Origin: Asterias amurensis
Lineage: Eukaryota; Echinodermata; Asteroidea; Forcipulatida; Asteriidae
DNA length: 64,000 nucleotides
Reading direction: 5' to 3'
Assembly: GCF_032118995.1 (NCBI RefSeq)
Contig: NC_092651.1
Location: 12,859,285 to 12,923,284 of the forward strand
Each line of letters begins with the position of its first letter. Position 1 is the stretch's first letter. Made by a program: the position numbers and the translations under genes. The notes under the pieces were generated by a model that did no database searches, was not told the origin of the DNA, and saw nothing but the letters and a program-made list of their open reading frames with translations. Positions 1 to 64,000 of this stretch are shown piece by piece.

Positions 1-130
1 GGCTCGTGACAAGTTTGTGCTAAGCAATAATATTCTGTGCTTAACAAGGTTATATGCTTACAGGCTTTATGATATTGGACCATGGTGGTGTACGGCCTAT
101 AACTGGCGGTATATATTGTTGGTGGTCTGC

Positions 131-601
131 CTACTGGCTGTCTACTGGTGGTGTACGGCCATCATCGGGTCCACGGCTCATGCCGTCCCCGGGTCCCTCG
201 GTGGGTCTTGGGCGGTCCTCGTCGCCTTCACTTGGCCTTGGGAGGTCACCATCGTCATCACTGGGCCTTGGGAGGTCACCATCGTCTTCACTGGGCCTTG
301 GGCGGTCCTCATCGTCTTCACTGGGTCTTGGGCGATCCTCATCGTCATCACTGGGTCTTGGGCGATCCTCATCGTCATCACTGGGCCTTGGGCGATCCTC
401 ATCGTCATCACTGGGCCTTGGGCGGTCCTCATCGTCGTCGTCATCGACATGACTGGGTCTTGGACGCCAGTCATCATCGTCACCGGGTCTTGGACGGTCC
501 TCGTCATCTCCTGGATAGGGTCCCTCATTTGGACAAGCCAAAGCAATTCCGACGAGGCAGCAGAGGCCAAGCACCAAAAGTGTCTTCTTTGAAAGTCCCA
601 T
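131..601 (-). CDS. Secreted acidic Asp/Pro/Arg repeat protein (unidentified)
   Basis: Predicted 156-residue protein. Residues 1-22 form a clear signal peptide (basic start MGLSKK, hydrophobic LLVLGLCCLVGIA, cleavage after ALA). The rest is low complexity: about ten decapeptide repeats of the form SDDDEDRPRP, drifting to EDDGDLPRP near the C terminus, ending in PPVDSQ. The reading frame extends upstream to 637, but I choose 601: the minus strand just before it reads as a splice acceptor (TTTCGATTGCAG, then TGAAAACA before the ATG), so the extra residues are probably intron. The mature chain is strongly acidic, has one early Cys, and should be disordered and extracellular. Calcium-binding matrix or mucus roles are possible but not shown. 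The 30-bp repeats keep the frame open, so a chance open frame is an alternative; the signal peptide argues against that. Family not recognised. Confidence 0.6.
   Translation of the reverse strand: MGLSKKTLLVLGLCCLVGIALACPNEGPYPGDDEDRPRPGDDDDWRPRPSHVDDDDDEDRPRPSDDDEDRPRPSDDDEDRPRPSDDDEDRPRPSEDDEDRPRPSEDDGDLPRPSDDDGDLPRPSEGDEDRPRPTEGPGDGMSRGPDDGRTPPVDSQ
196..500. repeat. 30-bp coding minisatellite
   Basis: About ten tandem 30-bp units of the type GGGTCTTGGGCGATCCTCAT plus CGTCATCACT on the plus strand. They encode the decapeptide repeats of the acidic secreted protein on the minus strand. Unit length is a multiple of three, so copy-number change keeps the frame. Neighbouring units are nearly identical, which points to recent expansion or homogenisation. 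Confidence 0.8.
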
Positions 602-942
602 TGTTTTCACTGCAATCGAAATTAAAAATGACCACATATCAATGATAACAAATTCCTTTTAGGTTTAACTAAAAGCAAGGCTGCCACTGAAAATTGATCG
701 TTTCCCATTATAAAGACGTAGAAAAAAACCTATACTGTTTTGCATGCCGTAGTTGTCATTTAAAAAGGTTGTTAAAATATCGTAAAAATTATGCGAAGAT
801 AAACATAATAATAAATGCTTCTTAATACCAGGTACTTTTGTTTTAATGAAAGTTCGCCCAAACAAGGCTAAAAGCCACTCTTTTTGTATGTTGGGCTACA
901 AGAAGAACAGTTATTTAATGTGAAAAGAACTCAGGGGAGCAG

Positions 943-1420
943 AAGGTGGGAATTGATATTCTAGATTATAGGATGGAGGGAAACATGCACCAGGCAAGGA
1001 ATTTAAAGAGATGCGGTAACTGGAATGAAGCTGTTGGAATGGCTCATTGTACTCTTCACAGATACCACATTAAATGTTTTTGTATTCTAGTACTACTATT
1101 CCTAATACTAAAAACGAAGAAACTGGGAAACTGCCTCAATTGTGCGGTCTAAGAAGGTACGCACTTCGTATATACAAAAAGGTGGGAATTGATATTCCTC
1201 TTAAAACAGTCTAGATTATAGGGTGGAGGGAAACATGCACCAGGCAAGGAATTTAAAGAGTTGCAGTAAGTGGAATAAAGCTATTGGAATGGCTCATTGT
1301 ACTCTTCACAGATACAACATTAAAAACAATTGTTCTAGTACTACTAATAATAAAAACGAAGAAACTGAGAAACTGCCTCAATTGTGCGGTCTTAGAAGGT
1401 ACGCACTTAGTATACAAAAA
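943..1420. repeat. Tandem duplication, two copies of about 240 bp
   Basis: Copy 1 (943-1178) and copy 2 (1179-1420) both start AAGGTGGGAATTGATATTC and end near a GTACGCACTT-then-TATACAAAAA stretch. They share long identical blocks such as GAGGGAAACATGCACCAGGC and GGAATGGCTCATTGTACTC. Copy 2 carries a small insertion near its start. The short open frames in each copy have no recognisable product. Confidence 0.8.
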
Positions 1421-2624
1421 GAAAACAATTAGCCGACTCTAAATGAATTGAACTATTGCCAAAAAGTTAGAACAAACAACTTACATTTTCCGGACGTTTT
1501 GCAGATGCCGTCAATTCCAACCCTGCGAGATGTGCGAAATGATGATTCATAAAGCGTTCTCACTTTCTTTTATGCACCTTTCCTCAACTTCTCGAACTGC
1601 GTCATACTTTTTGTCCGCAAGACTGTCCAAACAATAATTACGTAACGTTCGTTCTATTTTGGTTCAAGCGCCATCCCGAGATGGGAACCGAGTGATCCAA
1701 GGTTACCTTTCAGCTCAGAATTAAAAGTGAAAGCAAACACAGTGGAGGAGTGAAAATGAAGCCATCGTACTAGGCAAACAGTATTCGTTTGACACGCCCT
1801 CTTTGGGCATTCTTCAAGTTTGTTACTGTTTATCGGTCCTTCAGTTTGAATATTTAGAAACTAATGTTTCTTATCTAGTTTAAAAAATATATTTTCTTAC
1901 AAAATATCTATTAAGTAATATTTGACCTGTATGATACCTTTGGTTTACAACATTGTCAAATTTCTCACAACATTCAGAAGCTAATGCAAAATTGTTCTAA
2001 TAATCGTTGCCATTGCAGCCAAACAACTTAGCAACCGACAACAAGCGAGCTGTTAAATAGTAAAACATATGCAACCCTGTGCAAACATATGCCACCCGGG
2101 TTGTTCAAACAATTTAAGCCACAATATGAACCAATGGCATAAACAAGCAAGCAGTACGAATGTATAAAAATCGAAGTTTTGCGTCTGGTCCTTTCTCTAT
2201 GATTGAACAATAACAAAATATAATGTTGTTTTGGCTTAATTTCAGTCTAGAAGCTTGCTGGGTATGAAGTTCATGCTTCTTTCATGTGAAATATTTTCAT
2301 ATGAAATGAAGGCATATTTCGACAAAACAAAATCTGGCACCCCACCCCCCCCCCCCCAAACAAAGGGGAAAAAAGCGACAATTGTTCAATCGATAACAAA
2401 TAAAGAACAATGTATTTTAAAAGTGCTGAACTGCGTGCATGGTTTTCACTTTTATCTCCTGACCCACAAAAAGGATAAAAAATCCCAAAGGTAAAAGTTT
2501 CTCATGTACACTGCAGTAGGGCTATGACCACAACATCATGGACACTGTAGCGATTTTTTTTTGTCAGCTCTATATCAATTCTAACCAGTCACGGCCATGA
2601 AATATGCAATGATGTTCACAGACT
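1421..2624. other. Intergenic, no gene seen
   Basis: AT-rich non-coding sequence with no recognised gene. It contains a long poly(C) run at about 2341-2357 and short scattered open frames without signal. Confidence 0.5.
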
Positions 2625-3115
2625 AGACGAACAAACAGAACATAGAGGTTCTCCAATAATTTCACAAAGATCCCAAATAGACAAAAAAAGGGAAACCGGA
2701 TCTAGAAAGTCATTTTGAAAGAGAACAATTATCCGCTAAAGAGACTAAAGAAAAGACGAGCAAATCGACCATGGGTTCTCCAAGAAGTGAACAAAGATCC
2801 AGAAAATAGATAAACACTAATGGAAACAGGATCTAACTTCATTTTGTATTATGTGCATTATTATTGTTTTATATTATTTCATATGTGTAATATTGTTGTA
2901 AACTAAGCAACAAGTATGTCTCAAACAGAAAACATCATTTCCGCAGAACGGTTTGGTAGATTTTTTACAAGTTTTTCCAGCTTGTTTTAGCGTCATTCAC
3001 AGAGACTAAAGAAAAGACGAACAAACCGACCAGGGGTTATCCAAGAAGTGCACACAGATCCAATCAAAAAAATGGAAACCGGATCTAAAGTCATTTTGTA
3101 TTGTGCATTGTGCAC
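2625..3115. repeat. Diverged tandem repeat, three copies of 100-120 bp
   Basis: Three related blocks begin near 2625, 2740 and 3001. Each carries a GAGACTAAAGAAAAGACGA-like start (last two), a GGTTCTCCAAGAAGTG-like middle and a GGAAACCGGATCTA-like end followed by TCATTTTGTATT. About 140 bp of unrelated AT-rich sequence separates the second and third copies. Confidence 0.65.
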
Positions 3116-3697
3116 TGTGCTTTTCCATAAAAAGGAAGAGTTGAATTTCCAATCTTGCATAATTGTGCGCTGAATTATGGTTTCTATGCTGAACATCAAA
3201 ACTTTGTTTTGACGTGTGACAACTAACTCAGTTTAAGTGAAAAAATAACAGATAATTGGTTGCTTTTTACTGTTTTGACCAACCACCATCTGTGACCAAT
3301 TCTATAAAGCTGCTAAGCAGATAATAGGCCTATACTGCTTAAAAGCAAATTTAATTGGGCACCATTTGCAATAATGTAAACTTTGGAATTTGGGCTCAGT
3401 GGTAAAAAGTTTCTAATAAGCAAGTTTTGTATAAATAGCAGGTTTTCATACTTACAGGCTTTATAAAATTGGGCTCACAGGTGATCATGTTTTGAACCAG
3501 GCGCAAAACTCTTGCCACAGTAATATCAAATACAAACAATCACCAGGCAACGCCTTTTGAGTGACCTTATTGATTGGTAACATCTCTGTGTTCACTTTCC
3601 ACAATGGTAACAGGCCGTACCAGTCACCCCACCAACGCTCTGAATAAAATTGAACCCAGCGAAAATGTTCATATTCCACATAACTTCCTTATCATCT

Positions 3698-3730
3698 GGG
3701 GTGGGGTGGGGTGGGGGCGGGGCGGCGGCG
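3698..3730 (+). other. G-quadruplex-capable G tract
   Basis: Four or more runs of four or five G separated by single bases (GGGGTGGGGTGGGGTGGGGG followed by CGGGGCGGCGGCG). This fits the usual intramolecular quadruplex pattern. No gene start was recognised next to it. The flanks (3116-3697 and 3731-4036) hold no recognised gene. Confidence 0.7.
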
Positions 3731-4036
3731 AAGTTATAGGGTATGTCAGGCATGGGCCCGGGGAAAAAAGTAGAACCATTTTCTTTTCATTGAGTACAAA
3801 TCCTGGCCTACATGATGTACACATGGTACAGACTTTAATATACCTATCTGACTACTTGAATAACCATTTATTTTACTTATTGGTCCAAGGGCAAAAGAAT
3901 CGGGATTCAGATTAAAGCAGGAAACATATCATGCCAGAAATATAAACAACAACTGTATGTATAGGCTGCAACTGTGCCACAATTTTTATCACAAATAAAA
4001 AACAACATCTACATGATGTGATGAAGTTCATGGGTT

Positions 4037-4720
4037 TTAAAGGTAGTGGACACTATTGGTTATTACTCAAAGTAATTATTATCATAAAACCTTTCTTGAT
4101 CACGAGTAATGGGGAGAGGTTAAAGGAACACGTTGCCTTGGATCGGACGAGTTGGTCTACAAAAAGCTTTTGAAACCGTTTGTTTTTAAATGCATATGGT
4201 TAGAAAGATGTTTTAAAAGTAGAATATAATGATCCACACAAGTATCACTCAAAATTTCACGGTTTTCTTTTTACGTCGCGAACTATCACGGTCGGCCATT
4301 TATGGGAGTCAAAATTTTGACTCCCATAAATGGCCGACCGTGTTATTAAAACCACGCAATTTCGAGGCATACTTGTGTAGATCATTGTATTATACTTTTA
4401 CAACATCTTTCTAACCATATGCATTTTATAACTAACGGTTACAAAACGCTTTTCAAAGACCAACTCGACCGATCCAAGGCAACGTGTTCCTTTAATAGTA
4501 TAAAACATTATGGGAAGCGGCTCCCTCTGAAGTGAAGTAGTTTTCAAGAAAGAAGTATTTTTCCACGAATTTCATTTCGAGACCTCAGATTTAGAAGTGT
4601 GGGTGTTTTTTTCTTTCATTATTATCTCGCAACTTCGACGGCCAATTGAGCTCCAATTTTCACATGTTTATTTTTAGATGCATATTTTTTAGATACACCA
4701 AGTGAGAAGACTGGTCCAGT
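4037..4720. mobile_element. TTAA-type MITE family A, interrupted by a second element
   Basis: Left part TTAAAGGTAGTGGACACTATTGG up to about 4123 and right part from about 4496 (TAGTATAAAACATTATGGG) to about 4720 match the order of the other family A copies in this window. Full copies start AAAGGCAGTGGACACTATTG and end with the complementary sequence, preceded or followed by TTAA. They contain an internal palindrome around GATTTCGAGACCTCAGATTT. This copy is split by the nested foldback at 4124-4491 and its right end is degraded. Confidence 0.75.
4124..4491. mobile_element. Nested foldback MITE (family B) with TTAA target duplication
   Basis: Nearly the whole 368 bp is an inverted repeat. It starts AGGAACACGTTGCCTTGGAT and ends ATCCAAGGCAACGTGTTCCT, with the centre at GTCAAAATTTTGAC near 4314. 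TTAA lies on both sides (4120-4123 and 4492-4495). Removing element plus one TTAA restores the family A sequence seen at 41.8 kb (GAGAGG, TTRA, TAGTATAAAAC), so the insertion is directly visible. It is non-autonomous and has no coding capacity. TTAA duplication is known for piggyBac and Kolobok transposases; which one mobilised it cannot be told. Confidence 0.85.
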
Positions 4721-6261
4721 GTATCTAAGTAGAAAACTGAAACATCCGCAAATTTACTTATAATGTTTTACAGTGCAGTACTCATCATGACAATCAAGAC
4801 GATTAAATCAAAGAAGTGGAGAAGTACCTAGCGCAATGAGGTATGGCATGCAAAACAACCAACTGAACTCAGGAACCAAACAAGAAAAAGATGGCAACAA
4901 AACAGAAGATGGTGAGAAAAATAAACTAACTTGCCTGGCAACAGACAGTGCAGGATAGAGTGAAATGGATAATTTGTGAAGGGGCTTTTCTCCTGCATGA
5001 GTGGATTGAAATAGGCTAGAAAGACAGACAGACTCATCATGGCTCTGTGTGGATTTGTAATAAATAATAGTAATGCATCTTACTGACCAAGAGCGGGCGC
5101 TTTTCTAACCATAACCCAAAGCCATCCGTTCAAACGAACTCTCCTCAACACACACAGTACAGGTTTGTCGTTTGCCCAGAAAAACAACAAATAAATTGCA
5201 TGAATTCACGTATTTTACGAATGCTGGTGTTGAATAAAATTAGCGGTCACTTTTGGTTTTATTTATGGACGGCAGGAAGAGGAAGAGGAAGATTTTTCAA
5301 TGGAGGGGCAGGGATATCTAGAGTCCTAGAGAATAATACGACTATAAGGCCTAGTATGTCAATAATAAAAGATAACATTTTATTCAATTTTATTCACTAT
5401 GGATTTATTCAAGAATTCCATCTACAAATTTACCCTTTTGGGTCCAGAAATTTTAGAATTTTAGAATTTTAGAATTTTAGAATTTTTACCAACAACAATC
5501 CAAACCATGTAATGGACAGTTTTAAAAGTAGGATGAAATAATAACATGCATGCAGTTAAATCTAGGACATTCTTTTGGTATAAGTAGTCACAGACCAGTA
5601 TCTTCACTTGTTGTTTCAAACATGCCTAAAATAACAAACTTGGGAACAAATGGACTCAATTGGTCATCGAAGTTGCAAAAAAGTAAATTAAGGAAAACTA
5701 CCATATTGTTACACAGAAAACGTGTACTTCCAGATGTCACGGAAAGGTCAATCCCTTTATCAGATTAACATTTTGGGGGCGTATAATTACCTCTTTCTGT
5801 AAAACTACATTACACCATGCCACATATTGAGCACCAAATGCCTCTAATTGAAAATATTATAGTATATTACAGTATAATCAAATAAAGCCTTGCATAATCC
5901 ACTAAATCGGCGATTTTAAAAAATCATAAAAGGAAAAGTATGTCTGAACATCTTATTTTTACAAAATCTCAAATAAATCTTGTCGACAACAAACCACAAT
6001 CTGATAAAATCATTCCTAAACTGGCTGGATCTTGAATACGCTCCACGTTGTGGTGTGATGCTGGAGACAGAAGGTCAAGCTATGCTGATCAGGTCGACGT
6101 ATTGTCTCTACTCCCTTCCCCAATGACACTAATACCACATCAGTGTCTCTTTTGGTTGGCCACACAATTCCTCGAGGCTTTGCGCTCTGAGTTTGGACAT
6201 AGTCAGCAAAATTATTGTCCAAAAGTCAATTCACATATTGTACAAATGCTCTGTCTGTCGA
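4721..6261. other. Intergenic / COA5 3' region, no gene seen
   Basis: AT-rich. It includes four perfect 8-bp repeats TTTTAGAA at 5451-5482 and an old repeat fragment at about 5570-5810 (CTCAATTGGTCATCGAAGTTG) shared with other copies in the window. The COA5 3' UTR should lie in the right part; no convincing polyadenylation signal was located. Confidence 0.5.
5451..5482. repeat. 8-bp tandem repeat (TTTTAGAA)4
   Basis: Four consecutive exact copies of TTTTAGAA, followed by a run of T. Microsatellite in non-coding sequence. Confidence 0.85.
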
Positions 6262-7291
6262 TCAGTATCCTTTTCTCCCTCGAAATCGTGTCCTCGTGTC
6301 CAACTGGAAAACAAAAATACAAAATTGAGGAATGTATGAAACAAAATGAAAACAAAAACTTTAGTTGTTTGTATTTTACATATTGAACTAAATGACTCAA
6401 ATAATGTTGACTTACTAGAGATCGCTTGCACTCAAAGAATGACACCTGAAGTGCCCGGCAGTGGTTGTCAACAATTTCTCCTTTTTGTAGACATTCTTTG
6501 GGCGTCTTCTTATCCTTTAAAATCAATCAAATGTTTTGAAACAGTTTTTAGATCAAAAGTTATTAATAATATTAATGTAAACAATACTGTTGTCTGAAAG
6601 TGACAATACCCCAAAACTCACATTTTGAAACATGATTTTGTACTCCATGTAACTAGAAAAGGTGTAATTTTCTAAATTCCAAGAGTAAGACCTAAGTAAA
6701 GTATTGGGTATTACAAGTTAAGCGCACCCATTTTACATAAACTACTTCTTCAATTCAAGTTCTTGTTCTTCTTCTTCTTTTTAATTTAAATTGTGCATTT
6801 TTATTTTACTGCTTGATTGTGACCTTCTTCCTTTCAATTCGAGTGCTGCTTCAATAACTGGAGATTTAAACCGCACTGCGGCTGGGCGCACACATCGAAC
6901 CATGAAGCAAGGCCCCAATTGAATAACAAAGTTGGCAAGGGCAATGCTCAACGCCTCAAGTCATGGATCGCATGATCAAATTTAGAGACTAGTGTTAAAC
7001 TTAAAATTAATATCTCAAATTAGAACATGAATAGCATTGACACGCCTTTACAAGGTAGGCCTTGTTGACAAGCCTTGTTGATGTAATTGTAAACATTTAA
7101 AAATATATATAGATATACATTGTACATACTGATACATGTAAGTATGATTATTTATGATATAAAATAAAACAAACTTGAATTGAACTTACAATTCTTACGC
7201 AATCACTCGCCAGAAGACAAGCTTTGAGATCCTCTCGAACACCAGCGCATGGTCGTTTCGACTCTTCCTTATCTTCAAAGTATTTCGGCAT
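6262..7291 (-). CDS. COA5: Cytochrome c oxidase assembly factor 5 (COA5/PET191-like)
   Basis: Three coding exons, all in phase 0: 7190-7291, 6416-6514 and 6262-6303. The 80-residue product starts MPKYFEDKEES and ends RFRGRKGY, both hallmarks of animal COA5 (human is 74 residues). Cysteines sit at 15/25 (CX9C), 31/42 (CX10C) and 53/63 (CX9C), the same spacing as human. COA5 is a twin-Cys protein of the mitochondrial intermembrane space needed for assembly of respiratory complex IV. Exon 1 has two overlapping donors: GTAAG right after the TGC codon, and GTAAGTT nine bases later. I choose the second because it restores the CX10C spacing. Acceptors are TTTTAAAG before GATAAG and TTTTCCAG before TTGGAC. 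It is head to head with UNC50. Confidence 0.93.
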
Positions 7292-7821
7292 TTTTGATGA
7301 AAATCACTCACGCGGTTCACAAAGTACAATTTAACTCAGCACATAACGTTTGCACACGATTCACGAAGTACCCAAAAAATTACCATGGGCGCGGCCATCT
7401 TGAAACCTAATTATATTTTTACAGAAATGTTTCTTCAACACTTTTGTACAAAATATTTCACTTAAATGTCATTAAATAATACAAAATAATAATTGTGTAT
7501 ATAATTTTGCATCAAAACTTAATTTTTGTGGTTTTGGTGATATATTACGAACATTTAGGTTTACAGTAAGCGGGCGAGGTTCCAACATGGGAAAAAGTTT
7601 CAACTACACGTACACGAAAAACTCGTTTCGTACACACACACACGAACTACATCTAACATAACAACGACGTCAAGAAATTGTTTACCCAAAATTATGTTAC
7701 TTCAAAAACATTATGTAAACAGTGTAACAGTGTAGTTGTAAACCTATACTAGAACTGCGTTAAATTGCCTTCATTTTGATCGGAGACACATGCTGAGGGA
7801 GGTTATTTTGACGCTATTTTG
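7292..7821. promoter_or_regulatory. Shared bidirectional promoter region of COA5 and UNC50
   Basis: The two start codons face away from each other, 1.2 kb apart. On the COA5 side, a YY1-like CAAGATGGC motif lies at 7392-7402 (minus). Its ATG opens a 20-codon upstream frame (7336-7398) ending before the COA5 start. On the UNC50 side, a likely non-coding first exon ends at 7821 at a strong GTGAGT donor and pairs with the acceptor TTCTTTGCAG ending at 8471. The middle (7410-7740) is AT-rich with a (CA)n-like stretch near 7634. The transcription start sites themselves are inferred. Confidence 0.55.
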
Positions 7822-8504
7822 GTGAGTTTTGCTGTGTGTTTGTATTACATTGATATGTACTGCATCTATTTCGTGATAAACAAGAGGAAGCGGCAATATT
7901 TAATGAGATGAAATTAATCAAAACTGACAATCAGCCTAGTCAATGCTATTTAGCATTTCTGCTTAATGGTAATGTAGTTTTTTCTTGGGTTTTTATACAC
8001 TTTTCTTTTGTCAGTCAGACTTTTGTTATGATGATTATTTGATACAAATCAATACGTATGATTTTTCAAATATGTTTATGTTACAAATACAATACATTTA
8101 TACAAGTTATTTGTTTGGTTTCAATGTTCATTTTAAATTAATAATTACTACATGTATGATTATGAGTCTATGGCAATATACAAACATTGACTGGACATGT
8201 CATGGATGGGGGATGCGTTGCTAGATTGGACTAAACTTGTTCTTGTTGGGCTATGTCTGTATTCTCCGCTGATGACGAGTGACTGATAGTTAGTCTGATG
8301 ATAGTGACAAGTCAACCTTCAATTTCACAAGTCAAGTTTTTGGCATTTCCTTACAATGTTGCTATAGACCTACATGTATATTTATTAAAATAAATGTTTC
8401 ATAAGAGTACAAAAGTGACATGAATAAGTATGTTTTGCTACTTTTATTAAGTCTTTTATTATTCTTTGCAGAGCTGAGTTAATCGATCAAGAAACACGTT
8501 TAAG

Positions 8505-11500
8505 ATGCTGTCATCTGTCATCATTGCCAAAAGCTCGCCCCCGACAAGCCCCAATGGGTCCCGACCTACCAGCCCCAACCCAATGCTCGACAATAGACAC
8601 ACAGCCCAGGCAAAGCGCCGTAAATTCATGCGGCGGCTTGTTATGTTTCGCCAGATGGACTTTGAGTTTGCTTTGTGGCAAATGGTATACCTCCTTGTTG
8701 CACCACAGAAAGTGTAAGAAATTCTTTAATACAGCTAGAAACACCAGTACGAGGGGCCACTCTCTTAAATTGTACAAGCCGGCTCTCAACAAAAACATTG
8801 GGTGCAGAAGGAACTTCTTTTCACAGCGATTAATTAATGATTGGAACAGTCTCCCACACAAAGTAGTAAATGCCAAAACAGTGTCAACATTTAAGAAAGA
8901 GCTCGATGCCTATTGGAAGGAATCAATGTTAAGATATGGGGTCACAAAGGCATAAGCCAAAACAATTTCTCCCATCAATCGTAAGTAAGAAAGCAAGTTT
9001 GAAATAAAGGAATGGCACTGTTGAATGACAAGGACACCAAGGCGTTTCTCATTTGTAAAGAGCACCTCTGGTGGGAAGTTTTTTTTGCCATTTTTAATGC
9101 AGTCTCTTTGAATATTTAAAATACTAAATAACGTTTTTGCTTTTATCTTCATTTCAGATACCGTAATTTCCAGTACAGGAAACGTAAGTAGGCCCAAAAC
9201 ACACAGCCCTTTAATGTACACATATGTAAAAACTGTGTTTTGTTACTGCATGATAAACTTTTTCAATTTTTCGATATTTGAAAGTAGTTGGGTCTTTTTG
9301 AAGCAAATCAAGAAATAACTCGACTGAACTTGTTTGGATACATGTATGTAGCCTGTACGCTTTGCCTAAATACTTATTTCTTAATACCCCTCTCATATCA
9401 TTGCGTCAACTTTCTTTCCATTTAACAGAAACCAAGGATCAGTGGGCGAGAGACGACCCTGCCTTTCTTGTTCTTCTTAGCATCTGCTTATGCGGTAAGG
9501 ACTAAGAATTTTTTTCCCGGGTCAGTTGTTGATTAAAATTGGCTCAAACTTAACTGGATACGAGTTGACATTAGAAGTGACTAACGACACATGTATTTTT
9601 TGAAATAATCTTTTCTGAATGGATCAAACAAAAAAATTGAACTGTACAAAGCATGCATTTGGTGCTCTCTATTGGGCATGGTGTCTTCGAATACATGAGC
9701 TTGGTATTTTGGAATTATTTAGAGGATTTTATTTTGGGGTGGGGCAAGCCATTTGTTGGAGGGGGTACTTCTCTACAAGAGAAAAAATAGTGTGTTGTTT
9801 AAGTATACCCTCTGAGCCCCCCCCCTCCCCACCCCACCCCAGCTTGGGTATGGTTTACTACAGAGTTGAAGTCTTTTGACTGAGGTCTACATACGTATTA
9901 ACCCTCATGCTCATTGAAAACATGTTCTAGTGAGCGGACCTTCCGTTTGTCAACACAAGTTGTGTATGGTGGCACGACTGTGCACAGCACTTACTATTTA
10001 CAAGTACACACTACATGTACATGCAGGCTTACATTATCTATCATTCAAACTATAATGGATGATACTAAATGGTCAGCAAGTGGGAGGGTTAAAACAAATT
10101 CAAAGTAACGCTGATATTATATGTCCATCTTGAGGAGTAAGTTACAAACTTTCTTATGATTTGGAACTCAATTGGTCAACGAAGTTGCGAGATAATAATG
10201 GAAGAAAAAACATCCTTGTCACACGAAGCCAAACATTTGTCTTTACAGTTAGTAATGTTTATGCAAAATTTTATTTTATCCAGCCTCATCAGTGGGATTT
10301 GCCATAGTGTTAAGGCTCGGGGTTGTAGGCTTCTTCAAGTTTCTCCTGTGGGTGGTATTTGTGGACTGCATAGGCGTTGGACTACTGGTTGCGACTGTAC
10401 TTTGGTAAGCATTTATAGTCAAACAAGATAGCCGGGGCAGGCCAAATTACCTTTAACATGAATATTGTTATAGAACAAAGAAGCACCAAATACAGACTTC
10501 AAAATGTACTCTTTATAATAAAGCAGAGCCTCTCTAGAAGGAGGGTTGACTGTACACTTCTTCGTATCAATCAAACCCAAATGACAAGCTTTGTTTACCT
10601 TCATCAGATTGCCTAGTCAGTTGATCATAATCACAGGCTCATGCTTTTGATCATGAAAAGTCAAAACTCTTTCATATGGTCCATAAAATGCAAGTTACAT
10701 GAAATAATATGCTACTTGGATTTAAAGCCTTTGTAGAAATGCGAAGACAGCAAAAGTAATATTATGTTTAGCAAAATTTACAAAATCCAATCTAATCCAA
10801 AAGTCATTTAGACATTTGTGTAGAGAAACTTTCATGAAAGCTGATTGCCCAGAATCTTTGAAACAGAAACTTCCGGAAAGTTGTAACTATTTGAAATCAC
10901 TTTACATTTTATTTAACGATTGGAGGTTTTTAAACAGCTAATTTTAGTGCCGTTCAGACCATTATGACAGTCATCACTTTTCAATCTTAGCATTCATTAC
11001 TCTATCATTTCAGGCTTGTTGCCAACAAGTATCTGCGAGTCACAGGGACAAACTCACAGGACGTGGAGTGGGGGTTTGCATTCGATGTACACCTCAACGC
11101 CTTCTTTCCTGTTCTCATTATTCTACACGTAGTTCAGCTCATTCTGTATATTCGTAAGTACATGTATAGCATCAACTAGCCTAGCATCAACGACATAATT
11201 CTAAATATTATCCAGTGAAGAAGTGTCCTACTAACTGTGTAGCTGGACGAAATTGTTCCCTGTTATCCAATGATTCTTGAAAAACCAAACTGCTCCTTAT
11301 AAAAATAAGTGTAAGTCTTCATTATTGTGTGATATCTCTCTAAAGGATCTTCTCTTTTTAGGCAACTGAAAACACGCAACTTATGTATTTTTCTTCTTAG
11401 ACTATTCCATTGCAACTTCAATGACCAATTGAGTCCAAAGTTTCACAGGTTTGTTATATTAGGCATATGTTGAGGGATACACCAAGTGAGCATACTGTTC

Positions 11501-12501
11501 TTTTTGACAATATTACAAAATGTGTCCAGTGCCTGAAACGATCTTCTCTTTTTCTCTCATGAACAGCTGTAATTAGTTATGACAACTTCCTGTCCACATT
11601 GTTCGGCAACACGCTGTGGCTGATTGCAATCACATACTACATCTATGTCACCTTTCTGGGATACAGTGGTAAGTTTTAGGGCACCTCAATACCAGTTCCA
11701 GATTGATCATATTCTTTAATCACTACAGAGTAAGGCTTCTGTTTTTCACGTGAGAAATAAGCAGTATACCAGTCACAAATAGTTCTTGCGACATGGTAGT
11801 TAAGCCATGGGCAGACCTGTGTTGACAACAGGACATCACCATCAACTACATAACAAGACTTAATTATAGGTTTTCACGTGAAGTGGTTATTACATTTGGA
11901 GTGGTACATGTATTGAGTAAAAATATCTTCTATGTTAACTTGAACAAATCTGGTATTAAAACTGCTCTTTAAAATTGTCTTCTGTTTCATTCATACATAT
12001 TGCAGTCGCCAAATATCAGAGCATGAGTGTTTGGTTTTGTCACAAAACTGAACAGTCACCTAGCTAAATCAACTTCAAAGTTAAACATAAAAGTTAACCT
12101 GAATAAGTCTGATATTAAATGCTTGGATGAAAACTGGCAATTTATGTTTACCTCTGTTTCATTCTTATAATGCAATCATCAAATATGAGTGCATGAACAT
12201 TTGTCACATACCTAAAAGGAAATATTGAAATACAATCAAAGGTTTCAGTTCATTTCTCTGACTTCAAATTTCACTAGCAGAAAATAAAATTTCCTTCCCT
12301 TCTTTTATGCAAGAAATTTGTATTTCCTAATTTTGATATATGTTTTTGATTACCACTACAGCTTTACCGTTCCTGAGACGTACAGTGGTTCTGCTCTACC
12401 CACCCTCTCTCGTACTGCTGGGCCTGTTTGGGATTTCACTGATTATCAATTGGAACATCTCTAATACTGTCATGACATTTTACCAGTACAGAGTGATCTA
12501 G
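8505..12501 (+). CDS. UNC50: Protein unc-50 homolog
   Basis: Seven coding exons with consensus splice sites and matching phases: 8505-8713, 9158-9183, 9429-9494, 10284-10404, 11014-11153, 11567-11668 and 12362-12501. They give 267 residues (human 259). Family landmarks in order: MRRLVMFRQMDFEFALWQM (residues 42-60), RKQTKDQWARDDPAF (77-91), DVEWGFAFDVHLNAFFP (157-173), YYIYVTFLGYSALPFL (211-226) and a terminal FYQYRV. Five hydrophobic segments lie at about 88-110, 113-143, 168-190, 198-220 and 229-250. The N terminus is a Ser/Pro-rich cytosolic tail. UNC50 is a Golgi/inner nuclear membrane protein linked to trafficking of nicotinic acetylcholine receptors (UNC-50 in C. elegans). The ATG follows a 5' UTR acceptor at 8470-8471. 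It shares a promoter region with COA5. Confidence 0.96.
8724..8955 (+). mobile_element. LINE 3' coding fragment in UNC50 intron 1
   Basis: An open frame reads RGHSLKLYKPALNKN, then FFSQRLINDWNSLPHKVV, then TFKKELDAYWKE, and stops at 8953-8955. This RGHS-x-KLYKP, NDWNSLP, FK-x-x-LD-x-W series is typical of the extreme C-terminal tail of reverse transcriptase ORFs in CR1/L2-type non-LTR elements. Only this tail is present, as expected of a 5'-truncated copy. It begins about ten bases after the UNC50 exon 1 donor. The exact boundaries are not visible. Confidence 0.75.
10160..10232 (-). repeat. Family A fragment in UNC50 intron
   Basis: The stretch AACTCAATTGGTCAACGAAG, then TTGCGAGATAATAATGGAAG and a CCTTGTCACACGAAG block match the minus-strand interior of family A copies. 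Short truncated relic in intron 3. Confidence 0.6.
11400..11535 (+). repeat. Family A fragment in UNC50 intron
   Basis: GCAACTTCAATGACCAATTG, TTTCACAGGTTTGTTAT and GGATACACCAAGTGAG match the right half of full family A copies, ending near TGTGTCCAGTGCC. Old truncated copy in intron 5. Confidence 0.65.
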
Positions 12502-12965
12502 TTGCAACACTATAATGGTCCATCAACTCAACTCAGTAACGGCACATTTATCAACTTACTCTCGAGACCAGGGGTTGGTTTCACAAAGAGTTAGGAGTAG
12601 TCTTAGGAGATGTTATAAAGTTAAGGCTAGCCCTAAGTTAGGATGAGAAACTTGTTCTAACTCGAGACAAGACTAGTCGTAACTCTTTGTGAAATCCACC
12701 TCAGCTCTGATATCTAATAAGATTGCCATCAATTTTCTTCTTTTTTGTTTTGCAAAAAGTAGTGCAGTTGATTTTCTGAGATTCTAAAGCAGACACGAGT
12801 GTCAAGTTTTAAGGGTGAATTCCTTTATACAGCAGACTTTGTCAACACAGGCTTCAATGAGTAGAATCAAAGATGGCTATTAATGGTGTACAGATGCAGC
12901 TATCATATATTGGCTATCCTTTTATGAATGCACAAACAAACAATAAAACTATTGTTGGTCTATTT
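12502..12965 (+). other. UNC50 3' UTR with foldback and polyadenylation signal
   Basis: The stretch after the stop contains AATAAA at 12942-12947, a plausible polyadenylation signal, so the 3' UTR is likely about 460 bases. At 12583-12700 it holds an inverted-repeat element: GTTTCACAAAGAGTTAGGAG at the left and TCGTAACTCTTTGTGAAAT at the right. It is related to the copies at 33.25 and 54.3 kb. Confidence 0.6.
12583..12700. mobile_element. Foldback MITE (family C) in UNC50 3' UTR
   Basis: Terminal inverted repeats of about 20 bp, TTTCACAAAGAGTTAGGA against TCGTAACTCTTTGTGAAA. The interior is rich in CTAAGTTAGGA/TCCTAACT-like motifs. Non-coding and non-autonomous. If the UTR assignment is right, the transcript would carry a hairpin. 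Confidence 0.7.
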
Positions 12966-15900
12966 GTTTGAACCAAAGCCTTGGCTTTGGCTTAGGCTTA
13001 GACTCCATTATAAAGCACCATGATGAACAGCTTCTGAAATACTGACAGAGCTTTAGCCAAAGATGGTTTGAAAAACTGCTTCACTATCATGGAGAATAGT
13101 TGCTGCCCTCACTTGGTAGGCTTATCCATGAGGAAATTATTTGCTTTAATTAAGAAATCAATGTTAAAACAATAATTCATTGTTACTATTACTTGGGAGT
13201 TTTGTTCGTAACTGTAGGATAAATTGTAAATAATTGTACAGTATTTTTTGTAGAAAGTTTTTGAAACTTTACAAAAAAAAGTTACCATTAATCTTTTATA
13301 CTTTTCATTTATTTAAAAACAAAAGGCTTGTGGTATGTTATATGAGTCACAATTAATTCCTAATGCAATACCACAGAAAACAAAACAGGATATAAATGTC
13401 TTCAACATGTTATGTAGCCTCACTACAAAACTCCAGTTTCAGTTACTCGTAGAGTCAAGCATTTTTTTTCAATGTTTATTTACACAAAACTTATAAGACA
13501 TAGTCCAGGCCTGGAATGTCATCTCTTAGAGGGCAAGGTCATTTTCATTCCACAAAGGGAACCTCCATTGGAAAGTCTTAAATTTTGCGGAAAAACTATT
13601 AAAGGGCACAAAGGAAAACGGAGTACACTACACAAGTAATTCCAGGTCTGACATTCTTTGTTATCTTTTAAAGAATCTGGATGTGTTTCTCCAATTTGTG
13701 TGTTCACATAACATCATTTTATTTTCATAACTTTGAAGCATTATCTGTTTGAAATTTTTGTATGCAACTTTTGCTTAGTGCAACAAGTAAATTTAAATGC
13801 AAGATTTCAAATTGTTATGTTGATTAATTTATGATTTTGAGTAAATCATTGACTTTAAACAAAGTTTCCATTGATTTCTTCAGATAAAAAAAATTTAATG
13901 ATTGAAAAAGACTGTCTCATTTCACTTATCAGTATTTTGGTTTTCATACCCAACTTCAATTTATGACATTCATTAGGTCACCTTCCTTCTTCCATTCAGT
14001 GTTTGCACCCCGAGTGCAAAGTTTTTTAACATTGCCTATATTTTTTTATATAGAGGTTAACAGAGGACAAGGGCGGTTCTTGAATACAGGTGTTAATCAG
14101 TTATTATACATGAGGCAAAGAAAGCAGCATTCAGATTGCACATAAGTGAAGGGAAGTCTTCATTTGAACTGCATCTAGTTTAACTTGAACCCTGTACAAT
14201 TTTATAAAAAAAAAGGGTGAACCTTAAACTATACATTGTCAAACGCAGCTGTATATAAAGTTCATACGGTGTATACTTATACATAGTTTATCTCCACTCT
14301 TGATCACCAAAAAATGTCTTTGCCCCCAAATCAAACATGTCTGCTTTTAAAGCACAAAAAGATGCCAAGCACAACAAAATTATGCTTATCAAAAGTTACC
14401 AGCCAAACTAACATGCCACATATACCATTTGTGACTGGTTTTCTGCTCAGTTTTGCTTTAGCAGAGAGAAATTGTTAAAGCAATATTTTCTGCTTACTCC
14501 ATGAAATTTGGCCTTGATGTTTTTAAGAGCTGAATTTCAGCTTTCATTCTTATAATCTTATCTCAAGAGCAATTAAGTTAGACATTCAATACCTTGAAGA
14601 TAAACAGAGAGAAATGTAGGTGTTATGCTTCAGGTTGTAATTACACAATGTGACACTATCATCCGGGACTACAGTAATGTACGTGTGTTATTGTAAAGAA
14701 ACTCACTACAAGTCATAGGTTACCTGCGTCTGAAATGACATGAAATTCAGATTGATCGGAGGTGCGAGAAAAGGTTAATTTAATATCAAAATGTGAACCG
14801 ATATCGAGTCTTAAATTTCAGTGATGGGTATACCATTGAATTGTAACAACTGTGGAACTATGAAACACAATCAAAAAGAAGTGGGGGGAAATTGAGTAAT
14901 TGCAATTAACTTGATGGTGTCAGGTTGATGGTTTTGAAGTGATTTTTTTTTCACAGGTGCATCTCAACAAGCACCAAAAACAACTAAGTACAGCTTGTCA
15001 TATGAGCCTGGATCTTCCCTTTGACGGGACGACCACTACTTCCTCTGAATTTTCCATAAACCAAAATAGGAGCGAAAACAATCTTTGGAAGCTATCCTCA
15101 ATCAGGAAAACATTAGACAAAATCACAGTCCATGCTGTTAGGATCCAAGTTATTTCCCAGTCAATTGTATTTTTTGTTATACTGTATAGGACTGTGTACA
15201 GGAGTTTGTCATCTGAAACACAGGAATAAATCAATACCTATTGAAGAAAACGAAGAGAGTGACTTGTTCTTTGATTTTTGTGCTCTCCATTTCATGTTTT
15301 CAGTTCCATTAGTTCCTTGGGAAAACTCGAATTGGACAATGAACCTTTAAGTGGAACAGAACCTGAGACATTCCTTATTTCATTCTTCATTAAAAGACAC
15401 TCCTTTCTATTGACCATTCAATACCATTCAATATGGTTCTGAATGAACATGATAGCCTGTAAGATGATAGCATTTAGTAAAGGCATCTCAGAGTGCCATT
15501 ATAACCAGGCATGATAGTTGGTCCATGGGAAAAAAGAGGAACTATATCATTTCAAGTACAAGGGCTGACCATTGTACACATGGTGTAGGCTTTAATATAC
15601 ATTTCAGAAGTTGGGCCTACCCAAGGCAAAACAATCGGGAATCAGACTACTTTACATACATATGTATCAGAAGAACACCATGCCTGTATAACACATTGAC
15701 TGTGGTTGAATGGTTTCAAAATGGTTCAGTCAACTTGCTGGGAAAACATTACCATGGAGGTTTTTAAAGTTGATACTTCTCTTTTTGCTATCAACAAATT
15801 CTAAGTCAATGGAAAGGAGGTCAACATAAAGGGGGGGGGGGCACAAGGGTTTGGATGTTAGGCAATCAAATGTGGCACTTCTCAAAACAAACTTGTTTAT

Positions 15901-16240
15901 TTTACATTGATTTTTGTTTATTAATTCACAGCCACAATTTATTTGTAGACACTGTCATTACTTGCATGATTATGGCAAGACTTAAAAACACAAAAAATAA
16001 CCATATAAAATGAAGATTACTTTTTAGAGATAAACATGAAAGCCTACTTTAAATAGAGACTCTACATTATTTGTACAGGAGATCTTTTTTTTTTGCTTAA
16101 CTCCACATTTAATACAGTTACACACTGAATTATTTAGGTGTTACGGGATTTAAGCGAAATAATTTATAAGGGCAGTGTCTATGCAGGTTTCTCTCTCTAG
16201 AATCATATGAAATAGTCATTTCTTCAAGATGATAAATTAT
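12966..16240. other. Intergenic between UNC50 and the 16-kb repeats
   Basis: AT-rich with old repeats. 13505-13710 reads as a degenerate dispersed element (AGAGGGCAAGGTCATTTTCATTCC). 14380-14540 resembles the GCTTA-rich family E repeat. There is a G run at 15831-15841. Short open frames are seen, of which only 14998-15212 has splice-like boundaries. Confidence 0.45.
14998..15212 (-). CDS. Possible 3' coding exon, unidentified
   Basis: On the minus strand a good acceptor (TTATTCCTGTGTTTCAG) is followed by a 71-codon open frame that ends in TGA at 14998-15000. It would join an upstream exon contributing one base. The peptide is hydrophobic and acidic in parts (ITWILTAWTVILSNVFLIED, then LFSLLFWFMENSEEVVVV) and ends KGRSRLI. 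No upstream partner exon was found and the family is not recognised. It may be chance or repeat-derived. Confidence 0.2.
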
Positions 16241-16249
16241 ACAATCAAC

Positions 16250-17310
16250 CCACAGGAATATATTCAGAAAAACACTGTTCAAAAAGCTCTCAGGCAATCA
16301 AGCCCACTAAGCACATTAACAATCTTGCTTAGCAGAGGTAAGTGCCAGCCAAGATACAATGTAAAGTACAATTTTTGTTGTTGGTTCCCTGCAAAGTTTT
16401 GCTTAGCAAATCAATTTCTGCAAAACAGCTTTGTGAAATTTAATGCCACGCATAGAACAGTGCTTAGAAAAAGTGGGTAATCAGCCAAGCAGCATGTTAA
16501 ATAATATATGCTAAACTCTCATCAGAGAAATTCGTGCCCAACGCACAAATTTGCTTACAAACTGACATGTAGAATTGATGATGATGAACAATGAAGAGAC
16601 CCATGAAGTTACCTATTCATTTAAAAGTTACTATATATTATTATCTTAATGCTACATAACCAAACATCTGTGCTTAAAGCTGTGCCCTGTAAAGCACATG
16701 AATCTTGGAGCTGTAAGCGCAGAACTCTGCGGTAAGTGGAAACATGATATTGGGCCTTGGTGTGATATGCACAAGTAATTGTGATTAGTAGGCCTACAAG
16801 TATTAACTTTGATGGTAAAGGCAGTAGTATACAGATGTAATACTATTTGGTTTTTAACCTTATACTGATGTCTGTAAGCATACATTGGTTGTTCTCATAT
16901 GTTGTGTTTTAAGCAGCTCTGTGAAAATGGGCCCAACTTTAAAGGAGAAAAGGGAAGGACAAATTCAAATGGCTGGCAAAAAAACCCACATGTGATCTTA
17001 ATAGTAGCTGGTGGGTTTGTTTTGTTTAGGAAAGCACCGAACGTCCAGTGCTTATCAAGCAGCCCACCAAGCAAAGTACCATGTCTATAAGCACCATGTT
17101 TGTTTTTACTGGAATTCTGCAAACTTTGCTGAGCAGAAAATGTAAGCAAAAATGTCTGCTTATGCCGGTTTGCATCACACTGCTTACCAAAGAATTGTGG
17201 GTTTATGGTGCCCTTTATAATATGGACTCCTATGAGCCGTGCATCATGGCCAGGCGTAAGCACAGAATCCACGCCTAGCGGCACCATGAAATTAGGCCCT
17301 GGTCTCAGGT
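16250..17310. repeat. Dispersed GGGCCC/GCTTA-type repeats (family E)
   Basis: Two or more adjoining copies of a dispersed element. A clear one runs from about 16908 (TTTTAAGCAGCTCTGTGAAA, then ATGGGCCCAA) to about 17306 (CACCATGAAATTAGGCCCTGG). The complementary ends face each other, and many GCTTA/TAAGC and AGCAGA words lie inside. Related pieces occur at about 3355-3490, 14380-14540 and 25373-25445. The long minus-strand open frame across it is not a gene. Confidence 0.6.
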
Positions 17311-18985
17311 GTTAAGACACATGAATTAATTACGGTTATTGACAGATTGCCTAATTACTGTGTTGATTGGGTAAATTACAATGGATACTCCATGAAGAAA
17401 AACCTAAACAAAATATAATGAGAAAATTAACACATAATAATCACTATCAACTTATTATATATGTAAAACTATACTTCTTTCTTTGCCTGGGCTATTTACA
17501 GATATCAACAATGTCAGCAATGGAGCACCCAACCAAGGCCATTCTAAAATGAGATATGATTATGTTGCTGCCTTGGGTTTGATTTGTAATTAGGTCTGAA
17601 GAGAACTGTTTTTCATTCGGACAGGAAGCATTGAATGAGAAGGACGTCTAACAAGTTTAAATAAGACTGCTGGATGACTGTTCTGACTTTTTTTTTACAA
17701 AAACAATAATATTTAATACAAAAATTGTAAAGTAACTAAGAATTTAAAAAAATGCAGCAAAAACGGTTTCCTGGGCATTTCCTAAATGCTTTATAAAAAA
17801 ACAAAAGAATACATTAGACTAAATTTGGTAGGGTTGATATGTGCTTTCTGAATGGACACTTTATCACACTGTATTTGTTGTAGAATGTGGACGAAATTTC
17901 TTGGTACTTCAACATTCCTAATCCACTGTAATTATAATCTTCAATTACACTGCACATATCTATCCTGAAGAAAAAGTCAGATTTTTCTTTTATTTTTTCT
18001 TCAAAGGTTAGGTAGGGTATACATGTACCAATGATTATCGCCCCCAATATTAATGACCAGCAACGTAATTGTTAAGGCTGCAGCTTTTGATGGTGTACAA
18101 CTTTTGAGGAACAAAGCCCTTCAAAGGCGTGTGTGCATTGGCGGATACCGGTGCAGTATAAGACTTCGATCATTTTTATTCAAAAACTTTTCTTTCTGAG
18201 AAGATTGCTGCATGAAATGCTTCTCAACATTGTGCCTCCCTATTTCAGATTTTTCTTCATGTCTGGACATAACCGCTCAGATTTTCTGTGTTATCTTGAA
18301 ATTCGGTTTCCACGGGTTAGTTTTATTGTATATCCTACAGTTATATAGAAGTAAAATAATGGAACGGTTCAAAAAGCCAAAGGTATACTTTGCCTTAAAA
18401 AAATTAAAAAACTAACAAAAAACTTCTCATAATTTATCTTCTGAAACAAAAATTTGTTTAACTTGTCATCAGAGAGGGTTGTCCAGATGTGGCCAGATTA
18501 AAAAAATAATATTGATATCTGTAATCTTTTACTCTTAATAATAAATTAAACTGCCCATGAACTTATCACCACACTTTGCTTTTGTATCAATGTTCACTGT
18601 GAGGTTACAATACAAGCAAACAGAGGAGGATGAAATGCAGACTTATCGACATTACTTTAGACTTCAAGATAAAAAGGCGTCCCTAGCTCCGCCCAAGTGC
18701 CCCCTCGAATTGCCACGCTTACAATTTCCTTCCCAGAGTTCACCTTCCTTGGGGAAATTTCAAGACGCCCCATGAAAAGAATTGCAAGTCCAAGGGTTCC
18801 TAATACATGTCGGAGATGTAAACTACAGGGCTCCATTGATGGATGTACATCTAACAATGTGGCCTATCATGTGAGATTAATCAGTATTGAGTCAAACAGG
18901 ACTGATACTCCACCTGTTGGATGAGGAGCTCTAAAAGGTCCACCAACCATACACATACATGTAGGATTTGAACTGCCTCTAGCTA
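17311..18985. other. Intergenic, no gene seen
   Basis: AT-rich, with several short hydrophobic open frames (around 18133-18415) but no convincing splice signals or recognisable peptide. A more GC-rich stretch at 18660-18860 has short open frames on both strands and no recognised domain. Confidence 0.4.
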
Positions 18986-18989
18986 CTGG

Positions 18990-19110
18990 GCAATCTTGGT
19001 GGTCTAGTTGGTATGACACTGCTCTAGAATTACAAAGGTCGTGGGTTCGAATCCCAACCGAGTAATATGTCTGTGATTTTTTGTTTCCCCAAAACTCGGG
19101 GAAAAACTGA
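18990..19110 (+). mobile_element. tRNA-derived SINE
   Basis: RNA polymerase III promoter boxes are visible. The A-box-like TGGTCTAGTTGG is at 18999-19010, and a perfect B box GGTTCGAATCC is at 19044-19054 in the context AAAGGTCGTGGGTTCGAATC. The tRNA-like head is followed by a non-tRNA body containing an ACTCGGGGAAAAACTGAGT hairpin. A second copy lies on the minus strand at 55.53-55.66 kb with the same head and body order, so this is a dispersed SINE and not a tRNA gene. Confidence 0.8.
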
Positions 19111-20149
19111 GTTGATGTACAATATATTGCAAACAGTTCATTTTTATAGTTTTTGTTTTGTGTACATGTTGTTGTTTTCTTTAGTCATCAGCTTTTCAAA
19201 GATGATGACTGCATTTTATAGAGGGCAGTATATGATCTTGTGTACCTCTTGTGGATAACTTAGAATAAATTAAGGCAGTAACTGATGCAGAACCTCTTCG
19301 TTTGAAAACAAATCCTTTTGATTTTGAATGATAGTTAACCCAAACAATATTTGGAATTTGTAATATTATTACAAATACCTAAATTTGCTCATGAACCCTG
19401 CACAGACCCTAAACTTCTTCATAAAGCCAAACACGTTGAATTCATTAAATGTCTTATTACTATTGATAACAATGTACAGAGAAAAAATAATACTACTATT
19501 AAAAAGTCAAATTATTGCACAACATATACAAATATGGGGTTTAAAAAAATCGTGGTCCATTATCAACAAAGATGTAACGCTTATTGCCCAACGCAACTGA
19601 AGTCTCTATGACCGATGCCTGAGAGTAATAACTTATAATCTGCTTCAAGCAGATTCCTGTAAAATGTCTTCAAGGAATTATCCTTAGACTCCGTTTGTCT
19701 GTCCCTAGATTATGATCCTATTAATATTCTACAGCTGCCCCTTATTCAACAGTTACTATCAATATTAAAAGAAAATACCCTGCCACTTTGTGGCAGGTGA
19801 TGTGTGAAGCAAATGCTCGCTAGGAAAAAAATGACAGGTTCGTTTCAAAATAAATGTGAAAGTTTTCAAGATTCAGGGTTGGATCTGTCCAAAAAGTAAA
19901 AATACAACGACTTCTAAGATGTTAATAGTGAAACACGTTTGGAATTTTAAAAAGTGAATTTATACTATTGGGATTCAAATTCTTGCAGACTTGACCTTGA
20001 AGGTGTACTAAACTACAGCACTTGTTTTTCTACACTGTACACAGTTAAATAACTTCTACTACACTACATTATACTCTACAACTGACGTATTGCCATTCAC
20101 ACTGAGATGTGAGAACATGCTGGGCATTGTACATGTACATGTTAATGGG
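19111..20149. other. Intergenic, no gene seen
   Basis: AT-rich sequence without recognisable coding exons. Open frames at 19351-19611 look like chance. TACATGTA words become frequent towards the right end. Confidence 0.45.
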
Positions 20150-20660
20150 GGAGTAGGGCTTTGAGTAGATATACATGTACCCCCATTGGGAGAATAGGGT
20201 TCAAATCAAGAGCAATGCGTTATCCTAATTAGGACAGGTTGATTGAAAAGCCAAGTGAGTGCTTTTATGTGTAAAACATCCATAGAACAGCGTCAGCAAC
20301 TGGTTAATTTGTGCCTGTGGCATTTTCCTGTTTAGAAAGTAGGGCTATGAGTTCCCCAATCAGCAGAATAGGGTTCCAGTCAGGAATAATGCTTTATCCC
20401 AATTGGGATAGCTTGATTGATTAGCTATGTAAGTAGCAGTTACTAGAGTTTGTATGTCCACTACATGTACATCTATATAGAACAGCGTCAGCAACTGGTT
20501 TTATTGGTGCGAGTGGCATTTTTCTGTTTGGAAAATGGGGCTATGACACTGTACATGTAGATACATTGTATACCCCATCAGGAAAAATATGGTTGCAATA
20601 GTTGCTTATCCCAACTGGAGCCGAGAAATTGTCAGCAACTAGTTTTGCACAACATTTCGT
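20150..20660 (+). repeat. Tandem repeat, three copies of about 190 bp
   Basis: Copies begin near 20155, 20343 and 20538. Each has GGGCTATGAG or a variant, CCCCATCAGGAAAAATA-like sequence, a TTATCCCAATTGGGATAGCT block and AGAACAGCGTCAGCAACTGG with TGGCATTTTCCTGTTT. Divergence is moderate and the third copy is shorter. Confidence 0.75.
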
Positions 20661-22529
20661 TAAGCTTTATGTACATGTATCTTGAGAATGCTCATACTGA
20701 GACATCTAAAGCCAATCTATTGTTACAATGTGTTTAAGGGTTTGCAAAACACTTGAGTGATTTCCTTGTAATGCTTTTTGTATCTTAGTATGTATGCACC
20801 TACATGTACATGTACACATACATGTACGTGTTAAAGCTACAGGACACTTGCGACAAAGATGATATGGAGAGTGAGGGTGAACAATTGTTAAACAAGGACC
20901 ACAATGGGTATAGTTTCGCTGCATTTTGTATGTACATGGAAACCACCTATGATTGTTTGCCTGATGTACATGTACATGTTCATAGCAAACAAAACAGTGT
21001 AATGTGTACATAAGCACTTACCAGTACTAAATCCTAACCCCCACCCCCCCCCCCCCCAAAAAAAAAAAACCTTTTTAGAATGTGAGACTGGAATTGAACA
21101 GCCATCTTCCTAAACACACAGAAAGATAAGTTTTACAGTACATTGTACATGTTGTACTACGTTGCATCTGCAGAGATTATGCACTACATAATGAGCTTTA
21201 TGCAATCAACATGTTGTTAAAGTCGTCTAAGTTTACAGCAATGTTAAACCTTTGTCATGCTGGATGATGCTGGATGCATTAGCATTTCTTGATAATAACA
21301 CCTTGCAAGATTAGAGGTTTTACATAACGGAGGCTCAATGTGGGTAATCTTACTGTTATTAAAGTGTTTTTCTTGATCAAACATTTCTCCTGGTCTACTC
21401 GCGTCCTAACTTTAAACTACACTGGCAGTCAGTAACAAGCTTTAGTTGGTATATTTGAGTTTTGCGAAGTAGGCAACACATAATTAGATTATATGCTTCT
21501 GCATTAAAGACTACTTTACACGTTCGATGTACATCGGCATGCCTATCATGATAGCAGTACACTACACTCGCTGGTTGCAAACATTTGGATTCCTACAGAT
21601 ACAATGAATGGTTTATATTACACAGCTTTTCTCTTGATCTGTGACCCTTTATTTATTTAAATTTGTTGGCGGGTTTATTGACCAACACCGGACCCAGCCA
21701 GTTCTATCCTTCAGCTTTTAACACGAACGACTGAAAAAATGTAAGCAAATTGGACCACACAAGTTATGCTAAATAGACATTCAAATAAGCTAGTACGCAT
21801 TTTGCATAATTGTCACATGCGTCATGACGCCATGACGCGCCAAGACGCACGTTTTCGTTAAGGATACTTTCTCAATAAAAACGACAGTAAGATTTTGTTT
21901 TTTGCCAACGAACTGGGGAGAGAGATTTGCGCACGAGAACTCCACCATGTGGTATGAGCAGAATTACCGATACGTTTTATTTGGTGCTAAGAATGCGACG
22001 AGTAGCAACGACGACGTGGCAGTTCTACACATGGTACCTCTCCAGTTGGTTGGGACTGTTCTGCAAGAACAGTGAACACACACACACACACATGATGAAC
22101 GACTCACTTCTCCGTCTTCTTTCCCTTACTACCAGACCTGGTGTACAGAAATAGACACACGTACATGAATTATTTATAACATGTCTTCTGCAATCTTGAT
22201 ATTTCATAGAATTTGTCAAATGTACTCCTAAAGAGTCTGAAAATAATACTACATAAAAAAATACATAATAGTTAATGATTAATGTAGGCCTAAACTACAA
22301 TCCTAACTACCAACCAATACATTTAAAGTACAATTGAAAAAAAAGGATATTCTAAAGATTTTCTAAGGGACAGGGTATGAATTCTATGAATAAATTAGAA
22401 ACATTAATATGCATAATAACTATATCATTATATAGAGTAGAGTACAAGATTTGAAGAGTGAATAAATCCATTTAAGGGGGTGTGTAATTTACTTAACAGT
22501 GGACAGTACATGTACTGTACACTAGTCCT
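20661..22529. other. Repeat-rich intergenic stretch with TACATGTA runs
   Basis: Dense ACATGTACATGTA palindromes at 20800-20830 and 20963-20980. A poly(C)-poly(A) tract lies at 21038-21070 and a (CA)n run near 22078-22092. No gene recognised. Open frames at 20706-21017 and 21927-22154 run through these simple repeats. Confidence 0.5.
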
Positions 22530-23350
22530 AATGTACACTACACTCAACTGGATTTACAGTCTCTAGCAAAATCAATGAATTATTTATTATACTCAATCAA
22601 TCTATCAAATAGGCAATCAAATATGTATACAATGTGCGAAAAAGAGAACAAATCCCCTCCTCAATGCTTTGAGTGTGTGCAGAAAACTATGTGCATTCAC
22701 ACCACACTACTAGGTTAAATAAGAGTTCAAACGCAATCATCAATTTCAACAATAGTCAATCTATCAATCGATCAATCAATATGTGTATGAATGTGAGAAG
22801 AGAATATTACATCTCTTCACTTCTTTGAGAATGGCAAATAATATGAGCATTATGATGTAAATCAACTGGTTATTGGTTAAATGATACTTTATACAGTGTG
22901 CAATGCAATATCAATGATTTATCAACAAAACTAAATGCAGTGTGTGCATGTTGACATGCAAAAACATCAATCAATCAATCAATATGCAATCAATGTACAT
23001 GTGTATGTACCAATGTGGGATGAGAATATCCCTTCACTGATTTGAGTGTTTGTACCATGTCCATGTACATACGTGTACACTCTACTGGGTTAAATTAGAG
23101 CCTATTTGCAAAATGAATTATCAACAAAAAACAAAGAAGTTTCAAGAACAATCAATCAGTCAATCAATCAATACAATAGACAATTTCAACAATATCAATT
23201 AAGCAATCAATCAATAGGCAATCAATATGTGTACCATGTACGGTACACTACACGGGGTAAAATGAGAATCTAAATGCAACATCAATAAATTATTGGCAAA
23301 CCCAAAGCACTTTCAATCAATAGTCAATCAATCAATCAATATGCAATCAA
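22530..23350. repeat. Higher-order array rich in (AATC)n
   Basis: Five diverged units of about 165-200 bp starting near 22530, 22690, 22860, 23060 and 23240. Each begins with a CTACACTACACTGGGTTAAAT-like block, passes through AAATGCAATATCAATGATTTATC-like sequence and ends in CAATCAATCAATCAATATG. Between them lies an AATCCCTTCACTTCTTTGAG-like segment. It is located downstream of the SCOC stop and may lie within its 3' UTR or just beyond. Confidence 0.7.
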
Positions 23351-24054
23351 ATTTGTCAACAGACTTAAAGGAACAAACAAAGAGAAAGATCACATACATA
23401 CATGCATAATGAACAGTTTATGAATCAGGCAATGTACATGTACATGTAGTCATACATGTACATGATGTAGGAATAAAAATACACAGAATATGACAGCAAA
23501 AAATTCAAGAATATGACAAAGTACACCTACATGAATGACAGGACAGCCAAATCAAACAATGGGTGACTGAATCTCATATTCGTCACATTATCATAAAAAG
23601 CAAATTATTTTACATCTGAATAAAAATACAAGTATCAGATATAGAATACAAGTCTAAGACACACGTAATTCAGACATTATAATAGAATTACCAATCATGT
23701 CAACAGTAATGCATTTAAAACATGGTACATGTACACATTGTATAGTTTGACTGAAAAGAAATACAAATTGATAAAGCTTGGCATGGACTCTAGTAAGCAT
23801 TCAAAAGTAAAAGTGTCAATAGAAACAACATGCAATCACAACAAAATCTAAAATCCTGCAAAACAAAATCAAATAAGATTTAAAAAAAACACACATTGAA
23901 AGAGACACCATGGATGGCATGATAAACAAAATGTTTGCCATCATGAATTTTGTTCAATTATGGCAAGGATGGGGGTGATGATCTTTATAGTATGCTAGAG
24001 CACAGGTTTTATCTGTGATTGACGTCCTAATTTTAACAGTTCAGAAATGACTAC

Positions 24055-25715
24055 TCACTTCTTCTTGCTTTTTGGTGACGTGGACTGGAAAACACTGGAC
24101 GCTGACATGAGATTCTCAATGTATTGGCCTAGGACTTGGTTCTCGGACTTCAGCTTCAGGTTTTCCTCCTTCACTTTGTCAACTCTGGTGGACAAATCTG
24201 ATGTGCAGACAAGGAATTGAGAGAAAATTGTTAGCCTTCGTTATATAGTATCTGAGAATATTGAAGTTGGAATATTGTAGTGATGGGATGATGTAGTATA
24301 CAAATATTGACTGCTTCGAGTGCTACATGTATGGTTAAAACTACTACTCCCGAGCTGATCCCCGGAGCGTTCTATTCGGAACAGCCGGCAATCACCGAGG
24401 GAGTCGGAGTTTATCCATATCACGAGTAAAAGCAGTCAATATTTGTTTTATAACACCCCATCAGACTACTTATCATCCTCGTGCACGTAACGTTCGTACG
24501 CTCAGGTACACAGATGCACAACTGATTGGGTTCCAGGTGGGTAAAAAGATGTCTGGGTACTGCATGCCGTGTGATAGTCGTCGGACTATCACATGGCAAA
24601 CGATGCCATGCACTATCACACAGCCGCTGTTTCTAGCAAACTAAGACATGTCATGTGACACGCTCTAAACCAATGAAAAGGCAGAATATTTGTAAGGAGT
24701 GTTATATACAAATATTGACTGCTTCAAGTGCTGTGATTTAAACTGCAACTCAAGAGGTGTATTCTAGAAAGGGGAATAGCACTAGTAGAAAGCAGTCAAT
24801 ATTTGTTTTGTAACACACCATAAAATATTGTCTCTAGACGTCAAGGTAACATGAAGCTACTTCTGTGGGTATAAGTTCATGGTAGAGTGGTTGCTATGGG
24901 CTATTAAATTTACTGTTACGTGTGCAGTAAAGTATTTACAAAGATCAAGGCCAAAGAAACTTTTGTATGAAATCTACAAGGGGTTGTCGTACCGGCCTAT
25001 GATTCGAATTTGCAGTATTCAAAGATGGATTTTAGTAGATAAATATTGTTTTTATGTAAATTTATGCATCTTTACGGAACGTACCGTCCAGTGTGTTCTG
25101 TAGCTCCAGTACTTGGCAAGTAAGTCTTGCCTTCTCTTCAGCATCCTCGCTGTCATCAGGGGAGCAGTCCAAACTTGTGCTACGCATTGCTAGATCCCCA
25201 GTGCTACTGTCTGTGCTCATTGGCCTGGGTGAAATAACACCTGGTGGCAGGAGATTATAAACATAAACATACAATCAAAGTAGGGGTATCATACTGCAGG
25301 CTTTCTGTTTCATACGGATGAGCATACAACATACATGTAACAGCCTGAAGTGATGTAATGTGATAAAACAGTCTGGGCCCAATTTCATGACTCTGCTTAC
25401 CACCAAAGTCTGCGCTTAAAAATCACCATTCTCCGCTAGCGAGCAAGTGCCAACAGTTTACAAACTTTTCTTCTTGTTATGCTCTGATTATTATTATCAA
25501 TTAATAATAAGTAACTTACGTAAGAGCCTTGGGAATCTTTATCCAGAAAATGGAGGATCTGGCATTTTTTTCCAAGGAAGAAGAAGTCCAACCAACTATT
25601 CAAATTTATGAAGTTAAAAAATCTCACCTCTATCGTCGTGATCTATGCCACCAAATGCACCGATGTCACCATCCGTTGAGCTGGGTGTGGATGGAGACAC
25701 TATAGCAGTACTCAT
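24055..25715 (-). CDS. SCOC: Short coiled-coil protein (SCOC)
   Basis: Three coding exons: 25628-25715, 25085-25240 and 24055-24197. Phases match (1, then 1 of the next codon) and every boundary is GT/AG. The 128-residue product has a Ser/Thr/Pro-rich N-terminal part (1-60) and a coiled coil at about 64-112 with [19 protein letters not shown] and [20 protein letters not shown]. It ends [17 protein letters not shown]. The C-terminal half is almost identical to human SCOC. SCOC binds Golgi Arl GTPases and regulates autophagy and trafficking. The alternative acceptor in exon 2 (after CACCCAG) would give an early stop, so the upstream one (CTGCCACCAG) is used. A 5' UTR acceptor lies at 25718-25720, just before the ATG. 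Confidence 0.95.
24297..24460. mobile_element. Inverted-repeat MITE, copy 1, in SCOC intron 2
   Basis: Terminal inverted repeats TATACAAATATTGACTGCTT at the left and AAGCAGTCAATATTTGTTTT at the right, the latter followed by ATAACACCCC. Non-coding. Confidence 0.65.
24566..24597. repeat. Perfect-stem hairpin between two MITE copies
   Basis: GCCGTGTGATAGTC and GACTATCACATGGC form a 14-bp stem with one mismatch and a GTCG loop. It lies in the segment joining the two TIR copies in SCOC intron 2, so the two copies and this centre may be one composite element. Confidence 0.6.
24699..24820. mobile_element. Inverted-repeat MITE, copy 2, in SCOC intron 2
   Basis: Same ends as copy 1: TATACAAATATTGACTGCTT at the left, AAGCAGTCAATATTTGTTTT at the right and GTAACACACCA after it. 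Shorter interior than copy 1. Confidence 0.65.
25373..25445. repeat. Family E repeat fragment in SCOC intron 1 side
   Basis: GGGCCCAATTTCATGACTCT, then GCTTACCACCAAAGTCTGCG. This is one end of the dispersed GGGCCC/GCTTA element seen at 16.9-17.3 kb. Confidence 0.5.
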
Positions 25716-26216
25716 TTCTGGGGGTAAGTCAATTCTAGGTGGTTTGTCTTAGTCAACCCTGCATGTGAAACAAATGGAAACGAAAAATTAGAAAATGAAC
25801 CAGAGGGAGAGGCACAGCGTGAGCCTGTTACACGGCAGTGCTGCAGTGCGTGTGCGCCAAATTATGCGTGAACGGCAGGCATTGTAAACGGACAACGCAC
25901 ACGCACTACCTCGTAAAACCCCTTTCACAGAATGGTTTAGTCCAACTCGGCCGCGGCTTGGCAGTTTGTCAATCCAATAGCACCTGGTGACCCAAAAATA
26001 AAGCGTTTGCAAAGCGCTGAGACAGGTTCAAAATATAACCCTGGAAATTCGCTCCGGGATCTGGTAAGTTTTTACCCTTGATAATGTTTATCTTTAAAAA
26101 AATGTCTCAATGGAGTTTTGAGTGTTCATTAGACATTGAGGATTAAGCTCGTGCCCTTAGAATTTGTGGCATGATTTTTGAAAGTGGTAAAAATTTTGCA
26201 AATCTGGTGACTAGTA

Positions 26217-27236
26217 CAGGCCTCAAATTTCCCGATTTTTAGGGCAAGGCCACTTTGGCCTTGAATTTGTCAAATTTTGAAAGGGCACCAAGGTCATGAG
26301 GTAGGGCACCAAGGCCAACTTAAAATTTCAAAAAGGGCATCAAGGCCATAAAAAATAAAGATCGTAAAACAATTCTGTTAAGGTCCATGAAGGCTATTTT
26401 AATTAACCATTTCATTACTTTTGCTTTCCTTTAACCAAAAACATCAAGTTTTTTTAAATGTATTTAATTTATGTAATTTGATTGATTAATGGGAAGTAAA
26501 AGTATGCATGAATTTTTTGTTGCGATGGCCAGACATAAACAATGAACTGTCACTTAACTGTGTGCAGCGGAGATTTTGTTGCGACTGCCGGACGTAAATA
26601 ATGAGCTGTCACTTGACTGTGTGTAGAGCGGAGATTTATTCAACGGACATACATGTACATGTACCTTTCATGTACATGTACATGATGCGTGACTTACGTA
26701 ACATGGCCCACGTGCACAAACATGTACGAGTACCAGTGAACAAGCACAATACCAGTGGAATAGGCGAACGCCCAACCTCGAATGAAACCGAAATTGTGAT
26801 TAGCTGGTACCCATCATGGACAACCATGCGTGGGTACACGTGTTGCAAGATGAGTACCAGTGCGATTGTTCTCAAATGGTCGTTGCAAGTACATCCGGCC
26901 CGTGTATAAACTTCGAGTACACAATGTGTATGGATGCACGTCTGTCGTTCATTCTGCATCGTGCACACACATGCACTGCATGCTGCCGTCCGTTTCAATG
27001 GACTTCACAACCGACCGCGCTCTGTGTGCGTGTATTAATATAGGTTGATTTTATGTGCACACAGACGGACGGTATCAAAACGTAAATTTTGATCTCAAAA
27101 AGGGCACGGCGGCCATCGGAGAAAAAGGGCACGGCCTTTTTGGCCGCGAAAACGTCCAATTTTCTCGGGGCACCACGGCCAGTTAGAAGGGCACCGGCGG
27201 CCATGGCCGTCATGGCCGCCGGGAATTTGAGGCCTG
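26217..27236. mobile_element. 1.02-kb TIR element in SCOC intron 1, with 6-bp direct flanks
   Basis: Ends are CAGGCCTCAAATTTCCCG and CGGGAATTTGAGGCCTG (near-perfect terminal inverted repeats). CTAGTA directly repeats on both sides (26211-26216 and 27237-27242). Subterminal blocks repeat AGGGCACCAAGGCCA at the left and AGGGCACGGCGGCCA at the right. The interior has a roughly 60-bp tandem duplication (about 26516-26640: TTTTGTTGCGAT, then AACTGTCACTTAACTGTGTG) and ACATGTACATGTA runs. No transposase-like frame is seen, so it is probably non-autonomous. The superfamily is unclear: the CAGG-type tip suggests hAT, which normally makes 8-bp duplications. Confidence 0.75.
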
Positions 27237-27463
27237 CTAGTACTAGTGACTAGCTGTCCAAATTATACATGTTGGACAAGATTGTCGTTTGCTGCTCGAG
27301 ATAATCTCGTACTGTAACCCTCCGGCCTGGCTGCCATTGGGAGGAGGGTTACGTTATCGCAACTAGGGGGTAGGGCCAAGACTATTCCATGTGCAGGAAA
27401 GCGCTCTATGTTGTCCATGTTCTACAACTACACATGTACCTACAAGCTACATGAAAAAGCAAG

Positions 27464-27686
27464 ATGGCGGCCGACTGCTTTGCTGCTAAGACTAAGTAAA
27501 TAAGAGAAACAATTTTCATGAGAAAAGTATTCAATTTTTATAACTGAAAATTTACTTAAAACTTATAAAAATTATCTTTACGTAAACCCTTACATTACAG
27601 TTCTAAGCCTCTTTTGTGGATTTTAAATGTCTATTTGGAGGAGTTGACGGCACCAAGCGAATTGAATGATGGCGAGTTGGTGGCAG
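27464..27686 (+). CDS. Possible 5' end of an unidentified gene (two exons)
   Basis: Exon 27464-27495 starts at an ATG in AGCAAGATGGCGGCC (strong Kozak and YY1-like context) and ends at a GTAAAT donor. Exon 27601-27686 lies between acceptor CCCTTACATTACAG and donor GTATGT. The phases agree (2+1, then 1 left over). Joined they encode about 39 residues: MAADCFAAKT, NSKPLLWILNVYLEEL, TAPSELNDGELVA. The peptide looks like a genuine globular-protein start, but I do not recognise the family. An ATTGG (CCAAT) box lies at 27346-27350 between GTAACCCTCC/GGAGGGTTAC repeats. No third exon was found. It would lie inside SCOC intron 1 on the opposite strand. Confidence 0.4.
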
Positions 27687-28603
27687 GTATGTATATGAAG
27701 TAGTGTAGGAGGACACGTCGTCATGACTGAAGTGAATCATGTGAATGTTCTTTAAAAGCAATCGCACAACATCGACAAACAGAACTGTCCAAAGGCCAAC
27801 ACTTCGTGTATCACAACTTATATATAAAAAACAAACCAGTGAAAAGTTAGGCTCAATTGGTCATTGGAGTCGGGAGAAAACTAAGGGCAAAACCCACCCT
27901 TGTTTCCTCATATTTCGCCGTGTCATGACATGTGTGTAAAATAAATCTGTTATTCTTGATATTGAGAAGTGCTAATTTTGTTTATATTTTCTCAAAGAGT
28001 AATGCATTGGATAATATGGTGGCGATTTTTCCTATTTGTAAATCTGTGAACTTTTAATTTTTGTTCTGTTGAGAAAGTGTCAAAATCCAATGGCTTTTTT
28101 AAAATTGTGTAAATATTATGTGATGTAAAATAGTTTTCCTTTCAAAATAAGCATAGTACAGACAGTAGACCATACTATCAACATAACAATCTGGGCTCGC
28201 AACTGACAACTGTGTTACAGAGTTTCAGTTTTAATTTTATCTTTCCAAATTGAGTGAATCATCATATGCAAATGACACACCACTCACCAGTCACTCATGC
28301 CAGTCATTGCCAGTCAGTCACTGAATCCACCACGAACCAATATCTCCCCTTGCCTGCATACATGACAATTATTTGAGATACGTACGCGATATTTCCAAGA
28401 TTTTTTAGGTTACAACAAGGAAAAAGCCATCTAAGTCAAGAATTGACTCTTGTTTTGCGAGTCGGTCTCAGCTGCGTCTCAGAAAAGAAAAAATTGTCCG
28501 GAAAATGGGCATGCGTTTTGATAAATAATTAACTGTACAAAAAGGAGCCATTAAAACCACAACATTACATATCACTGAAACTAACAAACGAAGTAATCCT
28601 TAC

Positions 28604-28790
28604 CTGGACAAATTTTGTACGTTTACTCCGCGGTAGAACATCAAGTACATGAGAATAATGATATGATTTTTCCACCGGGTTTCGGAAAAATTTCACAGAA
28701 CGACGGCCATCTTGTTTTTTAATCGCACGGAATTGTGGGAATGGTTGGTTAAACTGGCTCCTCGAGCATGCGCAGTGTGTCGCTAGAGAG
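28604..28790 (-). promoter_or_regulatory. Likely SCOC non-coding first exon and promoter
   Basis: On the minus strand a consensus donor (GTCCAG, then GTAAGG) ends a possible exon at 28604. Upstream of it are a YY1-type motif CAAGATGGCC (28705-28714) and an NRF1-type GCATGCGCA core (28766-28774), a common pair at housekeeping starts. A short upstream frame MAVVL follows the YY1 ATG. This exon would splice to the acceptor at 25718-25720 just before the SCOC ATG. Assignment to SCOC is inferred from strand, phase-free joining and position. Confidence 0.5.
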
Positions 28791-28987
28791 AACCGCGCCC
28801 AGATGCGGTGAGAGCGTAAGGAGTCTTTTATTTTTCGTAATAAATCATGAGACACATATTATAGCATAGTGGTTAGTTAAATGATTCAAAGAGTGGATGC
28901 TTGAGAGAAGGACATTGTTTTACGGAGAAATTTTGCTGGTTCTCTACTTCAGCGACAAACAAAGAAACAAAAATATCTGAGCTGTGG

Positions 28988-29090
28988 ATTAATAATAATA
29001 ATAAAAAATAATAATAATAATGAAAACTTATAAAGCGCACAAATCCACAGAAGTGCTCATGGCGCTAAAATACAAACAGTAGCATTAATT
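28988..29090. repeat. (AAT)n microsatellite with adjoining dispersed repeat
   Basis: AATAATAATAATAAAAAATA, then ATAATAATAATG. It is followed by ACTTATAAAGCGCACAAATC and AGAAGTGCTCATGGCGC, which read as a dispersed element whose edge carries the microsatellite. Confidence 0.6.
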
Positions 29091-30910
29091 AATATACAAT
29101 AACAACAACAAAAATTAAAATGTAAACCTAAGTTGAGAGAAATCTAGAATATGTGGTATAGAATACAATAATACAAATGCAATATTTAAGAAAAAAAATG
29201 AGTTTCATACTTTTCAATAGTTATTTTTGACCAATTTCGGAAAACAACCTGTAGGCCTAGGTCTAAATTGACTTATAAAACAAATATTTTGTAAAAAAAA
29301 ACAGTCTACGACCATAGAGCCTGGCTAGTCTAGGGAGGTGCATATTATTGCCAACAGTTATTCTTATCCATAATAATGATTTAAAGTAATGGAAAACATA
29401 AATAAAAAGACAGGGTAATCCGTATAATTTTCTAAGACCAGTATCCTCACTGGTGATAAAAATCATATGCATTCAGTTAAATAACAAACCCGCTGAAATG
29501 TATAAATCTTTCTGGTCATCGAAGTTGCAAGAAAACACTCAACACCCTCTTTATTGCACAAACGAGTTGTCTCACTCATAACACTAGAATAACAGCTCCC
29601 CAGTGCTCTACACCATGTCATTTTTGAGTATTTTTAGTCTTTTTCAATAATGCTCTAAATTGTAGGCAATTATTGTCAAAAAATGTACAACTTACAACAC
29701 GAAACCATGTGGGGGATTCGGCAGTGAGAAAACAGAAACATAACTGTTTCGGTGTAATTCAAGAACTTAATGTTTTTCAATTCAAAAAAGGGGCAAAAAA
29801 TGCCAAACAGTTTATAAGTTCAAGCTCAAAATGAACTTCATGAACTCCAATAATTGTTTTCATGGTAAGGCAAACAGCGTGATATCTCCACTGCATGTCC
29901 AATACAATGCCCAATGCAATACAATCCCTCGCCCCCCTTAAAGGCACAACAAAAACTTTGGTTGTTGTCAAAACCATTGGTGTTTCTCAACTGTGAAAAC
30001 TCTGACTCAATTGGTCATCAGAGTTGCTAGAGAATACTGAAAGAAAAACACCCCTTTATGCACAAAACTTGTGGTCTTTCAAATCCCTTAAAAAGCTTCA
30101 TGAGAAATTACCTCTTTCTAGACAACTATACATCAGAGGAAGCAGTTTCGCACAATGATCAACAGCTCTCCATTGCTCGTTTACCAAGAAACTGTCTATG
30201 CTAACAATTATTTCGAGTAATTACCGGCGTAGTGTCAGTACCTTTAAAGACAATTGATGTTGATTCCTAGCACATGTGCCCAGAGAAAAACAAAAAACAT
30301 TGTTTAGGAAAGACCTTTCAAAATAATACGAAGCATCAAACAAGCAAGCTTATGCTGATTCAATTAAAAACAGTCTTTGGATTTGATTGTCGAAAAACGG
30401 CCGCTGGCGGCGTACCGTAGACAATGTAATGACGAACAGGAACCGATTTTAAATGCGGCTAGCCGAACATAAATCCCAGGAAACAGTATTCATCTTTTAC
30501 TATCGTAAGGCATTGGGGGTGTTTATAAGGAATGGATTAATGCCAGCAGTGTCAATAAAGACAATCAGAGCTTCACGTTTACGAACATGTAAAACTAATA
30601 GGGATTTGATGGACGGGTGAACAATGTGGATAGCTCGGGGGGCTTTGCTCGCAATTGCAGAGACCTTTAAGCCGAAGCTACAAGTGGAATCAAATTATGA
30701 TATTGAAAGAGAATATTTTAAATTAAAGGTGTCGATCGAGTTTTTTTATATTCTATTACAGAGTACATGGTGACCCTCGGGCGCAGCAACGATGCATGGG
30801 ATAAACAACTGCACACTTTTGTAAACTTAACTAGTTTAATCTCGGGACTTTAGTCCAGTGGCTTGTTTTGTATTTCTTATTAAAAAAAACTAAGTTGAAT
30901 TGAATTTAGG

Positions 30911-31309
30911 TAAAGGCATTATGTAATTACTCAAAATAATTAGCATAAACACTTACTTTGGTAACAAGCCATGGAGAGCTGTTGATAGTAAAACAAAAAA
31001 CAATGAGATAATAAAACGACTCCCTCTGAAGTAACGTAGTTTCCGAGAAAAAAAGTAATATTTTCCACGAATTTGATTTCGAGACATCAAAATTAGGTTT
31101 TGAGGTCCCGAAATCAAGCATCTGAAAGCACACAAGTTCGTGTGACAAGGGTGGTTTTTGTTTACCATCATTATCTCGCAACTTCGACGACCAAAATTGA
31201 GATCAAATTTTCACAGGTTTGTCATTTCCTGTGCATATCAATTTTGAGATACACCAAGAGATAAGACTGGTCATTGACAACAATTACCAAACGTGTCCAC
31301 TGTATTTAA
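30911..31309 (+). mobile_element. Family A MITE, near full length
   Basis: Order matches other copies: AAAGGCATTATGTAATTACT at the left, CTCCCTCTGAAGTAACGTAG, then GATTTCGAGACATC, then ATTATCTCGCAACTTCGACG, and GTGTCCACTGTATTTAA at the right. Both ends are slightly degraded, so the copy is older than the one at 41.7 kb. Confidence 0.7.
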
Positions 31310-31496
31310 TAAACATTAATAATGATAATAATTATGTGAATGATGAGCTTCTACCACCAGATTGATGCCATTCTCTTTATTATAGTAGATGAATACCCAA
31401 ATGGATCCAACCATTTTGCCCATCACCGACGGCATCAAAATAACATTTTTCTACCGAATGGACGGTTCAGTTATTGACCCCAATTTAAATAAATCA

Positions 31497-31561
31497 GGGG
31501 GGGGGGGGGACACACCAAAGGGCAAAGGGTCAACATTCTCAAATCAGTGCCCCCCCCCCCC
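31497..31561. repeat. Poly(G)13 / poly(C)12 inverted pair
   Basis: Thirteen G at 31497-31509 and twelve C at 31550-31561 with a 40-base spacer, able to pair as a GC hairpin or form quadruplex/i-motif structures. The lengths are also prone to sequencing error. Confidence 0.7.
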
Positions 31562-32046
31562 GTCCACGCCCCTCCTCCCGGGACATGTGCTGCCCCGGCG
31601 AAGATACAAGATCGTTAAATGTTCTTGACGCACACACCTAATTATAAAATTTGTTTTTTATCAAAGTCGTTGCCAATGAAATGTCATTTAGTTAACAACC
31701 CTTCTCCACTTCACAACGTGCAATGCCACCAACTGCAAAATCAAAGTTAATTATTTCTTTTTTCCTCGGCAAAATGTTTTTTTTTACTAAAAGTAAAAGA
31801 AACTGTCAATGCTAAGTGAATAAAAATCGATGTAACCTTTTAGGTTCTGAAATTCGCGCACGATCGCCTTCCCTGTCATCAAGTTATTTCCACCAGATAT
31901 CTTTGTGGATTCAGTTTATTCAGAAATAAGAAACGGCTCGATAATGTTACTCAATTGCAAACATCTGAAACATTAGAAGGAAAAATATAGGATGTTCAAC
32001 AATGGTCCGCCTACTTAAAAGAAGAAGAGGAAAAATAGAAAGGAAC

Positions 32047-32078
32047 AGAATATTGGACAATCAATTGTCCGATATTCT
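32047..32078. repeat. 32-bp palindrome
   Basis: AGAATATTGGACAAT and ATTGTCCGATATTCT are complementary with one mismatch around a two-base centre. No terminator or gene context is recognised. Confidence 0.6.
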
Positions 32079-33249
32079 ATTACCACTGAAGTACGTTCTG
32101 ATTGAATCATACGTTCAACGATCATGTTTAAACCTTCAATATTCAATTAGCTTGGTGTATTGGATTGTTATAATTGTATTTGGCAAGCTGGATTATATTA
32201 TTGTTATTTTTTTCTCCATCTCTTTATTTTCTTCTTCTTTTGTTCCACCGGGACTGTAATTCGATTTAAATTTATTTGGACAGTGTGGAGATAACTTGTG
32301 TGACTCGAGACAAATCACGAATTGAATCTTCCCCCAGGTGGAGAGACCGTGGTTCTGTGGAAGGGAAGTTAAATAATAATAATAATACTTCCGTAATAAA
32401 TAGGTCATCAATTACAAGCTGACTTGTCCCACATTCCGTGCATACTCAAAATAGAAACGAGCAATTATAGAAAGAAAAACAACTTTTTTGTTATTTTGTT
32501 GGTAATTCGTATTGATTTTTATTTCGTAAGCAAAAACAGCTCAGCTACATCTTATATAAATTTACAGAAGTCAAAAGGCCACAGATCCGATTCGTTATTG
32601 TCTTAAGATACCAGTTAAGGAAAAAATACTTGGAAAATGTATATAAAGACATCATAAAATGTATCATTGTATTAAATATAGATTTTGGTTCAGTTTCTTG
32701 AATATTATATCGTATGCAAAACCCAACTTGAGGACGAGATAATACCACATGAATAAAATAGACTATTTTAAAGAGCTATAACAAAATGCCAAAGATCCGA
32801 CTATAGGGCCTAAGGGTTTTAATAAGAACAGGAAAAAAATAGATTTATGCCGCAATATCCAACTATAAATTGTCTCTACGGAGGACAAAATTAACTTTGA
32901 AAGTACGGCAAATGTCGGCATATTATATCTGATCACACAAACTGCCTAACATTGTGCTTTAAAAAGCCCGTGTGGTTAAACCGCTTACAACTACAGCAAA
33001 AGTCACACAACACAACATGAAGTGAATTACAAAGTTATTTATTTATAAGTTTACAATACAATATTAATAGCCAAAGTAAGCGGGTTTTAAACACAAAGCC
33101 GAGGTATAATGACTTCGAAAAATGGCAAAAGTAATTTGAAACCCGATTTGTCTCGCTCACGTCATGGTTGCAGATGAACAGGGACTTAGGGCTTGGAGCT
33201 TAGGTATCCGTCATTAAATTTGATATTGGAGAGCAACGTACCGCAAACG

Positions 33250-33444
33250 CCCGGATCCAGCAGCCGATTTCACGAAAAGTTAGGATTAATCCTATCTCGA
33301 GATAGGACAAGTATTAACTCGTCCTATTTTAGGATGGGGTCAATGCATCAAAACGTCTAAGGTTTACCGAACTTAACTCGTCCTAACTCCTAAGATGAAT
33401 CCTCGGTTAGGAAGAGTTTGGTGAAAATGACGGCTGGATCCGGG
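33250..33444. mobile_element. Foldback MITE (family C) with CCCGGATCCAGC ends
   Basis: Left end CCCGGATCCAGCAGCCGATT; right end ATGACGGCTGGATCCGGG, its complement with small changes. Inside are GTTAGGATTAATCCTATC, TCGAGATAGGACAAG and TAACTCGTCCTAACTCC, the TCCTAACT/AGTTAGGA words shared with the copies at 12.6 and 54.3 kb. Confidence 0.75.
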
Positions 33445-33703
33445 CCCCAGAGCTGGAGACTTAGCCGAGGTTTGAAACTGAAATCATTCCAAAACTTGTT
33501 TTCCGATTAAACTGAAATCATTCCAAAACTTGATTTTCCGATTCATATGTAAATCTTGCATTATACCCTATAGCGTCATTGGGTATGTGCATGCGCATAC
33601 TGCACCAAAAACTAATCGAGCATTAGAAATACTTGTCAGTTGTCAAAATGCTAATTATACGGAAGCGTATATAGGACATACCGAAAAAAAAATCGGGTTC
33701 CAC

Positions 33704-34328
33704 TATTTCGCCCGGGCGGATTACTAATTCACCCGGGCGGATTACTATTTCGCCCGGGCGGATTACTAATTCGCCCGGGCGGATTACTATTTCGCCCGGG
33801 CGGATTACTACTTCGCCCGTGCGGATTACTATTTTGCCCGTGCGGATAACTATTTCGCCCGGGCGGATTACTATTTCGCCCAAGCGGATTACTATTTCGC
33901 CCGGGCGGATTACTATTTCGCCCGGGCGGATTACTATTTCGCCCGGGCGGATTACTAATTCGCCCGGGCGGATTACTATTTCGCCCGGGCGGATTACTAT
34001 TTCGCCCGGGCGGATTACTATTTCGCCCGGGCGGATTACTATTTCGCCCGGGCGGATTACTACTTCGCCCGTGCGGATTACTATTTCGCCCGGGCGGATT
34101 ACTATTTCGCCCGGGCGGATTACTATTTCGCCCGGGCGGATTACTATTTCGCCCGGGTGGATTACTATAGAGGGCACAACGAATATAAACACATACCAAA
34201 TAGTAATCCGCCCGGGCGGATTACTATTTCGCCCGGGCGGATTACTATTTCGCCCGGGCGGATTACTATTTCGCCCGGGCGGATTACTAATTCGCCCGGG
34301 CGGATTACTATTTCGCCCGGGTGGATTA
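33704..34328 (+). repeat. Left arm: 21-bp tandem array, plus orientation
   Basis: About 27 units of 21 bp. Variants include CGCCCGTGCG, CGCCCAAGCG and AATTCG for ATTTCG. The array is broken once at 34168-34212 by a copy of the spacer (TAGAGGGCACAACGAATATA, then AACACATACCA) and a single reversed unit. Long open frames across the array arise because 21 is a multiple of three and the unit lacks stops in several frames. Confidence 0.9.
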
Positions 34329-34384
34329 CTATAGAGGGCACAACGAATATAAACACATACCAACCCTAATCCTCACTTCACAGT
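34329..34384. repeat. Central spacer of the foldback element
   Basis: AGAGGGCACAACGAATATAA, then ACACATACCAACCCTAATCC, then TCACTTCACAGTTAATCC. Its first 32 bp repeat the segment at 34168-34199, so the spacer was partly duplicated inside the left arm. Confidence 0.8.
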
Positions 34385-35098
34385 TAATCCGCTGGGCGAA
34401 ATAGTAATCCGCCCGGGCGAAATAGTAATCCGCCCGGGCGAAATAGTAATCCGCCCGGGCGAAATAGTAATTCGCCCGGGCGAAATAGTAATTCGCCCGG
34501 GCGAAATAGTAATCCGCCCTGGCGAAATAGTAATCCGCCCGGGCGAAATAGTAATCCGCCCGGGCGAAATAGTAATCCGCCCGGGCGAAATAGTAATTCG
34601 CCCGGGCGAAATAGTAATCCGCCCGGGCGAAATAGTACATCGCCCGGGCGAAATAGTAATCCGCCCGGGCGAAATAGTAATCCGCCCGGGCGAAATAGTA
34701 GTCCGCCCGGGCGAAATAGTAATTTGCCCGGGCGAAATAGTAATCCGCCCGGGCGAAATAGTAATTTGCCCGGGCGAAATAGTAATCCGCCCGGGCGAAA
34801 TAGTAATCCGCCCGGGCGAAATAGCAATCCGCCCGGGCGAAATAGTAATTCGCCCGGGCGAAATAGTAATCCGCCCGGGCGAAATAGTAATTCGCCCGGG
34901 CGAAATAGTAATCCGCCCGGGTGAAATAGTAGTTCGCCCGGGCGAAATAGTAATCCGCCCGGGCGAAATAGTAATTCGCCCGGGCGAAATAGTAATCCGC
35001 CCGGGCGAAATAGTAATCCGCCCGGGCGAAATAGTAATCCGCCCGGGCGAAATAGTAATCCGCCCGGGCGAAATAGTAATCCGCCCGGGTGAAATAGT
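34385..35098 (-). repeat. Right arm: 21-bp tandem array, minus orientation
   Basis: About 34 units, reverse complement of the left-arm unit (GCCCGGGCGAAATAGTAATCC-type, here split for length as GCCCGGGCGAAATAG plus TAATCC). Variants AATTCG, AATTTG, ACATCG and AGTCCG occur. Units are more numerous than on the left. Confidence 0.9.
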
Positions 35099-35506
35099 GG
35101 AGCCCGATTTATTTTTCGGTATGTCCTATATACGCTTCCGCATAATTACCATGAAATGAGTTTCCCTTTATATTTCACAATGATTGTTCGTGAGTATGTG
35201 CGAATTGCAACAATAATGTAGTGCAAACCAATTACAATTTTAATTTAACAGACACCTGTTATTTAATTAACAAGGCATATACCATGGGTTGTTTGTTTGT
35301 CTATAATAAGTATCGTGTGGGAAATATTACAGTTTGTCATAACAAACCGTAGAGGTGTGGTCAAGTCGTTAAAATGTCTGTCGCTGTGATAGCGTTCCGA
35401 CTCTCCCCGCAAACAATATATTTTATACGATTTTATAAAGGTTTTATTGATGTTTTGTGTTGATCACCACTTTTTTCAACGGTAGTAAAACCAAAATTAT
35501 CCACTG

Positions 35507-35527
35507 TTTTTTTTTTTTTTTTTTTTT
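35507..35527. repeat. Poly(T) tract, 21 bases
   Basis: Twenty-one T followed by AAAGC. It could be the reversed tail of a retroposed sequence, but no body was recognised beside it. Confidence 0.6.
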
Positions 35528-35737
35528 AAAGCAATGTCGGCACTGTTCTAGTTTTCGGATCCGCCCACGAACTATTATGTTGGCCCTATAGTTCGGCATA
35601 ACGACATTGGTTTGACGTTGGCGATCAATATTGACAAAGATGGAAAAGTATGTTGAGATGTTGCAGCAGGTAGATTGGCTTTAGGTTGGCGGTCTTGAAG
35701 TCGACATAACGGCCGGTAAAATATGTTAAGATGATAG

Positions 35738-36032
35738 TAGCCTTGCTCAAGGCAGTCGAATTTTTCACTCCGAAAACCGCCGCTGTATAAAAACCCACCC
35801 GTATTCACTGTGCGTAACAACATCGGACGGCGTCGGCTGCGGCCTGACGGCCTCCGCAGGCGGTTAGTGGTACGAGTGCGGATGACTTGTGTGCACAGTA
35901 GTCGTACGATGTGATAGTGTGTATACGGGTGGGTCATGCGGTGTGATTACACGCACCACGCACAGGGTATACGGGTGGGTTTACAGCGGCGTCTTTTCGG
36001 AGCGAATAATGCGACTGCCTGGAGCAAGGCTA
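35738..36032. mobile_element. TIR MITE with TAGCCTTGCTC ends
   Basis: Terminal inverted repeats TAGCCTTGCTCAAGGCAGTC and GACTGCCTGGAGCAAGGCTA. Further inward, TTTTCACTCCGAAAACCGCC with AACCCACCCGTATTC is matched by ATACGGGTGGGTTTACAGCG and TCTTTTCGGAGCGA. The interior is GC-rich (CGGCGTCGGCTGCGGCC). A minus-strand open frame of 120 codons across it is not a gene. TTGGCCC-type repeat words lie on both sides (35575-35600 and 36088-36110). Confidence 0.8.
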
Positions 36033-36289
36033 AGAGTGAGGACGAAATAGTATACTGTCTTCGAGTTAATGTTTGATTGTTAACCAACAATGGTTGGCCC
36101 TACATTAGCCCAGTCTGAAATGATCATTTCACAATTGGTACGAACAAAACACAGATTTACTTAAAAATTACACGGTCTATGAGGATAGTAAGAAATCTTC
36201 CTTGGAATATTTCTGTCTGAAATGTCATATTCTGATGAGAAATAAATAAAACTTATTTCCCGTTTGGTGTTCATCGCTCAATGGGCGTT

Positions 36290-36482
36290 TCATTAATTTT
36301 TCATTTTGCATCGATTTCATGCAAAATGTGCAATCGGTTTTTCACTATTTTCTCGTGACCCAGATAGATGGCCGATCGATCTCAAACTTCGACAAGTTTG
36401 TCAGTTGATGTATATGGTGGATTACATAAAGTGCTAACACTGCAAGCAATTGTTCTATTTTCTATAATGTTCCTTTAAGGTC
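36290..36482 (+). repeat. Truncated dispersed repeat ending CCTTTAA
   Basis: CACTATTTTCTCGTGACCCA, GATGGCCGATCGATCTCAAA and TATATGGTGGATTACATAAA lead to ATGTTCCTTTAA. This resembles the right ends of TTAA-type MITEs in the window (GTTCCTTTAA). The following stretch 36520-36640 holds TTGGCCCAACGT-like words. Confidence 0.5.
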
Positions 36483-39026
36483 TTTATAGTGGAGTGGATA
36501 GTGGGTCATCGTTGTGACAGATTTAACGTTTGCCCAACGTAAAGCACTGGTGAGCTATTAAAGTACATTGGCCAACATTTTTTCAGCATTGGCCCGACGT
36601 ATCCGTTTCCCATCATTGGCCCAACAAAATCAATTAAACTTGTAGCAACATTTCTATTCAGTGATATAGCATGTTGTTCTCAATACTCTATAGAAATTAA
36701 AACTATTTTGTAATAAAACCTTTAGTTATTTTACCGAATATTATTGCATGCCTCGAGTATTTCTACACCCCCTTGGGCAGAGGTCCTAACAGCTTTTGTC
36801 AAACTCTCCCACAATTGTTTATCATTTCCGCTTTACGTGGATAGTCACATTACATTTTCAACAAGTCAGATCGACGCCCTTAGCGTGAAACGCAACACGA
36901 AAACAACATTTATTGCCAATTATGGTTTTTCAATGAAACAAATCAGGGGGTCATGATGGAATGAAAGTGCGAGTCGTGATACGCTGAATGCTTCAAAAAA
37001 TTGCCCAAGTTAAACTGGAATTAAACGAGATTTTCCCAGTTTTTTTATGAGGTCCGCGAGCAACGGTTTGATATGTCTCAACGGCTGTTTCATGTAGAAT
37101 TTAAAATGACAGATGACTGCGAGGGGTGGAGAGTTGTACTCTTGGTACCACTCTCTGAATACGATCAAATGGCATTAGAATTATATAGGTTTTTCTCTCA
37201 AATACATTTCTTCTCGATTATCACTGTGTGAAATGTATTCTTGTAAATATAATAACAAAATGTGTCTTATCTCTAACTTTGTCGGCCAACTATGCGGTTT
37301 TAGGGTAAGGCTTTTTTTACCCCGAGCTACATTTAAGGCTGCACGGTTGACGTTAATCCAACTGTTTTATGACTTTCAAACAAGTGGTTTCCAAAATGGT
37401 TGCATCTATGATTTCACATCTTTGTAAGTTAGAGACTGGATGCGGCTACAAAGATCAAGAAACTCTATTTTGACCGAATAAATCAAGCTGAAATGTCCTT
37501 TGGCAGGCCGCGCATAGGCGGGTGGGTGGTGTTTATAAACAACACCGCGCCCGATGTCGTGAGCTACGTGAGTATTTTTGCAAAACGCCAACGATTTGAT
37601 GTAACTTTTAATCATTGATGATAGTGGGAGAAAATGATGAGCGGCAACTATAAACATTGTAAAATCATTTTCTATTTAACTGTACTAAGTGCTTCTGGCC
37701 ATCTTTAACCGAACCGTGAGAAAGTCACGTAATCTGTTCTCGCTCTAATAAATGATGGCTTTCGGGGTAAACAGGTTAGTATATGGGACTGGACAAACGA
37801 GTCCAGAATAACAATGGTCTAAAGGTCATAGTTTGGTAAAACCATAAAAACTTACTTGCAAGAAGCCAATGAAGATGTTTGTATAATTTAAACTATATTT
37901 TGACGAAGGATATGATCGAATTAGTTATGCCTGTAAATCAGATAGACGTTGACAAACACAAATATGATCATATAACTCTACTCCCAAAATGAGGGAAATT
38001 AAGCCTCGCACTAAAACGTTTTTTTTTATTTTCAATGGGAGTGAATCATGTGAAAAGTCTCGCGATCAACTTTCTAAGTAGAAATGGTCACAATCTGTTT
38101 GGTGGACAAAAACATTTGATAACTTTATCACTCCATCTGGTAGTCTTTTTGATAGAACTGTGCTAATGCTAGGGTCCGTTTTGCTATACATGCAGTGTGG
38201 ATGGTAAGATGTAGAGGGGTCTTGGAAGACTTTGAAGTTCAGATTATTATGAAGTGAACACCGTCTTATTTAATTATAAAGCAACAGTGCGTTAATAGTT
38301 AGGTGAGGTTTGCGCTAGCACCTTGTGTCAATGCATGAAACTAGTTTTCACCTGTGGTTAGCATTCCTATTATGTCGGTGACATTTATCACACTGCTGTC
38401 CGAAAAGTCGAAGAAACCAAATCTTCTTAATAAGACCCAGTACAGTTATGACCTTTGACAATTCTCTGACTTGACACAAACATTAAAAGTGCACCTGTTG
38501 ACTTTTGACAATTCTCTGACATGACAAAAACACATTTAAATGGCCCTTGTTTCCAAGCTGTCTTGCTGATGTGTAAAAAGGCCGGCATTGTGCCGATAAT
38601 GGTGTCAACATTCCCAGTTGGGAGAATGTCCGCACTTGGGTTGTGATTGATCACGTGTCAAGCTCAATGAGGATGGAACAGTGTGCAAACGAGTGTGCGC
38701 GCCAACAGGTTTATAATTCACTACAACATTCCATCTGTTACAAGGTTTTGTAAACATTAGTGACAAGCGCAAAAGTCGGTAAATACAATGACGTCACTAA
38801 TGTACGTGCGTTGCATCGGTACGTGCCAGTTGTCACCCTAAAGAATGGAAAAAGGATAATTTGCACACGTCCCGCAAAGACGATCACGTCGAAATTCAGT
38901 TTCAACTAGTTTCATAAATGTAAGATAGGGTCACTAATGGTAAATCGTTTCTCAGTTAAAACAACATCCAACGCAGCCTCTTCAATCTTCACTTATCTTA
39001 TCTTCATGATTGAGGTATTGCATGGT
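36483..39026. other. Intergenic, no gene seen
   Basis: No recognisable exon. A small imperfect tandem repeat at 38445-38530 carries TTTGACAATTCTCTGAC twice. 37490-37570 is moderately GC-rich with no coding signal. Confidence 0.45.
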
Positions 39027-39027
39027 T

Positions 39028-39205
39028 AAAGGCAGTGGACACTATTGGTAATTACTCAAAATATTGATTAGCATTAAACCTTTCTTGGTGACGAGCAATG
39101 GGGAGAGGTGGATGGTATAAAACATTGTGAGAAACGGCTCCCTCTGAAGTGCCATAGTTTTCGAGAACGAAGCAATTTTCCATGAATTTGATTTCGACAC
39201 CATGC
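39028..39205 (+). mobile_element. Family A MITE, left half only
   Basis: Starts TTAAAGGCAGTGGACACTAT and continues through GGGGAGAGGT and CGGCTCCCTCTGAAGTGCCA to GAATTTGATTTCGACACC, then breaks off before the internal palindrome. Truncated copy. Confidence 0.75.
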
Positions 39206-39699
39206 ATTGTGTGTATGTGTTACACTTCATGTTTTGAACTGGCCATACAACCCAAATACAAATCTCTCACAAGGTCCACACAGATTGACAAAATCAATTT
39301 AAAGGATTGATCTTCAGATCACAGTTCCGTCAATAAATTTTTACACACTTGCTTGATTCCCCTTTCTGAGTAAAGACGGCACACACCGCACTGATGATTT
39401 GTCACTCCAGCCACTTCCAAACACGATCTTAAAAGCCAAACATCCTCTTCATTTACGCCTCTGCAGAGAGAGTCGCTTTCTCGCGTGTTCGGATGAGAGA
39501 TTCTTGATCTCTCACTATAGAAAATAAATTTCGCCTATCTGAAGTCTGTCAGGACTTTTTTTTTATATACCTTCCGTATATTACCCGACTCCACTCTACA
39601 CCTGCGTGATTAGTCCACGTTATAGATGGTTGCAAATTGCACAATTAACTTCCAAGCGTAACTGTAAACCATCAGCCTGAAAACCGTACATGAAATAGC

Positions 39700-40260
39700 T
39701 AAAACCCGGGCTCATGTTGCATCATTTAAGTGCAACGGCTATTGCTAGCCTCGCCCGTTTGCCCTTATTGGGGACAGAGTCAACAAACGTCCACATTCAG
39801 ACACGTTTCGCCTTACAGTGTAACGAACGTATCGGGCCGCAGGACAGGAAATTTCCCCACCAAGAGCAGGAAAGTGCAACCGCGATGCTTCCTACCAAAA
39901 TATCGACGGCGTTTAATTCGATTCTCGTGAAACCGAATAAGTGGCGACGATGAGCGAACGAAGGGGACGTGTGTTTGGTTTCGCCCGAGAATGTCCACGT
40001 CTAAACTCTCGCGGGGTTTGCCGGCGTCCCATGTCGTTCAACTTAGGTCCAAACTTTTGTGTTTTTCTCTCCATCGCGATGGAGTTCAAGTACCGGTATA
40101 CACACGCTCTATTTATAATAACGGCGATGTGTTTTTGCATTAATTCTATAAGGACTACGTTACGATATCGACTATCGATTTAGTAAATGCATCGATGTCT
40201 GAGCGTACCTCGGAGGTCTTTATGCATGTCGTCCATTCACCACGCACATACCTAGATATA
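39700..40260. promoter_or_regulatory. CpG-rich stretch, possible promoter
   Basis: Noticeably richer in CG dinucleotides than the AT-rich flanks (CGATGAGCGAACGAAGGG, CTCTCGCGGGGTTTGCCGGC, CCATCGCGATGG). Open frames exist on both strands but none looks like a known protein. It could mark a transcription start for a gene outside the recognised set, or an unmethylated repeat relic. Confidence 0.3.
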
Positions 40261-40554
40261 GTTCAAAATAAATCACGAAGCGAAGTCCAAACCAAACTCC
40301 AAGTCATGGAAAGGATGGAGAACGGGGATTCAAAGAATTAACTGTCACTATTGAATATTCATTATTAAGACCACGGATTTCTTTTAATGACTGCTTTGCA
40401 AGATATATTTTGTTCTTGTTTATATACATTTTCATTTAAGTTAAAAATTTTCATTTAAGTTAAAAAGTAAAAGCGTTGTTGTTGTTTGTATTAAGTTGTT
40501 TGTTCATATAATGCGTTCGTCCTCTGTTTGTCCGTTTATCTTGCCACTGTTTGT

Positions 40555-40995
40555 CTACCAGGCTGATACAAGCCTCGACTTATCAATAACACTGTTTAAT
40601 TTCTTAGATTGTTTAATTACCATACTATTCTGTTCGCTACCCCATTGCATATGCATTTTGTAATAGATGGAAGTAAATGTGAATTGAATTGAACTGAACT
40701 GAAGACGGAAAACTACGACATAGTCATTTTCAGCCTCTCCAAACCTCAAATCCCCGACCCAAACAACTTGATGAGATTTCGGGCAAGCTGAGATAATAAA
40801 CCGTGCAAGTCCCTTGCGCGTACTTGAACATTTTGCTTTATCAAGTTCAGGAAACAGCATCACACACTCCAACTGAGCCAAAACGTTTGACTTGGCACAG
40901 TCTGCTGTAACCTGCACAGTCCTCTCGTAAGCTGTAAGATATAAGTTCGTCCATCCCATCATGTAATTCAAAGATCCACCCACATTAGTTGTCAA
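40555..40995 (-). CDS. Unidentified 146-codon open frame
   Basis: Starts MTTNVGGSLNYMMGWTNLYL and includes CAKSNVLAQLECVMLFPELD and ARFIISACPKSHQVVWVGDL. It then runs into low-complexity GAATTGAATTGAACTGAA-type sequence near 40690. The frame lies directly beside a family A copy. No domain recognised. The (GAATT)n-like tract resembles the 3' tail of some LINEs, so part may be repeat. Low confidence as a gene. Confidence 0.2.
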   Translation of the reverse strand: MTTNVGGSLNYMMGWTNLYLTAYERTVQVTADCAKSNVLAQLECVMLFPELDKAKCSSTRKGLARFIISACPKSHQVVWVGDLRFGEAENDYVVVFRLQFSSIQFTFTSIYYKMHMQWGSEQNSMVIKQSKKLNSVIDKSRLVSAW

Positions 40996-41205
40996 AGACT
41001 AGTCTTTTCACTTGGTGTATCTCAACATACACATAAAATAACAAACCTGTGGAAATTTGAGCTCAATCGGTCGTCGAAGTTGCGAGATAATATGAAAGAA
41101 AAACACCCTTGTCACACGAAGTTGTGTGCTTTCAGATGCTTGATTTCGAGACCTCAAATTCTAAATCTGAGGTCTCGAAATCAAATTCGAGAAAAATTAC
41201 GCAGA
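40988..41205 (-). mobile_element. Family A MITE fragment, minus orientation
   Basis: GACTAGTCTTTTCACTTGGT, GAGCTCAATCGGTCGTCGAA and CCTTGTCACACGAAGTTGTG are followed by the internal palindrome GATTTCGAGACCTCAAATTC / AAATCTGAGGTCTCGAAATC. It is cut after the palindrome. Confidence 0.75.
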
Positions 41206-41693
41206 GCATGCGATTTCTGTGCATTTCTCCCACCAGCAGCAGCTCATGCAACTTATTGAGTTATATGAATATGCCAAATTGCCAATGACTTTTAATGTTG
41301 ACGTAACGAAACGGAATCACTATTTCCTAGTCTAGCCGCATAACGTCTCTGCACGATTAGAGGTACGTGGCGGAGATGCTAAAATTACCTTGAGATTTGT
41401 AAGATGCCATTGCATGGACACGGAATGACATTTTTATGGTGGCCTGCCGAGTAATTGACATGTCCGAGTTTGTGTGGTTACCCGCAATTCGGTTTTACAA
41501 TCAGGCACAAGTAATGGAGAAATTCAATTTCGGCTGGCTCCATCATGACTCAACACAAAGCTAATGACAAATGTTATTATTTTACGTAATTAATTGTGAT
41601 TTTGAGAACTCTGAAGCATCCCGAGTCGTTTCAGGCAAGGACCAGCAATATGAGAAACTTAAAGGAAATATACAGTGGTTTTGAATAGAAGAT

Positions 41694-42046
41694 TAAAGGC
41701 AGTGGACACTATTGGCAATTACTGAAAATAATTATCAGCATAACACCTTACTTGGTAACGGGTAATTGGGAGAGGGTGATAGTATAAAACATTGTGAGAA
41801 AAAAAGTTATTTTCCTCGAGTTTGATTTCGAGACCTCAGATTTAGAACTTGAAGTCTCGAAATCAACCTTCTAAAAGCGCACAACTTTGTGCGACAAGGG
41901 TGTTTTTTCTTTCATTATTATCTCGCAACTTCAACCACAAATTGAGCTCAAATTTTCATAGGTTTGTTATCTTATGCATTATGTTGAGATACACTAAGTG
42001 AGAAGACTGGTCTTTGACGATTACCAATAGTGACCATTGTCCTTAA
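41694..42046 (+). mobile_element. Family A MITE, full length
   Basis: Best copy in the window. It starts TTAAAGGCAGTGGACACTAT and ends ATTACCAATAGTGACCATTG with CCTTAAA. The internal palindrome GATTTCGAGACCTCAGATTT / AAGTCTCGAAATCAA is in the middle. TTAA-like tetranucleotides lie at both ends. It has no open frame of note. Confidence 0.8.
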
Positions 42047-42331
42047 AGGCAGGGTACTTTTTGGTAATTGCCAAAAAACAGTTTCCTCACGTGGTGTACC
42101 CCCCAAAACTATGCGGAGAATAGCAAACCTGTGAAAAGTTGGCTCGATTGGTCATTGAAAGTGCAAGAAAATAATGAATTAGAAAAAAAAACTTGTTGCA
42201 TGGAACTGTGTTTTCAGATTTCTCAGAAAGGTTTCGTGCCTGAAGGCTTTTTCAGACTAAAAAATATGTTTGTTCAAGATGACCTCTCTGTAAAACTACA
42301 ATATTTTGAAGGGGTCGTATCTAAAAAATAA
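42047..42331 (+). repeat. Second repeat abutting the full family A copy
   Basis: AAAGGCAGGGTACTTTTTGG, CCTGTGAAAAGTTGGCTCGA, TTGGTCATTGAAAGTGCAAG and GACCTCTCTGTAAAACTACA resemble the left-over pieces at 5570-5810 and 29420-29660. Related family with AAAGG start; the right end is unclear. Confidence 0.5.
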
Positions 42332-45300
42332 AGTATAAAAAGTATGGTCATCAGCTCACCCGGTGCTCTTTTCCAAAGAGAGTGTGCATGGCCATTAATA
42401 ATTGGAGGAATTACCTTTCTCTAAATAAAATATAAAAAAGCAATATTTGTGTTTTATGTTTTGTCAATATGATTCCGTCGGCGGTGGATTTGGGATTATG
42501 TAAAATATTTGTGCATTTGAAAAAGAGGTTTCAATGACTCTTAACATTATAATTCATTTTCGACGTTAAACTTCTCTGAACGTTTGGTATCTCGGAGTGA
42601 AACTTTTCATTTTGTTTCAATTATCTGCAGCCTATTTTCTGAACTTTGTATTGAACAATTATGTATCAAAACACGTTGTAAGGTACTGTTAACACTTATT
42701 TCTCTAAACATTATCATGTTGGTCAAATAAAAATAGTGCTACCGCTGTGAGAGGATTTGAATGAAACGCGTGTATTTAGAATAGGAACTTTCTAATGCAA
42801 ACACGTTGACTTAATGATAAGTTTCCTGAGACCTGCAAAAACAAAACCCACTCAAATATGCATAGCATTCCTTTGTATTTCAGATGATTAGAAGATTCGA
42901 ATGAATGTACTTAAAAAAAAAATAATAAACAGCGCTGTGCCATTCACTTTAAACTCAACATAATTAACATATACCGTAAAAACCTCACGGCACAGTTTTG
43001 TTGGTTAGGTTTGCCTTTGCCCCGAAACCATCTGAGAGATAGCTGATTTCGGCAAGTGAAAAACCTCTAATAATTGTCGCGTAACGTGAACAAAAGTATG
43101 CCACGTCCCCCGGGATTTAAAGGAGGTGCAACCGAAATCCATGATGAGAGCTATCCCTTTAAGGCAAACCAGTCCATCGATTAAGGCCAACGGCAAGGTG
43201 GGGCTGTGTGGCTAACTTAAAGTGAATGCAACATTCTTATTATCTGGTGGTGAGCCTACTGAATGAGAACTATGTTTCAACTGATTCATGATGAAACACA
43301 AGGAGGAATCATACAGATAGATTCAGCAGGTTATTCATTACGTATTACCCCCCAAAAACGTAATCAAAAATCACTGACCTATTGTTTATGTAGCTTGCTT
43401 GAGGCTTATATTGAAATTAAAACAACATGTTTGTGTAAATTTGAACCTTCATGTATGATGGATTCAGTGTACCTCAAAGTACTGGGGCTTCATTGCCAGC
43501 GGATTCGTACATCTACATGGTGCATGCTAATTTATTTCACTAACCAATTGGTATTTTAAAGTTGGGTAGGGTTCTATATGGGTATGGGGTCCTATGGGGC
43601 TTCCTTTGCTCTTCCCCTTTCTGGCGGCTGTTACATGCGGCGTGTTCCGTCGTTGGAAATTTTTATCCACACGTGACGCAAGCTGATGTTATTAAAATTA
43701 TAAGTCCTACACTAAAAACAACTGCAGTCTACCATTAATAATTAAAACGAAAACGCTATGTTATTAAAATGTAGGAGAGCCATCTAGAATTAAAGAGGGG
43801 CTCCGAGGTTGAAATTCAGTTCCGTTATCCACTCGTTTTCCAAAAGATGTAAACGGATGGAAATCCTAAAGTCTTTAACCTCATCGTAACGGTGTAAACA
43901 ATGCCATTGTGTTTGATAGTCTTTCAACTGCAACTTAGTCAATCAAAACACGTTCGATGACGTCACATTTCAAATATAACAGTCTGTATGTTTTTTATAC
44001 GGATAATTGATAGTCCATTCCTAAATTTGGATGATGCTCAGAATTGCATGAATAAGGCACTGGTAGGAGGGAACCTGTTTAAAAAAACGGAATTGACAAC
44101 AACTTGGCAAGAAGTGACTCTCTATGATACACCCCTTGTTCCCCCTTTAATTGTCCACTAGATTTGGTGCTGAAGGAGCGCAAGACAACCGTGAGATACT
44201 CGACGATGCGTCGCTGTAGAGACAACGCCTTCTGCATTGCCATTGAGTGCCACCTCCAAATCACGACCAAATTGAATCGTGGCGACTTTTTCGCTGTTTT
44301 GTTTAAGTGGCCTGGGCACCTATTTTCAAACCAATGTGACTTTTAGATATTATACCCTCCCACACTTTGCACATTTATCTCCCGAGCAAGGTCGTCCGGA
44401 TTCCATTGCCGGTAATTCATCTTGTCAAATCGTTTCCGCAGCAAAACAGTCTCCGTAGACTGAAAGTAAAACTTATTGTAATGGGATTTATCCAGATTTT
44501 AGCCGATTTGATACAAGACACGGTAGGTAGCCGATGTAATAAATCTCAGGTCCATCCATAGATGCCCGTGAAAATTGTGTTGGACTTTCCTTACATCTAT
44601 ACACGCAGTTGAAAATATTACAAGGCAGGAAATCTGTTGGCTTAAGATCATAGGGACTTAACAACAAAATGTCCATGCGGAAATGAAACTTGATTGAAGT
44701 ACGGTGATGCAGAAATCTAGGGGATTTGGTTAGGGGGGGGGGGGTGGAGGAAAGCGAACATTAATTTCTGTATGCTGGGATCACTGGCCTAAATGGTACA
44801 TCAGGGTATAATGTCAATGTACACTTGAAACAAAATGTGTGCAATTAATCCATGTAGTCCTAGCGCCTCTGTAATTACAAACAATGATCAACGCCTTGAC
44901 TAATACTTCATCCTGCCAAAGAACATTCACACCCGACGTTAATATAGAAATGACACATGTGAATTTGATATGATTGGAGCCCGTTGTACAATAAAGTTAT
45001 GCTTACATTACAACAGAGCTGCAGTTAGTGTGCTTTGTACTATCTGGCTCAATAGTGCTCGTCTTGGTTGTTTAAGGTTTTGTGATTTCTTGGTCTAATT
45101 CTAGTCTCTAAATGCAGGTCTAATTAACATGAATAAATCACAAGTTACACCCGCCATTTTGTTATCATTTGATCACTAGAAAGTTGGATGACCAAGGCAG
45201 CTCCTCTTTGCAGTATTTTAAAACAAACTAATTACCAGTGTACTTATTTCCTTTGTTGAACAATTTCACATTTAACTCAATTTCTAGTCAACAATTCCGT

Positions 45301-45639
45301 TGCCAATTTACGAAGAAAACTCGTGACGCCCCAAAGGCAAGCATGAGAATAAGATGATTTAATAGGAGTGGTAACCATACGTGCTAACCGCCGAGTACGC
45401 ATAGCAATGGTCGCAATCCTCGATTCGCAATTCCTCTGTAGTCCTTAGACTGTGAAATGTCAGTAGGCGGACTAGGAGTAAAACAGTTATCAAATACCGA
45501 TAGTAGGATCGAAATACACACATTAGCGTTAAGTTAGTTGCCCTAAACTGACATTAATTTAATAATGTACCAACTAAACATGAAGTAAATACAACATGAC
45601 ATCTGAGGTTCTGATGATTAAAGAAATACTATATTTATA
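42332..45639. other. Intergenic, no gene seen
   Basis: AT-rich, no recognised exon. Contains a G run at 44734-44745 and short chance open frames. Confidence 0.45.
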
Positions 45640-46180
45640 CTACCAAGCCTTTCCTATGGGACTTAAGAACTGCACCGTCACGCCATCCTGCTAATTGTGT
45701 CAGTACGGGACTAATTTGGTCTGAAACACAACCTGTTATCGAGTGTTGTAAACAGATGGATAGACGGACTCTTATGACAAAAGAAACACTGTCACCCCCC
45801 CCCGCCCCCGCCCCCCCCCAACTCCCTGAACAATAATAACAATAATAATTGTGTACATTGCCAGGCACTAACGATGTGCACCGTTACGTCATGCTACCAA
45901 TTTGGTCCGTAGGGGTCTAATTTGGTCTGAAACACATCCTCAAATTGAGTAAACAGGTGAAAATAGAAGCTCTTTCTTAGTTATGATACAAAAATACTAT
46001 CAAGCCCCAAATGATATACATGACCAGGGTTGGTCGACAGGGGACCAATTTGGTTAAAACACAATCCCTTTCTCGAATGGCGTAAACAGGTGGATATAGA
46101 TAAGATACAAGAAACACTATTAAGTCCTAAAATAGACCTTCACCGTTTTACATTATCCTACTCATTTGGTCGGTAAATAT
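45640..46180. repeat. Diverged tandem repeat, three to four units
   Basis: Units share CACCGTTACGTCATGCTACC-like starts, GGGACTAATTTGGTCTGAAA with ACACA, GTAAACAGGTGGATA and AAGAAACACTAT. They begin near 45650, 45880, 46020 and 46140. A C-rich tract (45796-45820) with AATAATAAT interrupts the first. Confidence 0.65.
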
Positions 46181-46399
46181 GGCTTAGCGTTTAGCCTTAT
46201 GCAACTGGGGGAGTTGTACTTTGGGCTGGCATTTTATGGGTAAACTATTTGCCACAAACGTATACATTTTCCACGTGTTGTGTGGCTGAGTGTTCGTTGG
46301 GGAACGCGACGATATGGATATTTTTTACTGTACAATAAATATCGTATACGAAATTTACTTGAATAAAATAGGAACATGACTCTTTCCCGTGCACTGTGT

Positions 46400-46725
46400 G
46401 AATCTGTGATGCTCTGGGGGAAACGTGATACGATGCACCATTAACATGTTGAGGGATATCTCACTAAGTGCGCGTGTGAGACGTGGCGCATCCTTCGCAG
46501 TGTTGCTCTGGGATGATGGTAGGGTAGAGGAAAACGCGATACGGTGCACCTTTAAAATGTTAAGGGACATCTCATTCTAGCGCCCTTCCCTTTACCACTT
46601 CATGCCAGTGTTGCTCTGGGGTGCTCATAAAGGGGAAAACGCGATACAATGCACCTTAAACATGTTAATGGTAAGGACAACCCATTGTATCGCCCCTCCC
46701 TTTACCGTACGACAAGACGTGTCGC
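46400..46725. repeat. Tandem repeat, three units of about 100 bp
   Basis: Three blocks carry GTTGCTCTGGG, GGGGAAAACGCGATACAATG with CACC, AACATGTTA and CCCTCCCTTTACC. They start near 46408, 46500 and 46609. Confidence 0.7.
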
Positions 46726-49700
46726 ATCCGTCTCAGTCACTGAACCGGGCGCGTAGCTACAGGACTAACTGCTATTTAGCATGAGTGTCAAATTTCCCTC
46801 CTTCCCTCTCAAGAAACGGGAAGTATACGTCACCTGTGCTGGAAACTGTCTGTGGTGGTAAGGGGCCGGAGGGAGAAGAGTGCCCTCCTCGCTCCCAGTA
46901 TGCAACCAGATAGTTGTATCTCCGTCCAAAAGAAAATATAATTGTTTGAAAACTGCCGGGTGCAGAGATGTGTCAATTGGATATTGTCAGTGGCACACAA
47001 AGGAGCAGCAAACCGATACTATTCACACATATCGGAAAATTGGATCCAGTTTCGTCTTTATGATCTGTGATGGACTTGGCTCGTCTTTCAACCTCGACAC
47101 GAGCGCAATATTTTGGGACATGATAAGACTCTATTGACCAACAACATAGAAGGGATGGATATAAGGTGCATCCGAGTTTACCCCGTTGGCCTTTAGGGAT
47201 TTTAAGTTCATCGAAATGAGTAGGCGTACAAACCTATAAGGAGTTCACATTATAATCCTGCCATAGATTAAACAATAAACACAACGTGACATTTGTATCT
47301 TTAGGAAAGGCTGTGAACTTCAAAATTGTTTGATGAGATCCATTCCGCATTTGTAAGGTGCTCTATCGCTTCGTAAAGACCCTACAAACGTGATGGTCTT
47401 CGCAGCTTGCGCGTAATTCGAGATAGTAATGTACACCAGTCCCTGGAAAAAAAGAATGTTTTTTCCCCCTTCTAAAGTGACGATTTTATAAGTTATCACA
47501 CAAGCGCGTGATAACGTATTTGTCTTCAAGCAAACTTGGCGCGTGACATAGAACACACAAGACGCATAGCAGAGTCTCTCTTTGGTCATTCGACCATAGC
47601 AAATACTTCTGCACCATTCATACACAAACTTCCCACAGTTCCCCCCATTCTATGGCAATTGAAGTAACCATTTATCCCATACACTGCTCTTTATATTTTT
47701 GTTGTATCAGATTAATTTGATGCATCGTGGTGTCGATTGAAGCTGGCACCAGCCATTTGTCATTCCTCTAATTAGAATCACATTGAAAGGCAAACGCATA
47801 TATAGAATCCTCCTCGCAAAATAATACAACAAATAGTCCGCGTGGTGCCGATTTGTACAAATCACATTACAGATAAAACGTATCGTCTAGCCAACCTTTT
47901 ACGAGATCTATGGGTGTTACTATTGAATTCTTTTCACACATTATTAATCTGATTTGTTATAGCTTGGTTTTTCCTTTTTATCGCAAGCCAACGACACTGC
48001 GTCCGTCCACTGACCCACTATCGAGGCTTGTTTTAACGGCACACTCTCGAGGGTCGTAACACCGGAATCAACGCAGCCGTGAGGCTCCGTAATTAACACT
48101 CAGTGAACACAGGAACCACCATACTTGACTCCGTTGCCAAAGACACCAGAGAAACGCGGCAGTTGAATAACCCAACCGGTCTACGAACCGTGCTTGGGAT
48201 GTAGTGTTTATGCTTTGGGGCAGTTTCTTTGTATGTGGCATCGGAATCTATTTACGGTGGTTTGAGAGACCAACAGAAAGCAGCCGAGTGGCAAGCGTAG
48301 TATATCGATTGTAAAGTATAGACCACAAGCAAACATTAGACGGTTTAGTTACGCCTCTTTTAAACCTCCGTCCATTAACAAGACAACCAAGCGTCCTGCT
48401 AAGACTAAACTCAGTTTATAGTTGAGGTTACTTTTACTGAATTGTTATCAAATAAATGTTATCTTACTACGATGGGGTAGGGGGATGCGACTCACATCCC
48501 CTACCTCCCCCCCCCCCCCCCGCCATCGTAACAGTCGCGATTATTTCATGTACAGATAATAATTTATGCATTGAGAACTTAACAAAAAAAATGTTGCCAA
48601 TATAAACATAACATACAATTTCAAATAATTGTGAGAGTTTTTATCATGCCATCCATGCTCTGTGCAGGGTATGAATCCGTGGTTTATTTGTTACTTAGAT
48701 GTTGGGTGTACAAGATTTATTGCAATAGACAACTTGCATTGCTAAAATAAAGTATAATCTAGTTTGACATGACTGTCAACTACTCCAAAGATTACAGAGC
48801 CGAAAAACGGAATTGACTAACCAAAATTACAGTAAACCAGCACATGATCGGATAACCGTAAACGTGACAGAACGCCACATGAACGAATAAATAACCAATC
48901 ATCATCTTCCTATACTGTGCAGAAACCTCCTCTGGAGTATACTCGCACATTACGGGCAGTTCAACATACATGAACCATATTTATGATGAATCGTGTACAT
49001 AAACATTTTAGGACAGGATACAAGTGATGCTCAGTTATGTGCATAATAATGAAGACATTACAAAACCTCACTTCTAAACTCCCAACGGTATCCAAAGCTA
49101 AGTTGCATTGCATTCCTTTCACTGAACACAAGAAGTAAACTGTTTCTACAAACAGAGTGTCATTCCTTCCTCGCGTCTGTGATTTTGAAAACTCAACAGT
49201 GCACGATTCCGTAATCCATACATCACGGTTTGTTGCTTATATGCTTCCCTTCTCCCCCTCACTCTTAAAGATTCTGTGTTACTACATCTTATGGGACTTC
49301 GCAGTCAACGGTCACGGGTTAGGGAAGTAGTTCAGCCGTTGACAAAGCTTGAGAGTCTGAGGGGATGACAGTGGCATGACTACAAAGTCGCAAACACACG
49401 AGCGATATTATGGATAGTGACAGTTTGCAGTAAACGGTAATTTGTGTGGATTTCTCTGAGGGTAGCCATTCAGTTGTTGTATCTCCGCTCACTGGCTGAT
49501 GGGTCTTTTGTTCCGGCCGGGTCGGAAGACGAGGTGATGGTGACACACGATTGTGATATCGACGTCGGAAGAGGGACGATTTATAGAGGTCGTTTAGAAA
49601 CGTTTTTGTGATTTGGGGCTCGATTCATTTTTTTTTTATATACTCTCACCCATGATTTACTGTTTCGGTGTAGTTTCCAGCAGGACTTGGGGAACAATGG

Positions 49701-49824
49701 TGTGTCGTATATACATACTTTTTGTATAGCGAACTTAAGTTACCATCTAAAACTTTTTTTTTTTACAACACGCCACTGCGCAATGTGTTGATTAAAAAAG
49801 AGTGTGCGTAATAGAGCAAACTTC
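46726..49824. other. Intergenic, no gene seen
   Basis: No recognised exon. Includes a short foldback at 48468-48530 and a somewhat CpG-rich stretch at 47990-48250 without coding signal. Confidence 0.45.
48468..48530. repeat. Hairpin with poly(C) arm
   Basis: TACGATGGGGTAGGGGGATG pairs with CACATCCCCTACC, then a C run and GCCATCGTA. The outer TACGATGG and CCATCGTA also pair, so the C run is a bulge in one arm. Confidence 0.65.
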
Positions 49825-50115
49825 CAACATTACAATGATGTACCTTCTCTTGATTCATACAATATCGCAAAGTTAGTCTATTGATCCAGGAAGATCAACA
49901 GTCTTGCCAACATTACCAATGATGTACCTTATCTTGATTCAAAGAGTGTGTTTATACCAGAGATATCAGCATTAACATTGGTCCAGGAAGAACAACAGCC
50001 TTGACAACATTACCAATGATGTACCTTATCTTGATTCAAAGAGTGTATTTGTACCAGAGATATCAACATTAACATTGATCCAGGAAGAACAACAGCCTTG
50101 ACAATATGACCAAAG
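49825..50115. repeat. Tandem repeat, three units of about 85-100 bp
   Basis: Repeated blocks ATTACCAATGATGTACCTTA, TCTTGATTCAAAGAGTGT, CCAGAGATATCA and GATCCAGGAAGAACAACAGC, starting near 49828, 49911 and 50008. The last two are nearly identical. Confidence 0.8.
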
Positions 50116-51921
50116 ACGTACCGCTCATTTACTCAAATATAAACAGGCAATACAATAATTGTAACACCGCTGTTGTACCTTTATCATGAGAATCACATAA
50201 CGAGCATAGTAGTTCCCTCGACATGACCAGCCTCTCAAATCTTTATTTCACGAGTCGTCAAAACTAGTTACAAAATGCATAACTGATTCTGACCGTTAAC
50301 ATTTCGACTCCAAGAACGGTACACGCATACTTTGATTAGTAGTCCTTATGGGGCCTTGCTGTTGCACCATAGAGAAGTACCGCCTCAATCGACACCAAGT
50401 TTCAAGTGTTTAACAAACTCGCATATAAATGTTAGCTATAGGCTACTCCACGTCCAGATTTTAGAAAGGGACTTTACTGTAACATTTCCAGCCATCATGA
50501 TTTGTATAATAAGATGAAGTGTTGACATCTTACACTCAAAAGTCGTTAAACTGATACGGAAGTCCAGTAAACTAAGGTTTTCTTATGGACATAATATTTA
50601 ACCACCACAGTGAATATTTTATATTAAAACGCGACATTCTAAGATTCTGCTTTGTTATTGGTTTAAACCATAAAGATAAATGTTCTCTCGTAAGCATTTA
50701 GAAAATGAAAGTGACAGTGAATTCCTTGTGAGGGCGAAAGTGTAAACTGGTTAATTTGCATAATAAATTGTTTGCAAAACGAACTCAATCGACGGATGGG
50801 TATAAATACGGTGAGTAGGCCTGATGCGTATGCAAATGAAAGAAAAAAGTTTATTTAATGAAAACATTAGTAAGCTGTGTGGGGATGTCTTTAAAATCGT
50901 CACACATAAAACCGTCTCACATGTATTATGTCCCTTTGATTGTATGCAACATTCCTGAAAGGCAACAATATTGAAGTACTTGCGTACAAAATTTAACCCA
51001 GTCACACAAACTCACACAAGTGAGTGATGACCTTCCATAGTTGACCCTCATGTTGTTCAACTCGCTGTTCTAGTTCATGTCACACGTTACCTATTCCTAA
51101 TGTTCAGGTTCATGTACTTGAGTGATTTAAGCGTCAACCAGTTTGTTTTCCCCCACGAGGTCGTTCAAGTGTTTCTCATACATTTTGCATGGGATGCTTT
51201 AACATTAAAGAGTGTTTGCCTGACGTGCCGCAGTTAAGCTGTCGTGCCACCGATGAGCAATTTTTACGAACCACTTCTCATTTAGAACCATGCAGGAGTG
51301 AGTTTAATCTCGACGTTCGAACAATGTGTCTTCAGGTCCGCGTCCCCAAAGTTCATTAACGGTACTTATGTATAACGTGATGCTATTCATAAGCCCGATG
51401 TGGAACTTATGCCCAAATAAGGAGAGGAATAAGGATCAATCACTTGCAGAAGTTCTCTTATATCAGGAAGTCTCTTATATCAAATGAATGTGCAAGAGAT
51501 AAGCAAGGGTATTTGATATACCGTTGGGTAATTGAGGTATCAGATAGTTCATTTATATCACAGTTCTTGGATATCTCTATTCAACATTGCTATCGATCAC
51601 TGCTATCTGCAATAGTATCCAGTATCTTTCAATCCGCCAACCAGGACAGACTGTGACTAACGTAATCCATATAAAGATCACCACACTACAAGTCTTTACA
51701 CGATAAGCAGATAAGAGTTGTCAAAAGTCATTTGTCAAAACATGGCAACATTTTTTTTTAGAATAGCCGGCCAGCATCGCAATGCAGGCATAATTTCCTA
51801 GCATTCTTAGTCATTTATTGTAATATCTGTATACTTAAGACACAGTATACATAAGAGATTATTGTCGGGAAATGAAACGGATTTGTTTGAATTTGAAAGC
51901 TCTCTGAATATAGTACCAACG
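50116..51921. other. Intergenic, no gene seen
   Basis: AT-rich, no recognised exon or clear repeat. Confidence 0.4.
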
Positions 51922-52471
51922 GACCTTATGCAGTGACGTCATCACGCCGCCATCTTTAGAGGTAAACTGTTGATTATTATATAAACTCCCGTGGCCTACA
52001 GTGCAAAACGCTCAGAGTTTGTACAGTTAAGGGTAAATTATTAGTTTGTTCTTGAACTGATGCCCACTGCTTAATTGTATGGGGAGTGAGTCCCAAGGCC
52101 CGTCGAGGTATTCTCCCTCGCAATAAAAACACCCTATTGCAGTGTAATGTTTCCAAACGTCGGAGCATCAATGGTGAAAAATGTCTCTACTATCGGCAAA
52201 AAGATGGGACCATTCATTTCGGGGCTTATCAAATCGGCTAAACAAGTTGGAAAACAACAAACCCCATATCACATATTCGGCAAAATTTGTACGTTGTGCC
52301 GCTTGTATTTGGCTCTCATATCTACCTTTAATATACTATTTAAGGGCATACAAAATATTAATGAGCCCGACTCTCTGTTTTTCTCCCTGTTCCGGAAAGG
52401 GGCAATGACCAACCTTCTTTTGACATCAAGCCGAGGGCGCCCTACCCAAATGACGTCACGTGCATGAGGTC
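51922..52471. mobile_element. TIR element with CRE-containing ends (family D), long form
   Basis: Left end GACCTTATGCAGTGACGTCA; right end TGACGTCACGTGCATGAGGT with C. Reverse-complemented, these share about 20 bp including the palindromic TGACGTCA. Internally, CACGCCGCCATCTTTAGAGG at the left and GAGGGCGCCCTACCC at the right are the next conserved blocks. The 106-codon open frame inside has no recognisable domain. Target duplication not clear. Confidence 0.7.
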
Positions 52472-54059
52472 AGTAGAGAACGGCTGCTTGAGTTGATTTC
52501 GTCGATTAAAAAAGCACGAATAACAATAACCAATGCAATGCCTAAACATAATTCATTGCTCATGGTTTTTACTGAAACTTTATTCATACGTTTGGATGGA
52601 TGGCGAAAACGAGAGTGTGAAAATAGGGTAAACTCATTCAACGAGTTATACATTTCTCTTTTAGGAAACACGAAATGCATATTCCCTTGCGTATTTGACG
52701 CGCTGCCTTACAGAGTTGAAAGACGTACCTAAAGCTAACATTTCTTTACTTATTAAAGCAGATTGATTTCAACGTAGACCAATAATGTCACTTATTCCAG
52801 GGGGATATTATTATTGGTTACTCTCTCTGATTTAAAGATGATCTTAAATTTCTCGGTGGACTGTCGCCGTATTTAAACCCGGATTAACTTCGTTGCGTCG
52901 CTCTTCCAACTGACGGAAACCATTAACAAAACGATAAGGACTTCAACTCCAATAACTCACAAAGTCACCGTGGTTTAAGGCCCTGTGATGGTATTCCATT
53001 CATTCTTAATAGTGCAATATATTCAACTGCTGTGAGGAGTAATTTAATGTCATCTCTGGTGTGCTACTCTAAATATATTAACCCAGTATACGCAAACTCT
53101 CTAGAGATACAGTTTGGGCGTCTCTTCAGTGTTCAACTCACTCCCACTCGAGTGTTTTTGCGTTCCAAATCTAATCATAAACTCTTGTGTTGTCATTTTC
53201 CTGCACGGGCTCGAGTCATAACTCAGTCTCTTTTACCACGTCACAGATGTGTGTGACTCGGAGGCTGCTCGGGTTAGATTACACAGTGCCGAGGTTGCTC
53301 TCCCCAAAGCAGAGAATTAAACGTGGAGAAGAGCAATTATTTATAGGCCTTACTTCCCCTCGCCTGCAAGATCGTATCGCACATAGTATCTCACTTGTCC
53401 AATCTAAATTCTAGGGGTGCTATTACACGATGTATTCCTGCCCTTATGAAGAATTACATGCCACTGTTATAAAGAGAGTCAAACTTGCCGGCGTGTGTGT
53501 TGATAAAGCTTGCCTTGAAAGCCCAATGCACTTTCGGCAAGGGAGATAAAAACAAGCTTTCCCCGGCTAAACAAAAACTGATAAGTGGCGAAGATTGAGG
53601 ATTTGGTGAAGTTGTCTCTCCAGACAGAAAAGTAGGTTTAAACGCAGTAAACCGTTGACCTAGAAAAGCCAGATGACCCATGATGTGTATCTAGTACAGA
53701 TCTGGGTAAACAGTTACCGGCGTTTCGCTGCGATAATTCGATAGATTTTTCGTAATGGCCTGAGCAAAAAATTATTAAGCGAGTCAAATCGGAGCAAAAT
53801 GGGGCCACTAGCTTGTGGCAAATTCAGTCCAATCTGGCTCATGAGACCGTCTCTCATTGCTCTCTGTTTCATTTCCAAGAACACTGGACCCACATTTATA
53901 TGAAAGTGAAGCCTTGCGAGATCTGGCACTTAGCAACGAGGGGGGGGGGGGGGGGGCATTGGAAGACATTGACCTGATTAAAGTGCAATTAAGTGCAGAT
54001 TCTCAGGTACAAAAATGATACCAAAATGGTTTTCCAACGTGCACTATACAGACCACGCA
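52472..54059. other. Intergenic, no gene seen
   Basis: No recognised exon. A G run of about 17 bases lies at 53940-53956. Several 60-90 codon open frames have no recognisable peptide. Confidence 0.4.
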
Positions 54060-54610
54060 AGCGGAGTATACGTTCTCATTGCTAGAATGTACACATTAGT
54101 GCAATACAGGAATATGTACACATATGTACACAAATGTACTCGGACACTTGAAGAACAAGTACACACATGTACTCGTGTTCTTGATTAACTACAACAAAAT
54201 ACTCGAGTACTATCATAGAAGAACATGTAAACCAATGCACTCAAGTACTACAGATGAAAACACAACTGTTACTCGAGCACTATATGATAACATGTACACA
54301 AGTTTACAGCCGTCGATTTCACAAAACTCTTCCTAACTTAAGACTAATCTTAGGACTTAGGACGAGTCACAACCCTGCACTGTAGCATGCAGACCTTAAG
54401 ATTAATCCTAAGTTAGGAAGAGTTACTCGTCTTAACTCGAGGTAAGACGAGTCCTAACTCTTTGTGAAATCGACGGCAGGAGTACTGGCAGAATGTGTAA
54501 ACAAGTGTACTCGAACACAACACAAATGTGTACTGGCAGAATGTGTAAACAAGTGTACTCGAACACAACACAAATGTGTGCACAAACATTACTCGAGTGT
54601 GATGTGAGTA
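54060..54610. repeat. GTACTCGA-type minisatellite, interrupted by a foldback
   Basis: Degenerate units carrying ACATGTACTCG, ACTCGAGTACTA and GTGTACTCGAACACAACACA lie on both sides of the insertion. Two exact 48-bp units are at 54482-54529 and 54530-54577. Confidence 0.75.
54308..54477. mobile_element. Foldback MITE (family C) inside the minisatellite
   Basis: Ends GCCGTCGATTTCACAAAACT and CTCTTTGTGAAATCGACGGC are inverted repeats of 14 perfect bp extending with small changes. Interior words TCCTAACTTAAGACTAATC and GATTAATCCTAAGTTAGGA pair with each other. Same family as 12.58 and 33.25 kb. Confidence 0.8.
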
Positions 54611-54714
54611 CACCATAAGTACGAACAAGAGAGGTTCTCTCCTAGATCTGCTCGGCCAATAATACTAAATCGAATATGATAACTGACCAGTAAGGACATA
54701 GGCAACCTGAACAT

Positions 54715-55230
54715 TTGGAAAGCCGTTGGATTGAATGGTTGATGAAACACAGAATTCAGAGTGATCGCTCGTGTCCGACTGACGACTTTCCCGGAGTATG
54801 GTGCCACTGGTTCACACTATACGGTCGTCTCAATAATGAAACAGTAACCCTCCCTTCACACTGGCTATATATTTGCGTCTGCAGTGAAGGACATTCATTT
54901 AATATTGCTAGTGCAATTACAGTTTCCCACATCATCAAAATTGCACTAGAGCCACAGAAAACCGGCCCTTGGCCAGAATCACTTCAGGCAAATGGATACA
55001 AACACACAGGATGTATAGTCTTGAAGGTTATTATGCGATATATTGTTGTGTTATTAATATGCTGGATCGATGAGCAGATTTTCAGATTTCATTACAGAAG
55101 ACCTTCAGTAAAATGCAGAACAAACAAATCCAATGAAGTCACATCGTCTCCAAATGTGTGTCAATTCCCCCTCCCTTCTTACAGACAGTACCTTTCTTTG
55201 TGTATCATCGAACAAATCAGTCCGGAGTAA
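54715..55230 (+). CDS. Unidentified 171-codon open frame
   Basis: Runs from MESRWIEWLMKHRIQ to YRQYLSLCIIEQISPE. It contains a small hairpin TAGTGCAATT / AATTGCACTA at about 54909-54951. The composition is not clearly protein-like and no domain is recognised. It is longer than most chance frames here, but I would not call it a gene without transcript support. Confidence 0.15.
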   Translation: MESRWIEWLMKHRIQSDRSCPTDDFPGVWCHWFTLYGRLNNETVTLPSHWLYICVCSEGHSFNIASAITVSHIIKIALEPQKTGPWPESLQANGYKHTGCIVLKVIMRYIVVLLICWIDEQIFRFHYRRPSVKCRTNKSNEVTSSPNVCQFPLPSYRQYLSLCIIEQISPE

Positions 55231-55261
55231 ATATACTTTAGCCTCGTTAACCAATCAGGCT

Positions 55262-55505
55262 TTAAAGACACTCGACTCTATTTGTAATTATATTATACTC
55301 AAAATAAATGTCAGCATTAACATTTACTTTGGAGAGCTGTTGATAGTAGTTTTATTTTGAGAAAGAGGTAATTCTCAGTTCTCACTCAAATATTAAAACA
55401 CTATAGGCCTGAATCCTTATTTAGGCATCTGAAAGCACATACAATAGGGCAACAAGGGTGTTTTTTCTCATTTGTTTTCTTCTTGAAACTTCGTTGACCA
55501 ATGGA
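55262..55505 (+). repeat. Family A-related fragment
   Basis: TTTAAAGACACTCGACTCTA, CATTTACTTTGGAGAGCTGT, GGCATCTGAAAGCACATACA and ACAAGGGTGTTTTTTCTCAT follow the order of family A. It is joined directly to a SINE copy at the right. Confidence 0.5.
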
Positions 55506-55529
55506 ATCCTATTATTATTTTTTTTGTTT

Positions 55530-55665
55530 TTGTTTTTACCCATATACACCGATGTGTGTAGCACTGTATACTCAGTACTTTCCCGAGTCCTGTGAAAAAA
55601 AATCACAGGCATTTTACTCGGGTGGGATTCGAACCCACGACCTTTGCAATTCTAGAGCAGTGTCA
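55530..55665 (-). mobile_element. tRNA-derived SINE, minus-strand copy
   Basis: The reverse strand carries the B box GGTTCGAATCC (55625-55635) in the context CAAAGGTCGTGGGTTCGAAT, preceded by ACACTGCTCTAGAATTG as in the copy at 18.99 kb. It is followed by the same ACTCGGG/CCCGAGT body. The 5' head before GACACTG is lost or diverged, so the A box is missing. Confidence 0.75.
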
Positions 55666-56208
55666 TGGAATCCTAATTTTTACAATTAACAAAGTGGTCT
55701 ATCAGTGACTTTAAGAACCACATCCAGTTCAGAGGGACGGTGATTTTTGAGCGGAGAAACTGTGTTTAAAGCGCTCAAATTTCACACTGAGTTTATACAA
55801 AATAAGCGACTAAATAGGATGAAACTATTTATTATAAGGGTCATCACAGAGGCTGCAAAGGCAATCAAATATGCCGTTGTTCGGGTGAACAAATTGTATC
55901 TGCGTTATGGTTGTATGGTACCTTACGTTCGTGATAAGATTTTTGGTGAGTCTAGCATTATAATTACGCTATAAGCTTTTTGGTGAGTAGAGCTTTAGTG
56001 TTACTTTAATTCGTCATTCATTTTGGCACACAACCCTTCCATACAAATTTGAAATAATAACATATAACTTTGTACATCCCCACATTATTTCCTATCCTGC
56101 CATGGTTAGGTAATGGGTTGAATAAAATCAGGGGAAAAACAAGATGGCCTCTGTTATAATATGTTATAGTTCAATGTTAGGGTTAGTTTGACTATAAACA
56201 GTATCGAT
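55666..56208. other. Intergenic, no gene seen
   Basis: AT-rich. A 75-codon open frame at 55747-55974 has no recognisable domain. Confidence 0.4.
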
Positions 56209-56368
56209 CGACCTTATGAATGGACGTCACCACGCCGCCACCTTAGAGGTCAAACGCTGATGAAACAATGGAAAACGTGCATCATTGTATAGCGTACAGG
56301 ATGAGCCTTTCTTCTGTTGACCTCTATCTGAGGGCGCCAAACTCAAATGAGGTCGTGTGCACGAGGTC
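56209..56368. mobile_element. TIR element family D, short form
   Basis: GACCTTATGAATGGACGTCA, then CCACGCCGCCACCTTAGAGG at the left; GAGGGCGCCAAACTCAAATG and GCACGAGGTC at the right. Same terminal blocks as the 550-bp copy at 51.9 kb but only 160 bp, so an internally deleted or ancestral short form. Confidence 0.65.
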
Positions 56369-59300
56369 TACGAGTCCAGAGGAAAATAATACTCAAAAGG
56401 TTATGGAGATTCTAAGGTTGATCAAGGAACCCGATATAAGACAGAGCATCATAATACAGTGGCTGGTGTTGCACCAAGTGTTGTAACAAAGGTGGGCGGT
56501 GCTGATGGGCCGTCTTTGCCCAGCACTCTGAGCAAACACACCGTGCCGCCAAGCACAAATTTCCCCCAAATTGATTCCAACTGTCTACTGTGCATTGATT
56601 CGAGACACAGCTAATGGTTAGGAGTATCTAAATAAAATGTCACCGAGAAATAACACATTTCAACTTATTGCATGGCCTCATAACATGAACAGTTTGGAAA
56701 CTTGACATCATGCCTGAAGCTTGCACTTTAGCAATAATGGCCCCCATAATTAATGTTGTTTATCCACTCGCCCTTGGTGCATGGACTTCGCAAAAGTTGA
56801 TTGATAGCCCACTAAAATTTCTACAACCCTGCTTGCACCTACGTCCATAACAAACACATACGTGTATAGAAACAGGCTGTTGCTAGCTAATGTATACCGC
56901 TAATCAGATAATCGAAGAAAAATGACCAATGGATACGTGATCGGGGCAATATAAGGCCACCCCAACCATAAACAACCTCAGTCAGTTCGATCTGTATCAT
57001 CACAACATCCTTCACCAGCGTAATCCCACACAAAAAAATACTTTATATACAACCATGCTAATCCAGCTAAGTAAACATATAATATCCAGTTGTATAAATT
57101 CGTATGGATCAGTCAACCTTGGAGCATTATAGCCCAGCTTTAAAGCGACTACAAAATCGCTCCAGATGGTAAGAAAACCCGAATGAAATGAAATTCTAAT
57201 TCGGCCAAACAAGCATCAAACACTTATTTCTTTGCCAGCCCCACAAGACTACCCGGTAATTGCAAAACATCAATAATCACGAAACTTCACCTTTAATTTA
57301 TTAATATAAAATATAACATATCAATATTTGTCTACTTTCAACTGTGCCTTGAATGTTGCTTATTGTGTTTACTTGCATGCTACTTCAACCCCTAATAAAG
57401 GACAACAATTCTAAGCGAACGATGCTTGGTTAAATCTTGCACTCTCGGTATCTGTCGATTTTTCAAACAAACCCAAATTATAGGCTAAAGGAGAATAGTC
57501 AGAGCCTTGTCGGATTTAGCTCTTGATACTCTATTATGCGCACTATGAACAAGACTTATACGATAAAAATAGTGTGTTAACGGAGTTAAGTGAGGATGTC
57601 ATGTTGCAACCAATGTTTCAAAGTGGCAAAACACCCTCATAATGTACACATGTTTTTAAATCAACAATTTCATCGACGAAGTGTATGTTTTTTCACTGTA
57701 TGTGCTGGTATTAAATGATCGGTGGTATTTATTTAGGCATTCTTCATGATCAGGTGTCGTTTGACGCCTGGTACATGTACAACACCGACCGTTATCGTTG
57801 TAGGGCATGGATTCAGTATCAAGGACAACTTTGGTATTTTGTTGTTATTATTTGTCATTCAACACGACTGTTTGTATTGGAAAGGCATTTTTGTTTGTAT
57901 TTGATTACGCGATATTAGTAACTTTGCTGACTTCTAGTCGGCTACAAGTCGGCTACATATAAGTAAATATGGTACTATTATAGCAATCATAAGCCCATAA
58001 TAGACACAAACTTGAAAATGTTGTGTATTTGGCTGCTTAAATAATTAAGTGAAATAGGGCTATTTACTGTGCTATAACTTGCCAAGATCAAGTTTATGGC
58101 AGCATTGCTTTAATATGAAGCCATTTCCAAGCGAAACTACAAAGAGAATCAGATAATCTTATAGAGGGAGATTTTCCCCATATCAAAAACCACCATAAAT
58201 GCAGTGCTATCTAATATGTGTTTTTGCGCAATTGTTTTTGTCAGGTTTTGTTTTCACACTTGCACCGATGCAAGGACGTTAAATAGATGATGTATTCGCC
58301 AATGGTGTTCCAATCTCTAATGCGTAAATCATAGAGGCTGATGAAAAGCGTGCACAAGGATGAAGTCTTATACGGTCATAATTAAATTGGTGATTTTCCA
58401 TCTTTTACTCGTCTCTAACTCGCAGACTACACGAAAGTTAAAGGGATGGCATGCGATTTTTTGCTTTGCAAATAGTGCAAGTCATTCGTTACGTATTTCA
58501 ATAGGAAACCTCTGGTAGTATTAATGAAGGGTGTTTGGGGGTGGGAGGGGGAAATAGCGTATAAAGGTTATACATTGTTGGTGTGATTTATTCAAATATC
58601 ATTGTTAAGATTTCACTCCGGATACACCAAGTTGAGAAAATTGAGATTCGTTCAGATTACTAAAAATTAAAACCACTTGGCCATTTTTTGTACACCATCA
58701 ATCATTTTTAAAATTTCTTTTATATGCTAGCTAATTTTGGGGACCCTCTTGCGTCTATGGGGACCTGGCTTCATATGTCCACCGTACGCTTAGTTGATCC
58801 ATTGCTCTTTACTTTACGCTCCATGACAAGTCACTGCTTGGATATTGCGAATCAACAGCCCCCGGCCAATTCAGCAAGCTATAATGTGTATCACTGCCAC
58901 ACAGCAATATTCTCTCATTGACTTGCCGTGTATTGGGATGTCAGCTGACGAGACCCCGGATTCGGCACATACCCTTAACACCCCCCCCCCCTTACTTAAG
59001 ACAGGGGCCCGGACTACCTGGAAGATGCACCCCAAAGGGGGTGAGAGAAAGGATTGATGAAATGACTTCTTCCATAATTAAAACTGTGGTCCCATGGCAC
59101 ACTGCTAACGAGGGTACGTCCATCTTTTAAATTACATTATTTGGTCATTTACCAGCATATATCGCTGTGACTGTGCAGCTTCGTGGGCGTGACTGTATGG
59201 GCTGAACGAACGAATGAGGAGACAGACAGCGACGCGATGGTGCAGTGGTTGGCTGCTGATGTGCATCCGTGTATCCCTGTACTTGTCGCCTGCTTTTTTT

Positions 59301-59645
59301 CCCGCTGCTATTCGTTTTTATACGTCGCCACGTCTACCTCAGCCCCTCAAAAGAGGCAAGTTTTAACAGATGGATGAACACTTAGCTTGTGCAGATCGCG
59401 TGGTGGATGGCTAGCTAGAGAGCTCCTCGACAATCACACCATAGACTTTACTTTCGGACTTGTCATTTTTACTCATCTCTAGTCCTGGGATGTGATTGTG
59501 CTTGACCCCCTCGAACCTACGAAAGCTTTACAAAGACAGAGGAGAAGAAATCAGTTGTCACACTGGGATGGGAGCATCGTTCTGCACTGGATAACGGTGG
59601 TTTTTCTTCTTATCACATCGTTGCCAAGCTACATATACTGCAGAG
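56369..59645. other. Upstream region of the GPCR, no gene seen
   Basis: No recognised exon in most of it. A poly(C) run lies at 58980-58991. The last few hundred bases are probably 5' UTR or promoter of the GPCR. An 8-codon upstream frame begins at the ATG in GGGATGGGAGCATCG near 59569, and TATACTGCAG just before the ATG could be a splice acceptor. Confidence 0.4.
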
Positions 59646-60854
59646 ATGAATGTATCTAACGTCATATCACCAGGTCCCATGGAGTACCAACGTAACATAA
59701 CACCGTACCAGTTGGACCACAACTACTCTGATTATTATGAGTATCACAACATGCCCGACTTTGACGACTTATACACGATAGAGAGTTTATCCTACCACCC
59801 ATCCGAACTTATCATTATCACCTGCATCATGCCGACCATCCTATGTCTTGGGTTAATAGGCAACTTAGCCTTCCTCTTTGTGGTGTTTCGGGTGCGCTGG
59901 ATGCGCACTGTGGTGAATTTCTATCTGATAAACTTGGCGGCAGCCGATATCTTATTCCTGTGTGCCGCTATTGGTGAGAAGATTGGCATGTATGTGAACA
60001 ATCCCATCATGTATGACGAGTCGTCCAAAGGTAAAGTGGGCTGCATCATAATGGCCTTCGTCAAAGGTTGGTGTTACTATACTTCTATTACTTTGGTAAC
60101 GTTGGTCTCGGTGGGTCGCTTCTACGCCGTGTGTAAACCGCACGATTTCAAACTCAATAGTAAGCAAAGAGCTTTGAAACTTATCTCAGCAACTTGGCTG
60201 GTGTGTTGCATACTGGGTGCTCTCGTCATACCCTCCAAGTCGATGGCCAAGAAAATGTACTATTATCCCGAGTTGGACCCCAATGAGGATTTTATAGAGT
60301 TCATCAACAACCCACGGTATGTGGAGACCTGTATGCCGACATCGGGAATTAATTGGATCGCGTATGTTACTGATGGTGCCCAAGCCCTGCCGTTCTTGAT
60401 CGCCATGTCAGGAAATATCAAAATCTACGTGAGTATATACCGGGCCCTGAACGACCGGGTCACCAAAACCACCCGGCAGAACTCCCGGGAACGCAAGACC
60501 GAGATGCGGGATAGGGTCAGCCGCATGCTGATCGCCAACGGGACAATTTTCTTCTTGTGCCTGGCCCCGTTCGAGATAACTTCCCTCTCCGAGATGATTA
60601 TGAGGAAGGGGCTTGGCGACAGCACCACCCGCCGGACTTGGACCCAATTCTGCCGGGTGATGATGTACCTCAATTCGGCAGTCAACCCCGTTATTTACAA
60701 TATAACGAACCCCAGGTATCGTCAAGCCTTCCTGAGAGCCTTCAGTAGGAAGCAAGACCGTAGGAATGAATCCAAGTCGCCCTCAACGGTACAGCTAAGC
60801 CATCTGCGTGGCGAGAGTCAAGAATCTAGAGTGAAAAAAGATGGATCACATTGA
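59646..60854 (+). CDS. Rhodopsin-like (class A) G protein-coupled receptor, orphan, peptide type
   Basis: Single-exon 402-residue seven-helix receptor. Helices lie at about 54-80, 89-111, 132-158, 178-195, 235-262, 292-318 and 333-352. Class A landmarks: GN at 72-73; LAAAD with D101 in helix 2; C133 at the top of helix 3 for the disulphide to C229; CLAP (305-308) in place of CWxP; NPVIY at 347-351, followed by a helix-8-like NPRYRQAFLRAF. The DRY position reads GRF (157-159), so the acidic residue is missing. The N terminus has N-glycosylation sites at N3, N17 and N26 and a Tyr/Asp cluster (YSDYYEYHNMPDFDDLY) suited to tyrosine sulphation. The basic third loop and Ser-rich tail are usual. It should act at the plasma membrane. 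It is nearest in feel to invertebrate neuropeptide receptors; ligand unknown. Confidence 0.9.
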   Translation: MNVSNVISPGPMEYQRNITPYQLDHNYSDYYEYHNMPDFDDLYTIESLSYHPSELIIITCIMPTILCLGLIGNLAFLFVVFRVRWMRTVVNFYLINLAAADILFLCAAIGEKIGMYVNNPIMYDESSKGKVGCIIMAFVKGWCYYTSITLVTLVSVGRFYAVCKPHDFKLNSKQRALKLISATWLVCCILGALVIPSKSMAKKMYYYPELDPNEDFIEFINNPRYVETCMPTSGINWIAYVTDGAQALPFLIAMSGNIKIYVSIYRALNDRVTKTTRQNSRERKTEMRDRVSRMLIANGTIFFLCLAPFEITSLSEMIMRKGLGDSTTRRTWTQFCRVMMYLNSAVNPVIYNITNPRYRQAFLRAFSRKQDRRNESKSPSTVQLSHLRGESQESRVKKDGSH

Positions 60855-61104
60855 ACTTTCTGGTACAGCTTTCCCAAAATATCCCTAACAGAAGGGACTG
60901 ATACATTTGTACACCCTAAATAAATAGTTGTGCAGACAATTTACCGAAAAAGGGATAGACAATTAAAGGGGGATCTCGAAAAGTAGTTTCTTCTGTGACA
61001 AAGAGAAAGGATTTTATTCGAACAGCTGTGAGGCCACACAAAAACTTTACTGAGTAAATAAAATTAGCTGTTGCAAACAACTTACCAACCAAATGGACCG
61101 ATGG

Positions 61105-61190
61105 TAATTAATGCAAACAATAGTTAAAGGCCTGACGTTTTCGACCCTAGCAGAGTCTCGAAATGTCAGGCCATTAACTATTTTTTGCAA
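61105..61190. repeat. Inverted-repeat hairpin downstream of the GPCR
   Basis: GCAAACAATAGTTAAAGGCC with TGACGTTTTCGAC pairs with GTCTCGAAATGTCAGGCCAT and TAACTATTTTTTGCAA. This forms a long imperfect hairpin, probably a small dispersed element. A related motif (CTCGACGTTTCGATCGTTGG) occurs at 62197-62216. Confidence 0.6.
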
Positions 61191-61533
61191 CTAGACTTTC
61201 CTGTAAACAAGCAGCAAAGTATGCACTCTGGTTTGTTTCATTAGGTATGTTTATAATGTGGAATGTAGCCGGCTCATATTCCACATGATCGACGTCTACA
61301 CAGCAGTATTTCTGTTTACTTTCCATTAGCCTAACTCCGACTGTACATAGACCACGTGTAATGTTAAAACATTCCCAAATCACTGCCCTCCCCAACCATG
61401 ATACGACATTGGCGACGCAGGAATCAGACAAGACCGAAGCGACATTGGACAGACACACAATGACGACAGAATAGAGGCAACACTTTATCAGAGACAACTG
61501 CGAAATTCTTGAATATGCATTGTTTAATGTCAA
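61174..61533 (-). CDS. Unidentified 119-codon open frame
   Basis: Starts MTLNNAYSRISQLSLIKCCL, with a hydrophobic segment LIKCCLYSVVIVCLSNVASV that could be a signal anchor, then a Cys-containing stretch. Its 3' end lies in the hairpin repeat. It overlaps the GPCR 3' flank in antisense. No family recognised; could be chance. Confidence 0.15.
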   Translation of the reverse strand: MTLNNAYSRISQLSLIKCCLYSVVIVCLSNVASVLSDSCVANVVSWLGRAVIWECFNITRGLCTVGVRLMESKQKYCCVDVDHVEYEPATFHIINIPNETNQSAYFAACLQESLVAKNS

Positions 61534-63559
61534 TGATACAAATGCATTAAGAAGAATCGATGGAAGTGCAGCTGCACCTATAACCCCCAGTGCATTGCGA
61601 AGGTAATGTAAACTCTATGAAATACACGGGGCAACCATTTGGTGGAGTTAATATTGCACGATAATGCATTCATGTCACGCGCGAAACCCCTTCTAATCAC
61701 TCGCTTCAGCTACAAATCATTTCCTCCGTTTCGCTGGACACAATTTGCAATGCTGAAAACGAAAAGAAACATCAATGCTTAGTATTTTATTGTATTTTGT
61801 TTGATTTGCACGAGACGAATGTGAAGTGCTGCACTGTTAAAATTGCCGCATAGTGGTTGGATACCAAACCTTTTTCTGTTTCAATGTATAGAGGTAAACC
61901 TGCCTATAGTTTCTGCGGCTCCCTGCAGCTGGAGGGAGCTGCCGAAGTTTGCACGCGCTTAAATCCACGCTTAGAGCGAGTATTATTACAGGCATTAAAG
62001 CGAGTCAGCAGGCAACAATTCCGTGGATACTCGGATTTGTTTTTAATGAATAAAACATGAAGTGGAGATCGAGAAAACATAACAAAAAGAACCAAGTAGG
62101 ATTTGAAACTTTTCATGGTGGAAATAATATAGAAAGATTTGCGGTAACAACATGAAAGAAGTTGGGGTGGTTCTGAAATGACCCGTTAGTTTCAACTCGA
62201 CGTTTCGATCGTTGGCTCTGACCGTCTTCTAGAGGAACGAAATATTTATTTAAGTCAAACCAATAGTACCTTACGTGGATTTGTTTTCGGAAGGCATAGT
62301 TGTATAACAGATAATTTGAACTACTCGATGTTAGTCCTGGCCTAGCCCTGGCGGCCCTTACACTTTCGTATTATACTACAGTAAGAAGGAAGAGTCCTAT
62401 ATAGGGCTAGTCCTGGTCTATATATGAGAAAGTTGAAACATCTCATCTCGTCATTTTCAAGGTGTGGTACAGTAGAATGACCTGCCGAGTGTGCTAGGTC
62501 CAGACGTTGATTACAATGAAAACACTTCATATCTAAAACTTAAAAGCTTCTGCACCTTGCCTTCACAGCTCTGCCTCGAAATATGCTATTTCAAAACACA
62601 ACACAAAACACATCAGCGGCAGCAACAGGAAGTACATTTCAAACCTCGTGGCGGTCGCTTTGACTTTTGAGTTGCATACCTTTGTTAGATTAAAAATTGC
62701 CAATTCCTTTTAGTGAAACTCGTAAAAAGGTTTCCGTCAACAGTACAAGCAAGGGATGAATTTGTTCTCTTCGACATGGCTGATCAAAATTACGGGATGC
62801 TACGTTTGTTCACGTGTCTGGTACATTTATGTCCAGGCACTCTTTTAAAAATTACTTCATTGGCTTTTAAGTCACGCACCATTGGAAATCTCATAGCCAA
62901 TATTCGTCTGTTGCATATATTGAGTCTTAGATTTCCTGCAGTAAAACAAGTTCACATGGCATTCATGGAAAACCCATGTCACGTTTAATATAAAAAAATG
63001 CATCTTTGTTTATAGGCGCTTGAAGAACAGTGCAATGACGTGTGTGATTTGGTTTACTAATTACTTTATGTAGATAATGTAGTCCTAAAATAGAAGAGGA
63101 CATACAAAATTACTCAAAACAAAACACATAAGAACTCAGTTTGCAATTTCTCGATGCTAGAAAGTTTATGTAGCTAGATGCAGTGGGTTGTTGTTTCATT
63201 TTGTCCTTTGAGGTTTGTCAAGGGTAACAGACTGATTGAGTCGGACAATACGCTCGTGCAGTCATACCTATATGTTATCAAAGATGTGTCGGCGGGCCTA
63301 CGCTCTCATCGAATTGTACGTCACCTAATCAGCACAAAATATGAAGAAAAAAATATAACAAAAGCCGATTGCGTAACATCGAGCTAATAACAATTTTCAG
63401 TCAAATAATATGTTCGTTTTACACATGTATTTTCAAGAATTTCTATTTGCCGTATGTTTAACTGCATTTTCAGTGACTTGCTGTCCACGTAATAGCCGTT
63501 CGTGCAATTTGCGAGCACAATTTGTTGTTTGAAGTGATTCCTGATGGACTACCGTGATG
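61534..63559. other. Intergenic, no gene seen
   Basis: AT-rich, no recognised exon. Includes a GAGTCCTATATAGGGCTAGT-type short palindrome near 62388-62410. Confidence 0.4.
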
Positions 63560-63790
63560 TCGTTGCGAAGCCATCCGATTGGATGGATTAGTGTCACGTG
63601 GCTGCCGCTCTACAGTGTCCCGGGAGGTTAAAGTAGCTCGCGGGCGCCATTTTGTTTTGTTGACTCCACAGACATACTTGAAAGGATGAAGTTAACACTC
63701 GCAAGACGCCGCGGAGAAACACTGCCGATCGATGTTAATAATGCTCACCGCGAAATGTCAGTTTTACTTCCGCCATACTAACCGGGCCAA
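63560..63790 (+). promoter_or_regulatory. Promoter-like GC-rich stretch near the right edge
   Basis: Contains a CCAAT box on the reverse strand (GATTGG, 63577-63582), an E-box TCACGTG (63594-63600), CGCGGGCGCCATTTTG (YY1-like GCCATTTTG) and several CG-rich words, in contrast to the AT-rich flank. An ATG at 63685 opens a 31-codon frame (MKLTLARRRGETLPIDVNNA...) that stops at once, so it is more likely an upstream frame than a gene. It may be the start of a gene beyond the window. Confidence 0.35.
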
Positions 63791-64000
63791 TGGGGAATAT
63801 GAATTATAAACAACGAACAAAAAACATGCCTGGGTGTTTTTTTTTTCTTCAAATTTACTGACAGTTAGACGATGAGGTTTGACGCACAGCATGAAAATTG
63901 TAGTAACAATCTGTATGTTGTATTCTTATTATATCTAAGGAGTTCGATGCCTTGTGGCTGATGACTCTGAAAAACCTTCCCCCTTCATGTCTATTCACAT

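Follow-up and report, generated by a model that had tools for sequence, protein, structure and literature searches.

In the foldback transposons TU of sea urchins and FB of Drosophila, the target duplications measure about 8 bp and 9 bp, respectively. PMC4079207 gives duplications of 8-10 bp for Tetris, assigned to Mutator by its authors, and states that most foldbacks seem to be Mutator members, with exceptions. A different transposase serves Galileo, for which PMC3688188 describes sites, within the tandem repeats of the long TIRs, that are bound by the THAP domain of the transposase and are proposed to confer specificity. The IS3EU group is known from another set of features: PMC10045372 gives it TA..TA ends and usually 6-bp duplications, and PMC12730594 reports the ends TAYGG..CCRTA in rust fungi. 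Half of a beetle satellite resembles IS3EU (PMC5844308), and one paper that touches on both IS3EU and foldbacks cites Tetris and tabulates IS3EU matches among oyster satellites. In the openly accessible papers searched, as far as their titles and the openings of their abstracts show, no foldback IS3EU element is described, although an entry in Repbase or in subscription journals may exist. We propose here that an element of the starfish Asterias amurensis is probably an IS3EU-type, non-autonomous DNA transposon with foldback architecture.

Layout of the starfish element

The window, i.e. the whole stretch of 64,000 nucleotides that was analysed, contains a 1485-bp element at 33658-35142 with a 6-bp target-site duplication, TAATTA, on both flanks. 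Its parts are as follows (window positions; strand where it applies):

33652-33657, left target-site duplication TAATTA
33658-35142, whole foldback element, non-autonomous, 1485 bp
33658-33706, + strand, left tip of 49 bp: TACGGAAGCGTATATAGGACATACCG, an A-tract, then TCGGGTTCCACTAT
33707-34168, + strand, left array of 21 counted 21-bp units plus an end piece
34169-34199, + strand, partial spacer copy of 31 bp within the left arm
34200-34332, + strand, inner array: half a unit, flipped, followed by 5 counted units
34333-34383, + strand, central spacer, 51 bp
34384-35093, - strand, right array of 33 counted units in the opposite orientation
35094-35142, - strand, right tip of 49 bp, reading TGCGGAAGCG... 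inward
35143-35148, right target-site duplication TAATTA

The inverted repeats are long and composed of short tandem repeats, and together with a middle domain and flanking duplications they give the element the features of the foldback class. The element starts with TACGGAAGCG and, read from the opposite end, with TGCGGAAGCG, the tips being inverted 49-bp copies that differ at 3 of 49 positions. The preliminary description had the span exactly, placed TAATTA correctly on both flanks and put the tips at about 50 bp; it also recognised the opposite tandem arms, whose units it numbered at about 27 and 34 where we count 26 and 33 (units with up to six changes included), and the short spacer, while overlooking the partial spacer copy at 34169-34199. 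Since this copy breaks the left arm, the middle of the element has been rearranged. Spacer-related sequence is also seen by eye in the family members L043, L044, L047, L051 and L054 (L-numbers are fetched loci and C-numbers contigs of the A. amurensis genome).

The array unit, TTCGCCCGGGCGGATTACTAT, is 21 bp long and near-palindromic. All 56 of the 56 neighbouring steps in the three array blocks measure 21 bp, and 35 of the 1239 array positions deviate from the consensus. CpG is retained at 169 of the 177 CpG positions of the arrays, which may point to a young or sparsely methylated window copy. Aligned with its own minus strand, the element matches end to end at 82% (1468 columns, 121 gap positions); in another register inside the arrays the self-alignment reaches 87% over 1341 columns, a value that owes much to the near-palindromic unit. 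Judged from its sequence, the element can be predicted to fold on itself.

Elsewhere in the window, a 402-aa open frame of the rhodopsin-type GPCR family lies at 59646-60854 on the + strand (7tm_1, E 7e-35), and a 97-bp tandem repeat of 2.5 copies with 91% matches at 49880-50122. The 30-bp tandem repeats at 202-508 fall within an open frame on each strand (+, 17-592; -, 131-637) and are possibly a repetitive coding exon.

The window family and its target duplications

Searching the genome with two tip patterns at up to three mismatches returned 41 sites for each pattern and 0 for the reversed controls, the union amounting to at least 50 window-type tip sites, so that the objection foreseen in the preliminary description, namely tips occurring only here, falls away. 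A two-unit array pattern gave 290 genome matches against 0 for its reversed control. As the reversed controls yielded nothing (290:0 for the array, 41:0 for the tip), the structure in the window is not a product of chance. Among the two-unit matches listed (100 of 290), all lie, by eye, at sites that also match the tip.

Twelve copies, from 169 to 1485 bp in size, have both tips inside one fetched locus when the tip is matched more loosely. Perfect 6-bp duplications flank seven of these twelve, the window copy included (TAATTA, TGAATC, GTCTTG, TTTTTC twice, CGATCC and CATAGG), and the remaining five pairs are imperfect, with 4, 4, 2, 3 and 3 of the six positions matching; beyond the twelve, a pair at C14:13817306 that is split over two loci shows a 5/6 duplication by eye. 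Six offset controls gave 0/12 each, and 2 of 132 cross-element pairs had matching duplications, as expected from TTTTTC being common to two copies. The bases beyond the six do not match, either in this family or in the other families treated below. Being multicopy, bounded by target-site duplications and represented by copies with differing insides, the locus was rightly taken for a foldback-type mobile element. The empty site sought for the window copy did not come to light: its joined flanks match the window site only in the genome search, hence no duplicate empty site was found.

Most copies start with TACGG or TATGG (TA[CT]GG); the right tip of the window copy starts with TGCGG, one change off TAYGG, and the TA end is lost in a few copies, e.g., the right end of L039, L047, L049 and L050. 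Over 22 copies of the family, 284 of 288 close steps in the arrays are exactly 21 bp, and the 324 units carry 278 substitutions. In the arrays, substitutions thus outnumber irregular spacings by 278 to 4, and in the insides there are 97 gap openings to 355 substitutions, a contrast inflated by the exclusion of units with more than three changes and by low-complexity runs in the insides, and to which homogenisation of the arrays could contribute. Four long window-type copies, of each of which 1.3-1.4 kb was examined, have insides that are alike, at 83-95% in some pieces and 70-79% in others, and tblastn of IS3-like proteins against these four insides gave nothing notable (best E 0.65). On contig C10, an identical 28-bp outer flank accompanies the window-type tips at 12402483, 12457917, 12703019 and 12905318 (L038, L029, L052 and L053); this site was probably multiplied via regional duplication.

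Transposase relatives and the probable affinity to IS3EU

The 6-bp duplications and the TA..TA (TAYGG..CCRTA) termini of the window family coincide with two published features of IS3EU. Autonomous IS3EU elements code for a DDE transposase of the IS3/IS481 type. In view of these ends and duplications, the genome was searched with the rva_4 integrase-core model (Pfam PF24764, a choice of model that was a guess), which produced ten matches; several of the matching loci themselves carry inverted tandem arrays. There is no transposase in the window element, and the nearest of the transposase matches to this model and to the N-terminal and catalytic-core queries lies 48 kb from any of the 50 window-type tips, so that the window family is non-autonomous as far as seen. 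The autonomous copy between window-type tips that the preliminary description had in mind accordingly did not turn up in this genome search.

Locus L060 encodes an uninterrupted 412-aa protein with HTH_21 (E 3e-7), which we take to be the IS3-type helix-turn-helix, and the rva_4 integrase core (E 5e-32; both Pfam); a fragment from L065 is 43% and a core from L064 is 37% identical to it. Proteins of this HTH_21 and rva_4 type, uninterrupted and longer than 400 aa, are found at L060, L061 and L062 (C10:6691360, 6719932 and 9702064; domains checked in L060), and two of the three stand about 28 kb from each other as inverted duplicates with 100% identity. Scanning the fetched stretches of L060 and L062 brought up no convincing TA..TA ends accompanied by a duplication, for which reason the L060-type protein may be an old copy or a host-adopted IS3-like transposase. 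Its structure predicted from the single sequence is of low confidence (mean pLDDT 36.5). Transposase N-terminal matches occur at about 24 places (30 rows) versus 7 (9 rows) for the catalytic core, a contrast which is indicative only, as the two queries come from different families.

Foldback elements of other families with TAYG ends bring the arms and the IS3-like protein together. Among 13 two-tip copies examined, 12 have perfect 6-bp duplications (L065, L066, L070, L071; C1:19696850, C4:9859871, C10:13978829, C9:15935359, C15:9887828; C5:8305345, C21:7607215 and C9:6793027), the imperfect exception being C8:19828289 with 5/6. Tandem arrays are present in all seven copies that were read inside; for the other six (C1, C4, C10, C9:15935359, C15 and C8) the ends only were fetched. 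The element at C5:8305345-8307781 has tips TACGAAAGCCCATTAGTGCC, the duplication ACAAAC and 31-bp arrays in both arms, between which an IS3-like transposase survives as broken pieces spread over several frames. L065 and L066 share identical tips, TATGAAGCCCCATTGGTGCC, and arrays of a 21-bp unit unlike that of the window; their duplications are CCAAAC and GTTTGT, and between their arms an IS3-like protein is preserved over its first 153 codons. L066 sits in a 53-bp satellite, of which two intact stretches at the same locus (2 and 3 substitutions) have a single GTTTGT; they represent the natural empty site and show that L066 was inserted with a 6-bp duplication. L064 retains its left tip and array together with remnants of a transposase that are spread over different frames and contain a stop; its right end was not found in the end scan.

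Some further observations concern these relatives. The left array of the C5 element (L074/L068) is split by an apparent nested insertion bounded by GCCTTGATCAAGGC palindromes. In the family-2 elements L070 (from 542, + strand) and L071 (minus strand), a truncated transposase N-terminus continues in frame into an array whose 21-bp unit makes 7 codons, so that the open frames, of 174 and 260 aa, end in heptapeptide repeats of the SGGRKII and RPQDNKW types. The N-terminal fragment of family 2 differs at 1 to 5 bases only, too few for a selection test. Of 68 family-3 tips, six (C4:34073, C8:39841, C14:38059, C14:62380, C16:49802 and C18:55491) are no more than 63 kb from the start of their contig, a possible hint of a subtelomeric position.

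Several points weigh against the affinity. Besides the 48-kb distance to the nearest transposase match, the five window-family pairs with imperfect duplications and the slight resemblance of most array units (see below), tips outside the window family agree with the window tips in the first eight bases, TACGGAAG, at best; those of C21 and C15 open with TACGGAAG exactly like the window's and then diverge, and a transposase was seen in neither. The window family would be tied to IS3EU by its ends, its duplication length and the shared architecture. Given that no transposase was found between window-type tips, one might prefer another superfamily (an undescribed one, Dada, or a hAT of the kind with 6-bp duplications that PMC12730594 mentions), in which the 6-bp duplications and TA ends would be coincidental and the foldback arms convergent. 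We regard this as unlikely, for the agreement of the ends with IS3EU extends to details (TAYGG), and this architecture is coupled to an IS3-like transposase in the same genome. A Mutator-type foldback like FB, Tm1 or Tetris, mobilised by a MULE transposase, would have an identical architecture and would follow the assignment of most known foldbacks in PMC4079207; it is nevertheless very improbable, as the perfect duplications are of 6 bp, with no matching bases beyond them, instead of the approximately 8-10 bp of TU, FB and Mutator foldbacks, the ends are TA..TA, and the related foldbacks of this genome contain pieces of an IS3-like protein. The name "TU/FB-like" first given to the element therefore holds for its shape, and the kinship with FB or TU that it implied finds no support in the 6-bp duplications and the TAYGG..CCRTA ends. 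Finally, a satellite-like palindromic array or an assembly artefact can be virtually dismissed: long inverted tandem arrays do tend to rearrange or misassemble, and the left arm is visibly rearranged, but the copies are dispersed, with common tips, differing flanks and perfect duplications, the listed array matches (100 of 290) coincide by eye with tip sites, and the PacBio HiFi reads of the assembly, with a mean of 12.5 kb according to PMC10625585, are longer than the element and could span the 1.5-kb inverted structure.

Possible role of the arms and comparison with known foldbacks

Returning to the IS3EU reading, a mechanism can be outlined in which a DDE transposase of the IS3-like type, produced from another genomic locus, would act at the TA..TA ends, and the phased arrays would recruit many copies of it. 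The arrays would expand and contract by unequal exchange, and internal deletion would strip the transposase gene from the element. By analogy with Galileo, each array is probably a cluster of sites to which the transposase binds. With a period of 21 bp, about two turns of the helix, such sites would share one face, and a near-palindromic unit at two turns, or at about three in the C5 type, fits dimers bound in large numbers along that face. The period would be kept equally well if unequal exchange homogenised the arrays, so that phasing alone is no proof of function; against strict phasing speak the varying lengths of T-runs in the 31-bp arrays of L068, the 15-bp spacing in L070 and the 17- and 22-bp steps in the C21 arrays.

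Between families, the units are related to different degrees. An array at L067, the element ends of which were not found, matches the window unit at 15/21 positions in its consensus and at 17/21 in its best unit, and 0 of 5000 shuffles did as well in either case. Apart from a 6-bp centre, two of its units are identical to the window unit (15 of 15 positions), reading ATTTCG-TTCGAA-CGGATTACT where the window has ATTTCG-CCCGGG-CGGATTACT. The resemblance of the family 3 unit to that of the window is weak (12/21; 233 of 5000 shuffles as good), that of the family 2 unit is not above chance (11/21; 1222 of 5000), and the C21 unit likewise shows nothing above chance.

It is tempting to go further, although we hold the following only as a tentative and rather doubtful proposal: the foldback arms might be a working, inherited part of the whole starfish IS3-like lineage, with the two- and three-turn arrays as a multi-site docking platform, the families diverging by change of unit, once via the swap of a 6-bp palindromic centre, and the transposase being reduced repeatedly, in family-2 derivatives, to its N-terminal part, which presumably binds DNA and might serve as a repressor. 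Tandem-repeat arms may serve transposase binding rather than be accidents of decay, and the starfish system, with its defined tips, units, 6-bp duplications and uninterrupted transposase relatives, opens the binding idea to bench testing.

Compared with described systems, the window element resembles FB, TU, Tm1 and Tetris in its outer domain, inverted tandem-repeat arms and middle domain, and differs from them in that they are mostly Mutator elements with longer duplications, a distinction drawn from their descriptions. With Galileo, of the P superfamily in Drosophila, it has in common foldback-like TIRs with internal tandem repeats, whereas the Galileo transposase is of the P type with a THAP domain and belongs to a superfamily other than IS3EU. 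To IS3EU it is likened by the TAYGG..CCRTA ends, the 6-bp duplications and relatives in the same genome with IS3-like HTH and integrase-core pieces; unlike IS3EU elements, it is geneless and its arms are long tandem arrays. Seen in several families of one genome, and in one copy together with transposase remains, foldback arms of the IS3EU kind would add a third transposase group, unrelated to Mutator and to the P-type Galileo, to those with tandem-repeat arms, which argues for a repeated origin of such arms.
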